Shown: positions 1-64,000 of the stretch, piece by piece
How the letters are laid out: every line of letters begins with the position of its first letter
Position numbering within the stretch: the stretch's first letter is position 1
Assembly: GCA_913020715.1 (NCBI GenBank)
Contig: CAJVZH010000006.1
Span: 1-64,000 of the forward strand
DNA: 64,000 nucleotides
Reading direction: 5' to 3'
From: an uncultured Gammaproteobacteria bacterium
Lineage (GTDB): Bacteria; Pseudomonadota; Gammaproteobacteria; PS1; Pseudothioglobaceae
Notes under the pieces: generated by a model
Seen by the model: only the letters and a program-made list of their open reading frames with translations
What the model was told of the DNA's origin: nothing
Database searches by the model: none
Made by a program: the position numbers and the translations under genes

Positions 1-2083
1 TGTTTTCACTGTCATCGATAAAGGTAATAGGGGAAATGATATTGGCACTTCCCAGGATTGAAAATTCACCACCCTTAGGGTTTCCGTTTGGATAGACCGG
101 GCCAAGTGTTTTGGATTTAAAGCCACGCACCGAGCCACTACCGCCACCAAAATAGCGCTTATAGAATGGTAAAGCCTCGCTCCCATAGCCAGTTGCTATA
201 CCAAGATCGCCGGTGAGTTTCAGCGTCAGATTGTTGTTTAGCGGCTTATAGTTTCTGTGGTTGGCATCAATTTTGATGTATTGGTAGTCACCTAAAGGCA
301 AGCCTAGGTCAATATTAAAGGTGTTGCTTTTGCCCTCTGTAGGATACATATAATGATTTAGCGTATTTTCAGTCCAGTTGAGGTTTAGCTTAATTTCATT
401 TCTACTGTCATAGGCGCACTGTGCGGACTCATAGTTGGCACCGGCGAATGTAGAGCCACATGTAATGCTGTTGTTTGAGTATTGCAATTTGGCGTTAAGG
501 CGAGTATTTTCAGTAAGCGGAACACCGTAACCAAGGCTAAATCCTTTAGAGTTAATTTGATAAGAGTCCTGAGAAACTTCGTTGTCGTCAATTGAGCTTA
601 CAAATACGCCGTAATTAATGCTGTGTTTTTCATTGTTAAAGTAAGGGTCCTCAAAGTAGAAACTGAGCTTTTTAAAAGTTTCTGAGTATTGCAGCTCGGC
701 GTTAAGTGTGTTGCCAGAGCCGAGAAAGTTTTTTTCTCTGATGCCTGCATTAAACGACATGCCGAAGCTTTGGCTATGCGATACGCCCGCGCTAAGTGCG
801 CCAGTCTTGGTTTCTTGTACTACGAAGTTTAAGTCAATCTTATCAGGCGTGTCCGCAAGCCTTGAGGTTTGCAAAGTAACGTTGGAGAAGAATCCAAGCC
901 TTCTGAGCTTATTAAGAGATTCACTTATGGCGCTAGCCGAATAAAGGCCGCCTTCAGAAAGTCCGATTTCTCGACGAATAACCTCGTCCTGAGTTCTGGT
1001 GTTGCCAGTGATGGTGATTCTGTTGATATAGGCTTTTTTATTCAGCGTTATGTTCACATTAAGGTGAATACTGTTTGAGGCTGAATCTTCCTCAGTTATG
1101 GGGTTTACGTCGACGTGAGCATAGCCTTGGTCGGCGTATAAGTAGTTAATTTTTTGAATACTATTAACCAATTGCTGTCTATCAAATATCGCACCCGAAT
1201 TGAGTGAGAATAGCGCAAGCAAATTATCGGCTGACTGATTGCCCAAATTACCACTAAAAGTAAGATTTCCCAATGTGTATTGGGCGCCTTCGGCCACTTC
1301 TATTGCAATATTAATAGTCTCTTTGTCATCGGACAAGGTGGTGTTAACACTGTTAATTGAGAAATCAAGGTAGCCATTATTTGAGTACAGGCTACGCAAT
1401 TTTTCTAGCCCATTGTTAAGCGCTTTATCCGTATAGCGGTCTTTGTCAGTAAAGAAATTAATAAGAAAATTACCAGCCACACCAATATCAAATAAATCCA
1501 GCAGTTCATCTTCGGTGTGGACAACAGAGCCATTGATGTTCATTGAGCCAATTTTCGCTCTTTTACCTTCTGTAATAACAAGCTCAATACCAATTCTGTT
1601 TTGAAGGTCTAAGTCAATATTTTGTTCAATTTCAATGTTGTAAAAACCCTCAGCGATATACATTGCTTTGAATGCTGATATTGTCTCAAAAAGATTTCTC
1701 TTGTTGTAGACTTCGCCTGAGCTTAAGCCCAAAGCGCCCAATGTGGAATTAACGGTGTCGCTGTTTAGCACTTTATCGGTATAGTCAAGTACGTCAATGT
1801 ATTTGATGTGTGCATTTTCGACAAGGGCAACATAAATCGTATCTATCTCAATGGAGACAACGACATCACTAAAAAAGCCAGTAGCGAACAGTGTTTTAAT
1901 AATTTGGTCAGATGTTGCACCAGTGATTTCGTCTCCAGCACTTACAGGGAGGTAATTTAAAACGGTGCTATCTGGAATAACATCAAGTCCCGAAAGTTCA
2001 ATGTTTTTAATTGGGGCGGCGCCAACTTGAACCGAGAAGAGCAGGCCAATAATGATACTAATTTGAATAATTTTATTTTTCAT
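1..2083 (-). CDS. bamA: BamA, outer-membrane protein assembly factor (3' end beyond window)
   Basis: Outer-membrane insertase that folds beta-barrel proteins as the core of the BAM complex. My translation of the minus strand from the ATG at 2083 is open to base 1, giving about 694 residues; roughly the last 80-100 of the barrel are missing. A signal peptide occupies about residues 1-24, followed by five POTRA-like repeats (roughly 25-420) and then barrel strands. The conserved L6-loop VRGF motif is visible inside GGGSGSVRGFK, encoded near 107-140. The only other BAM gene seen is bamD at 44874. The usual neighbours (rseP upstream, ompH/lpxD downstream) are not visible, and upstream is a 159-base gap to a DUF971 gene. 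Identification is secure. Confidence 0.95.
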   Translation of the reverse strand, partial: MKNKIIQISIIIGLLFSVQVGAAPIKNIELSGLDVIPDSTVLNYLPVSAGDEITGATSDQIIKTLFATGFFSDVVVSIEIDTIYVALVENAHIKYIDVLDYTDKVLNSDTVNSTLGALGLSSGEVYNKRNLFETISAFKAMYIAEGFYNIEIEQNIDLDLQNRIGIELVITEGKRAKIGSMNINGSVVHTEDELLDLFDIGVAGNFLINFFTDKDRYTDKALNNGLEKLRSLYSNNGYLDFSINSVNTTLSDDKETINIAIEVAEGAQYTLGNLTFSGNLGNQSADNLLALFSLNSGAIFDRQQLVNSIQKINYLYADQGYAHVDVNPITEEDSASNSIHLNVNITLNKKAYINRITITGNTRTQDEVIRREIGLSEGGLYSASAISESLNKLRRLGFFSNVTLQTSRLADTPDKIDLNFVVQETKTGALSAGVSHSQSFGMSFNAGIREKNFLGSGNTLNAELQYSETFKKLSFYFEDPYFNNEKHSINYGVFVSSIDDNEVSQDSYQINSKGFSLGYGVPLTENTRLNAKLQYSNNSITCGSTFAGANYESAQCAYDSRNEIKLNLNWTENTLNHYMYPTEGKSNTFNIDLGLPLGDYQYIKIDANHRNYKPLNNNLTLKLTGDLGIATGYGSEALPFYKRYFGGGSGSVRGFKSKTLGPVYPNGNPKGGEFSILGSANIISPITFIDDSEN

Positions 2084-2242
2084 GGTTGTTGTTAACAATT
2101 GTCAAATTTTGGGCTCATTATATACTCGAATGAAGTTAATAAGTGATTTGAGCCGAAGATAATTTTAACAAAATATCGCGCCAGATAGGGAATCTAGTAC
2201 ATTTTTTGTCATGATTTCGAAGGTGAATGAGTGAATTAGCAC

Positions 2243-2587
2243 TCACTTGGACGACAATCTTTGTGAGACCTTTTCTAGATATTCATTCCAAAGCTGTCCT
2301 TGACGGGTCGCCAAATGGTGTAAATATGACCACGAATAGATGCCGGTATCGTGACCATCGTCAAAATGCAGTACAACGGCGTAATTGCCCATTGGGCGAA
2401 CGTTTTGTATTAGCACATTTTCTTTATTAAGTTGCAGTACAGCGTCCTCTGGTTTGTGACCTTGGACTTCAGCCGAAGGTGAATAAACCCGTAAAAATTC
2501 ACTTGACAATGGGTAATCAACCCCTTCAAAAGAAACGGTTAGCGTGTTTTTTGTCTTGTTAAGGTTGATACTGCTTGGTGTGATCAT
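2243..2587 (-). CDS. DUF971 / gamma-butyrobetaine hydroxylase N-terminal-like protein
   Basis: A 114-residue protein consisting of a single DUF971 domain, the small fold also found at the N-terminus of gamma-butyrobetaine hydroxylases and near some Mrp-type Fe-S carriers. The family signature is seen as LRVYSPSAEVQGH and then VRPMGNYAVVLHFDDGHDTGIYSW. The GHDTGIYSW segment is the most conserved part. Start ATG at 2587. It is divergent from dapF, with a 72-base gap between the two starts. The molecular function of stand-alone members is unknown to me; a role in Fe-S or metal handling is only suggested by fusions in the family. Confidence 0.85.
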   Translation of the reverse strand: MITPSSINLNKTKNTLTVSFEGVDYPLSSEFLRVYSPSAEVQGHKPEDAVLQLNKENVLIQNVRPMGNYAVVLHFDDGHDTGIYSWSYLHHLATRQGQLWNEYLEKVSQRLSSK

Positions 2588-2659
2588 ATAAAAGTACGGT
2601 GTTGGGCTTTGTTAAGGCATTATAGAAATATTGGGTGCGCATATCGTTAAAATACCGCT

Positions 2660-3487
2660 ATGGTATATTTTACGAAAATGCAAGGACTTGGGAACGATTT
2701 TATCGTTATTGATAACACTCAAGGCAATGTTTGCCTGTCCTGTGAAGAAATTCGCGACTTGGCTGATCGAAAATTTGGTGTTGGATTTGATCAATTGCTC
2801 ATGGTTGAGCCAGCCATCAGTGCTGGTGTTGATTTCCAATACACAATTTTCAACTCCGATGGTTCAGAAGTGTCGCAGTGTGGCAATGGCGCAAGGTGTT
2901 TTGCGCGTTATGTTGTTGAAAAGGATTTAATTAACAGCAGAAAGATCACAGTAGAAACGCGCGCCGGCATTATGACTCTTGAAGTGAATCGAGATAACAC
3001 CGTTAGAGTCAATATGGGCGCTCCTGTTTTTGAGCCATCTAGGGTGCCAATTTCTATTCAGAAATTGGCAAAAGAATACCATGTTGAGGGGGTTTCTATG
3101 GGTGCCTTATCGATGGGAAATCCACATGCTGTCATTATAGCTGACAGCTTTAATGATAGTGATATTGAGGTTATTGGGACCAAGATACAAAATGCCGATT
3201 TTTTCCCACAAAGTGCCAATGTTGGCTTTATGAGTATTGTTAATCGAGCCGAGATAGACCTACGCGTTTTTGAGCGCGGTGTTGGTGAGACTTTGGCTTG
3301 TGGTTCTGGTGCTGCGGCTGCCGTTGTGCACGGTCAACAAATGGGGTTGTTAGATGATGTGGTAACGGTGCATTTGACTGGCGGTGATGCTTTAATTGAG
3401 CATTGCACTGATGGCGACGTTTACTTGTCAGGCCCTGCTGAGTTTGTTTTTGAAGGCGCTATCAAGCTTAGAAGTGACAACTTTTAA
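2660..3487 (+). CDS. dapF: Diaminopimelate epimerase
   Basis: Converts LL- to meso-diaminopimelate for lysine and peptidoglycan synthesis in the cytoplasm. At 275 residues it has the usual length. Both halves of the pseudo-symmetric fold carry their catalytic cysteine: Cys74 in SQCGNGARC and the second in ETLACGSGAAAA near residue 217. The start is MVYFTKMQGLGNDF, typical of the family; no clear Shine-Dalgarno precedes it. Its TAA stop (3485-3487) overlaps the stop of the convergent apaH gene, so no room is left for a terminator between them. Confidence 0.97.
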   Translation: MVYFTKMQGLGNDFIVIDNTQGNVCLSCEEIRDLADRKFGVGFDQLLMVEPAISAGVDFQYTIFNSDGSEVSQCGNGARCFARYVVEKDLINSRKITVETRAGIMTLEVNRDNTVRVNMGAPVFEPSRVPISIQKLAKEYHVEGVSMGALSMGNPHAVIIADSFNDSDIEVIGTKIQNADFFPQSANVGFMSIVNRAEIDLRVFERGVGETLACGSGAAAAVVHGQQMGLLDDVVTVHLTGGDALIEHCTDGDVYLSGPAEFVFEGAIKLRSDNF

Positions 3488-4290
3488 CTAACTTCGATGC
3501 TGCGCACAGAAGTTAGTTGATGAGTTTCCAAGTTAAGTGCGCTGAGCTTTTCTCCCCAAACACAGCCATGATCCAAGGGATGGATGCGTTCGACACTGAT
3601 GTTGTTTAAAGTTGACCAGTGACCAAAGAGCACGTCGGTGTTTTTTAGTGCTCTGTTTTCGTGCATAAACCAGGCCTTGAAGCCACTGGGTGCCTCATCC
3701 GCATCCATTTTATGTTCAAATTCTAATTCGCCATCTTCTTTGCAAAAGCGCATGCGCATCATTGCATTGATAGCGTATCGACAGACTTCTTCTTCGTTCA
3801 AGCAGTCGGATTCTTTGGCGGGCTCGTTGCCGTACATGACGCTAAGAAATTTCTCAATAGCACCGCTTTGTAGGTGGCTTTCAACTAATTTGCTCTGCTG
3901 GAGCGCACTTGCTTTATCCCATTGTGGTGGAATGCCTGCGTGCACTAATAAGGCGTTGTTGTGCTCAATCAATAGCGGCCGTGTGAGCAAATAGTCAAGC
4001 AGTGAGTTTTTATCAGGTGCATTCAATATGTCGTGAAAAGTGTCTTTTCGATTTGGCTGATGTGGTGTTAGTGCGCAAACCAAGAGATGGAAGTCATGGT
4101 TTCCAAGAACCATTTGAGCGTTGTCTTTGAGTGATTTTATAAATCGAAGTGCTTCCAAAGACTTGTTTCCACGGTTGACAACATCACCTAAAAAAAATAG
4201 TCGATCGCATTCGGCATTAAAATGTATTTTTTTTAGTAGCTTCTGGAGGCTGTCAAAACAACCCTGCACATCCCCAATAGCATAATCCAT
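3484..4290 (-). CDS. apaH: Bis(5'-nucleosyl)-tetraphosphatase, symmetrical
   Basis: Hydrolyses diadenosine tetraphosphate (Ap4A) to two ADP; also linked in other bacteria to removal of Np4 caps from RNA. The 268 residues show the metallophosphatase blocks in order: GDVQGCFDSL near the N-terminus, GDVVNRG near 36 and GNHDFHLL near 60, supplying the metal ligands. Last gene of the pdxA-rsmA-apaG-apaH operon, 9 bases after apaG. The C-terminus overlaps dapF on the other strand by 4 bases. Confidence 0.95.
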   Translation of the reverse strand: MDYAIGDVQGCFDSLQKLLKKIHFNAECDRLFFLGDVVNRGNKSLEALRFIKSLKDNAQMVLGNHDFHLLVCALTPHQPNRKDTFHDILNAPDKNSLLDYLLTRPLLIEHNNALLVHAGIPPQWDKASALQQSKLVESHLQSGAIEKFLSVMYGNEPAKESDCLNEEEVCRYAINAMMRMRFCKEDGELEFEHKMDADEAPSGFKAWFMHENRALKNTDVLFGHWSTLNNISVERIHPLDHGCVWGEKLSALNLETHQLTSVRSIEVS

Positions 4291-4299
4291 GTTAAGTGC

Positions 4300-4671
4300 C
4301 TAGTGGAGCGTGTAAGGTTTGCTGAGAACAAACTCTGGAATGATGGCTTCGAAGCGCTGCCCTTCGTCATTAATCATGCCGTAAGCGCCTTTCATTGAGC
4401 CAGTTTCGGTATTAATGATAGCGCCCGAACTGTATTCAAAGCTTTCTCCTGGTGAAAGGTGTGGCTGCAAGCCAATAACGCCCTCGCCAACAACTTCTTC
4501 GACAAGGCCAGACTCATCCTCTATTAGCCAGCGCCTTGTTCTTAATTGAGCGCCACTATTACCCTTGTTGGTAATAGTGATCGTGTAGGCGTAAGCATAC
4601 TGACCGTTAGGAAGGTTTGATTGGTTGGGTAGATAGGTGACCTCTACATCAATGTCAATTTTGTTTTGCAT
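4300..4671 (-). CDS. apaG: ApaG (Co2+/Mg2+ efflux-associated, DUF525)
   Basis: A 123-residue single-domain protein of the ApaG/DUF525 family, a fibronectin-like beta fold whose bacterial role is still poorly defined (historically linked to Co2+ resistance and Mg2+ efflux). Characteristic segments are YAYTITITNKG, RTRRWLI and the glycine-rich VVGEGVIG followed by LSPGESFEYSSG. It overlaps the 3' end of rsmA by 17 bases and is followed closely by apaH, as in E. coli. Confidence 0.95.
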   Translation of the reverse strand: MQNKIDIDVEVTYLPNQSNLPNGQYAYAYTITITNKGNSGAQLRTRRWLIEDESGLVEEVVGEGVIGLQPHLSPGESFEYSSGAIINTETGSMKGAYGMINDEGQRFEAIIPEFVLSKPYTLH

Positions 4672-5410
4672 AGTCTTTGGTTAGGTTAATAAACTCATCA
4701 ACACTGAGCATTTCTGCACGCCGTGACAAATCGATGTCGGTTTGTTCTTGAGTAAGGATTGATTTTAAACAATTTCTAAGTGTTTTTCTACGTTGTGAAA
4801 ACGCAGCCTTTACAACTTTTTCTAAAAGTGTTGATTCACTAAGTGCTGCATCCGTTCTGGGTTTGAAGTAGATGATTGCCGATTCTATTTTTGGCTGAGG
4901 ATCAAAAGATTCTTTGGGTACGCTAAACATCAATTCAACGTCAAAAAAAGCTTGCATCATGACGCTTAAGCGACCATAAGTTTTGCTGCCATGGGGTGCG
5001 ACAATTCGATCAACCACTTCTTTTTGTAGCATGAAGGTCATATCGATAACGTTGCGTCGATGCGTCAACAAATGAAACAGTAGAGGCGAAGAGATGTTGT
5101 AAGGCAGATTGCCCACAATTCTTGCCTTGTCTTTCAGTTGGCCAAAATCAAATTTAAGTGCATCCGCCTCTATAACGCTGAGCTTCTGATGATTTTGCGC
5201 TTCCAGTAACGCTATTAAATCTCGGTCAATCTCAATGACATTCATTTCATTTAAGTGTTCAAGTAATGGCAGCGTCAACGCACCTTTTCCAGGGCCAATT
5301 TCGATAAGATTGTCTTTTGCATTGGGGGCGATGGTGGCGACAATTCTCTCAATAATTTGAGAATCGATTAAGAAGTTTTGTCCAAAACGTTTTCTAGCCT
5401 TGTGCTGCAT
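4655..5410 (-). CDS. rsmA: 16S rRNA (adenine1518/1519-N6) dimethyltransferase RsmA/KsgA
   Basis: Dimethylates two adjacent adenines in helix 45 of 16S rRNA during late 30S assembly. Family blocks are clear: KRFGQNFLID at the N-terminus, the SAM-binding IEIGPGKGALT, and the catalytic NLPYNISSPLLF. About 251 residues, close to the usual length. I prefer the ATG at 5410 (MQHKARKRFGQ). A GTG two codons upstream at 5416 is also possible. Either start overlaps the end of pdxA, indicating translational coupling. The adenine binding loop is intact, so the gene should be functional. Confidence 0.95.
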   Translation of the reverse strand: MQHKARKRFGQNFLIDSQIIERIVATIAPNAKDNLIEIGPGKGALTLPLLEHLNEMNVIEIDRDLIALLEAQNHQKLSVIEADALKFDFGQLKDKARIVGNLPYNISSPLLFHLLTHRRNVIDMTFMLQKEVVDRIVAPHGSKTYGRLSVMMQAFFDVELMFSVPKESFDPQPKIESAIIYFKPRTDAALSESTLLEKVVKAAFSQRRKTLRNCLKSILTQEQTDIDLSRRAEMLSVDEFINLTKDYAKQN

Positions 5411-6356
5411 AATCACTCAGTGCATTAAAGTAGGAGAGGGCGGTATGAAAACTGCCCAAGCTGATATTTCCGGTTCCAGCAAGGTCCAATGCAGTGCCGT
5501 GGTCAACTGAGGTACGAAAAAATGGCAGACCCAAAGTGATGTTGGCTGATTTTTTAAAGCCAAGTGTTTTCAGCACTGGTAGGCCTTGATCGTGATACAT
5601 TGCCAAGACCACATCAATACCCATTAATGAGTCAGGAGTGAAGGCGGTGTCCGCTGGAACTGGGCCAGACAAGTGACAGTCTTTGGTGTTTAATTTTTGA
5701 ATTACTGGCGAGATGGTTGTTATCTCTTCATCGCCCAAATGGCCGTCTTCTCCTGCGTGTGGGTTTAAACCACAAACCAGAATGTGTGGTTTTTTTATAC
5801 CAAAATAGCGAAAATCATGATTGATGATTTCAATCACCTGCGTTAATGAGTCTTGAGTGATGCTTTTTGAGACTTGACTCAAAGGCAGGTGGGTTGTTGC
5901 TAGGGCGACTTTCAAGGTGTCGGTGGCAAGCAACATAACTGTTTTACTGACATTGCTTAGTTTGGCAAAAAATTCGGTGTGACCACTAAACTCAACGCCT
6001 GCCTCATTGATAATGCCCTTGTGAACTGGGCCCGTTAGCAGGCCATCAGCCTCTCCACTTAAACAATGCTTGCCAGCTGTTGTTAAAGTTTCAAGCACGT
6101 ATTCAGAGTTATTGGCATTGAGCAATCCCGGGACGGCATCCACCTTTGCTGAGATTGGATAAATACTAAGCTCACCTGGTTTTGTTGTTGCTGATTCAGT
6201 CAAACGAATTGGCAAGCCAAGTTTTTTTGCTCTTTTTTGTAAAATATTTGGATCGCAATAAGCGACTATGCTTTGAACTCTTTCTTGTTGTGCGACCATA
6301 ACGGCCAGGTCTGGGCCGATGCCAGATGGCTCACCGGGTGTAAATGCGATTGACAT
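5394..6356 (-). CDS. pdxA: 4-hydroxythreonine-4-phosphate dehydrogenase
   Basis: Oxidises 4-phosphohydroxy-L-threonine in the DXP-dependent pyridoxal phosphate pathway; PdxJ, which uses its product, is encoded at 47758 in this window. The 320 residues contain the three metal-histidine blocks GHTEFF, NPHAGEDG and MYHDQGLPVLK. First gene of the pdxA-rsmA-apaG-apaH run; in E. coli surA precedes it, but here upstream is a 180-base intergenic region and a divergent export cassette. SerC (62606) also feeds this pathway. Confidence 0.96.
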   Translation of the reverse strand: MSIAFTPGEPSGIGPDLAVMVAQQERVQSIVAYCDPNILQKRAKKLGLPIRLTESATTKPGELSIYPISAKVDAVPGLLNANNSEYVLETLTTAGKHCLSGEADGLLTGPVHKGIINEAGVEFSGHTEFFAKLSNVSKTVMLLATDTLKVALATTHLPLSQVSKSITQDSLTQVIEIINHDFRYFGIKKPHILVCGLNPHAGEDGHLGDEEITTISPVIQKLNTKDCHLSGPVPADTAFTPDSLMGIDVVLAMYHDQGLPVLKTLGFKKSANITLGLPFFRTSVDHGTALDLAGTGNISLGSFHTALSYFNALSDYAAQG

Positions 6357-6489
6357 GTTTTTAGTGTTGATTCTGAATAGGGTTATTATAAAGTTAAGTG
6401 CGGTGTATTCGCCGATTAGATTTCACTTGTTGTGGCATTTAAAGAGCAGTTAGAGCCATAAGAATCTCCATTGCCAAAAGTAGCTGATA

Positions 6490-6495
6490 TATAAT
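6490..6495 (+). promoter_or_regulatory. Possible -10 box for the export cassette
   Basis: A perfect TATAAT lies 42 bases before the GTG start at 6537. No convincing -35 at 16-18 bases is present, so this is a weak prediction based on one hexamer in AT-rich sequence. Confidence 0.3.
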
Positions 6496-6536
6496 AAATT
6501 TGGAGAAGATAACTATTAACTGTATTGCTTTAATTT

Positions 6537-7562
6537 GTGCTAATTTCGTGCCTACGACATACTGCTGTTATATTGTTTCTGAGTGTGTCTACACACTCAG
6601 TGATGGCGGCGCTTGGCAGTGAATCCAATGCTGATTTTACCAGTGATACTTACACCGTAGCTAACGGCAGTTACTCTCACCTCGCTGTACTTGGGGGCAC
6701 GGTTGTTTCGTCAGAAGTTGTTGAACTGAACGCTAATAGTTACTCTCAAATTGCTGTTGTTAATGGCAATGAAGGTGATTTGTTTTCCAAAGGCTCAATT
6801 TTGATTGAATTTGATCAAAGAGCGCTACAGACTCAAAGGGCGAGCGCCTATGACCAAATTATGCAAACGAGTGAAATGCTTCGCTACGCTCAAGCAAATT
6901 CGCAGACGTTAAGTGATGAGCAGAGGACGATTGTCAATAACGCCCAATATCAGTTAAATCAAGCGCAAACTCAGTTGCGTTTTATCGAGTCTCAATTGCA
7001 AAACCTAAACGTCCATGCACCCTTTAATGGCATGATTATCCGTAAATATGTGTCTCAGGGACAGCAAACGCAGCCCCATCAGGCGCTGTTAGAATTTTCC
7101 AATATTGGGCAACTGCAACTTGAGGTTCGCGTGCCAATTAGGCTGTTACCACAAGTCAGAATTGGTGCATTTTACAAAGTGCAAATTGATACAATTCGTC
7201 AAGCCGTTTCTGCAACTGTTGCACAAATTAAACCCATGACACAAGACTACAGCCATAGTGCTGTTGTGTTGTTAAACCTTCCTCAAGGGGTGCCCGTATT
7301 ACCCGGTAGTTTTGCGGAAGTAGAGTTACCGATTTCCAATGACGGCAAACCCGTACCGATGATTCCAAATGCCGCCATTTCTTGGCACGCGAGCCTACCT
7401 AGCGTCTATGTCATTAACAACGCCAATCAGGTTGGTCAGCGCTTTATACGACTGGGCGACTCTCTTGATGAAAGAATGACTTTAGTGCTCACTGGCCTTG
7501 GGGTTGGCGAGGTGATTTTGAACAACCCTAAGCAGTATTTAGCTCTAAATTTGGCTATTTAG
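6537..7562 (+). CDS. RND efflux periplasmic adaptor (HlyD/AcrA-type membrane fusion protein)
   Basis: Periplasmic adaptor expected to link an inner-membrane RND permease to an outer-membrane channel. The 341 residues start with a signal-peptide-like segment (about 1-24, ending VMAA). They continue with a split barrel-sandwich half, a Gln-rich alpha-helical hairpin (about 85-155), the returning lipoyl-like strand HAPFNGMIIRKYVSQGQ, and beta-barrel segments. The start is GTG at 6537; the codon two before is a stop, so no upstream start exists in this frame, and the purine-rich GGAGAAG near 6502 is too far away to be a normal ribosome site. The permease gene follows at once. No outer-membrane channel gene is linked. 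Confidence 0.85.
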   Translation: MLISCLRHTAVILFLSVSTHSVMAALGSESNADFTSDTYTVANGSYSHLAVLGGTVVSSEVVELNANSYSQIAVVNGNEGDLFSKGSILIEFDQRALQTQRASAYDQIMQTSEMLRYAQANSQTLSDEQRTIVNNAQYQLNQAQTQLRFIESQLQNLNVHAPFNGMIIRKYVSQGQQTQPHQALLEFSNIGQLQLEVRVPIRLLPQVRIGAFYKVQIDTIRQAVSATVAQIKPMTQDYSHSAVVLLNLPQGVPVLPGSFAEVELPISNDGKPVPMIPNAAISWHASLPSVYVINNANQVGQRFIRLGDSLDERMTLVLTGLGVGEVILNNPKQYLALNLAI

Positions 7563-7575
7563 GTGAGTATTGCTA

Positions 7576-10500
7576 ATGAATGAAAATAGCCAAACTATTG
7601 ATGAAACTTCATTCAACAGCAGCGACCAAAACTTGAATAAAAGTGTTCACTCACCCGTTACTTTTATTCTTTTTATAGGTATTCTCATCATTGGTATCAT
7701 GAGCTATTTATCGATACCTAAGGGCTTGGACAAGACCAAAACTCCACCCATTGTTGATATTGATATTAGCTACCCTGGGGTTTCATCCGATATTCTATCA
7801 AGCCTTGCTGTAGCGCCCCTGGAGCGCAGTTTTTTACACATTGATGGCATTAAGAAAATTAGTTCGATAAGTGACAAGAGTCACGCAATAGTTACACTTG
7901 AGCTTGAAGAAGTTAGGGGTGCTGAAGAGGTGTTAAATGCCATTCATAAAAGTATTGGTAAAGCTCGTGAAGTGCTGCCTGAGGGCGCCAAAATAACCGA
8001 CACTAAGATCAGTAGCGCCTCAGAGCGGCCATTTGCAATTCTCACTCTTTTCTCCAACTCTCTAGACGACGCCCAACTTAGAGTTATTGCCCTGCAAAGC
8101 TTGACAGATTTTGAGGTGCTTAATGGGATTTCCAGGGGTACAGTAACTGGCGGAAGGCAAAGTGCGTTTCATGTCGACATCTCGCCCACACGATTGGCAA
8201 ATTTTGACATTAGCCTAATGATGGTTCTCGAAGCCATTCGAGGTGCGAACGGCAGTAGTAATGTCGGTGATATTGAATACGATAGCAATCAAATAGATAT
8301 TTATGCGGGCGATTATTTTCGTGGTACTGAGGACATTGCCAATATTGTTGTAACCACAATAAGTGGCACGCCAATTACTGTGCGTGATGTAGCTAGCGTT
8401 CGTTTCGGCGTAAAAGACACCTCGCAAATGGCGGGTTATTTTTCCAAAGAAGTGGCGCCACTTGGCGCTCAAGCAGTAACAATTGCCTTATATCAAGACT
8501 CGGGCGCTCAAGGTGTTTTGCTTAATGAACATCTTAATGCTCAAATTGCCTCTATGAAGGCTGAAAACCCTTCGAATCAAGTTGGCGTTGTCATGACGAG
8601 AAACACATTGGCACTGGCCAATGACATGACGCAATTTTGGCTTACTAAGCTAATTATCTTTATCGGATTTATCGCTTTATCGGTTTTTCTAGCTTTGGGT
8701 TTTAAGCGACTTTTGGTTTTTTCCTTTTTGCTGTTGATACCGCTTTCTGCCTCCCTGACTTTTGCAAATGTAATTGGACTTGAGCTTTCAAGAGTGAGTA
8801 TTTTAGGATTGATGATATCCATCGCTCTTTGTTCTGGATTAATCACCGCTCAGTTATTAAGAAGCGAGTTAAAACCTGGCTCACAGCGCTCGGTTGGTGG
8901 TTTAGTGCAATTAGTTAAAGATTCAAAAAAATTGATTTCCATCTCTGCTATGGTCTTTATTTTGCTTATTTCCCCGCTGCTTCTTGTTGATTATCACTCG
9001 GTTGTCAATGGCTACTTTTTTCCGTTGTTAACAATGGGCATTATTTTTATTGTCTCCAGTGTTATTGCCTCAATTTATTTTCTGCCGTATTTTTCGCTGA
9101 AGTTGGTTGACTTTGATCATTTAGGCGGTTTTTCACTGAAAAACAAGTTCACTGATTGGTTGTTGCGTTATTTTTACCCGGCCAAGTTGTACGGCAGGTT
9201 ATTACTGTTTTCCTTGATTGGAGCGACTGTTTTTTCACTTACATTGTTGGCAACTCAAAAAGCGCCAATTAATATGATTTCAGCAGATGATTCAAGTGAA
9301 TTTGGTTTCATTGTTAGTATGCCTGACGGCGGCGCTTTACCGATAACCGCAACAGTGTTGAACGCAATGGCATTGAAATTACAACAAATACCCGAAGTTA
9401 AAAGCATTAGCTTATATTCTGGGGCAATCTCTCCAAGTGTAAATAAAACCGAAATTTGGCGAAATATTTTGCTTGAGTCGAGTGACCGTGGCGAGTTGCA
9501 CTTATTTTTAACCGAGCCTTCGGCACGCTCTAAAACAAGCGAAGAGATAGCCAGGATGGCTCTAGAGCTGATCCAACCGATTGCCAACAATTCTGGCGCA
9601 ACAGTACTTGTTAATAACATGCTGATGGCAGCGCCGCTTTCTCAAAGTTTGGTCGCCGAGGTTTACAGTGAAGACGACATTCTCAGAAAGCAAGCAACTA
9701 GGGGTTTAAAACAGTTAATCTCAAAAAACCCTCTGGTAGAAAGCGTTCATCACTTTATTCGTGACGAACAGCCCGTTATTAATTTTAAGGTGGATCGTGA
9801 AAAAGCGACCTACTTTGGTGTAAGTCAGGAGTCCATTAAACAAAGTCTTTTGTTGGCAATGTCGAGCGCCAAGGTGACGAGTGTGTATCTGAAAAACGCA
9901 ATTGAGTCGACCGATATTATTATGAGTATCCCGCTTAGTAAAAGGTCTCAACTGGGTTATTTATCGCAACTACCCGTACCCAGTAGTCACGGCTCAATGA
10001 TTCCCTTGTCCGAGCTCGGTACTTTTGTTTATGCGAAAAACGATGATTTAATTTTCCATAAAAACTTAAAAAAAGTGGAATACTTATCAACTCAAATCAA
10101 AGGTGCCGAAATAGCCTCTACGGCGCTCAGCACAATTGAAAATAGTATTGATAACTTACTTAACAACAATGCGTTGCTTAATGATGTTTTTCAGAATGAA
10201 AACGACAGTTTTAATGACGTAAGCCTGTCTTGGTCCGGGGTATGGTCCGAGACAAAAGAGACGCTGAAAAACTACGCAATAGCTTTTGCTGCCTCCATCA
10301 TTGCCATTTTCATGCTGCTGCTTTGGCGTTATGGCAGCTTTCGCATTACAAGCGTTATTTTAGCGCCAATTGCATTATTACTAATTGGAATCGTACCAGC
10401 GCATTGGTTGCTTAGTGTGAGTATCAGTGCAAGTTCTTTGTTGGCTTTTGTTGTTTTATCTGCGTTAGCCATTCATGGGTCTTTGTGCTCCTTGCATCAT

Positions 10501-10926
10501 GCTAGCAAGCATTACGCCTCTGGTATGGGATTATTTGACGCTGTTATTGCATCGAACAGGGCGCAATTAAGACTCAACACAGTCAGTTTAGTTTCATTTT
10601 TGTCGATCGGCGCCTTGGTTTTGAATGATCCAATTTTCGCTGGCATGGGTGTAAGCTTTCTGTTTGGTATTGTGGTGGTGGTTTTTGTTAATTTAGTTGT
10701 GGTACCATTAGGGACACTCAGTGCAGGCGAGTTAGCTTGGCAAAGCATTCGAATTGACAAGCCGCAGATTGACACAGAAGCAAGAGACTATGTTGTGGAG
10801 GAGGCGAATGAACATGTATCGAATAATAATGCCCAAATGAATACATCTAAAAACTTGAGGGGTCAAAAGCAAAGCAAAGTTGATACAAGTGTATTTTTGA
10901 AAAAAGAAGACAAAAGTAGGCTTTGA
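7576..10926 (+). CDS. RND-family permease, proton-relay aspartates missing
   Basis: Large inner-membrane protein (1116 residues from the ATG at 7576; a TTG at 7570 is less likely because AGGTGAG at 7562 is well placed for 7576). It has the RND layout: TM1 near 30-50, a porter domain, TM2-6 near 350-520, a second porter domain, TM8-12 near 890-1050, and a charged cytoplasmic tail of about 75 residues. The porter repeats (DISYPGVSSDIL, APLERS) are well conserved with HAE-1 pumps. In TM4, however, the canonical pair of aspartates is replaced by Gly421-Leu422 in SIALCSGLITA. TM10 (LSALAIHGSLCS) has no lysine. Substrate unknown. It is followed by an overlapping small secreted-protein gene. Confidence 0.85.
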   Translation: MNENSQTIDETSFNSSDQNLNKSVHSPVTFILFIGILIIGIMSYLSIPKGLDKTKTPPIVDIDISYPGVSSDILSSLAVAPLERSFLHIDGIKKISSISDKSHAIVTLELEEVRGAEEVLNAIHKSIGKAREVLPEGAKITDTKISSASERPFAILTLFSNSLDDAQLRVIALQSLTDFEVLNGISRGTVTGGRQSAFHVDISPTRLANFDISLMMVLEAIRGANGSSNVGDIEYDSNQIDIYAGDYFRGTEDIANIVVTTISGTPITVRDVASVRFGVKDTSQMAGYFSKEVAPLGAQAVTIALYQDSGAQGVLLNEHLNAQIASMKAENPSNQVGVVMTRNTLALANDMTQFWLTKLIIFIGFIALSVFLALGFKRLLVFSFLLLIPLSASLTFANVIGLELSRVSILGLMISIALCSGLITAQLLRSELKPGSQRSVGGLVQLVKDSKKLISISAMVFILLISPLLLVDYHSVVNGYFFPLLTMGIIFIVSSVIASIYFLPYFSLKLVDFDHLGGFSLKNKFTDWLLRYFYPAKLYGRLLLFSLIGATVFSLTLLATQKAPINMISADDSSEFGFIVSMPDGGALPITATVLNAMALKLQQIPEVKSISLYSGAISPSVNKTEIWRNILLESSDRGELHLFLTEPSARSKTSEEIARMALELIQPIANNSGATVLVNNMLMAAPLSQSLVAEVYSEDDILRKQATRGLKQLISKNPLVESVHHFIRDEQPVINFKVDREKATYFGVSQESIKQSLLLAMSSAKVTSVYLKNAIESTDIIMSIPLSKRSQLGYLSQLPVPSSHGSMIPLSELGTFVYAKNDDLIFHKNLKKVEYLSTQIKGAEIASTALSTIENSIDNLLNNNALLNDVFQNENDSFNDVSLSWSGVWSETKETLKNYAIAFAASIIAIFMLLLWRYGSFRITSVILAPIALLLIGIVPAHWLLSVSISASSLLAFVVLSALAIHGSLCSLHHASKHYASGMGLFDAVIASNRAQLRLNTVSLVSFLSIGALVLNDPIFAGMGVSFLFGIVVVVFVNLVVVPLGTLSAGELAWQSIRIDKPQIDTEARDYVVEEANEHVSNNNAQMNTSKNLRGQKQSKVDTSVFLKKEDKSRL

Positions 10927-11294
10927 TGTCAAGCAAGCAATCGTTACTAACCGCCTTATTTTTGCTTGCTTTCAGTGTCACTAGTCAGGCTGGTTGGCCC
11001 CAAGAAATAATTCAAACGGGCAATGTTCAGTTCTTGGATTTCAGTGCTCAGGATAATTCAGATCCATTTGCCATTAAGGTTGAAAAACCGGTGACACCAA
11101 GAGAAGTCGAAAAGGTGGTTGCTTTCTCGAGCCCTAGTATTGGTATGGATCCGATTGCAGCTTGGGCGAAATCTTACGGGCATCTACCGATCAGTAGTGG
11201 TTTTGGCAACTATTACCCAATTGTAATCTACTACCCAGTGCCGATATACTATCCAATCTATTATCCGGCCTACACACCTTACTACTTTAACTAA
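10926..11294 (+). CDS. Small secreted Tyr/Pro-rich protein of the RND cassette
   Basis: Not recognised as a known family. The ATG at 10926 overlaps the TGA of the RND gene (TGATG), so it is probably translationally coupled. The 122 residues comprise a signal peptide (about 1-22, cleavage after SQA, before GWPQ), a polar middle region, and a C-terminal tail of about 30 residues built from repeated YYP/IYYP units ending in YYFN. An aromatic C-terminal end recalls outer-membrane export signals, but the protein is too short for a barrel. A periplasmic or surface partner of the RND system is an inference from operon position only. It ends convergent to lipA with an 8-base overlap. Confidence 0.7.
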
Positions 11295-12234
11295 CCAACT
11301 CTCCCTGAGCTTGTAAATCTGCGTGATAGGAAGACCTAACCATGGGTCCGCTCGCCACTTGAGAGAATCCCATTTCTAGCGCCAACTCTTTGTATTCTGC
11401 GAATTGATCTGGATGAACATATTCCTCAACCGCAAGGTGGTGCCTGCTGGGCTGTAAATATTGACCCAAAGTAAGCATATCAACCTGGTGTAGACGTAAG
11501 TCTCTCAGAACATCCAGCACTTGTTTTTTGGTTTCGCCAACGCCCAGCATTAAACCCGATTTTGTCGTCACCTGAGGGTGTTGTAACTTGAAAGTTTTTA
11601 ATAGGTCTAGTGAGTGCTGGTAGTCAGCGCCCGGCCTAACTTGAGGGTAGAGAAAGGGTACGGTCTCCAGATTGTGATTAAAGACATCAGGAGGGCAGTC
11701 GGTGAATATATCGAGCGCTTTATTCATTCTTCCTCTGAAATCTGGGGTTAATATTTCAATTTTTACTGAGGGTGTTTGCGCTCTGATAGCGTCAATACAG
11801 TTTTTAAAATGCGTAGCACCGCCATCTCTTAAGTCGTCACGGTCCACTGAAGTAATCACAACATACTTAAGCGCCATTTTGGCAATGGTGTTCGCTAAGT
11901 GACGAGGTTCATCGGTGTCAAGGGGTTTTGGCTTTCCATGGGCGACATCACAAAAAGGGCAGCGTCTTGTGCAAATCTGACCCATGATCATAAAGGTTGC
12001 CGTACCGTGGGTGAAACATTCGTTTAGATTTGGACATTGCGCCTCTTCGCAAACAGTAAACAATTCTTGCTTTCTAAGTGTTTGCTTAAGTTGGCTGACT
12101 TTTTGAGAATTGCTGTGTTTGATTCGAATCCAGCTCGGCTTTCTAAGTGGTGTGCGACTAGCATCCGGCTTGATCTTCAGTCTTTGAGTTTTTGACTCCC
12201 CCTTAAGGGCTTTAATTTCAACGTCTTGTAACAT
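11287..12234 (-). CDS. lipA: Lipoyl synthase
   Basis: Radical-SAM enzyme inserting two sulfurs into the octanoyl group on lipoyl domains. Both Fe-S clusters are accounted for: the auxiliary cluster cysteines in [12 protein letters not shown] and the radical-SAM [13 protein letters not shown]. The C-terminal RSSYHAD serine ligand block is present. 315 residues, ATG start at 12234, overlapping the end of lipB by 17 bases, so lipB-lipA are an operon. Confidence 0.97.
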
Positions 12235-12829
12235 GGTTAACTAAGTGTTCAGTAAGTTGTTTTTTAATGGTATTTAAAAAAATCGTATTATCCGCCAAAT
12301 CCTGCATTTGTGTAACTTTTAAATTGACATAACCACAAGGGTTAATGAGCTTGAATGGCTCAAGATCCATATCAACGTTGAGACTAAGGCCATGGTAAGT
12401 TCTGCCCTTTTTAATCTTGAGTCCAAGAGCGGCGATTTTGTCGCCATCGACGTAGACGCCGGGCGCTCCCGGACTTCTTTTAGCTTGAATTTTATAATCC
12501 CGTAACAGGTCTATAATCGACTGCTCAATAATGGAAACCATTTTTTTAACTCCGATTCCCAATCTTTTAATATCAATCAGGCAATAAACAATAAGCTGGC
12601 CTGGGCCGTGATAAGTAATTTGACCGCCACGGTCGGATTGAACAATAGGGATATCAGTTGTTGATAGAAGGTGCTCGGCTTTACCCGAAAGTCCTTGAGT
12701 TAGCACGGGATTGTGCTCCACAATCCAGAACTCATCCGGGGTGTTTTCATCTCTGGCCTCAGTAAAAGACACCATAGAGCGCCAGCAAGTTTCGTAGTCT
12801 TGAACCCCCTTGTCGCAAATTTTAATCAC
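12218..12829 (-). CDS. lipB: Octanoyl-[ACP]:protein N-octanoyltransferase
   Basis: Transfers octanoate from acyl carrier protein to lipoyl domains, before LipA acts. The 203-residue protein carries [16 protein letters not shown], the lysine motif [14 protein letters not shown] and the catalytic cysteine in NPCGY. The start codon is GTG at 12829 (MIKICDKG) with no obvious ribosome-binding site; it follows the DUF493 gene by 5 bases and may depend on reinitiation. Confidence 0.95.
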
Positions 12830-12834
12830 ATTGA

Positions 12835-13104
12835 TTACAAGAGATAGGCAACATCAGGGCATTTTTGCAACTCTTCATTAATAACATCCAATTGCGCTCG
12901 ACTTGTGGCGACAATTCTAATCGTAAAGGAAACATAAGAGCCTTTTGAGCTAACTTTTTCTGTTATTTGGTTGTCGTGTAATTGGCCTGCATGGGGTTCA
13001 ATGATGTCACACACGGTCCGTTTAAAGCCCTGCGTTTTTTTACCAAAAACTTTAATCGGGAAGTCGCAAGGGAAGTTAAATATCTCTTCGTTGGAGTTGC
13101 TCAT
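12835..13104 (-). CDS. DUF493 (YbeD-like) protein, copy 2
   Basis: An 89-residue ferredoxin-like fold protein of the DUF493/YbeD family, commonly located beside lipB; precise role unknown. Key segments are [21 protein letters not shown] and [12 protein letters not shown]. It is clearly a paralogue of the gene immediately upstream and overlaps it by 4 bases (ATGA), so the two are a tandem duplication within one operon. Confidence 0.9.
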
Positions 13105-13364
13105 AGAATAAAGTCAACGACCGGGCAGCTTGTTAAGTTTTTATTGATGGCGTCAATTTGTGCTCTACTGGTGGCTACAATACGGATGGTTAGTGATGTC
13201 ATTTTACCCTTGTGCTTTGACACAATCTGATGAGCATCAAGTTTGCCGGCATGATGCGCGATGATCTCACACACTTTGGACTCAAATTCACGTCTGTTTT
13301 TACCTTCTATTTTGATTACATAATCACAGGGAAAATGCAAGATATTTTCTTTAACATGGCTCAT
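13101..13364 (-). CDS. DUF493 (YbeD-like) protein, copy 1
   Basis: An 87-residue DUF493/YbeD family protein with FPCDYVIKIEG, VCEIIAHHAG and [12 protein letters not shown]. First gene of the DUF493-DUF493-lipB-lipA run. The two copies share the [10 protein letters not shown] block exactly but have diverged over roughly half of their other positions, so the duplication is not recent. Function unknown; a regulatory role around lipoate metabolism is inferred from conserved gene order only. Confidence 0.9.
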   Translation of the reverse strand: MSHVKENILHFPCDYVIKIEGKNRREFESKVCEIIAHHAGKLDAHQIVSKHKGKMTSLTIRIVATSRAQIDAINKNLTSCPVVDFIL

Positions 13365-13439
13365 ATTTCAGCATTTTACCCCTTTGTTTTCAGTGCGCTA
13401 TATTGATGTAAAATTGACGGTAAAAATAACATAACAATT

Positions 13440-13757
13440 ATGATCCAGGACTTACCAGCCGAAGCTTTTAAAACGTCTCTAAATAATGGCAATACTATCC
13501 TGATTGATGTTCGCGAAGATTGGGAATTCGAACTTTGCAGCATAGAGGGCGCTCAATTGATGCCAATGAGCTCCATTGCCCAGACTTATGCTCAGTTAGA
13601 CAAAGATGCGCATTTGGCTATCTATTGTCATCACGGTGTTCGTTCTTTACGCGTCATTCATTTTCTTCAATCTCAAGGCTATGAAAATCTAATTAATTTG
13701 CAAGGTGGTATTGACGCATGGTCTAGCGAGATTGACAGTTCTGTTGCTAAATATTAA
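13440..13757 (+). CDS. Rhodanese-domain protein
   Basis: A 105-residue single rhodanese domain, likely a cytoplasmic sulfur carrier or sulfurtransferase. IDVREDWEF and the active-site loop YCHHGVRS with Cys63 are intact, followed by LQGGIDAWS. No signal peptide. It is divergent from the DUF493-lip operon (75-base gap) and followed 79 bases later by a dUTPase and the selenium genes; whether it supplies sulfur for any neighbour is unknown. Confidence 0.92.
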   Translation: MIQDLPAEAFKTSLNNGNTILIDVREDWEFELCSIEGAQLMPMSSIAQTYAQLDKDAHLAIYCHHGVRSLRVIHFLQSQGYENLINLQGGIDAWSSEIDSSVAKY

Positions 13758-13836
13758 CAGGCGAAAACCAGCTTTTTCACCCTTGATTATTGAATCGACT
13801 ATAATCAATTTCACTCAAAAGTAAAGGCGATATAGA

Positions 13837-14490
13837 ATGAATCTCATTGAACAAATGTTCACTCTTCAAAACGAATTAAACAACCACACCAATGGCGAAA
13901 TGTGGGTTGGTGGGCTGACCAAAGAAAACCGTCAAATTTCATGGTATCGCTGTATCTATATGGAGGCAGCTGAAGCGATTGATTCCTTTAATTGGAAGCA
14001 TTGGAAAAATATCAACGTTGAGCCAGATTGGGCTAATATTAAAGTTGAGTTGGTGGATATTTGGCATTTTGTTATGTCTGAAGCGATTCGAGTTGGTGAC
14101 CCGTCTTACGCCAATCAATACGAAGAAATCGATGTCGCTGGTGATTTAGATCCAGAGATATTGCTACAAACTCTTGAGAAAATTCTAGCGCTATCGGCGC
14201 AAGCAAAAATCGAGAATAACGAGAACGCCATTCGCGAAACAATCGATTTGTTTTTTGTAGCCCTGTCAGGTATTGGTATGGATACGGCTGAGCTGTATAA
14301 GCGCTACGTTGTCAAAAATCAATTGAATACTTTCAGACAACAAAACGGCTACAAAGACGGCAGTTACATTAAAACATGGGGTGGGGTTGAGGACAATGTG
14401 GTCGCTTTTAATATTATGGATGACAATCCCGGTATCTCTCCGAGTGATCTTTACCTGAAACTTGAATCGGCTTACGCAAGCCTCAATTAG
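13837..14490 (+). CDS. Dimeric (all-alpha) dUTP diphosphatase
   Basis: Hydrolyses dUTP to dUMP, keeping uracil out of DNA; dUMP is the ThyA substrate (thyA at 50730). This 217-residue protein belongs to the dUTPase_2 / MazG-like all-alpha superfamily (Leishmania, Campylobacter, T4-like), not the trimeric Dut family of E. coli. The Mg2+-binding acidic helices are visible as YMEAAEAID and VELVDIWHF, with the conserved GGLTKENRQISWYR before them and the C-terminal KNQLNTFRQQNGYKDGSY block. A good ribosome site (AAAGGCGAT) precedes the ATG. dut replacement by this class is known in several lineages. Confidence 0.88.
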   Translation: MNLIEQMFTLQNELNNHTNGEMWVGGLTKENRQISWYRCIYMEAAEAIDSFNWKHWKNINVEPDWANIKVELVDIWHFVMSEAIRVGDPSYANQYEEIDVAGDLDPEILLQTLEKILALSAQAKIENNENAIRETIDLFFVALSGIGMDTAELYKRYVVKNQLNTFRQQNGYKDGSYIKTWGGVEDNVVAFNIMDDNPGISPSDLYLKLESAYASLN

Positions 14491-14510
14491 TCGAGGCATT
14501 TAACTGTAAA

Positions 14511-15557
14511 GTGAATAACAACGTACAAGTTCGTTTGACTGAGTACAGTCATGGTGCTGGCTGTGGTTGTAAAATATCGCCACAGCTGCTTGATGAGATG
14601 CTCAGTGGCAGTAAAACTGACTTTGTCGACGCCAATTTACTTGTGGGCAATGAATCAAAAGACGATGCTGCCGTTTATGACTTAGGTAATGGTGAAGCAC
14701 TTATCAGTACAACCGATTTCTTTATGCCCATTGTTGATGACCCCTTCACCTTTGGCAGAATTGCAGGCTGTAATGCTATCAGTGATATTTATGCGATGGG
14801 CGGTGAGCCGTTGATGGCAATCGCCATTTTTGGCTGGCCGATTAACAAATTGCCTGCACACGTTGCCTCTGAGGTGATAGAAGGTGGGCGGTCAATTTGT
14901 GCCGAGGCTGGTATAGCACTAGCTGGCGGCCACAGTATTGATTCACCCGAACCGATTTTTGGCTTATCAGTGTCTGGAAAGGTTGACCTTAAGTATTTAA
15001 AAAAGAATTCTGATGCTCAGATTGGCGATGCGATTTTTATCACCAAGCCGCTTGGTGTAGGGGTTTTATCGACTGCGCAAAAAATGAAAAAAGTCAGCAC
15101 TGAAGATCATCAAAACGCCATTGCACACATGATGCAACTCAACAGTGTCGGTAGTGAGGTTGCAAAAATTAAAGGTGTCAATGCGATTACCGATGTTACT
15201 GGTTTTGGCTTAGGGGGGCATTTGGTGGAAGTTTGTCTAGCAAGCCAAGTGAGTGCTAAGTTGTCGTTTGACAGCATTCCACTACTCAATAATATTGAAT
15301 ATTATCTCGACTTGGGTTGTATTCCAGGCGGTAGCGAGCGTAATTTTCAAAGCTATGGACATCAATTGGGCGCACTTGGAGAAAAACACAGGGCCATTAT
15401 TTGCGACCCACAAACCAGTGGTGGTTTGCTTATTACCGTCTCTCAAAGTGCCAAGAATACGGTAAGAGAGATATTTAAAGAGCAGCAATTATCATTCGCT
15501 GAAATTGGTGAAATTTGTCCAACAGAAACTCAGTTAAAAGCCGTTAGTTTTCAATGA
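14511..15557 (+). CDS. selD: Selenide, water dikinase (selenophosphate synthetase)
   Basis: Makes selenophosphate from selenide and ATP, the selenium donor. 348 residues. The N-terminal catalytic loop reads YSHGAGCGCKISP with Cys18 and Lys21 matching the E. coli active-site Cys17/Lys20; here it is cysteine, not selenocysteine. The glycine-rich DVTGFGLGGHL and C-terminal DPQTSGGLL blocks are present. GTG start at 14511, 20 bases after the dUTPase gene. It overlaps mnmH by 4 bases, so the two are coupled. Confidence 0.96.
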   Translation: MNNNVQVRLTEYSHGAGCGCKISPQLLDEMLSGSKTDFVDANLLVGNESKDDAAVYDLGNGEALISTTDFFMPIVDDPFTFGRIAGCNAISDIYAMGGEPLMAIAIFGWPINKLPAHVASEVIEGGRSICAEAGIALAGGHSIDSPEPIFGLSVSGKVDLKYLKKNSDAQIGDAIFITKPLGVGVLSTAQKMKKVSTEDHQNAIAHMMQLNSVGSEVAKIKGVNAITDVTGFGLGGHLVEVCLASQVSAKLSFDSIPLLNNIEYYLDLGCIPGGSERNFQSYGHQLGALGEKHRAIICDPQTSGGLLITVSQSAKNTVREIFKEQQLSFAEIGEICPTETQLKAVSFQ

Positions 15558-16654
15558 TAGATTTACCTATCATTGACGACTATGAGGCTTTGTTTGTCAA
15601 CAATACGCCGTTACTAGACACTCGTGCACCCATAGAGTTTTCCCGTGGCGCTTTTCCCAATGCCCAGCACGCACCATTAATGACGGATGATGAACGTGAG
15701 CAAATCGGCACTTGCTACCAAAACATAGGCAAAGAGGCTGCGTTGGAGCTTGGTCGCCAATTGGTTAGCGGACAGGTTAAAGAGCAGAGGCTCGATGCTT
15801 GGATGGCGTTTTTTAAAGACAATCCACACGGTATTTTGTATTGTTTTCGCGGCGGCCTACGCTCACAGATTACTCAACGCTGGATTTTTGAGCACTCTGA
15901 AACTGCCTATCCACGCATTAAAGGTGGCTACAAGGCAATGCGTCGTTACTTGATTAACGAGCTGGAGTCACTTAGCGAAAAACTGAATTTTGTTGTCGTT
16001 GGCGGGCAAACGGGCGCTGGAAAGACACTATTATTAAATCGCCTGAACAACAGTGTTGACTTAGAGGGTTTGGCAAACCATAGGGGTTCTGCTTTTGGCA
16101 ATGATGTTGACCCACAGCCGACACAAATTAACTTTGAAAATGCACTGGCTATCGAGCTTATAAAAAACAAACAACAGGCGTTTATTGCGCTAGAAGACGA
16201 AGGCACAAATATTGGCACAATCCACATTCCAGACGCACTCAAACTTAACACTCAAACGTCAAAGCTAGTTGTTTTAAAAGCCTCTGTTGACGAGAGAATC
16301 GCGCTTAGCCTAAAAACTTACGTTGCTGATATGCACGATAAATATTGTGCTTTGGATACGCGGTTTGGCTTTCAGAACTTTGCTAATTATTGGCGCGAGA
16401 GTCTTGGAAAGATACGCAAGCGTTTGGGTGGTGTGCGCCATCAAGAGCTTGCAAAAATTTTAGAAGATGCGCTTAGTCGGTATCATAGCTCGGGCGGTTC
16501 GGTACTTTTTTTACCCATTATTGAAACCCTCTTAGTGGACTATTACGATCCAATGTACGCCTACCAAATCAACAACAAAAAAGACCGAATTGTTTTTGAG
16601 GGCAGGGCGGACGAAATCATTGATTTCTTGGAGGGTTCGAAATTTAGCCTCTAA
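15554..16654 (+). CDS. mnmH: tRNA 2-selenouridine synthase
   Basis: Replaces the sulfur of 2-thiouridine at the wobble position of certain tRNAs with selenium, using selenophosphate from SelD (also called SelU/YbbB). The 366 residues comprise an N-terminal rhodanese domain with the catalytic Cys97 in YCFRGGLRSQ and a P-loop domain with GGQTGAGKT near residue 144-152. The ATGA overlap with selD places both in one transcript. Converges with the yfaE-like ferredoxin gene, overlapping it by 11 bases. Confidence 0.96.
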   Translation: MIDLPIIDDYEALFVNNTPLLDTRAPIEFSRGAFPNAQHAPLMTDDEREQIGTCYQNIGKEAALELGRQLVSGQVKEQRLDAWMAFFKDNPHGILYCFRGGLRSQITQRWIFEHSETAYPRIKGGYKAMRRYLINELESLSEKLNFVVVGGQTGAGKTLLLNRLNNSVDLEGLANHRGSAFGNDVDPQPTQINFENALAIELIKNKQQAFIALEDEGTNIGTIHIPDALKLNTQTSKLVVLKASVDERIALSLKTYVADMHDKYCALDTRFGFQNFANYWRESLGKIRKRLGGVRHQELAKILEDALSRYHSSGGSVLFLPIIETLLVDYYDPMYAYQINNKKDRIVFEGRADEIIDFLEGSKFSL

Positions 16655-16907
16655 CGGCTATTTTGATGTCGCTAGCGGGCCTTGCCTGGCAGGCCAGTAT
16701 TTCACCTGATGAGAGTGGAACAAGGCACTCTTGATGCATAACATCACCTTCCAATAGCTGCAGAATACAACTACCGCAATGTCCTTGTCGACAATTGTAG
16801 TTTATTAGGATGTTGTTATTCTCAAGTTCGGTTAGGATGGATTCGTCACCAAACACATAAAGCGATTCGTTTTTACCATTAATATTGTCAACGTCAATTC
16901 GAAACAT
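16644..16907 (-). CDS. yfaE: YfaE-like 2Fe-2S ferredoxin
   Basis: An 87-residue plant-type [2Fe-2S] ferredoxin that in E. coli maintains and regenerates the diferric-tyrosyl radical of NrdB. Cluster ligands are seen as CRQGHCGSC plus a distal cysteine in EILACQ. Located 17 bases after nrdB and in the same direction, matching the nrdAB-yfaE arrangement and supporting that role. Confidence 0.92.
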   Translation of the reverse strand: MFRIDVDNINGKNESLYVFGDESILTELENNNILINYNCRQGHCGSCILQLLEGDVMHQECLVPLSSGEILACQARPASDIKIAVRG

Positions 16908-16924
16908 TTAAACAAGCGCAAGCT

Positions 16925-18061
16925 TTAAAGCGTGAAATCATCAAAGTCGTTATCGTCGGCATTCATGGTGTTGTCAATTGCACTTACCAAGTAAGAGGTA
17001 ATTTCAGTTTCCTGGGGGGCCACCTGAACATTGTCTGAATCAAGCCAATGATTGATCCATGGCAGTGGGTTGGTGCTCTGCTCAAAAATTGGATCCAAGT
17101 CAATGGCTGCCATACGAATATTGGTAATGTATTCTAAGTACTGTTTAAGAATCTCAGCATTAAGGCCAATCATCGAGCCGTCTCTGAATAAATACTCAGC
17201 CCATTCTTTTTCTTGTTCTGCCGCCTCTTTAAACATCGAAATCACTTCGTCCTCGCACTCGAGTGCAATAGCTGCCATGTCAGGATCGTCTTTACCAGTG
17301 CGCATTAGATTAAGCATATGCTGTGTGCCGGTTAGATGCAGCGCTTCATCGCGTGCAATCATTTTAATAATTTTGGCGTTTCCTTCCATGACTTTGCGCT
17401 CGGCAAAGGCGAAGGAACAGGCAAAACTGACATAAAAACGCACAGCTTCAAGAATGTTAACCGACATGATAGTGAGGTAGAGTTGCCTCTTTAAAGCTCG
17501 CAAATCAACCGTTAGTGTGTTTCCATTGATTGTATGCACGCCTTCACCGTGCGCTAAGTAGGCTTGCGCATTCTCGATCAGTTTGTCGTAGTTGGCAGAG
17601 ACACTGTCAGCGCGTTTAATAATTTCATCGGTTTTCATGATGTCGTCAAAGATCACACCCGGCTCGTTGACAATCGCTCTAATAATGTGGGTGTAACTTC
17701 TGGAGTGAATGGTTTCAGAGAACGACCAAGTTTCAATCCAATTTTCTAATTCAGGCAAGGATACAATTGGCAAGAAGGCAATATTGGGCGATCTGCCTTG
17801 TACCGAGTCCAGCAAAATTTGGTATTGCAGGTTAGAGATGAAAATGTGTTTTTCATTCGGCAGTAATTTGGCGAAATCCATCTTGTCTTTTGAGACGTCG
17901 ATTTCTTCCGGACGCCAGAAAAAAGACAGCTGTTTTTCTGTCAATTTTTCAAACATTTCAAATTTTTGTTTATCAAAGCGCGCAACGTTAACACTATCAC
18001 CCAAAAACATGGGTTGGGTTAGGGTGTCGCTAATTGTGTGGTTGAAAATACTGTATGACAT
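16925..18061 (-). CDS. nrdB: Ribonucleoside-diphosphate reductase class Ia, beta subunit
   Basis: Carries the diiron-tyrosyl radical cofactor needed by NrdA. 378 residues. The radical-tyrosine region is conserved as [14 protein letters not shown], with the preceding [11 protein letters not shown], and iron ligands in the later [13 protein letters not shown] block. The C-terminal tail is acidic and ends FDDFTL, the type of tail that docks into NrdA. Nine bases after nrdA, under the NrdR-box promoter at 20369-20416. Confidence 0.97.
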
Positions 18062-18070
18062 AATCTTTTC

Positions 18071-20350
18071 CTAGAGTTTGCAAACGCCATCAGCACAATC
18101 ATCATCGCCTGGCTTGGCATTGTTTTGCTCGTCTGTCGCACCATCACGAGTGGTGTGGTAATACAGTGTTTTAATGCCATACTTGTAAGCTTTAAGCAGG
18201 TCCATTAAGAACAACTTCATCGGCACTCTGCTGCCATCATATAGCGAAGGGTCGTAGTGAGTATTGGTTGAAATGGATTGATCAATAAACTTTTGCATAA
18301 TTGCACACAATTGCAGGTAGCCCTCGTTATCTTTAATATCCCAAAGCAATTCGTACTGCGATTTAAGGTTCTCAAAGTCTGGAACAATTTGCTTGAGGAT
18401 GCCGTCCTTTGATTGCTTAACCGAGACATAGCCTCTCGGTGGCTCAATGCCGTTGGTTGAATTGGAGATTTGTGAAGAGCTTTCACAAGGCATAAGCGCT
18501 GTTAAGGTGGAGTTTCTCAGGCCAGTTTTGACAATTTCAGTTCTTAATGTTGCCCAGTCAAGTTTTAATTCTGGCGAGCAAAATGCATCGATATCTTTTT
18601 TATAGCTATCGATCGGCATAATGCCTTTGGCGTATTGCGTCTCAGGGAACAGTGGACAAGCACCCAATTCTTTAGCCAGTTTATTGGATGCTTTCAATGA
18701 GTAATATTGCAGCGCCTCAAAAGTATCGTGAATCAATCGGTTGCCAGATCCGTCGGAGTACTTCACCCCATTTTTTGCCAAATAATAAGCCAAATTGGTC
18801 ACACCAATACCGAGGGTGCGTCTATTTTTACTGGCAATTTCAGCGGATTTAATTGGATAGTCTTGGTAGTCAAGAAGTGAGTCCAGCGATCTTACAATAA
18901 TCTCCGTAATTCCTTCTAATTCGTCGAGGTTTTCGAGAGCACCTAAATTAACTGCAGACAGGGTGCATAGAGCAATCTCACCCTCCTCGTCTTGAACCGA
19001 GAACAGTGGCTTAGTTGGCAATGTAATTTCCATACACAAATTGGATTGTCTAACAGGTGCCACAGCAGGGTCAAAGGCGCCATGGGTGTTGCAGTGGTCA
19101 ACATTTTGCAAGTAAATACGCCCTGTATTGGCGCGCTCCTGCATAAATTTTGCAAATAATTCTCGTGCCTTTATGCTGCGTTTGCGAATGCTGTCGTCTT
19201 GTTCGTATTTTTCGTAAAGCGTTTTGAACTCATCTTGATCGGCAAAAAAAGCATCGTACAAGCCTGGTGCATCATGGGGCGAGAAAAGAGTGATGTCACT
19301 ATCGGCCAAGAATCGTTGATACATGAGCCCGTTGAATTGGACGCCGTAATCCAGATGCCTAATGCGGTTTTCATCGGTACCCGTGTTGTTTTTAAGGACC
19401 AGAAGTTCTTCAACCTCCAGATGCCATAGAGGGTAGAAAAGGGTGGCAGCGCCACCACGAACGCCACCCTGAGAGCACGACTTAACTGCAGTATGGAAGT
19501 GTTTGAAAAAAGGGATGCAACCAGTATGCGTTGCTTCACCACCACGAATAGGGCTGCCTAGCGCTCTAATGCGGCCACCATTGATACCAATACCAGCTCT
19601 TTGGGAAACATATTTAACAATTGCACCGGATGCGGCGCTGATGGAATCAAGATCGTCGTCAGCCTCAATTAATACACAAGATGAAAATTGCCTTGTCGGT
19701 GTGCGTACGCCGGCCATAATTGGTGTGGGTAGAGAGATTTTGAAAGTGCTTGTAGCGTCATAAAAGCGCTTAACAATGTCCATTCTTTCACTCTTATCAT
19801 ACTCTTGAAAAAGGCACATGCCAACGAGAATGTAGAGAAATTGAGGGCTTTCATAGACCTCACCAGTGACACGGTTTTGCACGAGGTATTTACCCTCGAG
19901 TTGCTTAACCGCAGCGTAGCTGAAGCTCATGTCGCGCCAATGATCAACATACGAGTCAAGCTCTTCGATTTCGGTTTTGCTGTATTTGGCAAGAATGTCC
20001 TTGTCGTAAATACCAAGCTCGGTATACTTTTTTATTTGGTCGAATAAAGAGGGTGGCGTGAATTGTTGAAATGCTTTTTTGCGAAGGTGAAAAATAGCTA
20101 AACGAGCTGCTAAATATTGGTAGTCAGGAGTTTCTGTCGAGATTAGATCGGCAGCCGACTTAATGATTGTCTCGTGAATGTCCTCGGTCTTGATGCCATC
20201 AAAAAAAGCCAGTTGTGCATTGATTTCGACTTGGGAGACAGAAACACCCTCTAAATCCTGAGAGGCCCAGTGCACAACGCGATGAATTTTTTCCATGTCA
20301 ATGGACTCTTGCTTACCATTGCGCTTGGTGACTTTGATGTCTTCGGTCAA
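18071..20350 (-). CDS. nrdA: Ribonucleoside-diphosphate reductase class Ia, alpha subunit
   Basis: Reduces ribonucleoside diphosphates to deoxyribonucleotides. 759 residues: an N-terminal ATP-cone (about 1-95) for dATP control, then the barrel with SSCVLI, the NLCMEITLP active-site block, the paired radical-path tyrosines in KTLYYHTTRDG, and the C-terminal redox pair in DDDCADGVCKL. The start is TTG at 20350, chosen because AGGAGA sits 6 bases upstream and the next ATG would cut off the ATP-cone. Expression is probably repressed by NrdR through the two boxes just upstream. Confidence 0.97.
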   Translation of the reverse strand: MTEDIKVTKRNGKQESIDMEKIHRVVHWASQDLEGVSVSQVEINAQLAFFDGIKTEDIHETIIKSAADLISTETPDYQYLAARLAIFHLRKKAFQQFTPPSLFDQIKKYTELGIYDKDILAKYSKTEIEELDSYVDHWRDMSFSYAAVKQLEGKYLVQNRVTGEVYESPQFLYILVGMCLFQEYDKSERMDIVKRFYDATSTFKISLPTPIMAGVRTPTRQFSSCVLIEADDDLDSISAASGAIVKYVSQRAGIGINGGRIRALGSPIRGGEATHTGCIPFFKHFHTAVKSCSQGGVRGGAATLFYPLWHLEVEELLVLKNNTGTDENRIRHLDYGVQFNGLMYQRFLADSDITLFSPHDAPGLYDAFFADQDEFKTLYEKYEQDDSIRKRSIKARELFAKFMQERANTGRIYLQNVDHCNTHGAFDPAVAPVRQSNLCMEITLPTKPLFSVQDEEGEIALCTLSAVNLGALENLDELEGITEIIVRSLDSLLDYQDYPIKSAEIASKNRRTLGIGVTNLAYYLAKNGVKYSDGSGNRLIHDTFEALQYYSLKASNKLAKELGACPLFPETQYAKGIMPIDSYKKDIDAFCSPELKLDWATLRTEIVKTGLRNSTLTALMPCESSSQISNSTNGIEPPRGYVSVKQSKDGILKQIVPDFENLKSQYELLWDIKDNEGYLQLCAIMQKFIDQSISTNTHYDPSLYDGSRVPMKLFLMDLLKAYKYGIKTLYYHTTRDGATDEQNNAKPGDDDCADGVCKL

Positions 20351-20368
20351 ATCGATCTCCTGATTAAA

Positions 20369-20384
20369 ACACTACATTTAGTGT
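20369..20384 (-). promoter_or_regulatory. NrdR box, nrdA-proximal
   Basis: The 16-base near-palindrome ACACTACATTTAGTGT matches the NrdR box pattern acaCwAtATaTwGtgt. It lies 19 bases before the nrdA TTG start. Its partner begins 32 bases further upstream, i.e. three helical turns, which is the usual spacing of NrdR box pairs. Confidence 0.88.
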
Positions 20385-20400
20385 TTGATTTAATTAATGT

Positions 20401-20416
20401 ACACTAAATATAGTGT
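20401..20416 (-). promoter_or_regulatory. NrdR box, nrdA-distal
   Basis: ACACTAAATATAGTGT is an almost perfect palindrome matching the NrdR consensus. A possible promoter on the minus strand (TTGAAA, 16 bases, TACATT) overlaps this box, so NrdR binding would block RNA polymerase. The nrdR gene itself is not in this window. Confidence 0.9.
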
Positions 20417-20711
20417 ATTTCAACTATTTTCGCAAGAGGCCTTTATCCCTAAAAATGGTTCGAAGTAAGCTAACTAGTTGATATGACAAGCTTATCTAGG
20501 AGTAAATATTTTTATATTTTTTTATGACAGCGGCGTAGTGAATAACAGAAAACAAAATGCCGGGTTTGAATAGAATTGCATATTAATTAGATGCTGAACA
20601 TCCTATTAATCAGTTATATGTAAAGTATTTTTTTATCGCCACCACTAATTTTTGGCGCTGATTGAGTTGGTTGGTAGATCTACCTGCCGTTGTATTTGAT
20701 TGGTGATTTTG
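20417..20711. other. Intergenic region between nrdA and the patatin gene
   Basis: About 295 bases, AT-rich, with several short T runs. I see no gene, tRNA or strong intrinsic terminator. A short CGCCA/TGGCG inverted repeat near 20638-20659 follows the patatin gene but lacks a T tail on that strand. Confidence 0.5.
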
Positions 20712-21734
20712 TCATGTGGAGTATGATGAATTTTCAATTAATTGCTGAGCAAAAAATTTGATCGCTGGCTTATTGTTTTGAACGATTTTCATGCCCAAAT
20801 GATAAAGACAATCTAAATACTCTTTAGAGGTGTTGTCAAGGCTGCTTTTATCGGTGTCGCTAAAAAATGTATTAAGTCTTAAGTAGTTCGGATTTTTGTC
20901 ATACACGGCACTTAGTTGATAATGGCTTGCATCCGCAACCGCATTAGCAAAAAGATTACCCGCAGGTTCTCGCCATTCCAGGGCCCCCCAATTTTGAGTA
21001 CTATCGCAGTCAAGATGCGTACCCTGTTTACCAGTACCAAGAGAGAGCATCATTGTATCTTTTGCGTGTAATTTTGGATTATGATATCGAAATTCAGCGT
21101 AGGCTGATAGAGCAGGATTGTTGGCAAATATACCGCCATCAATAAAGCAACGCTGCCTAGAATTATCAACGGTTGATATTTGCACTGGTGGAAAGTAAGT
21201 GATCGCTGATGTGGCGGATCGTAGCGCATCTTTCAGAAAGTAATTATGTCTAGCACTTACTTGGGCTTTTTGCTGGCGAAAAAAATAGTTCTTACCTCTG
21301 GTTAAGTCGTAAACAGGTATAAGGGTTGGCTTGAGAAGATTTTTAAGCTCTGTCTTGGGGAAGTGTTGTTGAAATACAGACTCAATGCCTTCTGCACTGT
21401 ATTTGACATTCAGTAATCCTGCTACGGATTTAATGTCTTGGAGAAGTGAGTCTTGAAATATGATTTCAGCATTATCAAAGTATAGCTCAATAATTTCTTT
21501 AGCACTGTAAGTAGGGCGGTTATTTTTGTCAGGTGCAAGTAAGCCGGCAACAATCATCGACCCGGTACTGGCGCCTGCAAATAGATCGAAATAGTCAGCT
21601 ATCCGAGCAGCTGGGTTACCAGACAAATGCTGAAGAGTTTCTTCCAGATGACTCAAAACAACAGCAGGTACGATACCTCTAATACCGCCACCATCGATGG
21701 ATAAAATCCTGGTTATGTTGCCGTTACTCTTCAT
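20712..21734 (-). CDS. Patatin-like phospholipase
   Basis: A 340-residue patatin-type lipid acyl hydrolase. The full catalytic set is visible: oxyanion loop DGGGIRG (14-20), nucleophile Ser56 in GASTG, and the catalytic Asp199 in FIDGG. It resembles plant-patatin-type bacterial lipases and lacks a signal peptide or membrane segment, so it is probably cytoplasmic. Such proteins serve in lipid turnover, as secreted effectors, or as nucleotide-activated effectors of anti-phage systems. No cyclase or sensor gene is adjacent here, so a defence role is not supported. Neighbours are unrelated and intergenic gaps are wide, consistent with an accessory gene. Confidence 0.88.
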   Translation of the reverse strand: MKSNGNITRILSIDGGGIRGIVPAVVLSHLEETLQHLSGNPAARIADYFDLFAGASTGSMIVAGLLAPDKNNRPTYSAKEIIELYFDNAEIIFQDSLLQDIKSVAGLLNVKYSAEGIESVFQQHFPKTELKNLLKPTLIPVYDLTRGKNYFFRQQKAQVSARHNYFLKDALRSATSAITYFPPVQISTVDNSRQRCFIDGGIFANNPALSAYAEFRYHNPKLHAKDTMMLSLGTGKQGTHLDCDSTQNWGALEWREPAGNLFANAVADASHYQLSAVYDKNPNYLRLNTFFSDTDKSSLDNTSKEYLDCLYHLGMKIVQNNKPAIKFFAQQLIENSSYST

Positions 21735-21852
21735 CTTTACAAGGGTTTCAAGTTAAAACATATCATAACCGAGAGAGCTAAGAAAATCAGACAATTACAG
21801 TTATTTAGAGAAGAGGGCGTCTGCGATTGAAGCTAATAAACGTTTATTTTGC

Positions 21853-22746
21853 TTATGCGCTTACCTTGCGTCGAGATAAGACGACACCGGCAATGATAAG
21901 TAGTAGAGCCAGAATGTCATGCCACATTACAATTTCGCCCAGAACAAGCGCCCCAGAAAAATAAGCAACAACAGGTATGACATAATTAATGTTAGATAAG
22001 AACGTAGCGCCTGCGCGGTTAATAATGTGGAAATATAGTAGCATTGCTATTGCTGTAGGCAAAATACCAAGCAGTACAATGCTAAAACCACTAATAAGAG
22101 GTGTCTCATATACACTAAAATCAAACATACTTGGCCACAGAAAAATACTTACAAGGCTCGCACATATCAAGGTTCCTGCGCTGGCAACAATGGGATCGTA
22201 CACAGGTAGGCGTTTCGTAAAAATCGTACCAATTGCGTAGCAACAAGCTGCTGCTAAAACAAGCAAACAACCAACGATTGAGCTTGAAGAGCTCATCAGG
22301 GTTGGTACAAGAATAAATGCAACACCAGAAATGCCTATAACAAATCCCATTAATTTAAATCGATTCAAACATTCATCGACTAGAAACATATGGGCCAATA
22401 CGAGGGTCACAAGCGGCATAATGGCCATTAAGAGGCCAGCCATGCCAGATGAGATGGTTGTCTGTCCAACTGCAATCATCCAAAAGGGTAAAAGATTTGC
22501 AACAACAGCAATAATAAGAAAATGTAGCCAAGAGGGACCAAGGCCAGGTAGTCGTTTTCCGTGGACAATTAAGACAATAATCATCACAATCGCTCCAATA
22601 CAAAGTCGAATTCCAGCAACCTGTTCTGGGTTGAAAAATAGCAAACTACGATTGATAAGTAGAAAGGAAGTGCCCCAAATCAAAATCAAGGCTCCCAGCA
22701 TTAAAGAGTTAGTTGTATTAAAGCTTAAAAAAGACTTGAGGGTCAT
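21853..22746 (-). CDS. EamA/DMT-family transporter
   Basis: A 297-residue inner-membrane protein with ten predicted hydrophobic segments in two EamA repeats, the drug/metabolite transporter fold (amino-acid or metabolite export in characterised members). Repeat signatures include the early LIWGTSFLLINRSL and the later inter-repeat SGVAFIL. The C-terminus ends in a short positive tail (LSRRKVSA). Substrate cannot be told from sequence. Single-gene unit. Confidence 0.88.
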   Translation of the reverse strand: MTLKSFLSFNTTNSLMLGALILIWGTSFLLINRSLLFFNPEQVAGIRLCIGAIVMIIVLIVHGKRLPGLGPSWLHFLIIAVVANLLPFWMIAVGQTTISSGMAGLLMAIMPLVTLVLAHMFLVDECLNRFKLMGFVIGISGVAFILVPTLMSSSSSIVGCLLVLAAACCYAIGTIFTKRLPVYDPIVASAGTLICASLVSIFLWPSMFDFSVYETPLISGFSIVLLGILPTAIAMLLYFHIINRAGATFLSNINYVIPVVAYFSGALVLGEIVMWHDILALLLIIAGVVLSRRKVSA

Positions 22747-22899
22747 TTACTACATCAAACTAATATCAGATCTATCAGTTTACACAAAAGTTAATAATAA
22801 GTTGGGTGGACAGCAAAATGGTTAACTGATGTACAACAAGGGATGATTAGTATTATTTAACATAATATAAATTATGCGAAGTAATTATTGGCGTTAAAA

Positions 22900-23625
22900 C
22901 TAGCGCTTATTGCTGTAACCAAACCAAAGTGGCCAATACCCCACATGCATGATTTTTCGAACAGGGGTTTTAATAACTATTAAAAGCAAGGCTATTGAAA
23001 TCAGACACCACACAGCGGCTTGCTCATGCATGCTTTCTGTTAGAAGGTATGCGATAGTTGGGCCCATAAGTATGTGGTACAAGGTAAAGCGCCAAGAGCC
23101 GTACAGTATTGGTAAGAAAAAAGCTGCCAACACATACGACAAGCCAGTAATTTGAAAAAAACCAAAATTCCAATAATCAATCAAATTTAGAGGTAACTCC
23201 CAAGCAATGTGCCAGGAGCCAGAAACTGAGCATAAGCGCTCACTGCACAGGCTTCCCACGCAGGAGCCCGACCATGAGAATGGGTACGAGGCTAATATCA
23301 TGTAGATCGCAACAGCAAAACAAAATGCATAGACCGGTATTGAGATTTTTCGCCGAATCTCGTCTGGAATAAAGTACATCGAGATCGCATTAATAAAAAA
23401 CGGCTAAAAAGCAATGTGCAGGTAACCTAGTAAAGTTGCAATTTGGTTTGATGGACTGGAACAGTCGTCAATAACAGTGTAAGTGAAAGCCTGTAAGAGC
23501 TCCATAGAAGAGAAATAGCCAAGTGTTATCCACAAGACTGCCGGCTCTTTTTTATAAGCTGCGTAAGCGGTAGTTGCTATACCAACAACGGCTAGTGCGG
23601 TTGACGCCTCTCCACTCCAGCACAT
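22900..23625 (-). pseudogene. DUF5765-family membrane protein interrupted by an in-frame amber codon
   Basis: From the ATG at 23625 the frame reads MCWSGEAS... to LGYLHIAF, then a TAG at 23404-23406. It continues in the same frame as PFFINAISMYFIPDEIRRK to the stop at 22900. Together the 73- and 167-residue parts make one protein of about 240 residues with several membrane segments, as expected for the DUF5765 family. From memory of that family this position is usually glutamine (HIAFQPF), so a single CAG to TAG change explains the break. A reinitiation ATG exists at 23379. Function of the family is unknown. It could be a recent pseudogene, a suppressed amber codon, or a sequencing error. Confidence 0.8.
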
Positions 23626-23708
23626 AAGTTACAAGCTTATATATAACAAGATCATAACAAGCAGTCTACACCAAAGTAAGGACCAGTATTAACTATAGTA
23701 TTCTTTTA

Positions 23709-24731
23709 CTAGAGTTGTTCTTGAATCAGCTTTAAGAGAAAATCAACATGCAGTTTTTGCATATTTAGAGCTGGAATGTAATGAAACTTTGAACCGCCGT
23801 TTTCGAGGTATATCTCTCGATTCTCCATATCAATCTCTTCAAGGGTTTCCAAGCAATCCACGGGAAAACCTGGACACACCACTTGCACATGAGGGGTGCC
23901 AATGGAGCCAAGATTTGCAAGAATATCACTTATATTTGGTCCAATCCACTTTTCTCTGCCAAAAATAGATTGAAAGCAGATTTCATAATCATTGTTATTA
24001 AGTTGCAGCTTTTCGACTAATAGCTGCGCTGTCGTTTGGCAGTGTTCATAATAGCAATCGCCTTTATTAACATAGCGCTGTGGAATGCTATGATAGGAGA
24101 TTAGCAGTTTGTCTGGCACGCCATTTAGGTTCTGAAATTGTGTAATAGAAGCCGCTAAAGTGTCGATGTAGGCATTGTTGCTATGATAATCATTTATCAA
24201 CAAAATCTCCGGCACATCTTGCCATTTATTAGTGATTTCGGAGATCTCATAAAAAGTGGAAGCGGTCGTGGTTTTTGAATATTGAGGGTAGAGAGGGAGT
24301 ACAATAATTTCATCGCAACCCTTACCTCTTAACTCCTCTAAAGCACTTGATATACAAGGGTTTCCGTAGCGCATTCCCAAGGCAAATTCAAACTTGTTGT
24401 CTACAGAAAAATGGTGTTTTTTAAGTTGCTCCAGGAGGTCTTGACAAAGCAAAATAAGTGGCGCCTTGTCTTCTGGATCGCCCCATACTTTTTGGTATTT
24501 TTTGGCGGATTTAGCAGGTCGAATATTTAGAATAACAAGGTGCAATATGCACAGCCAGATAAGACGATTAGGCGGCGGCTGAATGACAAACTTATCGGAC
24601 AAGAATTGTCCTAGATATTTCCTTAAGGCGCTCTTAGTTGGGGCGTCAGGTGAGCCCAAATTGGTAATTAAAACGCCTATCTTATTCGAGCTTTTTTGTA
24701 AAAAAGAATTTTCAATTAAATGATCGGGCAT
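23709..24731 (-). CDS. hemH: Ferrochelatase
   Basis: Inserts ferrous iron into protoporphyrin IX, the last step of protohaem synthesis. 340 residues. Conserved blocks: VLITNLGSPDAPT at the N-terminus, LPLYPQYS, the metal-site histidine in LLISYHSIPQRY, and the C-terminal VVCPGFPVDCLETLEEI with the catalytic Glu. It has a good promoter upstream (24768-24796) and appears to be a single-gene unit. Confidence 0.96.
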   Translation of the reverse strand: MPDHLIENSFLQKSSNKIGVLITNLGSPDAPTKSALRKYLGQFLSDKFVIQPPPNRLIWLCILHLVILNIRPAKSAKKYQKVWGDPEDKAPLILLCQDLLEQLKKHHFSVDNKFEFALGMRYGNPCISSALEELRGKGCDEIIVLPLYPQYSKTTTASTFYEISEITNKWQDVPEILLINDYHSNNAYIDTLAASITQFQNLNGVPDKLLISYHSIPQRYVNKGDCYYEHCQTTAQLLVEKLQLNNNDYEICFQSIFGREKWIGPNISDILANLGSIGTPHVQVVCPGFPVDCLETLEEIDMENREIYLENGGSKFHYIPALNMQKLHVDFLLKLIQEQL

Positions 24732-24767
24732 TTTGCGACGTTATAAAAAAATAGTAAATTTTGTTAA

Positions 24768-24796
24768 ATTATAGTCTGAAGATGCAAAGCAGACAA
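24768..24796 (-). promoter_or_regulatory. Sigma-70 promoter of hemH
   Basis: On the minus strand, TTGTCT (-35, 24796-24791) and TATAAT (-10, 24773-24768) are separated by 17 bases and lie 37 bases before the hemH ATG. This is the best canonical promoter in the window. Confidence 0.7.
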
Positions 24797-25022
24797 ATAA
24801 GCGAGCAAATAGGGTAATAATAGTAAAAATAACAAGAGAATATCAATAAATTATATATAAATCAAAGACTTAGGTGGTAATTGTCAAATTTTGCGAAAAA
24901 GAGGAGATTGTTGCGTTAGTCATATTAGTTGTTAAGTTTATTAAAAAAATTGAAAATACAAGTAATATGGGGGTTGGTCGATGAAAAATGTCTTTTTGAG
25001 CTAAAATTAGCCAACAAACAGC
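24797..25022. other. AT-rich intergenic region
   Basis: Together with the hemH promoter this leaves about 290 bases between hemH and the next gene. I see no coding frame, RNA gene or hairpin terminator in it. Confidence 0.45.
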
Positions 25023-25421
25023 TTAAACCTTGACTCTGCGTCGAACAAATAAATTGGTTAGGCGGTATTTCTGATTTGGACTTTTTGGTTTTTCAGGAAT
25101 TGTTAATTCAAGAAAGCCACTTTCAATTAATGGCCTGATAATAACGTTCTTAAATTTTGATTTATTTGTCCTCTTTAATATTTTCATTAACTCTAATGCA
25201 CTACTTTCATCTTTGCATTTTTTTAAGATTTTAAGATGGTCACTACTTAGTCCCAACTTAGTCCCGTTGTCTACAAAATCATTGCCAGAATCATATGTAA
25301 ATGACATCTGCTCTGCCTCTTGCCCTATCACCTGGTTTCTCTTAATCTCTTTTGTCCAGTCTCCAGGTGGGGTGATTTCTACTTCTGTAACAGCCTCTTC
25401 TTTTTTAAATAAATTAAACAT
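25023..25421 (-). CDS. Hypothetical protein with a C-terminal winged-helix-like domain
   Basis: Not recognised as a named protein. The 132 residues begin with a Lys/Glu-rich, probably disordered segment (1-55). Residues 60-132 look like a winged helix: helices around DHLKILKKC and SALELMKIL, a recognition-helix-like KFKNVIIRPLIESGFLEL, and a wing ending TIPEKPKSPNQKYRLT. That last pattern is like the wing of the C-terminal winged helix of Fic-type and AlbA/AAA_4 regulators. The protein could be a DNA-binding remnant or stand-alone module. It stands alone between hemH and the aap operon, so context gives no role. Confidence 0.6.
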   Translation of the reverse strand: MFNLFKKEEAVTEVEITPPGDWTKEIKRNQVIGQEAEQMSFTYDSGNDFVDNGTKLGLSSDHLKILKKCKDESSALELMKILKRTNKSKFKNVIIRPLIESGFLELTIPEKPKSPNQKYRLTNLFVRRRVKV

Positions 25422-25496
25422 ATTGGTTGATTATGACAAATGAATATTGTGGTATTGAAATAAATTATAGCTTATTAGTAATAATTAAGTCTTGGC

Positions 25497-25610
25497 TTAT
25501 CCTTGAATGCCGTGCATAGGCCGTGCTTTAAGTTCATTTGGGGTAATTAAATATCCTGTTCCACTGGCTTTAACCCATTTCGGATTGTGTTTTGACGAAA
25601 AAAATGCCAC
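25497..25610 (-). CDS. Possible 37-residue small protein or gene remnant
   Basis: A short minus-strand frame missed by length cut-offs. From GTG at 25610 it encodes a 37-residue product starting MAFFSSKHNPKW, with GTGYLITPNELKARP in the middle and ending MHGIQG. Composition (Trp, Gly-Thr-Gly-Tyr, balanced charges) looks protein-like rather than random, and the other frames here are full of stops. Against it: there is no ribosome site, and the start lies inside the terminator hairpin after aapP. It may be the 3' remnant of a lost gene. Confidence 0.3.
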   Translation of the reverse strand: MAFFSSKHNPKWVKASGTGYLITPNELKARPMHGIQG

Positions 25611-25625
25611 TATAGGGTGGCATTT
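25598..25625 (-). terminator. Intrinsic terminator after aapP
   Basis: On the minus strand a perfect 9-base stem AAATGCCAC / GTGGCATTT with a 6-base loop is followed by seven U residues. It lies 32 bases after the aapP stop and ends the Aap transporter operon. Confidence 0.88.
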
Positions 25626-25657
25626 AATTGATTGTTAGACCTGTAGGTCTCCTGGGT

Positions 25658-26413
25658 TTAATGCGTTAGAATTTGATCCAAGAAGAGCTTTAAACGATCC
25701 GACTCGGGGTGATGGAAGAAGGTTTCTGGGTCATTTTCTTCAACGATTTGCCCTTCGTCCATAAAGATAATCCGTTGTGCCACCTTGCGTGCAAAGCCCA
25801 TCTCGTGTGTTACACAGATCATGGTGATGCCCTCTTTAGCTAATTCAATCATTACGTCTAACACTTCAGAGATCATTTCTGGGTCGAGCGCTGATGTTGG
25901 TTCATCAAAAAGCATAATCTTTGGCGACGTGCATAGTGATCTAGCGATCGCTACTCGCTGCTGTTGGCCACCACTAAGCTGATTGGGGTACTTCTCTGCC
26001 TGATCCTTAATGCCCACCCTGTCGAGCAATTTTAGAGCTTTTTCGCGCGCCTCTTCCTTGCTCTCGTTGTGCACCCAGATTGGTGCCAGAGTGAGGTTAT
26101 CAATAATACTTAAATGAGGAAACAAGTTAAAGTGCTGAAAGACCATAGAGACCTCACTGCGAACACTTCTAATTTTAGCAACGTCATCAGTTAGCTGCGT
26201 TCCATTAACGATAATTTCACCTTCTTGAAATTTTTCCAAAAAGTTAACACATCGTATTAGGGTTGATTTACCACTGCCAGATGGTCCACAGACGACAATG
26301 ATTTCACCCTCTTTGATGTTTAGATTGATATTTTTAAGTGCATGAAACTCACCATACCACTTGTTTAGATTGTTAATTTGGATAATGTTTGCGTTGTTGT
26401 TTTCTGTTTTCAT
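25658..26413 (-). CDS. aapP: Amino-acid ABC transporter ATP-binding protein (AapP/GlnQ type)
   Basis: ATPase energising polar amino-acid uptake. 251 residues with Walker [11 protein letters not shown]-loop [11 protein letters not shown], signature [15 protein letters not shown] and Walker [14 protein letters not shown], then the switch histidine in CVTHEMGFA. Last gene of the operon whose two long permeases match AapQ and AapM in length and arrangement. A terminator follows. Confidence 0.92.
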
Positions 26414-26424
26414 CTTAAACCTTG

Positions 26425-27567
26425 TTAATTTTTGTGATCGGTACTAAAGCGCACTTCAAGTTTTTTGGAATACCGTGACATTGAGTAAAGAAATACCCAC
26501 ATAGTCATTGTTACAAAGACAAAGCCCTCAGTCTCACGACCCATCCAATGAATGTCGTTTGCGGTCATGTTAACCATGGCAAGCATGTCCATCAAGCCAA
26601 TAATTAGCACTAGTGTTGTATCCTTGAATAGCGAAATAGACGAACCCACTAAATTTGGAATCGATATTTTCAGTGCTTGAGGCAGGATAATAAGCGCATT
26701 TTTTTGAACGTAGTTAAGGCCGATCGCATCAGCCGCTTCGTATTGCCCAGTTGGAATAGCTTGTAGGCCACCACGAACGACCTCAGCAAAATAAGCTGCC
26801 TGGAACAATGTAATAGCAACTAACGCCCTTAGGAGTTTATCGAAGTCAACACCTCCCGTGAAAAACAAGGGCAAGACAAACGACGCCATAAAGAGAATAG
26901 TAATTAAAGGTACTGCGCGAATAAACTCAATATAAATCGTTGAAAAGAAATTGATTACTTTTAGGTCGGACTGCCTGCCTAGTGCCAGCATTACTCCTAT
27001 TGGAAAAGAAATAATAATGCCGACAGAGGCAATAATCAGAGTTAGCATCAAACCACCCCACTGGTGTGTTTCAACCTCTTCTAAACCAAAAACACCACCA
27101 GCTATTAAAAAGAAAGAGGCGATAGGAAAGCCAATAATCATTGCAAGAAAAAATCTGCTCTTGTGCTGATAGTTTCGAACTAGGCGCGCAATCACAAAAA
27201 GCAGTGCAGCCATAGCAAACACAATATCCACTCTCCAGACCAAATCACGCGGGTAGAAGCCATAGACAAACATGTCGAACTTTTCGTATATGAATGGCCA
27301 GCAGGCTGCTGAGCGGCCGCAAGTTACATTGGTAGCCATTACTTCTCCAAACTCAAATCCTAGAAAGCTAAATTCGCCGAAATTAAAGTTGGCGTCGAAA
27401 ATCATCCAATTCAACATTGGCGGGATGGTAACGTAAAGCATGTACAGTGCAGCAAGTGTTAAGCCCACATTAACTTTTGAAGAAAATAGGTTTGCTCTTA
27501 ACCAGTGGACAATGCCTACCTGGCTAATTGGCGGCTTTCTAAGTTCTTGTGATTCGAATACAGCCAT
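26425..27567 (-). CDS. aapM: Amino-acid ABC transporter permease AapM
   Basis: A 380-residue inner-membrane permease, longer than HisM-type permeases because of an N-terminal membrane region (about residues 35-165) before the transport core. The core carries [14 protein letters not shown] and the ATPase-docking (EAA) loop [13 protein letters not shown]. Size and architecture match AapM of the general L-amino-acid permease. Only 1 base separates it from aapQ. Confidence 0.9.
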
Positions 27568-27568
27568 T

Positions 27569-28777
27569 TTATCGCCCCTTGATACTCATTTTCTTATTAA
27601 CAATATTGAGTAGTAGTGATATACATAAGGAAATTACCAAATACACGGCCATCGTCATTCCCAGAATTTCAACCGCCTGTCCAACCTGGTTGAGTACAGT
27701 TCCACCAAAGGCTGCCATTAGTTCGGGGTAGCCAATGGCAGTTGCCAATGAAGAGTTTTTGGTTAAATTCAGATATTGATTAATTGTTGGCGGGATGGCC
27801 ACTCTTAGGGCTTGCGGCAAGACCACCAATTTGAGTGATTGTGCCTGGGTGAGGCCAAGGGCAGCTGCAGCTTCTTTTTGACCCTTATCGACCGCCTCAA
27901 TTCCTGAACGAATGGCTTCGGCAATATAAGTGGCGGTATAAACGCTAAGTGAAAAAGTAAGTGCTAAAAATTCTGGAGAAAATGTTTTCCCTCCTTGAAA
28001 ATTAAAGCCTTTCAGCGAGGGGTAGTCAAGATGCATTGGTGAGCCCAATAGTAAAAAAACAACCAGCGGTAAGCCCAAAACCAATCCAATTGTGTATCCA
28101 ATAGTGCGAGTGTGGATGCCGGTCTCGTCGTGTTTCTTCTTAAAGTGGCGCCTCATGAAAACCGTTAATATAATGCCGAGAACAAAAGCAATCAGTACCC
28201 AGGCAAATCCTGGTTCAGATACGGGTTCTGGGACATAGATACCGCGCTTGTTAATGAAGACCGAGTCAAAGAAGTTAAAACTGCCACGGGGAGAGGGTAA
28301 GGTAATTAGGGCAATGTTGTACCAAAATAAGATTTGGATAAGAATTGGGATGTTTCTAAAGAGCTCAATGTAGCCCCCTGCTAGCTTGGAAATTAACCAG
28401 TTGTTTGAGAGTCTGGCAATACCAATGATAAGGCCAATAATGGTTGCAAAAACAATACCCACAACTGCAACCACTAGAGTGTTAATCAAGCCAACATAAA
28501 AAACTCGTAGGTTGGAGTGCTCGGGTGTGTAGGCGATCATGGATTCGTTAATATCGAAGCCCGCCCTATTCGATAAAAAAGCAAACCCTGTGTGAATCTC
28601 ACGTGCCTCAATATTGGCTATCAAGTTATCAATGCCGGAATAAAAAACAAAAGCAATAATTAGTAAAGTGATAACTTGAAACGCAATAGCTCTCGTTTCG
28701 TTGTTATTAAGAAAGGAGATTATGGTGTTATCTTTTTTCATGATGGGGTTTAACTGGGTGAAGAAAGTGTTTAACAA
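27569..28777 (-). CDS. aapQ: Amino-acid ABC transporter permease AapQ
   Basis: A 402-residue permease paired with AapM. It has an N-terminal membrane helix (about 30-50), a long periplasmic segment, then the transport core with ELFRNIPILIQILFWYN and the docking loop GQKEAAAALGLTQ. Its long inserted region between core helices is typical of AapQ. Separated from aapJ by 148 bases containing an intrinsic terminator. Confidence 0.9.
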   Translation of the reverse strand: MLNTFFTQLNPIMKKDNTIISFLNNNETRAIAFQVITLLIIAFVFYSGIDNLIANIEAREIHTGFAFLSNRAGFDINESMIAYTPEHSNLRVFYVGLINTLVVAVVGIVFATIIGLIIGIARLSNNWLISKLAGGYIELFRNIPILIQILFWYNIALITLPSPRGSFNFFDSVFINKRGIYVPEPVSEPGFAWVLIAFVLGIILTVFMRRHFKKKHDETGIHTRTIGYTIGLVLGLPLVVFLLLGSPMHLDYPSLKGFNFQGGKTFSPEFLALTFSLSVYTATYIAEAIRSGIEAVDKGQKEAAAALGLTQAQSLKLVVLPQALRVAIPPTINQYLNLTKNSSLATAIGYPELMAAFGGTVLNQVGQAVEILGMTMAVYLVISLCISLLLNIVNKKMSIKGR

Positions 28778-28871
28778 TTAACTATCAAGTGCGACAAGTG
28801 TCTCAAATTATTACAATCAGTATACGTTTAATCAAATTCACTGAATTAAAACTTGAATTATTAAATAGTAA

Positions 28872-28904
28872 ATAAAAAACCAGCCCACAAAGAGTGGGCT
28901 GGTT
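28872..28904 (-). terminator. Intrinsic terminator between aapJ and aapQ
   Basis: On the minus strand a perfect 10-base stem AACCAGCCCA / TGGGCTGGTT with a 7-base loop is followed by a T-rich tail. It sits 22 bases after the aapJ stop. It should end most transcripts after the binding-protein gene and let a minority read into aapQMP. Confidence 0.9.
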
Positions 28905-28925
28905 AGGTGTTACTATGTTGGTTGG

Positions 28926-29933
28926 TTATCTAAACGGAGCTGAGTATAAGATACCACCATTTGTCCATAGTGCATTTACACCACGAGCAATACCGATTGG
29001 CGTGCTAAGACCGATGTTGCGCTCGAAGCTTTCAGCGTAGTTACCAACTTGAGCAATGATGTTGTAAGTCCAGTCTGAACTTAGACCAACATACTCATGT
29101 GTGTTGCCAGAACGACCCATTAAGCGCTCACGCTCAGGGTTGTTAGAAACAACATCAACAGTGGCACTAGTTACGCCGATTTCTTCCGCAGTAATCATGG
29201 CATTTAGAGACCAACGAACAATGTTAAACCACTGGTCGTCGCCTTGGCGCACTACAGGGCCTAAAGGCTCTTTTGAGATGATTTCAGGCAATACAACATG
29301 CTCTGAAGGGTCATTAGTTGCTGTACGCTGGGAATACAATCCAGAGGCGTCAGTTGTCAACACATCACAACGACCCGCGTCATAGTTCGCAGTTGTTTGA
29401 GCATTCGTATCAGATACTACTGAAGTGTATTCAATGCCATTTGATTTTGCCCAGTCAGCAAGATTAAGCTCAGTTGTTGTTCCTGCTTGAATACAAACAG
29501 CAGCACCACCAAGGTCATAGGCTGTATCTATACCAAGTGAGGCTTTGACCATAAATCCTTGACCGTCGTAGTAGTTAACACCAGCAAAGTTAAGACCTAG
29601 TGAAGCATCACGAGTAATCGTCCATGTTGTGTTTCTAGATAACATGTCAATTTCACCTGATTGCAACGCAGTGAATCTTTCTTTGGCTGTTAATGGTACG
29701 AATGTAACCGCGGTTGCATCGCCAAGTGTTGCAGCAGCTACAGCGCGACACACGTCAACGTCAATACCTGTCCAAGTACCTGATGAATCAGCTGCAGAAA
29801 AACCCGCAAGACCTTTTGATACACCACATTTAACGCTGCCATTGGCTTGAACGTCCTGAAGTGTTCCTGCTTGCACAGCAAACGCACTAAGCGCTAAAAC
29901 TGAAGCAACAGAGAATTTTACTAATTGTTTCAT
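28926..29933 (-). CDS. aapJ: General L-amino-acid ABC transporter substrate-binding protein AapJ
   Basis: Periplasmic binding protein for broad polar amino-acid uptake. 335 residues with a signal peptide (1-22, cleavage after VQA), then the type-II binding fold of the SBP_bac_3 family: GFSAADSSGTWTGIDVDVCRAVAAA, the ligand-contact region MLSRNTTWT, and the AapJ-type long C-terminal part. A strong ribosome site (AAAGGGGAA) precedes the ATG, in keeping with high expression. First gene of aapJQMP. Confidence 0.93.
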   Translation of the reverse strand: MKQLVKFSVASVLALSAFAVQAGTLQDVQANGSVKCGVSKGLAGFSAADSSGTWTGIDVDVCRAVAAATLGDATAVTFVPLTAKERFTALQSGEIDMLSRNTTWTITRDASLGLNFAGVNYYDGQGFMVKASLGIDTAYDLGGAAVCIQAGTTTELNLADWAKSNGIEYTSVVSDTNAQTTANYDAGRCDVLTTDASGLYSQRTATNDPSEHVVLPEIISKEPLGPVVRQGDDQWFNIVRWSLNAMITAEEIGVTSATVDVVSNNPERERLMGRSGNTHEYVGLSSDWTYNIIAQVGNYAESFERNIGLSTPIGIARGVNALWTNGGILYSAPFR

Positions 29934-30405
29934 TTATTTCCCCTTTGTATTATTAAAAGTTTACTAATCCTGAGGATCCCCCCTAGGAATAACGAAGTTT
30001 ATATTAAGCATGGTTCGGTAGCAAACTAGTTAAACTACAAAAGAATAAAATTAATAATTAGAAGACATATTCTAATAAAAACAAAGAGTTTATTCTGTTT
30101 TTTTATTAAGAATTATTATTTTTCAAACACTAAAGTTAGTTTAATTCACTAATTATTGAAATAATTATAACTTAATTAGCACAAAATACCTTGCAGTCAA
30201 CCCTTAATTAGACAAGGACTTCATTACTTGAGGCCGCTTCACTCTGTGTAGACAAAAACACCTATAAATACATTAAAATCAACCAGTTATTTAATTTTTA
30301 GTTATTTATTACAACCACTTATTGTAAATCAAGCAGCCAACTACAGTTATTTATTACTACTACTGGTATAAAATAACTAAATATTGACACTATCTTGCTT
30401 CAAAA
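29934..30405. other. Divergent regulatory region aapJ / HTH-nadE
   Basis: 472 bases with no gene on either strand that I can support. The aapJ side holds its ribosome site and AT-rich leader, including a short ATTAATTATT/AATAATT-rich stretch. The nadE side holds four copies of AGTTATTT and a possible -10 (TATAAA, 30367-30372), described separately. The length is unusual for this compact window and suggests dual regulation. Confidence 0.6.
30285..30378 (+). repeat. Four AGTTATTT motifs upstream of HTH-nadE (candidate operator)
   Basis: AGTTATTT occurs at 30285-30292, 30300-30307 and 30345-30352, and inverted (AAATAACT) at 30371-30378. The second and third copies extend to an exact 13-base repeat AGTTATTTATTAC, 45 bases apart. 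The inverted copy overlaps a possible -10 box TATAAA at 30367-30372, 33-38 bases before the ATG. Local AT-richness raises the chance of random occurrence, but the exact 13-mer is notable. Confidence 0.5.
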
Positions 30406-32277
30406 ATGAACAGTAAAACCTCTGAATACCTTGATATGGTACGCCTTAAGACGGGTTTGTCGGATTACAAAATTGCTAAAAAATACGACATTAATCAGTC
30501 CAATCTGAGCAAATACAGTTCTGGTAAGGCGGCTTTGAGTGAAACACACGCTTGGCTGTTTGCAAACATCCTTGATCTGGATCCAGCAGAAATTGTTGCA
30601 AATACCAAACTTGAGCATGCGTTAAATTCTGACAATAAAACTAAAGCCAAATTTTGGCAGGAACAGCTCAATAAAATATTAGCCGATACACAACCTATTA
30701 ATATTCAAATCGTCCAATTTCACGCTATTGTTGGCAATATCTCCAATAACGCAAGGGAAATCCTTGATATGAGTATCGAGGCGCACGATCTTGGTGCGCA
30801 TATGATTGTTTTTCCAGAATTGGCACTAACAGGCTACCCTCCAGAAGACCTTTTGTTGCGAGCGGGGTTTATCAAGCAGGTTGAGTTTCATATTAACGAG
30901 CTGTGCAAGAAACTACCCTCTTCAATTATGGTTGTGTTTGGCGCGCCAAGCTCTGCCAATGAAGCCCTTTATAACAGCGCTTACTGCATTCATAAAAACA
31001 AAGTGATGCACGTTTATCACAAACGATCCCTGCCCAATTATGGTGTATTTGATGAAAAACGCTACTTTAGCCCAGGCGATAGAGCGCTTGTTTTTGAACA
31101 CCAAGGCAGAAATATTGGTGTGTTAATTTGTGAAGATGCCTGGGTAGGCAACCCCCTAGAAAAATCCTGCCAAGCCAATGCTGATTTGATTATTAGCTTA
31201 AATGCCTCTCCTTTTCAATCGGGCAAGTCTCAACAGCGCTTTGACCTTTATCGCCAGCACGCACTTAAATGGGGTGTCGATTTGCTTTATGTTAATTCCG
31301 TAGGCGGGCAAGACGAGCTGGTATTTGATGGCGGCTCTTTTATGATGAGCGCCAAAGGCAAGATAATTCAGCAACTGCCATTTTTTGAGAGTTGCCAGGT
31401 GTTGCATAGCAAACCTTGCACCCATACTGATCTCTCTGAGACTGCTTTAACCTACAAAGCACTTGTGCTTGCTACGAAAGATTACGTCTGTGGCAATGGC
31501 TTTGCTGGTTCTCTGATTGGCCTTTCTGGCGGTATTGATTCTGCACTCACGCTTGCAATAGCAGTTGACGCTCTTGGTGCTGAAAACGTCAGTGCGGTCA
31601 TGATGCCTTATCAGTTCACTTCTGACATGAGTCTCGAGGATGCTGAAGGGCAATCGAAGACTCAAGGCGTTCATTATTCGAGTATCGATATCCATCAAAT
31701 GGTTACGGCCTTTAATATGTCTTTGTTTGATTTGTTCGATGGTGCCGAAAAAGACACTACTGAAGAAAATATTCAAGCCAGAGTTCGTGGGGTATTGCTC
31801 ATGGCCTTATCTAATAAATGGCATAAGATGGTGTTGGCGACTGGCAATAAATCTGAAATGTCTGTGGGTTACGCTACCTTGTATGGCGACATGTGCGGCG
31901 GCTTTGCGCCGCTTAAAGACATCTCTAAAACGCTTGTTTATCAACTAGCTAACTATCGTAATTCGCTCTCTAAAGTCATTCCCGAGCGAGTGATTACCAG
32001 GCTCCCTTCTGCCGAACTGGCGCCCGATCAAGTTGACCAAGACTCGCTTCCGCCGTACGATGCTCTAGATGATATTCTAATGCGATTTGTTGAAATGAAA
32101 CTTTCTGTTGAAGAAATTGCTCAACACGGACATGACGTGGAACTGGTTAGAAAAGTCACTTCAATGGTGCTTAAGAACGAATACAAAAGACGCCAATCAG
32201 CCCCTGGACCAAAAGTCAGTAGTAATGCCTTTGGCAAGGAAAGACGCTATCCAATGACTTCTAAGTTCAAACCTTAG
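30406..32277 (+). CDS. nadE: NAD synthetase (glutamine-dependent) with N-terminal DUF3693/XRE-like HTH domain
   Basis: Makes NAD+ from deamido-NAD+, ATP and glutamine-derived ammonia. 623 residues, about 80 longer than proteobacterial NadE. Residues 1-92 are a helix-turn-helix region (YLDMVRLKTGLSDYKIAKKY, then NQSNLSKYSSGKAALS) resembling phage-type DUF3693 repressors. Residues from about 98 form the nitrilase-type glutaminase with Glu138, Lys206 and Cys242 (GVLICEDAW). The synthetase domain has the PP-loop SGGIDS at 374-379. No ATG, GTG or TTG codon occurs between codons 70 and 121, so NadE cannot start separately without losing its first strand. The fusion is therefore real as sequenced. 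Single-gene unit, divergent from aapJ; downstream genes converge. Confidence 0.93.
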   Translation: MNSKTSEYLDMVRLKTGLSDYKIAKKYDINQSNLSKYSSGKAALSETHAWLFANILDLDPAEIVANTKLEHALNSDNKTKAKFWQEQLNKILADTQPINIQIVQFHAIVGNISNNAREILDMSIEAHDLGAHMIVFPELALTGYPPEDLLLRAGFIKQVEFHINELCKKLPSSIMVVFGAPSSANEALYNSAYCIHKNKVMHVYHKRSLPNYGVFDEKRYFSPGDRALVFEHQGRNIGVLICEDAWVGNPLEKSCQANADLIISLNASPFQSGKSQQRFDLYRQHALKWGVDLLYVNSVGGQDELVFDGGSFMMSAKGKIIQQLPFFESCQVLHSKPCTHTDLSETALTYKALVLATKDYVCGNGFAGSLIGLSGGIDSALTLAIAVDALGAENVSAVMMPYQFTSDMSLEDAEGQSKTQGVHYSSIDIHQMVTAFNMSLFDLFDGAEKDTTEENIQARVRGVLLMALSNKWHKMVLATGNKSEMSVGYATLYGDMCGGFAPLKDISKTLVYQLANYRNSLSKVIPERVITRLPSAELAPDQVDQDSLPPYDALDDILMRFVEMKLSVEEIAQHGHDVELVRKVTSMVLKNEYKRRQSAPGPKVSSNAFGKERRYPMTSKFKP

Positions 32278-32287
32278 GGCCTTCACT

Positions 32288-33028
32288 TTATTTTGGGTGT
32301 TGTAGGTAAGGAGTGAATTTGATTTCAAGATACTTCACCAATTGAGTGACTAAAAAATTAAGAACCAAATACAACAAACCTGCAATCAAGAAAATTTCTA
32401 CTGGCGTCCAGTATTTAGCAATAATTTGCTTGGCAATGCCTGTAATTTCCATCAAAGTGATAATACTAACAAGGGAGGTTCCCTTGACCATTAAAATCAT
32501 TTCGTTGCCATAAGCTGGCAGTGCCTGCCTAAAAGCAATAGGAAAGATGATTCGTCGATAAAGCAACAGCCCGCTCATTCCCATTGCTCGAGCAGATTCA
32601 ATTTGGCCGTATGGCACCGATTGCAAGCCGCCCCGAATTATTTCCGCTGTGTAGGCTCCTGTGTTTAGCGTTAGCGCAAGAATACCACACCAATAAGCCT
32701 CTCTTAAAAATGGCCACAGAAAGCTTTGTTGAACGAATTCAAATTGCCCTAAGCCGTAATAAAGTAAAAATACTTGCACCAAAAGTGGCGAACCCCTAAA
32801 GTAAAAAACATAACCACGGGAAAATCCATTAAGCAGCCTATTATCAGAAAGGCGCATCATTGCAATTCCTAATGCCAAAAATAAGCCAGCCAATAACGAG
32901 ATTGAAACCAACTCAATGGTTAACGGCACACCTTTAAGTAGGTCTGGAAGCTTCTCACACATTAAATTAAAGTTAAGCCAACTCTCTCTGCCGGGCAACC
33001 CTTCACACATTTGATAATAACTTGACAT
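32288..33028 (-). CDS. Polar amino-acid ABC transporter permease (HisM/ArtM/OccM type)
   Basis: A 246-residue inner-membrane permease with about five hydrophobic segments, the conserved YFRGSPLLVQVFLLYYG segment and the ATPase-docking loop GQIESARAMGMSG. Second of a pair of short permeases, 2 bases after its partner. The set resembles histidine/arginine/opine importers. The exact ligand is not readable from sequence. Confidence 0.88.
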   Translation of the reverse strand: MSSYYQMCEGLPGRESWLNFNLMCEKLPDLLKGVPLTIELVSISLLAGLFLALGIAMMRLSDNRLLNGFSRGYVFYFRGSPLLVQVFLLYYGLGQFEFVQQSFLWPFLREAYWCGILALTLNTGAYTAEIIRGGLQSVPYGQIESARAMGMSGLLLYRRIIFPIAFRQALPAYGNEMILMVKGTSLVSIITLMEITGIAKQIIAKYWTPVEIFLIAGLLYLVLNFLVTQLVKYLEIKFTPYLQHPK

Positions 33029-33030
33029 AG

Positions 33031-33750
33031 TTACGCCCTCCTCACGCCTTTATTGGCCCAACTTTCTGCACTATTCAGTGCTTTTGAAGAAACTGTTGTG
33101 AGGGTCAAATATAAGAGTGCGGCAAAAATATAGAAAACAAACGGCTCTTTGGTGTTGCCTGCAGCAATCTGAGCGGTGCGCATAATTTCAGCAATTGCCA
33201 TGACACTGATCAGGGCCGTGTCTTTTAATGTTAACTGCCAGACATTGCCTAAACCCGGCAACGCATAGCGCAAGACTTGCGGTATGAGAACGCGATGAAA
33301 TATTTGGAATTTGGACATGCCAACAGACTTCGCTGCCTCTACCTGGCCCTTTGGTACGGCCAAGAAAGAGCCGCGTATTACCTCTGTAGAATATGCACCA
33401 GAAACAAGTCCAACCGCAATTGCGGCAGTTAAAAAAACCGGAAATTCAAAATACTCATGGTAATCAAACAGACTTTTTGCTGCAGCCATTAGGGCGTTAT
33501 TAAAGCCAAAGAAAAACAAGTAAATAACCAGCAATTCGGGTATGCCTCTTATAACGGTTGTGTATGTATTGCCGAACGATCTGATAATAACACTGTGTGA
33601 CAGTTTGGCCATTGTGCCAAAAACAGAAAACACCAGGCCAATAGCCATTGCTGAAACACTAACCAGAAGTGTTATAAACATACCAGCAAGCATTTCATCA
33701 CCCCAGCCGGTGTCGTCAAACGCAAGAAAGCTTAAGAAGTCCATAAGCAA
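33031..33750 (-). CDS. Polar amino-acid ABC transporter permease (HisQ/ArtQ/OccQ type)
   Basis: A 239-residue permease with the segment TVIRGIPELLVIYLFFFG and docking loop GQVEAAKSVGMSK. It abuts the ATPase gene with no intergenic base and forms the heterodimeric channel with the downstream permease. Family-level identification only; the neighbouring dehydrogenase genes suggest an opine- or imino-acid-like ligand. Confidence 0.88.
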   Translation of the reverse strand: MLMDFLSFLAFDDTGWGDEMLAGMFITLLVSVSAMAIGLVFSVFGTMAKLSHSVIIRSFGNTYTTVIRGIPELLVIYLFFFGFNNALMAAAKSLFDYHEYFEFPVFLTAAIAVGLVSGAYSTEVIRGSFLAVPKGQVEAAKSVGMSKFQIFHRVLIPQVLRYALPGLGNVWQLTLKDTALISVMAIAEIMRTAQIAAGNTKEPFVFYIFAALLYLTLTTVSSKALNSAESWANKGVRRA

Positions 33751-34521
33751 CTACCCCTCAAGATTTGAAGCCAAAAACTGCTTTAAGCGCTCAGATTTCG
33801 GGGAGTTAAAGATTTCGCTTGGCGAGCCCTGCTCTTCAATGCGGCCTTGATGAAGAAAGATCACTTTGGATGCCACTTCTTTTGCAAAGCCCATTTCATG
33901 GGTAACGACAATCATTGTTCTCCCTTCTTCTGCAAGTGATTTCATCACCTTTAAAACTTCTCCAACTAATTCCGGGTCGAGCGATGATGTTGGCTCATCA
34001 AATAGTAAAATATCGGGCTTGACCGCTAAAGCTCTAGCAATAGCCACTCTTTGTTGTTGACCGCCAGATAGATTTGATGGGTACTGATCGGCTTTTTCAG
34101 TAATACCAACTTTTGTCAGTAATTCCAAACCGAGCTTTGTGGCCTCAATTTTGTTAATTTTTTGTACGTGTACTGGCGCTTCAATGACATTTTGCAATAC
34201 TGTCATGTGCGACCAAAGATTAAAGCTTTGAAAAACCATTGCAAGTTTTGTTCTAATACGATCAACTTGCTGGTGATCTGTTGGGCAGGGCTGGCCTTTT
34301 TTGTCTTGCCCCATCTTGATCAACTCGCCATTGACCCAAACCTCGCCTGAATTTGGTGTTTCGAGTAAGTTGATGCAGCGTAGTAAGGTGCTTTTTCCAG
34401 AACCACTGGAGCCGATGATGCAAATTACATCACCCTGGTTGGCTGTAAGAGAGACATCTTTAATAACCTCCAGATCGCCAAAAGATTTTACTAGATGTTT
34501 AATTTCTAAAGTATTTGCCAT
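33751..34521 (-). CDS. Polar amino-acid ABC transporter ATP-binding protein (HisP type)
   Basis: 256 residues with Walker [10 protein letters not shown], the longer HisP-like insertion before the Q-loop, [11 protein letters not shown], signature [15 protein letters not shown], Walker [14 protein letters not shown] and the switch histidine in VVTHEMGFA. It heads the membrane part of the second importer and lies after an intrinsic terminator that separates it from its binding-protein gene. Confidence 0.9.
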
Positions 34522-34604
34522 TTTTTTCTCGTGTTAATTATTGCTGCTATTTTAACAAACAGAGTCTTGAAGGCCCTGTCTAAGTAATTACTACTGTTTT
34601 GGAT

Positions 34605-34631
34605 AAAAAAGCGGCCACAAAATGTGACCGC
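34605..34631 (-). terminator. Intrinsic terminator between binding-protein and ATPase genes
   Basis: On the minus strand the stem GCGGTCACA / TGTGGCCGC (9 bases with one G-T wobble), 3-base loop, then six U residues. It lies 24 bases after the stop of the binding-protein gene, the same design as in the aap operon. Confidence 0.88.
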
Positions 34632-34654
34632 CTCTATAAAAAATAACTCAGTAA

Positions 34655-35476
34655 TTACATTGAGATATCTTTACCGAACCATTTAACAAAGTGAGCTGCC
34701 AATGTACCGTCAGCTCTTGCTTCATTAATTGCTTTGTTGAACATAGCCTTAAGGTCTCTATCGGCTTGACGCAAACCAACACCTACACCAGGACCAAAAG
34801 CACCACCGCCCAATTTAGGGCCGAAGAATACTACTTTAGAGCCGCTTGAGCTGTCCATAAAGTCTTGAAGAGAGCTAGTGTCAGAAAGTGCAGCGTCGAT
34901 TCTACCCGCAGCCAAATCTAATTGTAGGTTTTGCTGTGTGTCGTACACTTTAACAGTTACCATACCACCCAAGGCTTCTCTTACGAAGTTTTCATGAGTT
35001 GTAGAACCTTGAACACCAACTACACCGCCGTTAAGCGCCGCTCTTAGTGCATCAATCAAATCCGAATGACCTAGGTCTAGGTTAACGCTGCCAGTCTCGC
35101 CCATTTGTGCAAGAATAGAAGAGTTGCGTGCCGCGAATGAAGCCGGCTCTGTTGCGTAACCTTGAGAAAAGTCAATAACTTGCATTCTTTCAGAAGTAAT
35201 TGACATACCCGCCATAATAACGTCGTATTTGCCGTTTTGAAGGGCTGGAATAATACCGTCCCAATCTTGAGCAACAAATTCACAAGTTACGCCCATTCTG
35301 TCACACAAGTCGTTTGCCAAGTCAATCTCAGCACCCTCAAGCTCGCCAGAAGCGCTTGTACCATTCCACGGGGGGTATGCACCCTCAGTACCAATTTTAA
35401 CTGTTGACCAAGCACCACCAAAGGCACTGGTCGCCATTGAGACGCCAAGTAGAGTCATCACTAGTTTTTTATTCAT
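34655..35476 (-). CDS. Periplasmic polar amino-acid binding protein (HisJ/ArgT/OccT family)
   Basis: A 273-residue SBP_bac_3 protein. I place the start at the ATG at 35476 because AAGGAG lies 7 bases upstream and the product then begins with a normal signal peptide (1-20, ending SAFGGA). A longer frame to 35518 would add an unlikely 14 residues. The ligand-site pattern TEGAYPPWNG, DLANDLCDRMG and VIMAGMSITSERMQVIDFS is that of basic amino-acid and opine-binding proteins. First gene of the second importer. Divergent from the FAD-oxidase genes. Confidence 0.9.
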   Translation of the reverse strand: MNKKLVMTLLGVSMATSAFGGAWSTVKIGTEGAYPPWNGTSASGELEGAEIDLANDLCDRMGVTCEFVAQDWDGIIPALQNGKYDVIMAGMSITSERMQVIDFSQGYATEPASFAARNSSILAQMGETGSVNLDLGHSDLIDALRAALNGGVVGVQGSTTHENFVREALGGMVTVKVYDTQQNLQLDLAAGRIDAALSDTSSLQDFMDSSSGSKVVFFGPKLGGGAFGPGVGVGLRQADRDLKAMFNKAINEARADGTLAAHFVKWFGKDISM

Positions 35477-35681
35477 TTTTTTCTCCTTTTTATGAAATAA
35501 AATATTCTGTAAAAGCAATATATAATCGCGTTTTCTTCTGCGATTTTATGAATATACCATAAACATTATCATAAATATAGTATTAATTCCTATAAAATCT
35601 AAAACGTTGCATTCAAGCCTTGTTCTATCAACACAAGGTCTTTGTTATATAATTAATTCATCCTGTGGGTTGTAGAAAAGA

Positions 35682-36782
35682 ATGAAATATTTTGACACTA
35701 TCGTTGTTGGTGGCGGCATGATTGGCGCTTCCATAGCCTATGGCCTGAGTCGCTCTGGCCAAAAAGTGGCAATGTTCGACGAAGGTGACAACGCCATAAG
35801 AGCTGCACGCGGTAACTTTGGCTTAATTTGGGTGCAAGGCAAGGGCGCTAACAGCCCCGCTTATGCGGCGTGGACACGTCAATCAGCAAAACAATGGCCT
35901 AATTTTAATAAAGAGCTTTCAGAATTGACAGGTATTGATTTAGCTTTTGAGCAGAACGGTGGCTTTGACTTTTGTTTGAATGAGGTGGAGTTCAAACAAA
36001 GACAGGCGTTAATGGAGAAAATACACTCTGATAGTCAAGGCGATTTTAACTTTGAAATGCTCAGCCATGACAACCTCAAGCAATTGTTGCCAAATATTGG
36101 CCCAACGGTAGCTGGCGCGTCTTTTAGTAAATTGGATGGGCATGTTAACCCACTATATTTATTAAAAGCACTTCACAAGGCATTTAAACAGCTGGGTGGA
36201 GAGCTCATCACAAAACCCGTTACTGATATTAATTACAAAAATAAAGTCTTTCAGGTTAATGCAGAGATGGACGAGTTTACAAGTGCAAAAGTTGTTCTTG
36301 CGGCGGGTTTCTTTAATAAAACATTAGCTCCAAAAGTGGGCTTAAGTGTGCCGGTATATCCACAACGTGGCGAGATTCTTGTCACTGAAAAAGTCAAACC
36401 ACTTCTAGACCACCCTACCGGTTTGGTGCGCCAAACCCGTGAAGGAGGCTTAATGCTGGGCGATTCACATGAAGACGTGGGCTTTGATGAGGGTACTAAT
36501 ATTCGTGAAATTCAACAAATTGCAAAGCAAACAATTACTATCTTCCCAAATTTAAAAAACGTAAAAATGGTAAGGGCCTGGGGGTCGCTACGCATCCTCA
36601 CCAAGGACGGACTCCCTATTTATGATCATTCGGACTCCTGCCCCGGCGCTTACGCTTTTTCTTCTCATTCCGGTGTAACCTTGGCAGCTACTCATGCTCT
36701 TGATGTTGCATCTTACATAGCAAAAGACGGCCTTTTACCTTCGTCACTCGCTTGCTTTAGCGCAAGGAGATTTGATGTTTAA
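35682..36782 (+). CDS. FAD-dependent oxidase/dehydrogenase, beta-type subunit (OoxB/HcnC/LhpB-like)
   Basis: A 366-residue DAO-family flavoprotein with the Rossmann motif VVGGGMIGASIAYGLS at the N-terminus and the C-terminal FSSHSGVTLAATHA block. Together with the next two genes it forms the alpha-beta-gamma set seen in D-hydroxyproline dehydrogenase, octopine/nopaline oxidase and hydrogen cyanide synthase. This subunit would oxidise the amino- or imino-acid substrate. Divergent from the binding-protein gene of the second importer, so uptake and oxidation are probably linked. The exact substrate is unknown. Confidence 0.85.
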   Translation: MKYFDTIVVGGGMIGASIAYGLSRSGQKVAMFDEGDNAIRAARGNFGLIWVQGKGANSPAYAAWTRQSAKQWPNFNKELSELTGIDLAFEQNGGFDFCLNEVEFKQRQALMEKIHSDSQGDFNFEMLSHDNLKQLLPNIGPTVAGASFSKLDGHVNPLYLLKALHKAFKQLGGELITKPVTDINYKNKVFQVNAEMDEFTSAKVVLAAGFFNKTLAPKVGLSVPVYPQRGEILVTEKVKPLLDHPTGLVRQTREGGLMLGDSHEDVGFDEGTNIREIQQIAKQTITIFPNLKNVKMVRAWGSLRILTKDGLPIYDHSDSCPGAYAFSSHSGVTLAATHALDVASYIAKDGLLPSSLACFSARRFDV

Positions 36783-37071
36783 ATCGATCAATAGCAACCA
36801 AGGTGAACTGATTACCATTTACTTTGAGGGCAAGACGCTGAACGTGCCTAAAGATTACAATGTTGCAACCGCTCTGCTTTGGGCGGGTGTTTGTGATTTC
36901 AGAGAAACGACGCTAAATAATATGAAGCGCGGACCTTACTGCATGATGGGTGTGTGTTTTGATTGCCTAATCAACATTAATGGTATGGACAATCAACAAT
37001 CGTGCACAATCCAGGTCAGTGATGGCATGAAGATAAAACGCCAAGTTATTAACTCCTCAGGAAAAAAATGA
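36775..37071 (+). CDS. 2Fe-2S ferredoxin-like gamma subunit of the dehydrogenase (HcnA/LhpF-like)
   Basis: 98 residues from the ATG at 36775, preceded by AAGGAGA; overlaps the end of the beta-subunit gene by 8 bases. The cluster motif is RGPYCMMGVCFDCLI plus a later cysteine in QQSCTIQV, the pattern of the small subunit or fused N-terminus in sarcosine-oxidase-alpha-like proteins. It probably passes electrons between flavin subunits. Confidence 0.88.
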   Translation: MFKSINSNQGELITIYFEGKTLNVPKDYNVATALLWAGVCDFRETTLNNMKRGPYCMMGVCFDCLININGMDNQQSCTIQVSDGMKIKRQVINSSGKK

Positions 37072-38453
37072 ATAGCGCAAAATACGATATCATCATTATC
37101 GGTGCTGGCCCTGCAGGCATCAGTGCAGCAGTACTTGCTGATCAACACAAAGCCAGCGTCTTGGTTTTGGATGAGAATTGCGCCCCAGGCGGACAAATAT
37201 ATCGGGCCATTGAAAAGAATCAAAAAAGCGACAATGAATGGCTAGGTCAAAGCTATCAAGATGGCTTGCCTTTGATTGAGGATTTTAGACGGAGTCGTGT
37301 CAACTACCAACACTCTGCAAAAGTGTGGCATTTGTCTGGCGCTAAGGCGGTGCACTACTCGGTTAACGGTAAGTCGCATTCAGCGAAAGGCGGGCAAATA
37401 CTGGTGGCAACTGGTGCACAAGAGCGGCCCTTTCCTGTACTAGGTTGGACACTAAACGGCGTAATGAGTGCTGGTGCAGCACAAATATTATTAAAAGAAT
37501 CTGGCGTTGTTTATGAAGACGCTGTTTTTGTTGGTACGGGCCCATTGTTGTATTTAATAGTACATCAATACATCTCAGCTGGGATTCCCATTAAAGCCAT
37601 TATTGACACCACTCCAAGAGGTAATTATTTGCGCGCTTTGAGACACAGCTTTGGAGTGCTAAAAAATACCAAAAACATTTTTCAAGGCTGGCGCTGGAAG
37701 TGGGAAATTATCAAATCTGGCACACTCTATATATCCAATATTAGTGACGTAAGAATAAATGGTTCCGACTCTGTAGCAAGTGTTGAGTATTGTCAAAGAA
37801 GCAAATGGAAAAACCTCAATTGCAAGCAGGTGTTTCTTCATCAAGGGGTTACCCCTGAACTCAACACCAGTCTTTCTGCTGGATGCGACAAGAGCTGGGA
37901 TGCACGGCAAGCCTGCTGGACAATTGACGTTGATCAATACGGCCAATCAAGTGTTGACGGAATCTCTGTTGCTGGCGATGCAAGCTCGATAGCTGGAGGT
38001 GTTGCGGCGGCACAAAGAGGCTCAATTGCAGCGCTCAATATGCTTTACAATCTTGAGCTAATTTCAAGAGGCGATAGAAAGGTTTTATCAAAACCCTTTA
38101 AAAAGAAACTAAGCAAGGAAATGGCTGTAAGGCCGTTTATTGACTCTTTATTTAAACCGCATGTGCGTTATCGCACGCCACAAGATAACGAAACAATTGT
38201 GTGTCGCTGCGAGGAGGTAACATTAGCTCAAATTAAAGAGTCGATAGGCGTTGGCTGCAAAGGCCCAAGCCAGCTCAAAAGCTTCACACGCTGCGGCATG
38301 GGGCCTTGTCAGGGCAGGCTTTGTGGATTAAGTGTGACCGAAATACTTGCAAAAGAACTAGAGATTAGAGAAGAGCAAGCGGGTTATTACAATGCTCGCC
38401 CACCCATTAAACCCGTTACTTTGGCCGAATTGGCAAGCCTTGACGAAACTTAG
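37068..38453 (+). CDS. FAD/NAD(P)-binding alpha subunit of the dehydrogenase (HcnB/OoxA/LhpE-like)
   Basis: A 461-residue pyridine-nucleotide-disulfide-oxidoreductase-like flavoprotein: IIIGAGPAGISAAVLA at the N-terminus, a second dinucleotide fold near VFVGTGPLLYLI, SVAGDASSIAGG, and a C-terminal BFD-like Fe-S domain with CRCEEVTLAQI and FTRCGMGPCQGRLCG. ATGA overlap with the gamma-subunit gene. It converges with the pabB-like gene, overlapping it by 4 bases. Confidence 0.88.
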   Translation: MNSAKYDIIIIGAGPAGISAAVLADQHKASVLVLDENCAPGGQIYRAIEKNQKSDNEWLGQSYQDGLPLIEDFRRSRVNYQHSAKVWHLSGAKAVHYSVNGKSHSAKGGQILVATGAQERPFPVLGWTLNGVMSAGAAQILLKESGVVYEDAVFVGTGPLLYLIVHQYISAGIPIKAIIDTTPRGNYLRALRHSFGVLKNTKNIFQGWRWKWEIIKSGTLYISNISDVRINGSDSVASVEYCQRSKWKNLNCKQVFLHQGVTPELNTSLSAGCDKSWDARQACWTIDVDQYGQSSVDGISVAGDASSIAGGVAAAQRGSIAALNMLYNLELISRGDRKVLSKPFKKKLSKEMAVRPFIDSLFKPHVRYRTPQDNETIVCRCEEVTLAQIKESIGVGCKGPSQLKSFTRCGMGPCQGRLCGLSVTEILAKELEIREEQAGYYNARPPIKPVTLAELASLDET

Positions 38454-39742
38454 TCTTGGAACACCCTAACAAGGCCCGCGGCCTTGTGTTTGGTTTCTTC
38501 TAATTCTCGCTCAGGAATTGAGTCATAAACAATGCCTGCACCAGCTCTAAATGTAAGGGTCTTTCCGGTTTGGACAAAGCTGCGTATTAGAATGTTGAAG
38601 TCAATTTTACCATCCTGGCTAATATAGCCTAATGAGCCCGTATAGGCCCCTCTCGGCATTTGCTCTAATTCGCTAATAATCTGCATGCATCTAACTTTAG
38701 GGCAGCCGGTAATCGTCCCACCTGGAAACAACGCTCTAATCAAGTCCTTAACACCAACACCCTCTCTAACTTTGCCTTTGATATTGGAAACAATATGATG
38801 CACATAAGGATAGGTCTCTAGAGTCATAACCTCATTGACGTAAACACTGCCGTACTCGCACACCCTACCCATGTCGTTGCGCTCTAGGTCAAGCAACATA
38901 ATGTGCTCAGCTTGTTCTTTAGGATGATTAATAAGGTGCTGTTTTTGCACTTCGTCATCGCCATCTTTGCCCCGCGGATGGGTGCCAGCAATCGGTCGAG
39001 TTTGCACAACCCCATCTTGAACGCTGAACAATCTTTCCGGCGAAGATGAAATAATAGCAAAATCCTGATATTGAATCAGCGCAGAAAATGGCGCTGGATT
39101 GGCTTTTCTCAGGGCATTATAGATAATGGCAGAATCCATTTCATCGTCCAGCCCATATTGCCATTGTCTGGACAAGTTAACCTGGAAAACGTCACCAGCC
39201 ATGATGTAGTCGCGGGATGATTTAACGCCATTGACAAATTTACCCTCTTTCTCCTGGGTGAGTTCACCAGTAACACGGGCCGACGGAATGGCTTTGACGG
39301 CTTCAATATCCCCCAAAATTTGATCCATACGCTCCTTGGAGTCGTACTCATCAATAAGATAAAAAACGTCCTCTTGATGATCCACAATAATAGCGCTTGG
39401 AATTTCTACAGCATAAGCAATAGGTAGGTCAGAAGTGTGTAGGTCATCCTTCAGAATAGGCTCTATTTGCCCAATTAACTCATAAGAAAGATAGACAAAC
39501 CAGCCACCAGAAAATGGCAAATCGGATACCTGAGGATCTTTGTTTAACTTTGATTCGAGCTCAGAAAGGAAATTGAAATCAGCAAAGTCATTAAGGACAA
39601 TGTTTTGCCCCGGAAAGGCAAATAAAATTGAATAGCGGTTGATATCATTATGATGGACGCTTTCCAGTAGAAAAGGATAACGCTCTTTGTTGTAATAACA
39701 AAGAGCAGCCAAGTCAACGGCAGCAATTTCTTGTACTAACAC
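38450..39742 (-). CDS. pabB: Aminodeoxychorismate synthase component I-like chorismate enzyme
   Basis: A 430-residue chorismate-binding enzyme, probably making aminodeoxychorismate for folate with a PabA partner not present here. Conserved C-terminal blocks: LLDLERNDMGRV, LFPGGTITGCPK and FRAGAGIVYDS. The length and the GTITGCPK context fit PabB. However, the chorismate-site motif reads RPIAGTHPRG, with Ala252 where well-studied PabB enzymes carry lysine (PIKGT) and TrpE carries alanine. An anthranilate-synthase-like function is therefore an alternative. An N-terminal LLES motif is also present. Four bases before cpoB on the same strand. Confidence 0.75.
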   Translation of the reverse strand: MLVQEIAAVDLAALCYYNKERYPFLLESVHHNDINRYSILFAFPGQNIVLNDFADFNFLSELESKLNKDPQVSDLPFSGGWFVYLSYELIGQIEPILKDDLHTSDLPIAYAVEIPSAIIVDHQEDVFYLIDEYDSKERMDQILGDIEAVKAIPSARVTGELTQEKEGKFVNGVKSSRDYIMAGDVFQVNLSRQWQYGLDDEMDSAIIYNALRKANPAPFSALIQYQDFAIISSSPERLFSVQDGVVQTRPIAGTHPRGKDGDDEVQKQHLINHPKEQAEHIMLLDLERNDMGRVCEYGSVYVNEVMTLETYPYVHHIVSNIKGKVREGVGVKDLIRALFPGGTITGCPKVRCMQIISELEQMPRGAYTGSLGYISQDGKIDFNILIRSFVQTGKTLTFRAGAGIVYDSIPERELEETKHKAAGLVRVFQD

Positions 39743-39746
39743 GCTA

Positions 39747-40430
39747 CTAAGATTCGAAAGTTAATTCTTGCAGCTCTTTGAGCTTACTCTCTGCCTTGAT
39801 GTGCAAAGAGTGTGTCGGAAATTTATCAAGCATTTCGGAAAGCATCATTTTTGCAGCCTCGATTTCGCTCAACTCCACTAATGTTTGCGCAAGCTCGTAC
39901 ATAGAGTTTGCATACTTTGGATGTAGTGGATTCTCTTGCTGAAATTGGACGAAAACCGACTTAGCTTCATCGTAGGACTCTTTAGCATAAAAAGCCCTGC
40001 CTAGCCAATATTGGGCGTCTGCAGCGTTCTTAAAATCAGAGTAACTTGCAAGATAATCATTAAACAGTGTAATTGCTGCATCGTGAGCACCAAAAATCAG
40101 TTGCTTTCTACCATCGGCGTAAAGTGTCGATGCCTTGTCTTCGTTTTCTTTTTGGGTGACAATGACTTCTTCAATGACTTTATTGGTTGCACCAACCTCC
40201 AGTATTTTGAAGAGTTCTTCAATTTGTTGGTTGGAAACTTTTTGCGCCTCTTGCAACAACTCAATTTGGTTTTTTAAGAGGTTGTTCTCATTAACCAGAT
40301 AGTTGATTTCTTGGTGCATGCTAAGTAGCGCAGCGTCAACATCAATAGAAACTTCATCCGCCTGAACAGCGGATGAAGTAAAAATTATAATAGATGAAAA
40401 ACTTAAGACGAAGAGCTTTCTCATGGGCAT
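39747..40430 (-). CDS. cpoB: Cell division coordinator CpoB (YbgF)
   Basis: Periplasmic partner of the Tol-Pal system that links outer-membrane constriction with septal peptidoglycan synthesis. 227 residues: signal peptide (about 1-24, ending VQA), a coiled-coil segment (35-75), and C-terminal tetratricopeptide repeats (DAQYWLGRAFYAKESYDEAK, YANSMYELAQTLVEL). Follows pal by 33 bases, as in the classical tolB-pal-cpoB order. Confidence 0.92.
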   Translation of the reverse strand: MPMRKLFVLSFSSIIIFTSSAVQADEVSIDVDAALLSMHQEINYLVNENNLLKNQIELLQEAQKVSNQQIEELFKILEVGATNKVIEEVIVTQKENEDKASTLYADGRKQLIFGAHDAAITLFNDYLASYSDFKNAADAQYWLGRAFYAKESYDEAKSVFVQFQQENPLHPKYANSMYELAQTLVELSEIEAAKMMLSEMLDKFPTHSLHIKAESKLKELQELTFES

Positions 40431-40463
40431 CTATTGTTGGTTTAAGAAAGCCTACCTAGAAGG

Positions 40464-41063
40464 TTACTGATAAATAAATTCAACACGGCGATTTTTCTGC
40501 CAGCTGTCTTCATCGTGAGTAAAGGCAATGGGCTGTTCTTCACCAAAACTAACCACTTCAACTCTGTTTTCAAGTCCATACAAACCAAGCACCTCTTTTA
40601 CGCTTAGGGCGCGATTTTCACCCAGGGCGAGGTTGTATTCCCTTGTACCTCTTTCGTCCGCATGACCTTCAAGTTTGAGTGAAATTCCTGGGTTGTTTCT
40701 CATAAAGTTGGCATGGTCAATAATAACTTGGGTTGCCTCTTCATCTATCTCAGTATCGTCGTAAGAAAAATACAGCACAAATGAAACACCTGCATCTTCA
40801 AGTGTTTCTACCGCAACTTCAGTTGCAGTTTGTGTGCGTGACTGTTCGCTTGAATCCACACCAGATTCAGCAAGGTCCTCACCGGAGAAGCTACCACTTT
40901 CGTCATCCAACATTAATACAGAATCACTCAAGTCCTCAACCTCAACCGCTGGGTCCGAAGGATTGATCAAGTCAAGGAATTTGTCGCCTAGATCTTGAAT
41001 TGATGTTCCGGCACAAGAGCTTAAAAAAATGACGCTTGTGAGTAAGATGATTTTTTTTGTCAT
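40464..41063 (-). CDS. pal: Peptidoglycan-associated lipoprotein Pal
   Basis: Outer-membrane lipoprotein binding peptidoglycan and TolB. 199 residues with lipobox LSSC (lipidated Cys17), an acidic Ser/Asp/Glu-rich linker (about 30-85) longer than in E. coli, and an OmpA-like C-terminal domain with FDYDDTEIDE-like start (YFSYDDTEID) and GHADERGTREYNLALGE. Between tolB and cpoB. Confidence 0.96.
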   Translation of the reverse strand: MTKKIILLTSVIFLSSCAGTSIQDLGDKFLDLINPSDPAVEVEDLSDSVLMLDDESGSFSGEDLAESGVDSSEQSRTQTATEVAVETLEDAGVSFVLYFSYDDTEIDEEATQVIIDHANFMRNNPGISLKLEGHADERGTREYNLALGENRALSVKEVLGLYGLENRVEVVSFGEEQPIAFTHDEDSWQKNRRVEFIYQ

Positions 41064-41074
41064 TATTGTTATCC

Positions 41075-42355
41075 TTATTTTGAGTAATTAGACCAGTTCG
41101 GTTCGCGGACTTCCGCCCCTTTTTGTGCCAACTCGACAATCTGGTTGTTGTGTAGTGAAATCACGGAAAGCACACCCTTGTTATCGCGATTCGTTGCAAA
41201 AATAATCATACCACCATTTGGTGAAAAATAGGGTGACTCATCCAACTTATTTTGCGTCAAAACAGTAAGGTCTCGGGTTTTAATGTCAAGCAAGGCAACT
41301 CGATAATCCTTGCCAACACGATGCACGAGCGCGAGTGCCTTTCCATCTGGTGAGAAGACCGGTTTTGCGTTGTAGGTGCCCTCGAAGGTAGCGCGTTTAA
41401 TCTTGCCATTGGTTAAATCTTTTATATAGATTTGAACTTGGCCAGAGCGATTTGACGTAAAGGCGATGCTCTTACCATCAGGCGAGAAATTTGCCTCAGT
41501 GTCAATAGCGCTGTCTTTTGTTAGTCTGATTAGTTTCTTACTTTCAAGTTGGTAGAAATAAAGATCTTTGTTACCTTCTCTAGATATGGTTAATACTAGG
41601 CCTTGACCATTGGGGTGCCAGCTTGGCGCTGATGCAATGCCGTCGAATCTTGGCAGTTTAATTGACTTAACCCGCATAAACGGATACTTAATAAACACTT
41701 CCGAGCGGCCATTTTTAAACGAAACGTAGGCAATTTTCTTTTGATCGGGCGACCAAGCAGGCGAAAGAATGGGATACGAGGACTTAACTACGGTTTGCGC
41801 GTTGTGGCCATCAGCATCGGCAATTTCAAGTTGGTAAACTCTGCCCATGTTTTCATCATTGGTCATTGTTACATAAGTAAGGCGGGTGTCAAACGAGCCT
41901 TTTTGACCAAGCAAAACGTTGTAAATTTTATCGCTTAGATAGTGCGAAATCCTTCTAATGCCGCTGTTATGTACCGCTATTTTTTTGCCGTATAGACGCT
42001 TTTTTGTATAAATGTCGTAAACATAGATATAAACATTAAACACCTTGCTGCTGACCTTTTCTATCTTGCCAAAAACAATCGCATCTTTTTTTCTTGCCTT
42101 CCAGTAACTAAAATCAATTTTATTGGTAATAACGCCTTTTGAGCTTAGGGCGTTGAATTGACCCGAACGATTTAAGTTATCACGAATAATATCGGCAATT
42201 TCGGCACCTTGCTCGGCATCATCAATGACCTCAAAGGGTGCAATAACAATTGGAAATGCGTTTTCTTCTGACTTAATGATTGTAACCTCAAGCAGTGCAT
42301 ATGCAGCTGTTGAGACAAGCGTTAAGAGGAGTACTAAGGTTTTTAAAATTTTCAT
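41075..42355 (-). CDS. tolB: Tol-Pal system beta-propeller protein TolB
   Basis: Periplasmic protein coupling the TolQRA motor with Pal. 426 residues: signal peptide (1-20), N-terminal domain, then a six-bladed beta-propeller with recurring SPDGK/SPAWSPDQKK and FTSNRSG units. tolQRA are not adjacent; upstream is iscX, overlapping it by 4 bases. Confidence 0.96.
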   Translation of the reverse strand: MKILKTLVLLLTLVSTAAYALLEVTIIKSEENAFPIVIAPFEVIDDAEQGAEIADIIRDNLNRSGQFNALSSKGVITNKIDFSYWKARKKDAIVFGKIEKVSSKVFNVYIYVYDIYTKKRLYGKKIAVHNSGIRRISHYLSDKIYNVLLGQKGSFDTRLTYVTMTNDENMGRVYQLEIADADGHNAQTVVKSSYPILSPAWSPDQKKIAYVSFKNGRSEVFIKYPFMRVKSIKLPRFDGIASAPSWHPNGQGLVLTISREGNKDLYFYQLESKKLIRLTKDSAIDTEANFSPDGKSIAFTSNRSGQVQIYIKDLTNGKIKRATFEGTYNAKPVFSPDGKALALVHRVGKDYRVALLDIKTRDLTVLTQNKLDESPYFSPNGGMIIFATNRDNKGVLSVISLHNNQIVELAQKGAEVREPNWSNYSK

Positions 42356-42549
42356 TCTTTTTCCTCGATCCAGTACATCTGAATAGCCTCTAGAACTCTT
42401 TCACCACACTGTGTTTCACCGGCATCAAACCCATCCAATCCAAGAACCAGATTCTGCAAGTCAACAAAGTTAACTGTTGTTGGGTCGATTTCTGGATGGG
42501 ATTCGTCCAGTGTGATAGCAATATCGAGTGAGTCAAGCCAAGTCATCAT
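42352..42549 (-). CDS. iscX: IscX-like small acidic protein
   Basis: A 65-residue acidic protein matching IscX/YfhJ, which binds IscS and iron and modulates Fe-S assembly. Features are TWLDSLDIA at the N-terminus, HPEIDPTTVNFVDLQNLV in the middle and VLEAIQMYWIEE at the end. IscX normally closes the isc operon; here it sits before tolB with a 4-base overlap, which is unusual. Start could be either of two consecutive ATGs. Confidence 0.85.
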   Translation of the reverse strand: MMTWLDSLDIAITLDESHPEIDPTTVNFVDLQNLVLGLDGFDAGETQCGERVLEAIQMYWIEEKE

Positions 42550-42631
42550 AAGGGGTATCGGGCGATAATATATTGAAATAATAAGGGTTAATTTTAATCA
42601 ATTGAGTTCGACTCAAGGACTCTTTTAATGT

Positions 42632-44737
42632 TTAATTTCGCCTTGCAGAAACAACCGTTGGGAGCTGCTTTAAGCGATGCAACACACTATTAAGCTGCAC
42701 AACGTTATTCACATCAACGATCAAACCCACTGCTTTTTTAGAGTGCGGCATGGTTTTTTGCTCAAGATGCTCAATGTTCACTTCGAGCTGCGCCAAGACA
42801 TTCGCAATTGTTGCCAACACACCACTTTGATTCTCAACAACGACGCGAACAGGCACTTGGAACAGTTCACTTTCATCGGACTTCCAGTCAATTTCAAGCC
42901 ACTGAGCGCTTTTATTTTTTATGTGGGCAAGGTTGGAGCAATTGTTGCGATGCATCACCATGCCTTTTGTTGTTGTCAATATACCGGTGACATGGTCGCC
43001 AGGTATTGGGTAGCAACAATGGGCGAAGTTAATTGCCATCCCCTTTGTTTTGTGAATAGTGAGCGCATTAATTGCGGCTTTTCCAGCATGCTGGATAAGG
43101 TGATTAACAACCACCGCAACAAATATCTCAGAAAGGCCAACCTTAATATAAAGATCTCTCGAAGTAGAGCAGTGCAACTCAGTCAAGCAATCGGCCCATC
43201 TTTGCTTTGAAATACTTGAAATTTTGATTTTCTGAAATTCAAGAGCATCGGTAATTAAGTGCTTGCCAAGTTTCGCTAAATCGGTTTTGGAATTTTCTTT
43301 AAGTTGCGCTTTGATTGCCGATTTAGCTCTGGGTGTTGCCACCATGCTCAACCAGCTTGGCTTGGGCTTAACGAATCGACTGGTGATAATCTCAATTGTC
43401 TGGCCAGTTTTAAGCTCGGACGAAAGTGGCGCTGAATTGCCATTAATTGTAGCTTTTTGTGTTCTCTTTCCAACATTAGTATGTACTGCGTATGCAAAAT
43501 CAAGCACTGTTGCTCTGAGGGGTAATTGAATGATTTCCCCAGTTGGGGTAAACACCAAAACCTCGTTTGAGAATAGATCCGCTTTCGTTCCCTCAAGAAA
43601 GTCAGTAGAAGAGTCGGTGCTTTTCTGAAGATCCAATAGAGAGCCAAGCCAGTTTTGCGCCAGTTTTTCGGAGGGTTCGACAGTACTCTTATAATGCCAA
43701 TGGGCGGCAATGCCATATTCCGAAATAAAGTGCATTTCTTTTGAGCGAATTTGCACTTCAATAAACATGTTCCTCGGCCCTAGCAAAACGGTATGCAGCG
43801 ACTGATAACTATTAGATTTGGGTACTGCAATATAATCTTTAAATTTCTGCGGCAAAGGCTTGTACAAACTGTGTAAGATGCCCAACGCCTGATAACAGTC
43901 CTTTGTCTCGTCAACAATCACCCGAAAAGCATGCATATCCAACACTTCCGAGAACTTTAGGGACTTATTCTTCATTTTGTTATAAACACTGCAGGGTTGC
44001 TTTTGTCTGCCTTCGACGCTGGCCTGAATGCCGTCAAATGTCAGTCTATTTTCAATCTCAGATTGAACAAGGGTAATCGTCTTTTTTTGGTTGCCATATT
44101 GTTTACTAATTTTGCGTTTTAGAATAAGGTGTCTGCGAGGGTGGAGTATTTCAAAGCAAAGATCGTCCAGCTCAACTCGGATACTGTGCAAGCCCAATCG
44201 GCGCGCAATTGGTGCATGGAGCTCGGTTGTTTCAAGCGCTTTTTTAATCTGCTTTTCGCGTTTCATTGCACCCAAAGTGCGCATATTGTGAAGACGATCT
44301 GCTAGCTTGATAATCATTACTCTCATGTCTTTCGACATGGCAAAAAACAATTTTTGGAAATTTTTAGCTTGTTTGTGTGAGCCCGAATTAAATTCTAAAT
44401 TGGTTAGGTTGGATACACCCTCAACAATGTGCGCGATTTGCTCGCCAAACTCCATGGAAATATCTTCCTTTGTTACAGTGGTATCCTCTATACAGTCGTG
44501 CAGAATCGCAGCAGCAATACAATAATAATCTAGGTTAAGCTCTGCCAATATAAGGGCCACCGCAATCGGGTGGTGAATATAAGCCTCGCCTGAGCGACGA
44601 AACTGACCTTTGTGGGCCGCCTCAGCAAGCTTGTGCGCTTTTTTTACAAGTTTAACTTCTGCCTTTGAGAGGTAAGTATCGAGCACGGAGCAAAGATCAC
44701 CGATGACGGTTTTTTTCTGAAAAAAAGCGATTGGCAT
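42632..44737 (-). CDS. spoT: Bifunctional (p)ppGpp synthetase/hydrolase (SpoT/Rel type)
   Basis: Controls the stringent-response alarmones ppGpp/pppGpp. The 701 residues have an HD hydrolase domain with intact YIHHPIAV and ILHDCIEDT (so hydrolysis is expected), a synthetase domain with RQKQPCSVYNKM, DMHAFRVIVD and FIEVQIRSKEMH, a TGS domain (VFTPTGEIIQLP), and a C-terminal ACT domain (VPVRVVVENQSGVLATIANVL). Divergent from bamD with a 136-base gap. Confidence 0.94.
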   Translation of the reverse strand: MPIAFFQKKTVIGDLCSVLDTYLSKAEVKLVKKAHKLAEAAHKGQFRRSGEAYIHHPIAVALILAELNLDYYCIAAAILHDCIEDTTVTKEDISMEFGEQIAHIVEGVSNLTNLEFNSGSHKQAKNFQKLFFAMSKDMRVMIIKLADRLHNMRTLGAMKREKQIKKALETTELHAPIARRLGLHSIRVELDDLCFEILHPRRHLILKRKISKQYGNQKKTITLVQSEIENRLTFDGIQASVEGRQKQPCSVYNKMKNKSLKFSEVLDMHAFRVIVDETKDCYQALGILHSLYKPLPQKFKDYIAVPKSNSYQSLHTVLLGPRNMFIEVQIRSKEMHFISEYGIAAHWHYKSTVEPSEKLAQNWLGSLLDLQKSTDSSTDFLEGTKADLFSNEVLVFTPTGEIIQLPLRATVLDFAYAVHTNVGKRTQKATINGNSAPLSSELKTGQTIEIITSRFVKPKPSWLSMVATPRAKSAIKAQLKENSKTDLAKLGKHLITDALEFQKIKISSISKQRWADCLTELHCSTSRDLYIKVGLSEIFVAVVVNHLIQHAGKAAINALTIHKTKGMAINFAHCCYPIPGDHVTGILTTTKGMVMHRNNCSNLAHIKNKSAQWLEIDWKSDESELFQVPVRVVVENQSGVLATIANVLAQLEVNIEHLEQKTMPHSKKAVGLIVDVNNVVQLNSVLHRLKQLPTVVSARRN

Positions 44738-44873
44738 TGAAAAATATTAATTACAACTATTAGGGGTATTATAAGCAGCTGACTTGGCAAAAAGCCAGTT
44801 TATACAAAGGTTTCTATCCCTTGTTTAGCCTAGTATAATTCCACTCATAAGCTTAATAAAAATCCAACTCTTT

Positions 44874-45650
44874 ATGAAAAAAATAATTCCTGTTATTGTT
44901 CTTTTGTCTATTTTTCTAAGCGGTTGTGGTTCGCTTTTTGCAGAAAAAAAAGTTGAGCGAGGTGCATTGGTGGACGGTCAAACGCCGAAAGCACTCTACG
45001 ATTTAGCGCAGGAAAAGTTAAGTTCGGGCTCAAACACTCAAGCGATTGAATACTACGAGCAAATTCTGGCGGCTTATCCCGGGTCAAAGTACGCCATGCA
45101 GGCGCAATTGGATATTGCTTACGGTTATTATAAACGCGAAGAATACATCAGCGCCCTTGCGCAATTGGACGATTTTATTAAGCGCTACCCTTCACACACT
45201 TCAACTCCTTATGCACACTATTTACGATGCAAATCGTTTGAAGATATTTCCCGCTCTTTTCTTGACGACCTAATAACAGACAAAGCCCAAAGAGATGTAC
45301 AGAGTGTTAAAGATGCCTATCTTTGTTACACTGGTCTTATCGGTGAATTTCCTCAGAGCGACTATGCTGAAGATGGCAAAGCCAAACTCGTAGGATTAAA
45401 AAATGCACTCGCTAGACATGAATTTTACGTTGCCCAGTATTACACCAACAATAAATCAAACATCGCTGCGATTAATCGCTGCAAGTACCTTATCGAACAC
45501 TTTCCAAAGACACCTTCAGTACCCGATGCGCTGCATTTAATGGCCTATAATTACGACGCTATTGGCGCCATTAAGCTGGCTGAAGACGCCAGATCTGTGC
45601 TTAATGCTAGCTACCCCGACTACGCAGCAGAATACAAATTAGATAATTAA
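44874..45650 (+). CDS. bamD: Outer-membrane assembly lipoprotein BamD
   Basis: Essential lipoprotein of the BAM complex with BamA (gene at 1-2083). 258 residues: signal peptide with lipobox LSGC (Cys18), then five tetratricopeptide-like repeats, including LYDLAQEKLSSGSNTQAIEYY and ALAQLDDFIKRYPSH. Single lipid anchor, periplasmic. Followed 12 bases later by an MFS transporter gene. Confidence 0.95.
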   Translation: MKKIIPVIVLLSIFLSGCGSLFAEKKVERGALVDGQTPKALYDLAQEKLSSGSNTQAIEYYEQILAAYPGSKYAMQAQLDIAYGYYKREEYISALAQLDDFIKRYPSHTSTPYAHYLRCKSFEDISRSFLDDLITDKAQRDVQSVKDAYLCYTGLIGEFPQSDYAEDGKAKLVGLKNALARHEFYVAQYYTNNKSNIAAINRCKYLIEHFPKTPSVPDALHLMAYNYDAIGAIKLAEDARSVLNASYPDYAAEYKLDN

Positions 45651-45662
45651 TCATCGGCCCTC

Positions 45663-46832
45663 ATGAATTCAAAGGAACGACTTTTTGCCTTAAAAGTGTC
45701 GTTAGTCATGGCGACTCGAATGCTTGGCTTGTTCATGCTCTTTCCGGTGATGAGCGTATACGCGACGAGTGATTATTCAAACACCACGCCCTTCTTAATC
45801 GGCTTGGCGATTGGCGTTTATGGCTTAACACAAGCTTGCCTGCAAATACCTTTTGGTTACCTGTCGGACCGCTTTGGACGTAAGCCTATGTTACTTGCTG
45901 GTCTCAGCCTATTTTTACTGGGCAGTATTGTCGCCGCAAGCACCGAAAACATACTCTTTGTTGTTATTGGTAGAGCCTTACAGGGTGGCGGCGCAATTTC
46001 TGCGGTGCTAATGGCTTTTTTAGCTGATTTTGTTTCCGAAGAAAACCGTGCAAAAGCCAATGCCTTTGTTGGTTTTCAAATTGGTTTGGCCTTTATGTTA
46101 TCTCTATTAATTGGCCCAATCATCGCCTCAAGTGCGGGCATGTCTGGCTTGTTCTGGGTGATAGCCGGCCTTTCGGTTGTTGCAGTGTTTATCGTTTTAA
46201 CCTTTCCGAGTGTAAAGCCCATTAGTTATTACAAACTATCATTGTCTGCTTTTAAAGAAATATTGAACCCACAGCTGATGCGTCTGGATTTTAGTGTTTT
46301 TAGCTTACACCTAATTCTTGCCTGTGGTTTTATTGTGATGCCATTATTACTTATTGAAAATAACATCATTGCAATTGAAGACAATTGGCAGCTCTATCTG
46401 CCGGCCATTATTATCTCTTTTGTTGGCATGGTTCCGTTGATTGTCGCCTCGGAAAAATACAAAAAAACCAAGCTTACTCTACTACTCAGTATTGGTTTAT
46501 TAATCATCAGTCAAGTACTGTTTTTCAGTCTCAATTTAAGCATGAGTGTTTTCCTTGTTCTACTGTCACTTTTCTTTATTGCTTTTAATGCTGTTGAAGC
46601 TATTCTGCCCTCGCTATTATCTAGAACTGCAGGGGCTTCAAAGCGCGGCCTAGCAATGGGAATTTTCTCTACTTCGCAGTTCCTCGGAACATTTATTGGT
46701 GGCGCAATTGGCGGACTTATTTATGACATTTTTGACTTGAATAGTGTATTCTTATTGACCATATTTATGGCAATAATTTGGTGGCTGGTTATTCTAACAA
46801 TGCCATCCAAAAACAACACAACGGAGATGTAG
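45663..46832 (+). CDS. Major facilitator superfamily transporter
   Basis: 389 residues with twelve predicted membrane helices. The MFS loop 2-3 motif is clear as [14 protein letters not shown] and motif C-like glycines lie in helix 5. It resembles drug-efflux-type (DHA1) members such as YajR but lacks a C-terminal soluble domain. Substrate unknown. Between bamD and ssb on one strand, likely cotranscribed with ssb (2-base gap). Confidence 0.9.
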
Positions 46833-46834
46833 TT

Positions 46835-47290
46835 ATGGCGGGTATTAATAAAGTAATTTTGGTTGGAAATCTAGGCGCAAAACCCGAGGTAAAATACGCC
46901 TCAAATGGCAACGCTATTGCCAACCTTTCTGTTGCCACAAGCGACTCGTGGACAGACAAAAATACCGGACAAAAGCAAGAAAGAACAGAGTGGCACAGAG
47001 TCTCTCTTTTTGGAAAACTCGCTGAGATTGCTGGTCAATATCTCGACAAAGGCTCAAAAGTCTACGTTGAGGGTAAACTACAAACGCGTAAATGGCAAGA
47101 TCAAAACGGTCAAGATCGTTACACAACCGAGGTAGTTGTTAGTGGCTTTAATGGCACTTTACAGATGCTAGATCGCCGGGATGACACGGGTGGGGCTCCT
47201 TCGGCACCGAGACAGAGTGCACCTGCACAAGCTGCACCGACAATTACACCGGTAGCGAATGATGATTTTGAGGACGATATTCCGTTTTAG
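46835..47290 (+). CDS. ssb: Single-stranded DNA-binding protein
   Basis: Protects single-stranded DNA in replication and repair. 151 residues: the start is the ATG at 46835 ([14 protein letters not shown]), just after the MFS stop; a longer frame upstream is inside the transporter gene. OB-fold blocks [20 protein letters not shown] and [13 protein letters not shown] are followed by a short Ala/Pro-rich linker and the acidic partner-binding tip DDFEDDIPF. Transcript ends at the hairpin at 47327-47355. Confidence 0.97.
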
Positions 47291-47326
47291 AAAGCAACGC
47301 CATTGAAAGGTGTTAATTCTTTATAC

Positions 47327-47355
47327 AAAAAAGCCCCTTAACTAGGGGCTTTTTT
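47327..47355. terminator. Bidirectional intrinsic terminator between ssb and acpS
   Basis: A perfect stem AAAAAAGCCCCT / AGGGGCTTTTTT with a 5-base loop. The A and T runs on each side give a U tail on both strands, so it serves the convergent ssb and acpS operons. Confidence 0.93.
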
Positions 47356-47359
47356 GTAA

Positions 47360-47761
47360 CTACTTACCCTCTTCAGCTGGTTCAATAGCCTCTAGCACAA
47401 CGAAAGCAACAGCATTTTGACTCTCATCAGAGATGCTTAGATGCGCCTGTTTAATGTTATTATTAACCAAATAAAGCCTAAGTTTTTCACTCGGGATAAA
47501 ATGCGGTTTGCCTTTGTCGTTGTTGCGTACAGTCAAATCTTGAAAACCAACGACTCTACCGATACCGGTGCCCAGCGCCTTAGCAAAAGCTTCTTTAGCG
47601 GCAAAACGCTTGGCAAAAAAAGCAGGGCTGTCTGCTTTATTGGCAAACAATAATTGCTCGTGTTCGGTTAAAACTCTTTTAACAAAACCTTCTCGATTCT
47701 TTTTGAGAATGTGCGCTATTCGCTTAATATCAACAATATCCGTTCCAACGCCGTAAATCAT
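47360..47761 (-). CDS. acpS: Holo-[acyl carrier protein] synthase
   Basis: Attaches 4'-phosphopantetheine to acyl carrier protein. 133 residues with the Mg2+-binding [12 protein letters not shown] and the catalytic [17 protein letters not shown]. End of the rnc-era-recO-pdxJ-acpS run, overlapping pdxJ by 4 bases. Confidence 0.96.
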
Positions 47762-48480
47762 GGTCTCGCCTTCAGCATAATGGCTTTCATTTCGCGTGTC
47801 GCCTCAGCTAGGCCTACAAAAACAGCTCTAGCAACAATGGAGTGGCCAATATTAAGTTCCACAAGTTCATTTAATGCCGCAATTCTTCCTGTATTCTCAA
47901 GCGTCAAACCGTGACCAGCGTTTACCTGCAAACCAATGCTGTGTGCATAAGTTGTAGCCTCTTTGATCTTCTGGAAGCAATCATTGCGAGATTGTTCGTC
48001 TGTGGCGTCCGCATAATGACCGGTATGAATCTCAATCACCGGGGCGCCACACTCCTTGGCGGCATCTATTTGATTTTTATCGGCATCAATGAACAGCGAA
48101 ACTCTAATTTCGTCTTGTGCAAGTTTTTGACATACTTCGCGCATTCTTGATACTTGCGAAGCGACGTCAAGACCACCTTCGGTAGTCAACTCCTCACGTT
48201 TTTCAGGCACCAGACAACAATCTTCAGGTTTAATATTTGCAGCAATAGAAAGCATCTCGTCGGTCGCTGCCATTTCTAAATTCATTTTTGTTTTTAATGA
48301 GCGACGCATTAGCTCGACATCACCATCATTAATGTGACGGCGATCCTCTCTAAGATGCAATGTAATACTATCCGCACCCGCTTGCTCGCAAAGTAAAGCC
48401 GCCTCAACTGGGCAGGGGTAGATGGTTCCTCTTGCCTCTCTTAAAGTGGCTATATGATCGATATTAACACCTAAATACAT
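47758..48480 (-). CDS. pdxJ: Pyridoxine 5'-phosphate synthase
   Basis: Condenses deoxyxylulose phosphate with the PdxA product to form pyridoxine phosphate. About 240 residues with [27 protein letters not shown]-like [29 protein letters not shown] and NAGHGLT. I choose the ATG at 48480 (MYLGVNIDH) because GGAAG is 8 bases upstream; an alternative ATG at 48495 overlaps the recO stop and would add five residues. Confidence 0.95.
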
Positions 48481-48494
48481 ACTCGTAACTTCCA

Positions 48495-49181
48495 TTAATT
48501 AACAACAAATAATTCTCTACTTTTTAAAGGCTTGTCACCCAATAGTGCTCGCAATCTTTGGCGGTTTAGGCCTTTGGCTATTTTTAGCTCTTTGGTGCTG
48601 AAATTCTGGGTTGTGTCGGCGGCAAATTTAAGTAATATTTCGCCGGGAATTTTACCATCTGCATGACGAAAAAAACCCTCTTGCTCGGCAAAATGATAAT
48701 TCATTGTCGAGCTGATTGGCTGACCCGAGTAATCACAGCGAAAATCAAGGCCGTAACCCAGCTCTTCTAGTAACTGATTTTCAAACAACCTAAGAGTCAA
48801 CTGCTGCTCACTATCAGTTGCCTGACTTATACCTTCTACAAATTTTTGATAGCTGAAAAAGACCCTTGGATGCGCTTCTGCTTCAGGCAAAAGGCGAGAC
48901 AGCAGTTCGTTGGCGTACATTGCCAAAACCAAGTTGTTACCCAATAATCGTCTGGGTAGGTCATTGCTCTCAGTATTCGCCAAAGCTTTAAGCCCCCCTC
49001 TGCCCTTAAAAGAGATTTTTAAGCACTGAAACATTTGAATCGGTGTCTTGTTTTTTCTTATGCCACGAGCAACCAGTCGAATTTTGCCGTGATCACGGGT
49101 TAAAAAATCCAGCAATAACGAATTGCCCTGATAAGTGCGCCTATGAAGTAAAAATGCTGGTGTTAACTCAACGTTAGTCAT
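48495..49181 (-). CDS. recO: DNA repair protein RecO
   Basis: Loads RecA onto SSB-coated DNA with RecR. 228 residues: N-terminal OB fold ([25 protein letters not shown]) and the C-terminal helical part ending [14 protein letters not shown]. The zinc cysteines of some RecO proteins are absent, as in other gammaproteobacteria. Overlaps era by 8 bases. Confidence 0.93.
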
Positions 49182-50058
49182 AACCCAGGGAAGCGAGCGC
49201 CCTTTTATCGTCCGACCAACCTTGTCGTACTTTTACCCACAACTCTAAAAACACTTTTTTCTCTAAAAAACCCTCAATGCTGAGTCTTGACTCCTCACCA
49301 ATTTTCTTTAATACTTCACCTTTGTGGCCAATAACAATACTTTTTTGTGAGGCTTTATCAACGAAAACCCTGGCAGCAATACGATACATACGACCATCCA
49401 ATTCAAACTTTTCAATCTCAACGGTCAAATCGTAAGGTAATTCATTTGATAAATTTCTCATCAATTTTTCGCGAATAAACTCTGCAACAACAAATTTTTC
49501 AGTGCGATCAGTAATATAGTCGGCATCGAATATAGCCTCTCGTTGCGGCAGATATTTTAGAATTAATGAGCGTAGGGCGCTCGAGTGTGCCTTTTTAAAA
49601 GCGGAAAGTGGAAACACTTCAGCGGCCTGAAATTTCTCACCAAGCTTTTGCAAATACGGCAAGACTTGATCATTTTTCACCAACTTATCAATCTTATTAA
49701 CACAGAGTACAACCGGCACATCAACCTTGCCAATATGCTCTAAAACGCGCTCGTCCTCTTTCGTCCATTTTCCAGCCTCAACCAGCCACAAAATCATGTC
49801 AACATCATTAAAGGTCGAGCTTGCAGCTCTATTCATGTAGGCGTTTATCGCCTTCTTACTGCCAATATGAATACCTGGGGTGTCAACAAAAACCATTTGG
49901 TAGTTATCGGTCGTGTCAATGGCATGAATACGGTGCCTTGTGGTTTGTGGCCGGTGCGAAGTAATTGAGAGCTTTTGCCCAATTAATTCATTTGTTAGGG
50001 TTGATTTACCAACGTTTGGTCGTCCAACAACGGCGATAAATCCAGCTTGAAAATTCAT
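49174..50058 (-). CDS. era: GTPase Era
   Basis: Essential GTPase for 16S rRNA maturation and 30S assembly. 294 residues from the ATG at 50058, which overlaps the rnc stop as ATGA; longer frames upstream are inside rnc. Motifs: G1 GRPNVGKST, G3 DTPGIH, G4 NKID, and the C-terminal KH domain with VIGHKGEVLKKIG. Confidence 0.96.
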   Translation of the reverse strand: MNFQAGFIAVVGRPNVGKSTLTNELIGQKLSITSHRPQTTRHRIHAIDTTDNYQMVFVDTPGIHIGSKKAINAYMNRAASSTFNDVDMILWLVEAGKWTKEDERVLEHIGKVDVPVVLCVNKIDKLVKNDQVLPYLQKLGEKFQAAEVFPLSAFKKAHSSALRSLILKYLPQREAIFDADYITDRTEKFVVAEFIREKLMRNLSNELPYDLTVEIEKFELDGRMYRIAARVFVDKASQKSIVIGHKGEVLKKIGEESRLSIEGFLEKKVFLELWVKVRQGWSDDKRALASLGYD

Positions 50059-50726
50059 TGTTTTAACTTCTCCAGTAATGATTCGGCACAAGCCTGCTCG
50101 GCACGCTTAATGCTTTTTGCATTTTTTTCGACACAAAGGTTGTCTTCACCCAACGTGCAGCGTACATAAAAAACAGCATTATGGTCTTGACCCATAGTTT
50201 TAAGTAATTCGTAACTTGGCAAAGTCATCCCTCTTTTTTGTAAGAATTCTTGCAATTGTGTTTTAAAGTCCTTGAGTGAGTCCGTCGGGCTTGCTTCGTC
50301 AAGTAGGTCCTTGTAGAGCGTCAGAACAACTTGGTTTGTCGTCAAATAATCGGAATCGACAAAAACCGCACCAATAATTCCCTCAAGTGTGTCTGCTTGG
50401 ATCGAATCTCTACGAAAACCGCCACTTTTTAGCTCGCCTTGACCAAGGATCAAGAAATCAGACAAATCGATGGTTTTCGCCAATTTTGCTAGCGTTTGGC
50501 CACGAACCAAGTGTGACCGTAGCCTTGAGAGCTGACCTTCGTCAATTTTAGGAAAACGTTGAAACAATTCACGCGAAATGATTGCACCGAGAACACTGTC
50601 ACCCAAAAACTCCAATCTTTCATTATTATTGTTACCAACACTACGATGAGTCAATGCACGCTTGAGAAGCGCAACGTCGTTAAACTCATACCCTATACTT
50701 TTCTGAAGCTTAATTATTAAATTCAT
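50055..50726 (-). CDS. rnc: Ribonuclease III
   Basis: Cleaves double-stranded RNA in rRNA and mRNA processing. 223 residues: nuclease domain with the signature ERLEFLGDSVLGAII and a C-terminal dsRNA-binding domain (FKTQLQEFLQKRGMTLPSYEL, ending AEQACAESLLEKL). Three bases after thyA. In E. coli lepB precedes rnc; here lepB is at 56169. Confidence 0.96.
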   Translation of the reverse strand: MNLIIKLQKSIGYEFNDVALLKRALTHRSVGNNNNERLEFLGDSVLGAIISRELFQRFPKIDEGQLSRLRSHLVRGQTLAKLAKTIDLSDFLILGQGELKSGGFRRDSIQADTLEGIIGAVFVDSDYLTTNQVVLTLYKDLLDEASPTDSLKDFKTQLQEFLQKRGMTLPSYELLKTMGQDHNAVFYVRCTLGEDNLCVEKNAKSIKRAEQACAESLLEKLKQ

Positions 50727-50729
50727 TAA

Positions 50730-51524
50730 CTAAACCGCAACCGGCGCCTTAATTGGCTCGTCGTAAGAATAATCTTTGAACTCAAAATCCTCATATTGGT
50801 AATCAAAAATACTGTCGGCTTTGCGGTGAATGAGCAATTCTGGCGATGCTTTTGGCGTACGGCACAATTGTGTTTCCACCTGTTCACAATGATTGGAGTA
50901 AATATGACAATCGCCACCGCTCCAAATAAAATCACCAACTTCAAGGTTGCACTGTTGTGCGACCATGTGTGTCAACAGTGCATACGAGGCTATATTAAAA
51001 GGCACGCCTAGGAAAATATCAGCACTACGCTGGTAAAGTTGGCACGACAGTTTGTTATTAGCAACATAGAATTGAAAGAAAGCGTGGCACGGCGGTAAAG
51101 CCATATTGCTGAGTTCGCCAACATTCCAGCTCGAGACAATAATTCTTCTGGAGTCAGGGGAGTTTTTGATTTGCTTGATGACTTCGCTTATTTGGTCAAT
51201 TTTCTCACCTTTAGCATTTTGCCAGCGTCGCCATTGGGCGCCATAAACTGGCCCGAGATCGCCATTTTCATCCGCCCATTCGTTCCATATATTAACTTTG
51301 TTGTCGGTTAAATAGCGAATATTGGTATCACCACTTAAAAACCAAAGAAGCTCATGCACAACCGACGGCAAATGAATCCGTTTGGTGGTTACTAACGGAA
51401 AGCCCTTTTGCAAGTCAAAACGCATTTGGTGACCAAACACACTCACTGTACCGGTGCCGGTACGGTCTGTTTTAACAGCGCCCTGCTCTTTAACCAATCT
51501 CAAAAAATCCAAATATTGCTTCAT
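50730..51524 (-). CDS. thyA: Thymidylate synthase
   Basis: Methylates dUMP to dTMP with methylene-tetrahydrofolate. 264 residues, the same length as the E. coli enzyme, with the catalytic Cys146 in [12 protein letters not shown] and [12 protein letters not shown]. Overlaps lgt by 4 bases, the conserved lgt-thyA pair, here directly followed by rnc. Confidence 0.97.
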
Positions 51525-52309
51525 ATATTTTTAACTACATTGTTTGCTTTATAAAATAGATAGGCGCCAATAAGAATCATCGGAAAGCTCAGTAATTGCC
51601 CCATCGTTAGCCAGCCAAACGCTAAATAACCCAGGTGAGCATCGGGCACCCTTACGAACTCAATTATAAATCTAAAGAAGCCGTACAAGGTTAGAAAAAC
51701 AGCGGAGGTTGTCATTAAAGGACGCGGTTTTTTTGTATAAATCCACAAAACAACAAACAACACAACGCCCTCTAAAAAACCTTCGTACAATTGCGAGGGA
51801 TAACGCACAGCCCATTCGCCACTGTGGTTAGGGCCATAAACGCCAAATGCACTGGTTGTCACCTTACCCCACAATTCACCATTAATATAATTACCAATTC
51901 GGCCCAACGCTAAGCCGAGAGGCACGAGTGGTGCAACAAAATCCATCGTCTCAAAAAATGATTTCTGCGCCTTTCGATTGAAAATTAAAGCAGCAACAAG
52001 AACACCGATAAAACCCCCATGAAAAGACATCCCCCCGCCCTGAAAGTCAAAAAATATCAAAGGATTGGTAACAAATGACGATAGATTGTAGAAAATTAAA
52101 TAACCCAATCGTCCGCCCAATACCGCGCCCAGAGCGCCATAGAAAATCAAATCTTCAACTTGCTTTCGAGTCCAACCGGTGTTTGTTTTAATTCGCACCT
52201 TAGCCAGTAAATAAACCGAAATAAAAGCCAGTAAATACATCACCCCGTACCAGTGCACCTGAACAACGCCAAGGTCTAGTATGACAGGGTCAATAACTGT
52301 ATATTTCAT
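51521..52309 (-). CDS. lgt: Prolipoprotein diacylglyceryl transferase
   Basis: Inner-membrane enzyme that puts diacylglycerol on the lipobox cysteine of lipoproteins such as Pal and BamD in this window. 262 residues with about seven membrane helices, the [12 protein letters not shown] segment with the conserved histidine, and the Lgt signature [17 protein letters not shown]. First gene of lgt-thyA-rnc-era-recO-pdxJ-acpS. Confidence 0.96.
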
Positions 52310-52335
52310 AGGGATTTTTTCATAAGATTTTAAAT

Positions 52336-52412
52336 TGGCGCGTCCGAGGTGATTCGAACACCCGACATTCGGCTTCGGAGACCGACACTCTATCCAGCTG
52401 AGCTACGGACGC
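52336..52412 (-). tRNA. tRNA-Arg (anticodon CCG)
   Basis: The minus strand folds as a full cloverleaf: acceptor GCGTCCG/CGGACGC, D arm GCTC...GAGT, anticodon loop CTCCGAA (anticodon CCG, reading CGG), T loop TTCGAAT between GGGTG and CACCT, discriminator G and an encoded CCA. 77 bases including CCA. No integrase or attachment-site duplication is seen next to it. Confidence 0.95.
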
Positions 52413-52462
52413 ATGGTTTGAATTGAAATCTTCCAATATTGGTGGTAAATTAGCTCATGGCA

Positions 52463-52482
52463 CGGGTAAGTGATTTTACCCG
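52463..52482. other. Short perfect hairpin between mlaC-like gene and tRNA-Arg
   Basis: CGGGTAA / TTACCCG with a 6-base loop. It follows the mlaC-like gene on the minus strand but lacks a U tail, so it may be an mRNA 3' hairpin or part of the tRNA leader rather than a terminator. Confidence 0.4.
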
Positions 52483-52525
52483 AGTGTCTGTATTTAGCGC
52501 CCGTAATCGGTAACAAAAACTACCA

Positions 52526-53110
52526 TTAAATACTTTGCAACATACCTTGCACACCAAAGCGATTCACCTTAATCATTACGGTTGATTGGTAGTACTTTAT
52601 TAAGCTGTCGTCATTAAGGACAATGTCAAAAATTTGCCAGTGACTATGCGCATTTTTATGAAACCATAAATCGAAATAAATACCCTGTTGAGATAAGCCA
52701 CTAATATTAAGTTTGGCCGATATCTTGCCACCGAGCTCGGGTTTAGCAGAGACAAAAGCAAGCTTCAAAGTTTGAGACTGAACCAACTTGTACAACAACG
52801 TGTTAATCATGTTGTTTTTTAAGCGCAAAGCAAAATACTGAGCCTCACTATTACTCAATTGCTGATTGCCAGGCATAACTAGAAGGACTTCATTAGCGAT
52901 GAAACCAAAATCAAACAATGGCACAACTTCTTCAAGTACCAGCTGCTCCATCGATTCAGGGGAATAGGTCAGACTTTGTGTTATTTGATTGAGGCTAGCG
53001 ATCGCATTTTGGATTGCATGAACAGGGCTATCCTCCACCTCGTCTGAGGCGGCAAAACTTTGAGAAAACATTAGCGTCAAGATTAATGCAAAAGCAGAAA
53101 ATCTCTTCAT
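52526..53110 (-). CDS. MlaC/Ttg2D-family periplasmic phospholipid-binding protein
   Basis: About 194 residues from the ATG at 53110, which has GGAG 6 bases upstream and gives a clean signal peptide (1-21, ending SFAA). The Ttg2/MlaC pattern is recognisable: LEEVVPLFDFGFIANEVL early and YFDLWFHKNAHSHWQIFDIVLNDD-like segments late. MlaC shuttles phospholipids across the periplasm in outer-membrane lipid asymmetry. The other mla genes are not linked, so it may be a stand-alone relative with a different partner. Divergent from ctpA. Confidence 0.8.
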   Translation of the reverse strand: MKRFSAFALILTLMFSQSFAASDEVEDSPVHAIQNAIASLNQITQSLTYSPESMEQLVLEEVVPLFDFGFIANEVLLVMPGNQQLSNSEAQYFALRLKNNMINTLLYKLVQSQTLKLAFVSAKPELGGKISAKLNISGLSQQGIYFDLWFHKNAHSHWQIFDIVLNDDSLIKYYQSTVMIKVNRFGVQGMLQSI

Positions 53111-53213
53111 TTTTTTCTCCATAATGGCCAAAGAAAACCAAGTAAAATCGATACAAATTATTCCTGTTCAGCCCTATTATATTGATATTTACCATAAGTA
53201 AATACTTATTATT

Positions 53214-54548
53214 ATGACATTCTTGAGTCGCCCTTTTAAATCCACATTACTACTCCTATCCCTTTTGATAACAGGGCTTGTCAATACCTGCCATGCAAAC
53301 GAGCAATACTCGCCGTTAGAGTCGCCTGATTTTTTTAAAGAGCTAAGTACTTTCACCACTATTTACACCCAAATTAAGAAGTACTACGTTGACGAAGTGG
53401 ATGATAAAACGCTCTTTGAAAATGCCATTCAAGGAATGCTTGAAGGATTGGATCCTTATTCAACACATCTCAACCCTACGGACCAGGCGGATTTAATGGA
53501 GTCAACAACGGGCCAATTTGGCGGCTTAGGGATTGTTATTGCAACTCAAGGGGAATTAATTCAAATTATCTCCCCAATTGATGACACGCCCGCTTATCGC
53601 GCCGGCTTGCAAGCAGGAGACCTCATTCTTAAAATAGATGATCAGTACGTTAGTGAGATTAATCTTCAAGATGGTGTTAAATTAATGCGTGGATTGCCGG
53701 GTACAAAAGTTAACCTAACAATAAGGCGTGCAGATCAAGCGCCGTTTGAGCTGGAAATCAAAAGAGAAATTATCACCATCACCTCCGTCAGAGGCTATCT
53801 TCTTGAAGATGGTATGGCTTACATTAGAATTTCGAACTTTCAACTACCAAGCGCGAAATTACTAAAAAATATTGTGTCCAAATTAACACATCAAAATAAA
53901 GGTGAGCTAAACTCCCTTATTTTGGATTTAAGGAACAACCCTGGTGGCGCACTTGCCGCCGCAATCGATGTTTCAAATCTCTTTATTGATAGTAGCGGCA
54001 TTGTTGTTTACACCGAAGGTAGGGTTGATAATGCCAGTATGCGCTTTGATACCGAACGTGGCGATATTCTTAATGGTGCACCGATGGTAACCCTTATTAA
54101 CGAAGGCTCCGCCTCTGCCTCCGAAATCGTTGCTGGCGCCCTACAAGATCATCAGCGCTCAATCATTATGGGGCAAACCTCATTTGGTAAAGGCTCTGTG
54201 CAATCATTGGTTGACCTGGAGGATGGTTATGGCATGAAACTCACTACAGCGCGCTTCTACACTCCATCTGGCAATGTTATTCAGGGCAAGGGCATTAGTC
54301 CAGATATTGTTCTTGAAAAGTCTACAGTCGATGAAGCTGAGGAAGATCCTGAAACTGAAGGGGCGCAAGATCCAAAAAATCATACGAATGGAGACCCGAC
54401 AAAACTTAATGAAGACGAGATACTTGAAAGACAAAATGCCATTAAAGAAAAGACCGACAAAGAAGTTATTGAATTATTGTTACTAGACTATGGCGTTCAA
54501 CAGGCCATTAATCATCTAAAAACACTCACCACAACCAACATTATTTAA
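53214..54548 (+). CDS. ctpA: Carboxy-terminal processing peptidase (S41 family)
   Basis: Periplasmic tail-specific protease. 444 residues: signal peptide (1-27), substrate-binding N-terminal helices, PDZ domain (about 90-175; GLGIVIATQGELIQIISPI), then the S41 domain with the nucleophile serine in EGSASASEIVAG and the lysine in GQTSFGKGSVQS. The C-terminal tail is rich in Asp/Glu. Its TAA stop overlaps the parA start by one base, so the genes are probably cotranscribed. Confidence 0.94.
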   Translation: MTFLSRPFKSTLLLLSLLITGLVNTCHANEQYSPLESPDFFKELSTFTTIYTQIKKYYVDEVDDKTLFENAIQGMLEGLDPYSTHLNPTDQADLMESTTGQFGGLGIVIATQGELIQIISPIDDTPAYRAGLQAGDLILKIDDQYVSEINLQDGVKLMRGLPGTKVNLTIRRADQAPFELEIKREIITITSVRGYLLEDGMAYIRISNFQLPSAKLLKNIVSKLTHQNKGELNSLILDLRNNPGGALAAAIDVSNLFIDSSGIVVYTEGRVDNASMRFDTERGDILNGAPMVTLINEGSASASEIVAGALQDHQRSIIMGQTSFGKGSVQSLVDLEDGYGMKLTTARFYTPSGNVIQGKGISPDIVLEKSTVDEAEEDPETEGAQDPKNHTNGDPTKLNEDEILERQNAIKEKTDKEVIELLLLDYGVQQAINHLKTLTTTNII

Positions 54549-55312
54549 TGGCCAAAGTTTTATCCATTGCTAATCAAAAAGGGGGTGTGGGAAAAACAAC
54601 TACTGCCGTTAATTTAAGCGCTGCGCTAAGCACGGTTAATAAACGCGTACTGCTGGTTGATATTGATCCTCAAGGCAACGCCACCATGGGTTGCGGTATT
54701 GATAAATACAATCTTGAACACAGTATTTGTGAGCTACTACTGGATGAATGTACGTTAGAGCAGGCGATCATTGCTTCAGAAGACGCCTTGATTGACCTTA
54801 TTGGCGCCAATACCGATTTGATTGCTGCCGAAGTTGCACTGCTCAAGGGTGATGGTAGCAAAACAAAATTAAAGAACTTAATCGACCAACAACGTGATAA
54901 CTACGACTACATTATCATCGACTGCCCTCCTTCGCTTAATATGCTCACTATTAATGCCTTTACCGCAAGTGACGGTATTGTCATTCCAATGCAATGTGAA
55001 TACTACGCATTGGAGGGCCTAAGCTCACTGATTGAAACAATCACAAAAATACAGACCACCAGCAATCCCAATCTTGAAATTTGTGGCATTATCAGAACCA
55101 TGTACGACACTAGGAACAATCTATCTAATGAAGTTTCCGTGCAATTATCTCAGCACTTTGCACACAAAGTATTTAAAACAATAATCCCTAGAAATGTAAA
55201 ATTAGCCGAAGCACCCAGCTTTGGTGTTTCGGCAATTAATTACGCTAGATCCTCCAAAGGCGCTATCGCCTACGTTGCATTGGCGAGTGAAATAATACGT
55301 AGAACACAATAA
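54548..55312 (+). CDS. parA: Chromosome-partitioning ATPase ParA (Soj)
   Basis: ATPase driving segregation of the ParB-bound origin region. 254 residues with the deviant Walker A KGGVGKTTTAVNL, DIDPQGNATMG and DCPPSLNMLT. Starts immediately at the end of ctpA; followed 5 bases later by parB. Usually located near the replication origin with rsmG/mnmG, which are not seen here. Confidence 0.96.
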   Translation: MAKVLSIANQKGGVGKTTTAVNLSAALSTVNKRVLLVDIDPQGNATMGCGIDKYNLEHSICELLLDECTLEQAIIASEDALIDLIGANTDLIAAEVALLKGDGSKTKLKNLIDQQRDNYDYIIIDCPPSLNMLTINAFTASDGIVIPMQCEYYALEGLSSLIETITKIQTTSNPNLEICGIIRTMYDTRNNLSNEVSVQLSQHFAHKVFKTIIPRNVKLAEAPSFGVSAINYARSSKGAIAYVALASEIIRRTQ

Positions 55313-55317
55313 ATATT

Positions 55318-56172
55318 ATGGCAAAAAAATCTAAATTAGGAAGAGGTCTGGACATATTGTTAGGTCAACATGTTGAAAATCCTGCCCGAGCACACTCCGA
55401 TGATCTTTTAATGCAAATGCAACTTGACCAATTGCAGCGTGGTCAATTTCAGCCGCGCTCAAAATTCGACGGCTCAAAATTAGACGAGTTAACACGCTCT
55501 ATCGCCTCTCAGGGTGTTATACAACCTCTGGTTGTTAGAAAGGTAACAGAAAATAAATTTGAAATTATTGCTGGCGAGCGCCGTTGGCGTGCCGCCAAAC
55601 AAGCAGGGCTTAACGAAGTTCCTGTTGTGGTCAGAGACATAGATGACCAAGTGGCATTAGCAATTGCACTGATTGAAAACATCCAGAGGGAGTCTTTAAC
55701 GCCAATTGAAGAGGCAAAGGCACTCTCAAGGCTAATTCAAGACTTCAAGATGACGCATGAAGAGATTTCTCAAGTGGTTGGAAGATCTCGCTCAGCTGTG
55801 AGTAATTTACTGCGCTTATTGAAACTAAGCGACGCCGTTAAGGCGTTGCTAGAAAATGGCGACATTGAAATGGGCCATGCACGCACACTGTTACCCCTGC
55901 CCGACGATTTGCAAATCAAACTGGCGCAAGAAGTTGCCACTAGAGAGTTGTCGGTTAGACAAACAGAAGTACTGGTGAGACAAGCACTTAACCCAAACCA
56001 AAAAAATATCAAAAAAACCAACCCTCAGTGGCTAGAGATGACAGAGTCTATCTCTAAGAGGTTCAACTCCAAAGCCGAAATCAAACCCGGCAAAGGAGAT
56101 GCTGGAAAAATCATCATTCATTTCGACTCCAAGGAGTCGCTAAACGATATCTTTAAAAAAATAAAGAGCTAG
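55318..56172 (+). CDS. parB: Chromosome-partitioning protein ParB (Spo0J)
   Basis: parS-binding CTPase clamp partner of ParA. 284 residues: N-terminal basic segment (MAKKSKLGRGLDILLG), CTP-binding blocks with GQFQPR and AGERRWRAAK, a helix-turn-helix (SQVVGRSRSAVSNLLRLL) and a C-terminal dimerisation part. I did not find a canonical parS palindrome (TGTTTCACGTGAAACA) nearby. Converges with lepB with a 4-base overlap. Confidence 0.95.
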   Translation: MAKKSKLGRGLDILLGQHVENPARAHSDDLLMQMQLDQLQRGQFQPRSKFDGSKLDELTRSIASQGVIQPLVVRKVTENKFEIIAGERRWRAAKQAGLNEVPVVVRDIDDQVALAIALIENIQRESLTPIEEAKALSRLIQDFKMTHEEISQVVGRSRSAVSNLLRLLKLSDAVKALLENGDIEMGHARTLLPLPDDLQIKLAQEVATRELSVRQTEVLVRQALNPNQKNIKKTNPQWLEMTESISKRFNSKAEIKPGKGDAGKIIIHFDSKESLNDIFKKIKS

Positions 56173-57101
56173 TCAAAGCCGCCGATTCTTGAGAATTGCA
56201 TGGTATTGAAATTCCAATCCCAATGCATCCATACGCCTACCGCTTTGCCAATAATATAACTCTCAGGCACAAAGCCCCATACTCGTGAATCACTACTATA
56301 TGCCCTATTGTCGCCCATCACGAAGTAATGTCCTTCGGGTACAGTTGTTTCCTTTAATTCTGGTGAATAGCCTCTAGGATGAAGAAGAATATCATGATTT
56401 CCACCCTCTATCTTTTCTCTAACAAGGTTATAGCCACTCATGGCGCGACCCGAGTCAACACCCTTGTAAGAGCCAACTTTACTGTAGCTTACTTCATTGC
56501 CGTTAATCGTTAAGTGGTCTCTTGTGTAACTGATAGTATCACCCGGAAGACCAATAATGCGCTTAATAAAGTCAGCGCCTTTATAAGCTTCAAAGAGCTT
56601 CGAGTTTTTATCATAGTTAGGATATCTAAAGACTACAACATCGCCACGTTCTGGCGCCGAAAACTCAATTAATTGAGTATTGACAATAGGGAGTCTTAAG
56701 CCGTAATCAAACTTGTTAACAACAATAAAATCGCCTGTTAACAAGGTTGGCATCATTGAATTTGATGGCACTCGAAAAGGTTCAAACACAAATCCACGGA
56801 ACAGTATCACCAGTATAAGGATAGGAAAGAATTCAATCGACCACTGTACAACCTTTGGTCGGTGCTTATATTTTTCGTTCTTTGAAAATTTTAGAAAAAT
56901 CAAAAAATAAAAGATTTTACTTAAAGTGGATTGATTTGCACTTTGTGCATCGCTATCACTTCCCTTGCTTGCGAAAAAAAGCAAATCAACGATAACAATA
57001 ACAAAGGCCAATACCAGTGCGGCAAATAAGTAAGTCACCACATCCCATGCAAAAAATGGCTCTGCGTTTGCAAGTATTCCTGAACTAATGTCGTTGCTCA
57101 T
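56169..57101 (-). CDS. lepB: Signal peptidase I
   Basis: Cleaves secretory signal peptides at the periplasmic face. 310 residues: two N-terminal membrane helices (about 22-43 and 90-104), the catalytic serine Ser115 in VPSNSMMPTL, the lysine Lys180 in DFIKRIIGLPGD, and the C-terminal GDNRAYSSDSR block. It lies at the end of the serC-pheA-hisC-tyrA-aroA run rather than before rnc. Confidence 0.96.
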   Translation of the reverse strand: MSNDISSGILANAEPFFAWDVVTYLFAALVLAFVIVIVDLLFFASKGSDSDAQSANQSTLSKIFYFLIFLKFSKNEKYKHRPKVVQWSIEFFPILILVILFRGFVFEPFRVPSNSMMPTLLTGDFIVVNKFDYGLRLPIVNTQLIEFSAPERGDVVVFRYPNYDKNSKLFEAYKGADFIKRIIGLPGDTISYTRDHLTINGNEVSYSKVGSYKGVDSGRAMSGYNLVREKIEGGNHDILLHPRGYSPELKETTVPEGHYFVMGDNRAYSSDSRVWGFVPESYIIGKAVGVWMHWDWNFNTMQFSRIGGFD

Positions 57102-57156
57102 TTATTGATTTCCTAAAAAATATTGGTTTGTATTATAACTGCAGAGATTCACTTGT

Positions 57157-58461
57157 TTAGCTTGTCTCTTTGATGTTCATTCCAATCTGTGTGCACAGTT
57201 CAACAAAATTTGGAAAAGATGTTTGTACATTGTCCACCCCTTCGATTTGAATCTCGTGCTGACATCTCAGTGAAGCAATTGCAAAAGACATCGATATGCG
57301 ATGATCGTGGTGCGACTGAATCACAGAGTTTGGCTTAGAAAATTCACCGCCTTGAATGCGAATACCGTCTTCCAATACCTCGTTTTCAATGCCCAGAATA
57401 TCAAGGCCATCGGCCATTACTTGGATGCGGTCCGACTCCTTAACGCGCAACTCTCGCGCGCCGGTTAAAACGGTTTCACCTGTGGCGCAGCTGGCCGCAA
57501 TGAAAAGTGATGGAAACTCATCAATAGCAATTGGCACTAAGTTTTTTGGAATATTAATTCCTTTTAAGTTTGATGATTGCACACGAATATCGGCAACCAA
57601 TTCGCCGCCCGATACGCACTCATTACTCAACTCAATATTGCCACCCATCAATTTAAGAATGTCAATCACACCCGTACGAGTTGGGTTAATATTAACCGCC
57701 TCAAGGGTGATGTCAGAATCCTTAGCAATGCACCCCGCCACCATAAAAAATGCAGAAGATGATATGTCGCTCGGCACTTCAATATCGCAAGCGGTTAGTT
57801 CGCCGCCGCCAACGAGGGAGATGCGACCATTGTCGGTTTCGACGTCGTAACCAAAGCCTCTGAGCATTCGTTCTGTGTGATCTCGCGTTATTCCACCCTC
57901 GGTCACAGAGGTTATGCCTTGTGCGTATAGGCCGGCCAGTAAAAGACAAGATTTAATTTGTGCAGAGGCGACCGGCAAGGTGTAATCAATAGCGCCCAGC
58001 TTTTGACCGCCCTTAATAACCAATGGCGGCTTGCTGTCTTGAGAATCAATTATTGCGCCCATCGTGCTTAGCGGGTCAATCACTCTACCCATCGGTCTTT
58101 TAGTAAGTGACTCATCGCCATGCAGTTCACAATCAAAACTTTGCGCACTCAGTAAGCCAGACATTAATCGCATTGAGGTGCCAGAATTGCCCAAATCTAG
58201 AGGATCTACAGGTGCTTTAAGCCCATGCATACCGACACCGTGAATCGTAACATTTGAACCCTCTCGTTCAATTTTAACGCCCATATCTTGGAATGCTTTA
58301 AGCGTGGACAAGGCGTCCTCGCCCTCTAAGAAGCCACTGACTCGAGTTACGCCGTTAGCAATTGAACCAAGCATGATGGAGCGGTGTGAAATTGACTTAT
58401 CGCCGGGAACTTTAATATTACCTTTTAATGACTGTGCGTGTGATGCTACAAAACTACTCAT
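57157..58461 (-). CDS. aroA: 3-phosphoshikimate 1-carboxyvinyltransferase (EPSP synthase)
   Basis: Sixth step of the shikimate pathway to chorismate. 434 residues with GDKSISHRSIMLGSIA, LGNSGTSMRLMSG, TKRPMGRVIDPL and RVKESDRIQVMADGL. The loop LGNSGTS contains the Gly-Thr/Ala region seen in non-E. coli (class II-like) enzymes; glyphosate class was not assigned. Ten bases after tyrA. Confidence 0.96.
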   Translation of the reverse strand: MSSFVASHAQSLKGNIKVPGDKSISHRSIMLGSIANGVTRVSGFLEGEDALSTLKAFQDMGVKIEREGSNVTIHGVGMHGLKAPVDPLDLGNSGTSMRLMSGLLSAQSFDCELHGDESLTKRPMGRVIDPLSTMGAIIDSQDSKPPLVIKGGQKLGAIDYTLPVASAQIKSCLLLAGLYAQGITSVTEGGITRDHTERMLRGFGYDVETDNGRISLVGGGELTACDIEVPSDISSSAFFMVAGCIAKDSDITLEAVNINPTRTGVIDILKLMGGNIELSNECVSGGELVADIRVQSSNLKGINIPKNLVPIAIDEFPSLFIAASCATGETVLTGARELRVKESDRIQVMADGLDILGIENEVLEDGIRIQGGEFSKPNSVIQSHHDHRISMSFAIASLRCQHEIQIEGVDNVQTSFPNFVELCTQIGMNIKETS

Positions 58462-58470
58462 ATATTCCTT

Positions 58471-59319
58471 TTAAGTTAGCCACTGATCACGATTACTTTT
58501 TGCGTCTCGAAACAGGGTCTCTATTTTTGTTGTGTTTTCATCTTCTATCACATCAATCAAATTGTCTAATGTATCCCTATAACCTTTGATGTGCTTAACA
58601 ATGGCTTCTTTGTTATTAAGGCAAATATCACGCCACATAATTGGATCGCCAGAAGCAATACGAGAGAAATCTCTAAAGCCACCAGCAGCATACAAACTGG
58701 CTTTTGGGTTCTGGGAAATCAGGTAGTTCATAATTGAAAAGGCCAACATGTGAGGCAAATGAGACGTCATGCCCAACAATTCATCGTGTGAAGCGGCACT
58801 CATCATATCAACAGTTGCCCCGGCCGCTTGCCAAACGTTTTTTACCGCCTCAACTGCTTCAACTGAACTTGATTCAGTTGGGGTGATGATTACCTTTCTA
58901 TCCACAAATAAGTCGACATCACTGGCCTCAAAACCGCTTTTTTCTTTACCAGCAATCGGGTGTGCTGGCACAAATTGCCTTGGCAATGAGCCAAAAACCG
59001 ACTCTACAACCTTAATAACACTGCTCTTTGTGCTGCCTACATCGGTAATAATCGTCGATGCATCAACGTGCCGCTGGATGCTTTTAAGGATAGACTCAAA
59101 ACTACCAACCGGTGTCGCAACAATAACCATATCAGCGCCATCAAGCGCTTCTTTAATATCGGTGGTGTAATCAGTAATAACGCCGTTATATTTCGCTGCT
59201 TGTAGTCTCAGTGCATCTCGACCAAAACCGATAACATGTGTGGCCTGTTTGCTGCGAATTATCGCCTTGGCCAATGAGCCACCAATTAAGCCCACACCAA
59301 CAATGCAAACTTTATTCAT
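58471..59319 (-). CDS. tyrA: Prephenate/arogenate dehydrogenase
   Basis: Oxidative decarboxylation of prephenate (or arogenate) on the way to tyrosine. 282 residues from the ATG at 59319, which overlaps the hisC TGA (TGATG). Rossmann motif VGVGLIGGSLAKAI, then TDVGSTKS, HPIAGKEKSGFEAS and the C-terminal GFRDFSRIASGDP. No fused chorismate mutase and no ACT domain, so it is the stand-alone type found between hisC and aroA. Confidence 0.94.
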   Translation of the reverse strand: MNKVCIVGVGLIGGSLAKAIIRSKQATHVIGFGRDALRLQAAKYNGVITDYTTDIKEALDGADMVIVATPVGSFESILKSIQRHVDASTIITDVGSTKSSVIKVVESVFGSLPRQFVPAHPIAGKEKSGFEASDVDLFVDRKVIITPTESSSVEAVEAVKNVWQAAGATVDMMSAASHDELLGMTSHLPHMLAFSIMNYLISQNPKASLYAAGGFRDFSRIASGDPIMWRDICLNNKEAIVKHIKGYRDTLDNLIDVIEDENTTKIETLFRDAKSNRDQWLT

Positions 59320-60383
59320 CACAATACGGCTTCAAGCGCCTCAAGAAGACGGCTGTTTTCAGATTCAGTGCCCACCGAAACTCTAAGGTAATTTGGCATT
59401 TCAACCGGTCGAACGATAACACCCTCTGATAATAATTTCTCAAAAATATCATTTGCATTCGACACCTCAACCGAAACAAAATTTGCAGAAGACGAGATAA
59501 ACGTCAAGCCAAGTGTAGTAAAGCCCGCTTCAAGCTGTTTAATGCCAGCACGATTAACATTAATTGATTTTTGCAAGTACTTTTCATCTTTTAGGGCTGC
59601 AGTGGCTGCACTTTGTGCGATATGATTAACGTTAAACGGCTCTCGCACTCGGTTAATGTAGTCGGCAATTTCAGCGCTTGAGATTGCGTAGCCTACTCTG
59701 AGCCCTGCAAGGCCATAGGCCTTTGAAAAGGTTCGGGTGATAATCAAATTACTGAAAGTTTCCAGCCAGCCAATCGCCAAATCATCAACACCCAAGTATT
59801 CAATATAAGCCTGGTCTAAAACCACTGGGACGGCTTCTGGCACCCTTTCTAAAAACGCAAAGAGCTCATTGTCGGTCAGCAAAGTACCAGTCGGGTTGTT
59901 GGGGTTGGCGACAAAAATAAGTCGTGTATTGTCATTAATTGCATCGAGTATGGCCTGTAAATCATGACCAAAATTTAACGCAGGAGTCACAACCGCTTTG
60001 GCTCCAAGCACCTGTGTGGCCATTGCGTAAACAGGAAATGCATATTGTGAAAAAACAACTTCATCCGATTCAGCACTAACAAACACTCTTGCAATCAGCT
60101 CAAGCAATTCATTAGATCCATTGCCCAACGTTAATGCATCAGGTGAAATACAAAGGTGCTTGCTTAGCGCGCACTTTAGCTCGTAGCTATCGCCATCAGG
60201 ATATCGGTTAGATTCTGCAACCGAGCTTTGAATTGCTTGAGCAACCAAAGGGCTGATGCCCAGTGGATTTTCATTGGATGCAAGCTTGATAACCACCTCA
60301 AGACCAAGTTCGCGCTTCAATTCATCAATTGGCTTGCCACCCTTATAGGGCTGCAAGTCAATAATTGATTTTCTATAGTTCAT
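59319..60383 (-). CDS. hisC: Histidinol-phosphate/aromatic aminotransferase
   Basis: PLP-dependent aminotransferase; in this gene order it usually acts on aromatic keto acids or imidazole acetol phosphate (HisC2 type). 354 residues with SNENPLGISP, NPNNPTGTL, the PLP lysine in TRTFSKAYGLAGLRVGY and the C-terminal VRPVEMPNYLRVSVG. Between pheA and tyrA, 18 bases after pheA. Confidence 0.92.
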   Translation of the reverse strand: MNYRKSIIDLQPYKGGKPIDELKRELGLEVVIKLASNENPLGISPLVAQAIQSSVAESNRYPDGDSYELKCALSKHLCISPDALTLGNGSNELLELIARVFVSAESDEVVFSQYAFPVYAMATQVLGAKAVVTPALNFGHDLQAILDAINDNTRLIFVANPNNPTGTLLTDNELFAFLERVPEAVPVVLDQAYIEYLGVDDLAIGWLETFSNLIITRTFSKAYGLAGLRVGYAISSAEIADYINRVREPFNVNHIAQSAATAALKDEKYLQKSINVNRAGIKQLEAGFTTLGLTFISSSANFVSVEVSNANDIFEKLLSEGVIVRPVEMPNYLRVSVGTESENSRLLEALEAVL

Positions 60384-60401
60384 AAACTGACCCTCTAAAA
60401 T

Positions 60402-61481
60402 TCACAAAATAGCAACTGGGTAGGAGCCAAGAATATTGAGTTTCGAGACATGTTTTCCAACTTCTTTTAAAGCAGACTGAACATTGACATCGCTTTGATG
60501 ACCCTCTATATCAATGAAAAACAAGTACTCCCACTTTACCCCAGGAATTGGATGTCTTGCCAATTGCAACATATTAATACCGTGCTTTTTAAACGGCTCA
60601 AGTAAGTCAAAAAGCGCACCAGATTCATGTTTTGTAACAACAAGCAATGAGGTTTTATCCATACCTCCAGCCGGTACAGAATCTTTGCCAATAGCAACAA
60701 ATCGAGTGACGTTACCCGCCCTGTCTTCTATGTTTTTTGCCACGCGTTGTAAGCTGTATAGGCCAAGTGCTGCTTCGGAGGCAATCGCTGCGGCATTAGG
60801 CTCATCCTTAACCATTCGCGCCGCCAATGCATTTGATGCTACAGCACGACATTCAGCCTTGGGGTGATGATTCGCTAACCAGCGGCGACATTGATCCAGA
60901 GCCTGTTGATGGGCGTAAATTATTTTAATTTCTTGCGCCTGATCCTGCATCATAAGTTGATGAGAAATCGCAATTTCTACTTCACCGCAAATATGCAAAT
61001 CATGAGTGTAGAGCAAGTCCAATGTAGCGCCAATCACACCATTCGATGAATTTTCAATTGGCACAACCCCATAGTGCGCGTTGTCCGTTTCCACCTGATG
61101 GAAAATTTCATCGATATTGCCACAATCAAGCGTGGAAACAGCGTGACCAAAATGCTTCAACGCCGCCTCTTGGGTAAAAGTACCCTCGGGCCCTAAGAAC
61201 GCAATCTTCAGCGGCTGCTCAAGTGCAAGGCAAGCAGACATAATTTCACGGAAGATATGCCCCACATCCTTATCTTTTAATAAGCTTTTGTTTCGCTCAA
61301 TAACCCGAGACAAAACTTGCGCCTCCCTCTCTGGGCGATAAAACACACTCTGTGTATTGGTTTCTTTTTTAACCTTGGCAACTTCAGCCGCCAATTCTGC
61401 ACGCGTTGCAATGAGTGCCTGAATTTTCTCATCCAGGGCATCAATTTCCATTCTTAAAACTTTTAGAGCTTGTTCTTTCAT
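60402..61481 (-). CDS. pheA: Bifunctional chorismate mutase / prephenate dehydratase
   Basis: Converts chorismate to prephenate and then phenylpyruvate. 359 residues: an N-terminal AroQ chorismate mutase helix bundle (about 1-90), the dehydratase domain (PLKIAFLGPEGTFTQEAAL to GNVTRFVAIG, with the TRF motif), and a C-terminal ACT domain. In the ACT domain the GALF half of the phenylalanine site is present, but the usual ESRP motif is replaced by ARHP, so feedback control may differ. Cotranscribed with hisC, tyrA and aroA. Confidence 0.95.
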   Translation of the reverse strand: MKEQALKVLRMEIDALDEKIQALIATRAELAAEVAKVKKETNTQSVFYRPEREAQVLSRVIERNKSLLKDKDVGHIFREIMSACLALEQPLKIAFLGPEGTFTQEAALKHFGHAVSTLDCGNIDEIFHQVETDNAHYGVVPIENSSNGVIGATLDLLYTHDLHICGEVEIAISHQLMMQDQAQEIKIIYAHQQALDQCRRWLANHHPKAECRAVASNALAARMVKDEPNAAAIASEAALGLYSLQRVAKNIEDRAGNVTRFVAIGKDSVPAGGMDKTSLLVVTKHESGALFDLLEPFKKHGINMLQLARHPIPGVKWEYLFFIDIEGHQSDVNVQSALKEVGKHVSKLNILGSYPVAIL

Positions 61482-61526
61482 ACTGGTTATAAATTTTATT
61501 AGATTTGAGCGCCTTATGTGTCTTCT

Positions 61527-62606
61527 TTAAGTCTGTGTTCTTTCAAACTCCCTCATAAAGCCAACTAACGCTTCAACGCCATCAAGCTCCATTGCATTAT
61601 AGATGCTAGCACGCATACCGCCAACCGCTTTATGACCTTTTAATGCCAATAAGCCGGCGTCAAATGCTGATTTAACAAACTGAGCGTCAAGTTTAGCGTC
61701 AGCAAGGAAGAACGGCACATTCATCCAAGAGCGGTAACGCGGGTTGATATTATTTGAATAAAAATCAGACCGATCAATGGCCTGATACAAAAATTTGGAT
61801 TTTTTTTCATTTTGCTTAGCAATCGCTTCAATACCACCCAACTCCTTTAACCACTCAAAGACCAGCGCCGCTGCGTACCAAGCAAAGGTACAAGGCGTAT
61901 TGTACATCGAGTCGTTATTGGCTTGCGATGCATAGTCGAACATAACAGGCTGATTATCCATTGCATCGCCAATTAAATCCTCCCTAACAATGACCACTGT
62001 CAAACCTGCGGCACCGATGTTCTTTTGCGCGCCTGCGTAAATCACTCCAAATTTAGAAACATCAATAGGTCGAGAAAGAATCGAAGACGACATATCAGCA
62101 ACTATCGGCATACCCACTTCAGGGACATAATCAAACTCAAGGCCAGCAATAGTCTCGTTAGGCGTATAGTGCAAATAAGCCGCATTTTCATCAATGCGCC
62201 AATCAGAAAAACTCTGTATATCGGTAAATCCGTTGTCACTGCTGTTGGTGCAAATATTTACATCACAATAACGAGCACCCTCTTTGATAGCCTTGTCAGA
62301 CCAATGCCCAGTATGGGTGTAATTGGCTATTTTCTTGCCTTGCAACAAGTTAATCGGTACCATTGAGAACTGCTGAGAAGCGCCACCCTGCAAAAACAAA
62401 ACTTTGTAATTATTAGGAATCGCCATCAAGTCTCTAAGGTCTTTCTCAGCTTTTTTCGCCAACGCCATAAAGTCCACCCCTCTGTGAGAGATTTCAATCG
62501 CAGAGGCTTTTGCGTTGCCAAATTCAAGCAAATCATACTGAATTTTATTAATTACCGGACTGGGCAATGTTGAAGGGCCAGCACTAAAGTTAAAAACCTG
62601 TTCCAT
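61527..62606 (-). CDS. serC: Phosphoserine/phosphohydroxythreonine aminotransferase
   Basis: Serine synthesis and, through 4-phosphohydroxythreonine, the PdxA/PdxJ vitamin B6 route. 359 residues with FNFSAGPSTLP, LFLQGGASQQFSMVP, the PLP lysine in GAQKNIGAAG and the C-terminal GMRASIYNAM. First gene of the serC-pheA-hisC-tyrA-aroA run. A 138-base divergent gap separates it from the cobalamin adenosyltransferase gene. Confidence 0.96.
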   Translation of the reverse strand: MEQVFNFSAGPSTLPSPVINKIQYDLLEFGNAKASAIEISHRGVDFMALAKKAEKDLRDLMAIPNNYKVLFLQGGASQQFSMVPINLLQGKKIANYTHTGHWSDKAIKEGARYCDVNICTNSSDNGFTDIQSFSDWRIDENAAYLHYTPNETIAGLEFDYVPEVGMPIVADMSSSILSRPIDVSKFGVIYAGAQKNIGAAGLTVVIVREDLIGDAMDNQPVMFDYASQANNDSMYNTPCTFAWYAAALVFEWLKELGGIEAIAKQNEKKSKFLYQAIDRSDFYSNNINPRYRSWMNVPFFLADAKLDAQFVKSAFDAGLLALKGHKAVGGMRASIYNAMELDGVEALVGFMREFERTQT

Positions 62607-62744
62607 AAAAGTAAATTAAGGGGTGGAAGTTCCTTAGCATTTTACCTCAGACTATCAATTTAACTTGATTAGTGCACCACATTTATTAATACCACAGCTC
62701 AGATTTATGCACTAGAATAGTAACAAATAATAGAGAGTTAAAAT

Positions 62745-63335
62745 ATGGACAATTCATACAAAAAACGCATGCAAAAGAAAAAAGCCTATATCGACTCTAG
62801 GATAGAGGCTGCCAATATTGATAAAGGCATTATTGTTTTATTAACAGGCAATGGCAAGGGCAAATCTTCATCCGCTATGGGGATGATCTGTCGCGCTCTA
62901 GGTTATGGCTTAAAAGTGGGCTTGGTGCGCTTTCTCAAAGGCGCTCAAGACACTGGTGAAGACTTGTTTCTTAATAACCACTCAAACGTTACTACAGCTC
63001 TAATGGAAAGCGGATTTACTTGGGATACGCAAGACAAAGAGCTGGATATTCAAAAAGCAGTTGAAACATGGAGCAAAGCCAAACTATTTCTGCAAGATCC
63101 AGCTATTGACTTGGTGGTGATTGATGAGCTTACTTATATGCTCAATTACAACTATCTTGATGAATCAGACATTCTTGAAATAATCAATAATCGCCCCGAG
63201 AGCCAGCATGTTGTTATTACCGGCCGAGCGGCAAGCAAGGGCTTAATTGACATCTCTGACACGGTCAGTGAAATTCAAGACATTAAGCACGCTTTTAGAG
63301 CTAATATCAAAGCGCAAAAAGGCGTTGACTACTAA
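62745..63335 (+). CDS. btuR: Cob(I)yrinic acid a,c-diamide / cob(I)alamin adenosyltransferase (CobA/BtuR type)
   Basis: Adenosylates corrinoids for coenzyme B12. 196 residues with the P-loop TGNGKGKSSSAMGM (34-47), the conserved VGLVRFLKGAQDTGE and VVIDELTYMLNY, ending in a helical tail. No corrinoid riboswitch is evident in the short upstream region. A role in salvage rather than synthesis cannot be judged because no other cobalamin gene lies in the window. Confidence 0.93.
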   Translation: MDNSYKKRMQKKKAYIDSRIEAANIDKGIIVLLTGNGKGKSSSAMGMICRALGYGLKVGLVRFLKGAQDTGEDLFLNNHSNVTTALMESGFTWDTQDKELDIQKAVETWSKAKLFLQDPAIDLVVIDELTYMLNYNYLDESDILEIINNRPESQHVVITGRAASKGLIDISDTVSEIQDIKHAFRANIKAQKGVDY

Positions 63336-63338
63336 CGT

Positions 63339-63944
63339 TTAAAAAACGTAAATCCAAAAAACAAAAGCACCCAATAATGCCCCAAAAATTGTATCAACAA
63401 TATAGTGTTGCTTCGTCAACAAACAGCTAATTGTAATAAAAACTGGGAATGACCAAATAGCCACCACAATCGCTGGGTGCGAAGCTGCGCCATTGTTGAT
63501 CATATGCAAAGAAGTCATCATCGCAACGCTCACGTGCATAGAGGGAAAGCAATTGGTTGCCGCATCGAAACTCTGCACGTATTTTAGAAATTTTTGAGAT
63601 TTGCCCGAATTCTCACTAAAATCGCGCCAGCGAGCTGGAGTTACAATCGGATAAAAAGTAAAGAATAATATTTGGATAAAGGCTAGCAATAAAAAATTAG
63701 CGGCGATATAGGCGAACTGCTGAAAACTGTTGATCGAAAAAACCAAACCGATAACCATCGGATAGTAAAGGCCACTGTATAACCAAGCCCAACTAGGGAT
63801 AAAGGGTATTTTATCGTCAACCCTAGTACTCAACTCTCTCGGCTCTTTAAAGGGGTGGTTTTGTGGGAAAAAATAGAATTGGTAGACACCAACAATTAGA
63901 ATAATGCTGATCAGCACCATCAACAAAGTATCAAGCATAGTCAT
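63339..63944 (-). CDS. PAP2-family membrane phosphatase or phosphotransferase
   Basis: A 201-residue inner-membrane protein with about six hydrophobic segments. The PAP2 catalytic motifs are present in order: FPSMHVSVAM (PSxH, catalytic histidine) near residue 134 and the SCLLTKQHYIVD block (nucleophile histidine and aspartate) near 177. The first motif (KxxxxxxRP) is weak. The FPSMH form and layout resemble the inositol-phosphoceramide-synthase/Aur1-like subgroup, so it may act on lipid phosphates. Convergent with btuR with a 3-base gap. Confidence 0.85.
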   Translation of the reverse strand: MTMLDTLLMVLISIILIVGVYQFYFFPQNHPFKEPRELSTRVDDKIPFIPSWAWLYSGLYYPMVIGLVFSINSFQQFAYIAANFLLLAFIQILFFTFYPIVTPARWRDFSENSGKSQKFLKYVQSFDAATNCFPSMHVSVAMMTSLHMINNGAASHPAIVVAIWSFPVFITISCLLTKQHYIVDTIFGALLGAFVFWIYVF

Positions 63945-64000
63945 ATGGTTTAGTGTTCCAATTGAATCCCAATAGGCACAAATGTTAACACACCCAACAA

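Follow-up and report, generated by a model that had tools for sequence, protein, structure and literature searches.

A predicted helix-turn-helix domain on the NAD synthetase of SUP05 bacteria and a conserved repeat array in the nadE promoter

The nadE locus and the two parts of its product

The window, i.e. the whole 64,000-nucleotide stretch of DNA that was analysed, contains on its plus strand one uninterrupted frame of 623 codons, as described in the original prediction, encoding a putative bifunctional NAD synthetase (NadE) with an N-terminal helix-turn-helix (HTH) domain (Table 1). The frame starts with ATG and is open only from position 30388, with an in-frame TGA at 30385. The absence of ATG, GTG and TTG had previously been stated for codons 70 to 121, which is right and even understated, as the start-free gap spans codons 45 to 121, the nearest such codons being a TTG at codon 44 and an ATG at codon 122. 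A separate NadE start within the frame was thereby ruled out here. In the 69 loci that could be fetched from the 71 genomes carrying the fusion (G069 and G076 are missing), no internal start is common to all, codons 112, 119 and 122 being starts in some of them. nadE is flanked by two clusters resembling amino-acid ABC transporter genes at 26425-29933 and 32288-35518, both on the minus strand, and a gene for a substrate-binding protein (28926-29933, minus strand) is oriented divergently to it.

Table 1. Predicted features of the nadE locus in the window
Feature	Position	Strand	Remarks
nadE with N-terminal HTH, predicted bifunctional glutamine-dependent NAD synthetase, 623 aa	30406..32277	+	
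HTH domain and tail helix, residues 1-95, XRE/lambda-repressor-type fold	30406..30690	+	95-residue segment predicted as six helices, pLDDT 95.5
Nitrilase-type glutaminase domain, residues ~97-340	30694..31425	+	Pfam, NCBIfam, 5kha alignment
NAD synthetase domain, residues ~341-623	31426..32274	+	Pfam, NCBIfam, NadE structures
Putative operator O1, CTGGTATAAAATAACTA	30363..30379	+	best of the 64-kb window by either matrix, 22.3 and 17.8 bits
Putative operator O2, CAGTTATTTATTACTAC	30344..30360	+	12.2 bits, third in the window; symmetric matrix 9.8 bits, fifth
Putative operator O3, TAGTTATTTATTACAAC	30299..30315	+	16.0 bits, second in the window; symmetric matrix 10.4 bits, fourth
IHF-like sequence AATCAACCAGTTA (WATCAANNNNTTR), upstream of the repeat array	30277..30289	+	in 51/69 loci, mostly near -130

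In the enzyme part, Pfam places CN_hydrolase at residues 108-328 and NAD_synthase at residues 351-597, and the NCBIfam model NF010588 (NAD+ synthase) matches residues 97-622 with 707 bits against a cut-off of 479. The order of a glutaminase followed by a synthase domain, both above curated cut-offs, assigns the protein to the NadE-Gln class. Residues E138, K206 and C242, which we take to be the glutaminase triad of this NadE, are present and were unchanged across the 34 sequences of the structure alignment (the window protein and 33 of the 49 full-length named loci), and the SGGIDS motif of the synthetase was found as well. The sequence thus predicts a complete glutamine-dependent NadE with its catalytic residues, as had been proposed. 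The closest solved NadE by sequence is that of Acinetobacter baumannii (5kha), and the full-length model (pLDDT 83.1) matched NadE-Gln structures, 5kha best. The window protein belongs to the same enzyme family as 5kha and the NadE-Gln of Burkholderia thailandensis (4f4h) over ~520 residues, but those chains (549 and 565 residues) have no room for an HTH domain, and the alignment with 5kha starts only at residue 99. In the home genome (1.55 Mb, 95% complete), the window protein is the sole full NadE match.

The N-terminal segment had been described as XRE/DUF3693-like. Searches with profile HMMs bore out the first part of this description, as HTH_3 of Pfam matched residues 12-63 with 27.2 bits for the segment alone and 23.1 bits for the whole protein (cut-off 23), whereas DUF3693 was absent from the Pfam matches at E values up to 1. 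Of all families, phrog_4441, annotated as 'HTH DNA binding protein', matched the N-terminus best, over residues 4-90 (E 1.6e-14). Core and tail together (residues 4-91) match the small HTH proteins of phrog_4441 and phrog_638 (E 1.6e-14 and 1.5e-10), which are small families of 98 and 145 positions without NadE. The predicted structure has a repressor-type HTH fold, and the top 50 Foldseek matches of the HTH model were mainly HTH repressors, including ImmR, the lambda and 434 repressors, C.Esp1396I, HipB and SinR, with probabilities of 0.91-1.00 and weak E values (best 0.07, none at 0.001). On the basis of the HTH_3 profile and this fold, the segment can be classed as an XRE/lambda-repressor-type HTH domain.

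Distribution of the fusion and selection on its parts

The order is represented by 83 genomes from one family and 11 genera. In 71 of them nadE could be recovered with its N-terminal end, and all 71 carry the HTH domain, which answers the question, raised with the original prediction, of whether relatives share the fusion, and which excludes a chance fusion or an assembly artefact of one MAG. The other 12 genomes (completeness 54-87%) gave a C-terminal fragment in one case, only weak CN-hydrolase matches in five cases and nothing in six. Named records of the GTDB collection account for 56 loci and include Thioglobus, Pseudothioglobus, Ruthia, Ruthturnera, Thiodubiliella and Bathymodiolus symbionts; the remaining ones are labelled gammaproteobacteria, Proteobacteria, 'SUP05 cluster' or 'PS1 clade', and there is one Thiotrichales and one Piscirickettsiaceae. 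The nadE copies of L095, L096 and L097 are broken by stops or frame changes, which may be assembly errors or real decay.

In 15 relatives from the same class but outside the order, NadE carries no HTH domain, none of the matches beginning before query residue 81. A sample of 369 genomes of the class, searched with the HTH segment as query, contained no fusion outside the family, and in a sample of 398 genomes of the phylum no non-family NadE begins before query residue 71 among the matches listed. According to these sequences, the predicted HTH-NadE fusion characterises a single family, SUP05 (Thioglobus, Pseudothioglobus, Ruthia, Thiodubiliella), whose members occur in large numbers in the ocean and as symbionts. 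The class sample yielded two non-family matches, a free-standing HTH protein in G415 and a chance match in G335; the latter was rejected as a second fusion, since it sits inside an MnmG-like frame (named by eye). A long frame in G039 was likewise rejected, as its N-terminal extension looks un-HTH-like by eye and the HTH segment found no match in this genome. The G415 protein (L048) has 126 aa, is of the phrog_638/4441 type and has a C-terminal stretch that appears hydrophobic by eye.

Conservation and dN/dS were calculated for the 63 of 69 loci with at least 600 aa, six broken or short ones (L017, L018, L095, L096, L097 and L098) being left out, and dN/dS pairs were limited to a whole-gene dS of 0.05-1.5, which left 185 pairs, 41 of which involve a reduced genome. 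In the 144 pairs that do not, which are not independent and in which dS is partly saturated, the median dN/dS was 0.050 for the HTH domain, 0.093 for the tail, 0.131 for the glutaminase and 0.074 for the synthetase. The value for the HTH domain was below that of the glutaminase in 136 and below that of the synthetase in 106 of these pairs; in 38 pairs the HTH domain was less constrained than the synthetase. In all six pairs among four genomes of ~1.02 Mb, dN/dS of the HTH domain was between 0.63 and 1.02, with 0.05-0.09 for the glutaminase and 0.08-0.15 for the synthetase. The protein difference of the HTH domain relative to NadE had a median ratio of 6.7 in these six reduced pairs, compared to 0.59 in the 1711 other pairs (27 of them above 1). 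The four reduced genomes represent a natural experiment in which the putative regulatory half decays and, judged by these values, is being lost, while the enzyme half is kept and stays under selection.

These data bear on the possibility that a captured regulator gene, fused by chance, left the HTH domain behind as a passive remnant, which plays no regulatory role and is kept only since nadE lost its own start. The start-free codons 45 to 121 would agree with such a history, and so would the drift of the HTH domain in the four reduced genomes with retention of the frame, which presumably stays open because NadE has no other start. We nevertheless consider this explanation most improbable, as the HTH domain is strongly constrained elsewhere in the family, its INQSNLSKY..SG stretch does not vary among the 34 sequences aligned (the four reduced genomes not being among them), and the repeat array described below is conserved at the promoter. 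The reduced genomes rather show how a passive HTH domain looks.

Repeats in the nadE promoter

The upstream regions of the 21 members of the genus are variable save for a block of ~110 bp before the start codon, and the same repeated words are present upstream of nadE in the other genera. The repeat unit in the nadE promoter is the 17-bp inverted repeat TAGKTA-N5-TAMCTA. Within 150 bp upstream of the 69 loci, the strict form occurs in 96 copies distributed over 56 loci and is absent from 13, counts which ignore kinship and are inflated by related sequences. First-order Markov resampling gave a mean of 1.8 and a maximum of 6 copies (200 sets), and the frequency in the remainder of the loci would predict 0.6 copies. 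The number of copies peaks at a spacer of 5; a spacer of 4 gave 13 copies and any other spacer at most 5. In a leave-genus-out test, which is not fully blind because the repeat was first spotted and defined by eye on the same upstream sequences, a site above the 95% null level (9.8 bits) was found in all 69 loci, the lowest reaching 11.5 bits and two falling under the 99% level of 12.7 bits. In the HTH-less outgroup, whose base composition was not matched to that of the family loci, none of the 12 loci available from the 15 class relatives exceeded the 95% level, the best value being -0.4 bits.

The sites are located at about -107, -62 and -43 from the nadE start in this genus and at -91 and -55 in most loci of other genera. 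Of the three putative operators in the window, O2 fell under the threshold with the leave-genus-out matrix, and with the symmetric matrix two other places in the window outrank O3 and O2. The site runs into TATAAT in 41 of the 48 loci of other genera, and GGTATAAAATAACTA is common to 20 of the 21 loci of this genus. A scan of 29930-30500 with the sigma-70 consensus found no promoter (shuffles gave 3.3), and for this reason repression rather than activation was inferred from the position of the sites. The IHF-like word upstream of the array, for which resampling gave a mean of 1.5 loci, follows WATCAANNNNTTR, which we take to be the IHF consensus. In the four reduced genomes the upstream site is altered, being largely gone in L094, and the site at the -10 region has largely been retained, perhaps owing to its overlap with this region.

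A free-standing HTH homologue of 84 aa without NadE, 49-51% identical to the fused domain, was found in G059 (L099:3505-3756, contig C117). Its last residues are FWTH, the corresponding position in the fusions being FWQEQL. At -46 of its start lies GTGGTATTTTATATCTA, which deviates by one mismatch from the strict pattern and scored 15.8 bits, the best value in 8 kb and one that none of 1000 resampled sequences reached; under the symmetric matrix it was second-best in its 8 kb, with 6 of 1000 as good. This is a single case and the sole pairing of HTH domain and site without nadE, and at the level of sequence it ties the predicted HTH domain to the site independently of nadE. The homologue may be related to the source from which the fused domain was derived. 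No matches were found in the viral contigs and plasmids searched, nor in phages with the free-standing homologue as query; the sole match of a tblastn search of phages was a 33%-identical repressor (E 2e-3) in two records of one phage. The G059 gene is located ~0.2 kb upstream of a gene that by eye resembles that for the large subunit of ribonucleotide reductase.

In 16 whole genomes, WGKTANNNNNTAACTA matched 48 times, 20 of the matches being located at nadE (in 13 genomes), while the reversed control matched 284 times; in G051, G066 and G071 there were zero strict matches at nadE. When the spacer was restricted to A/T, 20 of 23 rows from the 16 genomes were at nadE, and the remaining three were one palindrome at convergent gene ends (two rows, both strands) and one match inside a coding frame. 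Sequence by itself is no proof of which protein occupies the sites, and the upstream repeats might be owned by another regulator, the HTH domain acting elsewhere or serving as an oligomerisation or anchoring domain. This is unlikely, however, in view of the fact that the sites accompany the HTH-bearing nadE and were found at none of the 12 HTH-less loci, that one is also present at the promoter of the free-standing homologue, that they recur only at nadE in the 16 genomes, and that decay of the upstream site accompanies decay of the HTH domain.

A homologue of the substrate-binding protein is encoded divergently upstream of nadE in 42 of the 56 named loci, as might be expected if NadE acted through its HTH domain as an activator, or switched the divergent operon of the amino-acid ABC transporter together with nadE. 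We regard such a role as quite improbable: the distance between site and nadE start is roughly fixed, and two loci with full flanks, L166 and L176 (taken as L078 and L073), gave no transporter match, yet have kept the site.

Proposed control of NadE and its targets

We propose that the protein is probably both a glutamine-dependent NAD synthetase and an autorepressor, whose XRE-type HTH domain would bind the TAGKTA-N5-TAMCTA array in its own promoter. Excess NadE would occupy the array through the HTH domain, and the bound protein would block the nadE promoter, the sites overlapping or adjoining the likely -10 region, so that the NadE level would be set by feedback through NadE itself. In addition to binding and repression, we infer that the oligomeric enzyme may bridge several sites, aided by DNA bending at the IHF-like word, and that binding of a substrate or product may tune the DNA binding of HTH-NadE. 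NadE is octameric in Mycobacterium. The conserved promoter repeats suggest self-control of nadE throughout this group of ocean bacteria and symbionts of clams and mussels.

According to the accessible part of PMC12421817, there are four kinds of NAD repressors, NadR, NiaR, NrtR and NadQ, and that of PMC8249747 names BirA, NadR, PepA, PutA and PyrH as trigger enzymes of E. coli, PutA being a factor with a single target and no binding outside the putA-putP spacer. In the portion of PMC5343134 available to us, autoregulation of BirA is restricted to Desulfovibrionales within the Proteobacteria examined. The window protein likewise combines an enzyme and a predicted DNA-binding domain in one chain, and HTH-NadE is best read as a new architecture among trigger enzymes such as BirA, NadR and PutA. 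It resembles NadR of Enterobacterales, a regulator of NAD genes in which an N-terminal HTH domain is joined to enzyme domains of the NAD pathway (accessible parts of PMC12421817 and PMC5343134). NadR combines its HTH domain with NMN adenylyltransferase and ribosylnicotinamide kinase, neither of which was found in the window protein by Pfam or NCBIfam searches, and its targets are nadB, nadA, pnuC and pncB, whereas the enzyme here is NadE and the sole recurring target seen is nadE itself. With BirA and PutA it would share the principle of a catalytic protein with a DNA-binding domain controlling genes of its own pathway, but the enzymes and the DNA-binding families are different.

No description of HTH-NadE was found in the literature searched, by title or abstract, among the matches listed, nor was one of the control of NAD supply in SUP05. 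The available text of PMC3376133, which deals with the NAD synthetase family, contains neither 'helix-turn-helix' nor 'DNA-binding', and that of PMC5520373, which compares Ruthia and Vesicomyosocius, does not contain 'NAD synth'. More tentatively, HTH-NadE could be a further type of regulator of NAD biosynthesis besides NadR, NiaR, NrtR and NadQ, in which the last enzyme of the pathway would be its own sensor, responding to occupancy by NaAD, ATP, glutamine or NAD; such a system would be SUP05-wide, built once from a repressor of the mobile-element type and now in the course of being dismantled in those symbiont genomes that are most reduced. With an essential enzyme and a likely regulator in one protein and, as far as seen, one target, HTH-NadE would offer a compact and testable model of enzyme-level feedback.

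Both nadA and nadC are present in all 16 whole genomes. Upstream of nadA, no site above 9.8 bits was found in any of them; upstream of nadC, 3 of 16 exceeded this value (10.4, 10.6 and 12.0 bits at -57, -234 and -228, respectively), with ~1.6 expected. A wider NAD regulon was rejected, since nadA is without sites in all 16 genomes and nadC without a conserved one, although HTH-NadE may have a weak or minor link to nadC. HTH-NadE looks like a single-target system, with nadE as the recurring target among the 16 genomes. The idea of a self-regulating enzyme, as originally put forward, thus gains from the selected fusion and the conserved array at nadE, as far as sequence data can tell, but its extension to the repression of other genes finds no support in the 16 genomes searched, where the strict site recurs only at nadE. 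A sub-threshold word, AAGCAATAAAATAACTA, which contains one half-site and scores 6.5 bits, lies ~200-245 bp upstream of nadC in L217, L222 and L228.
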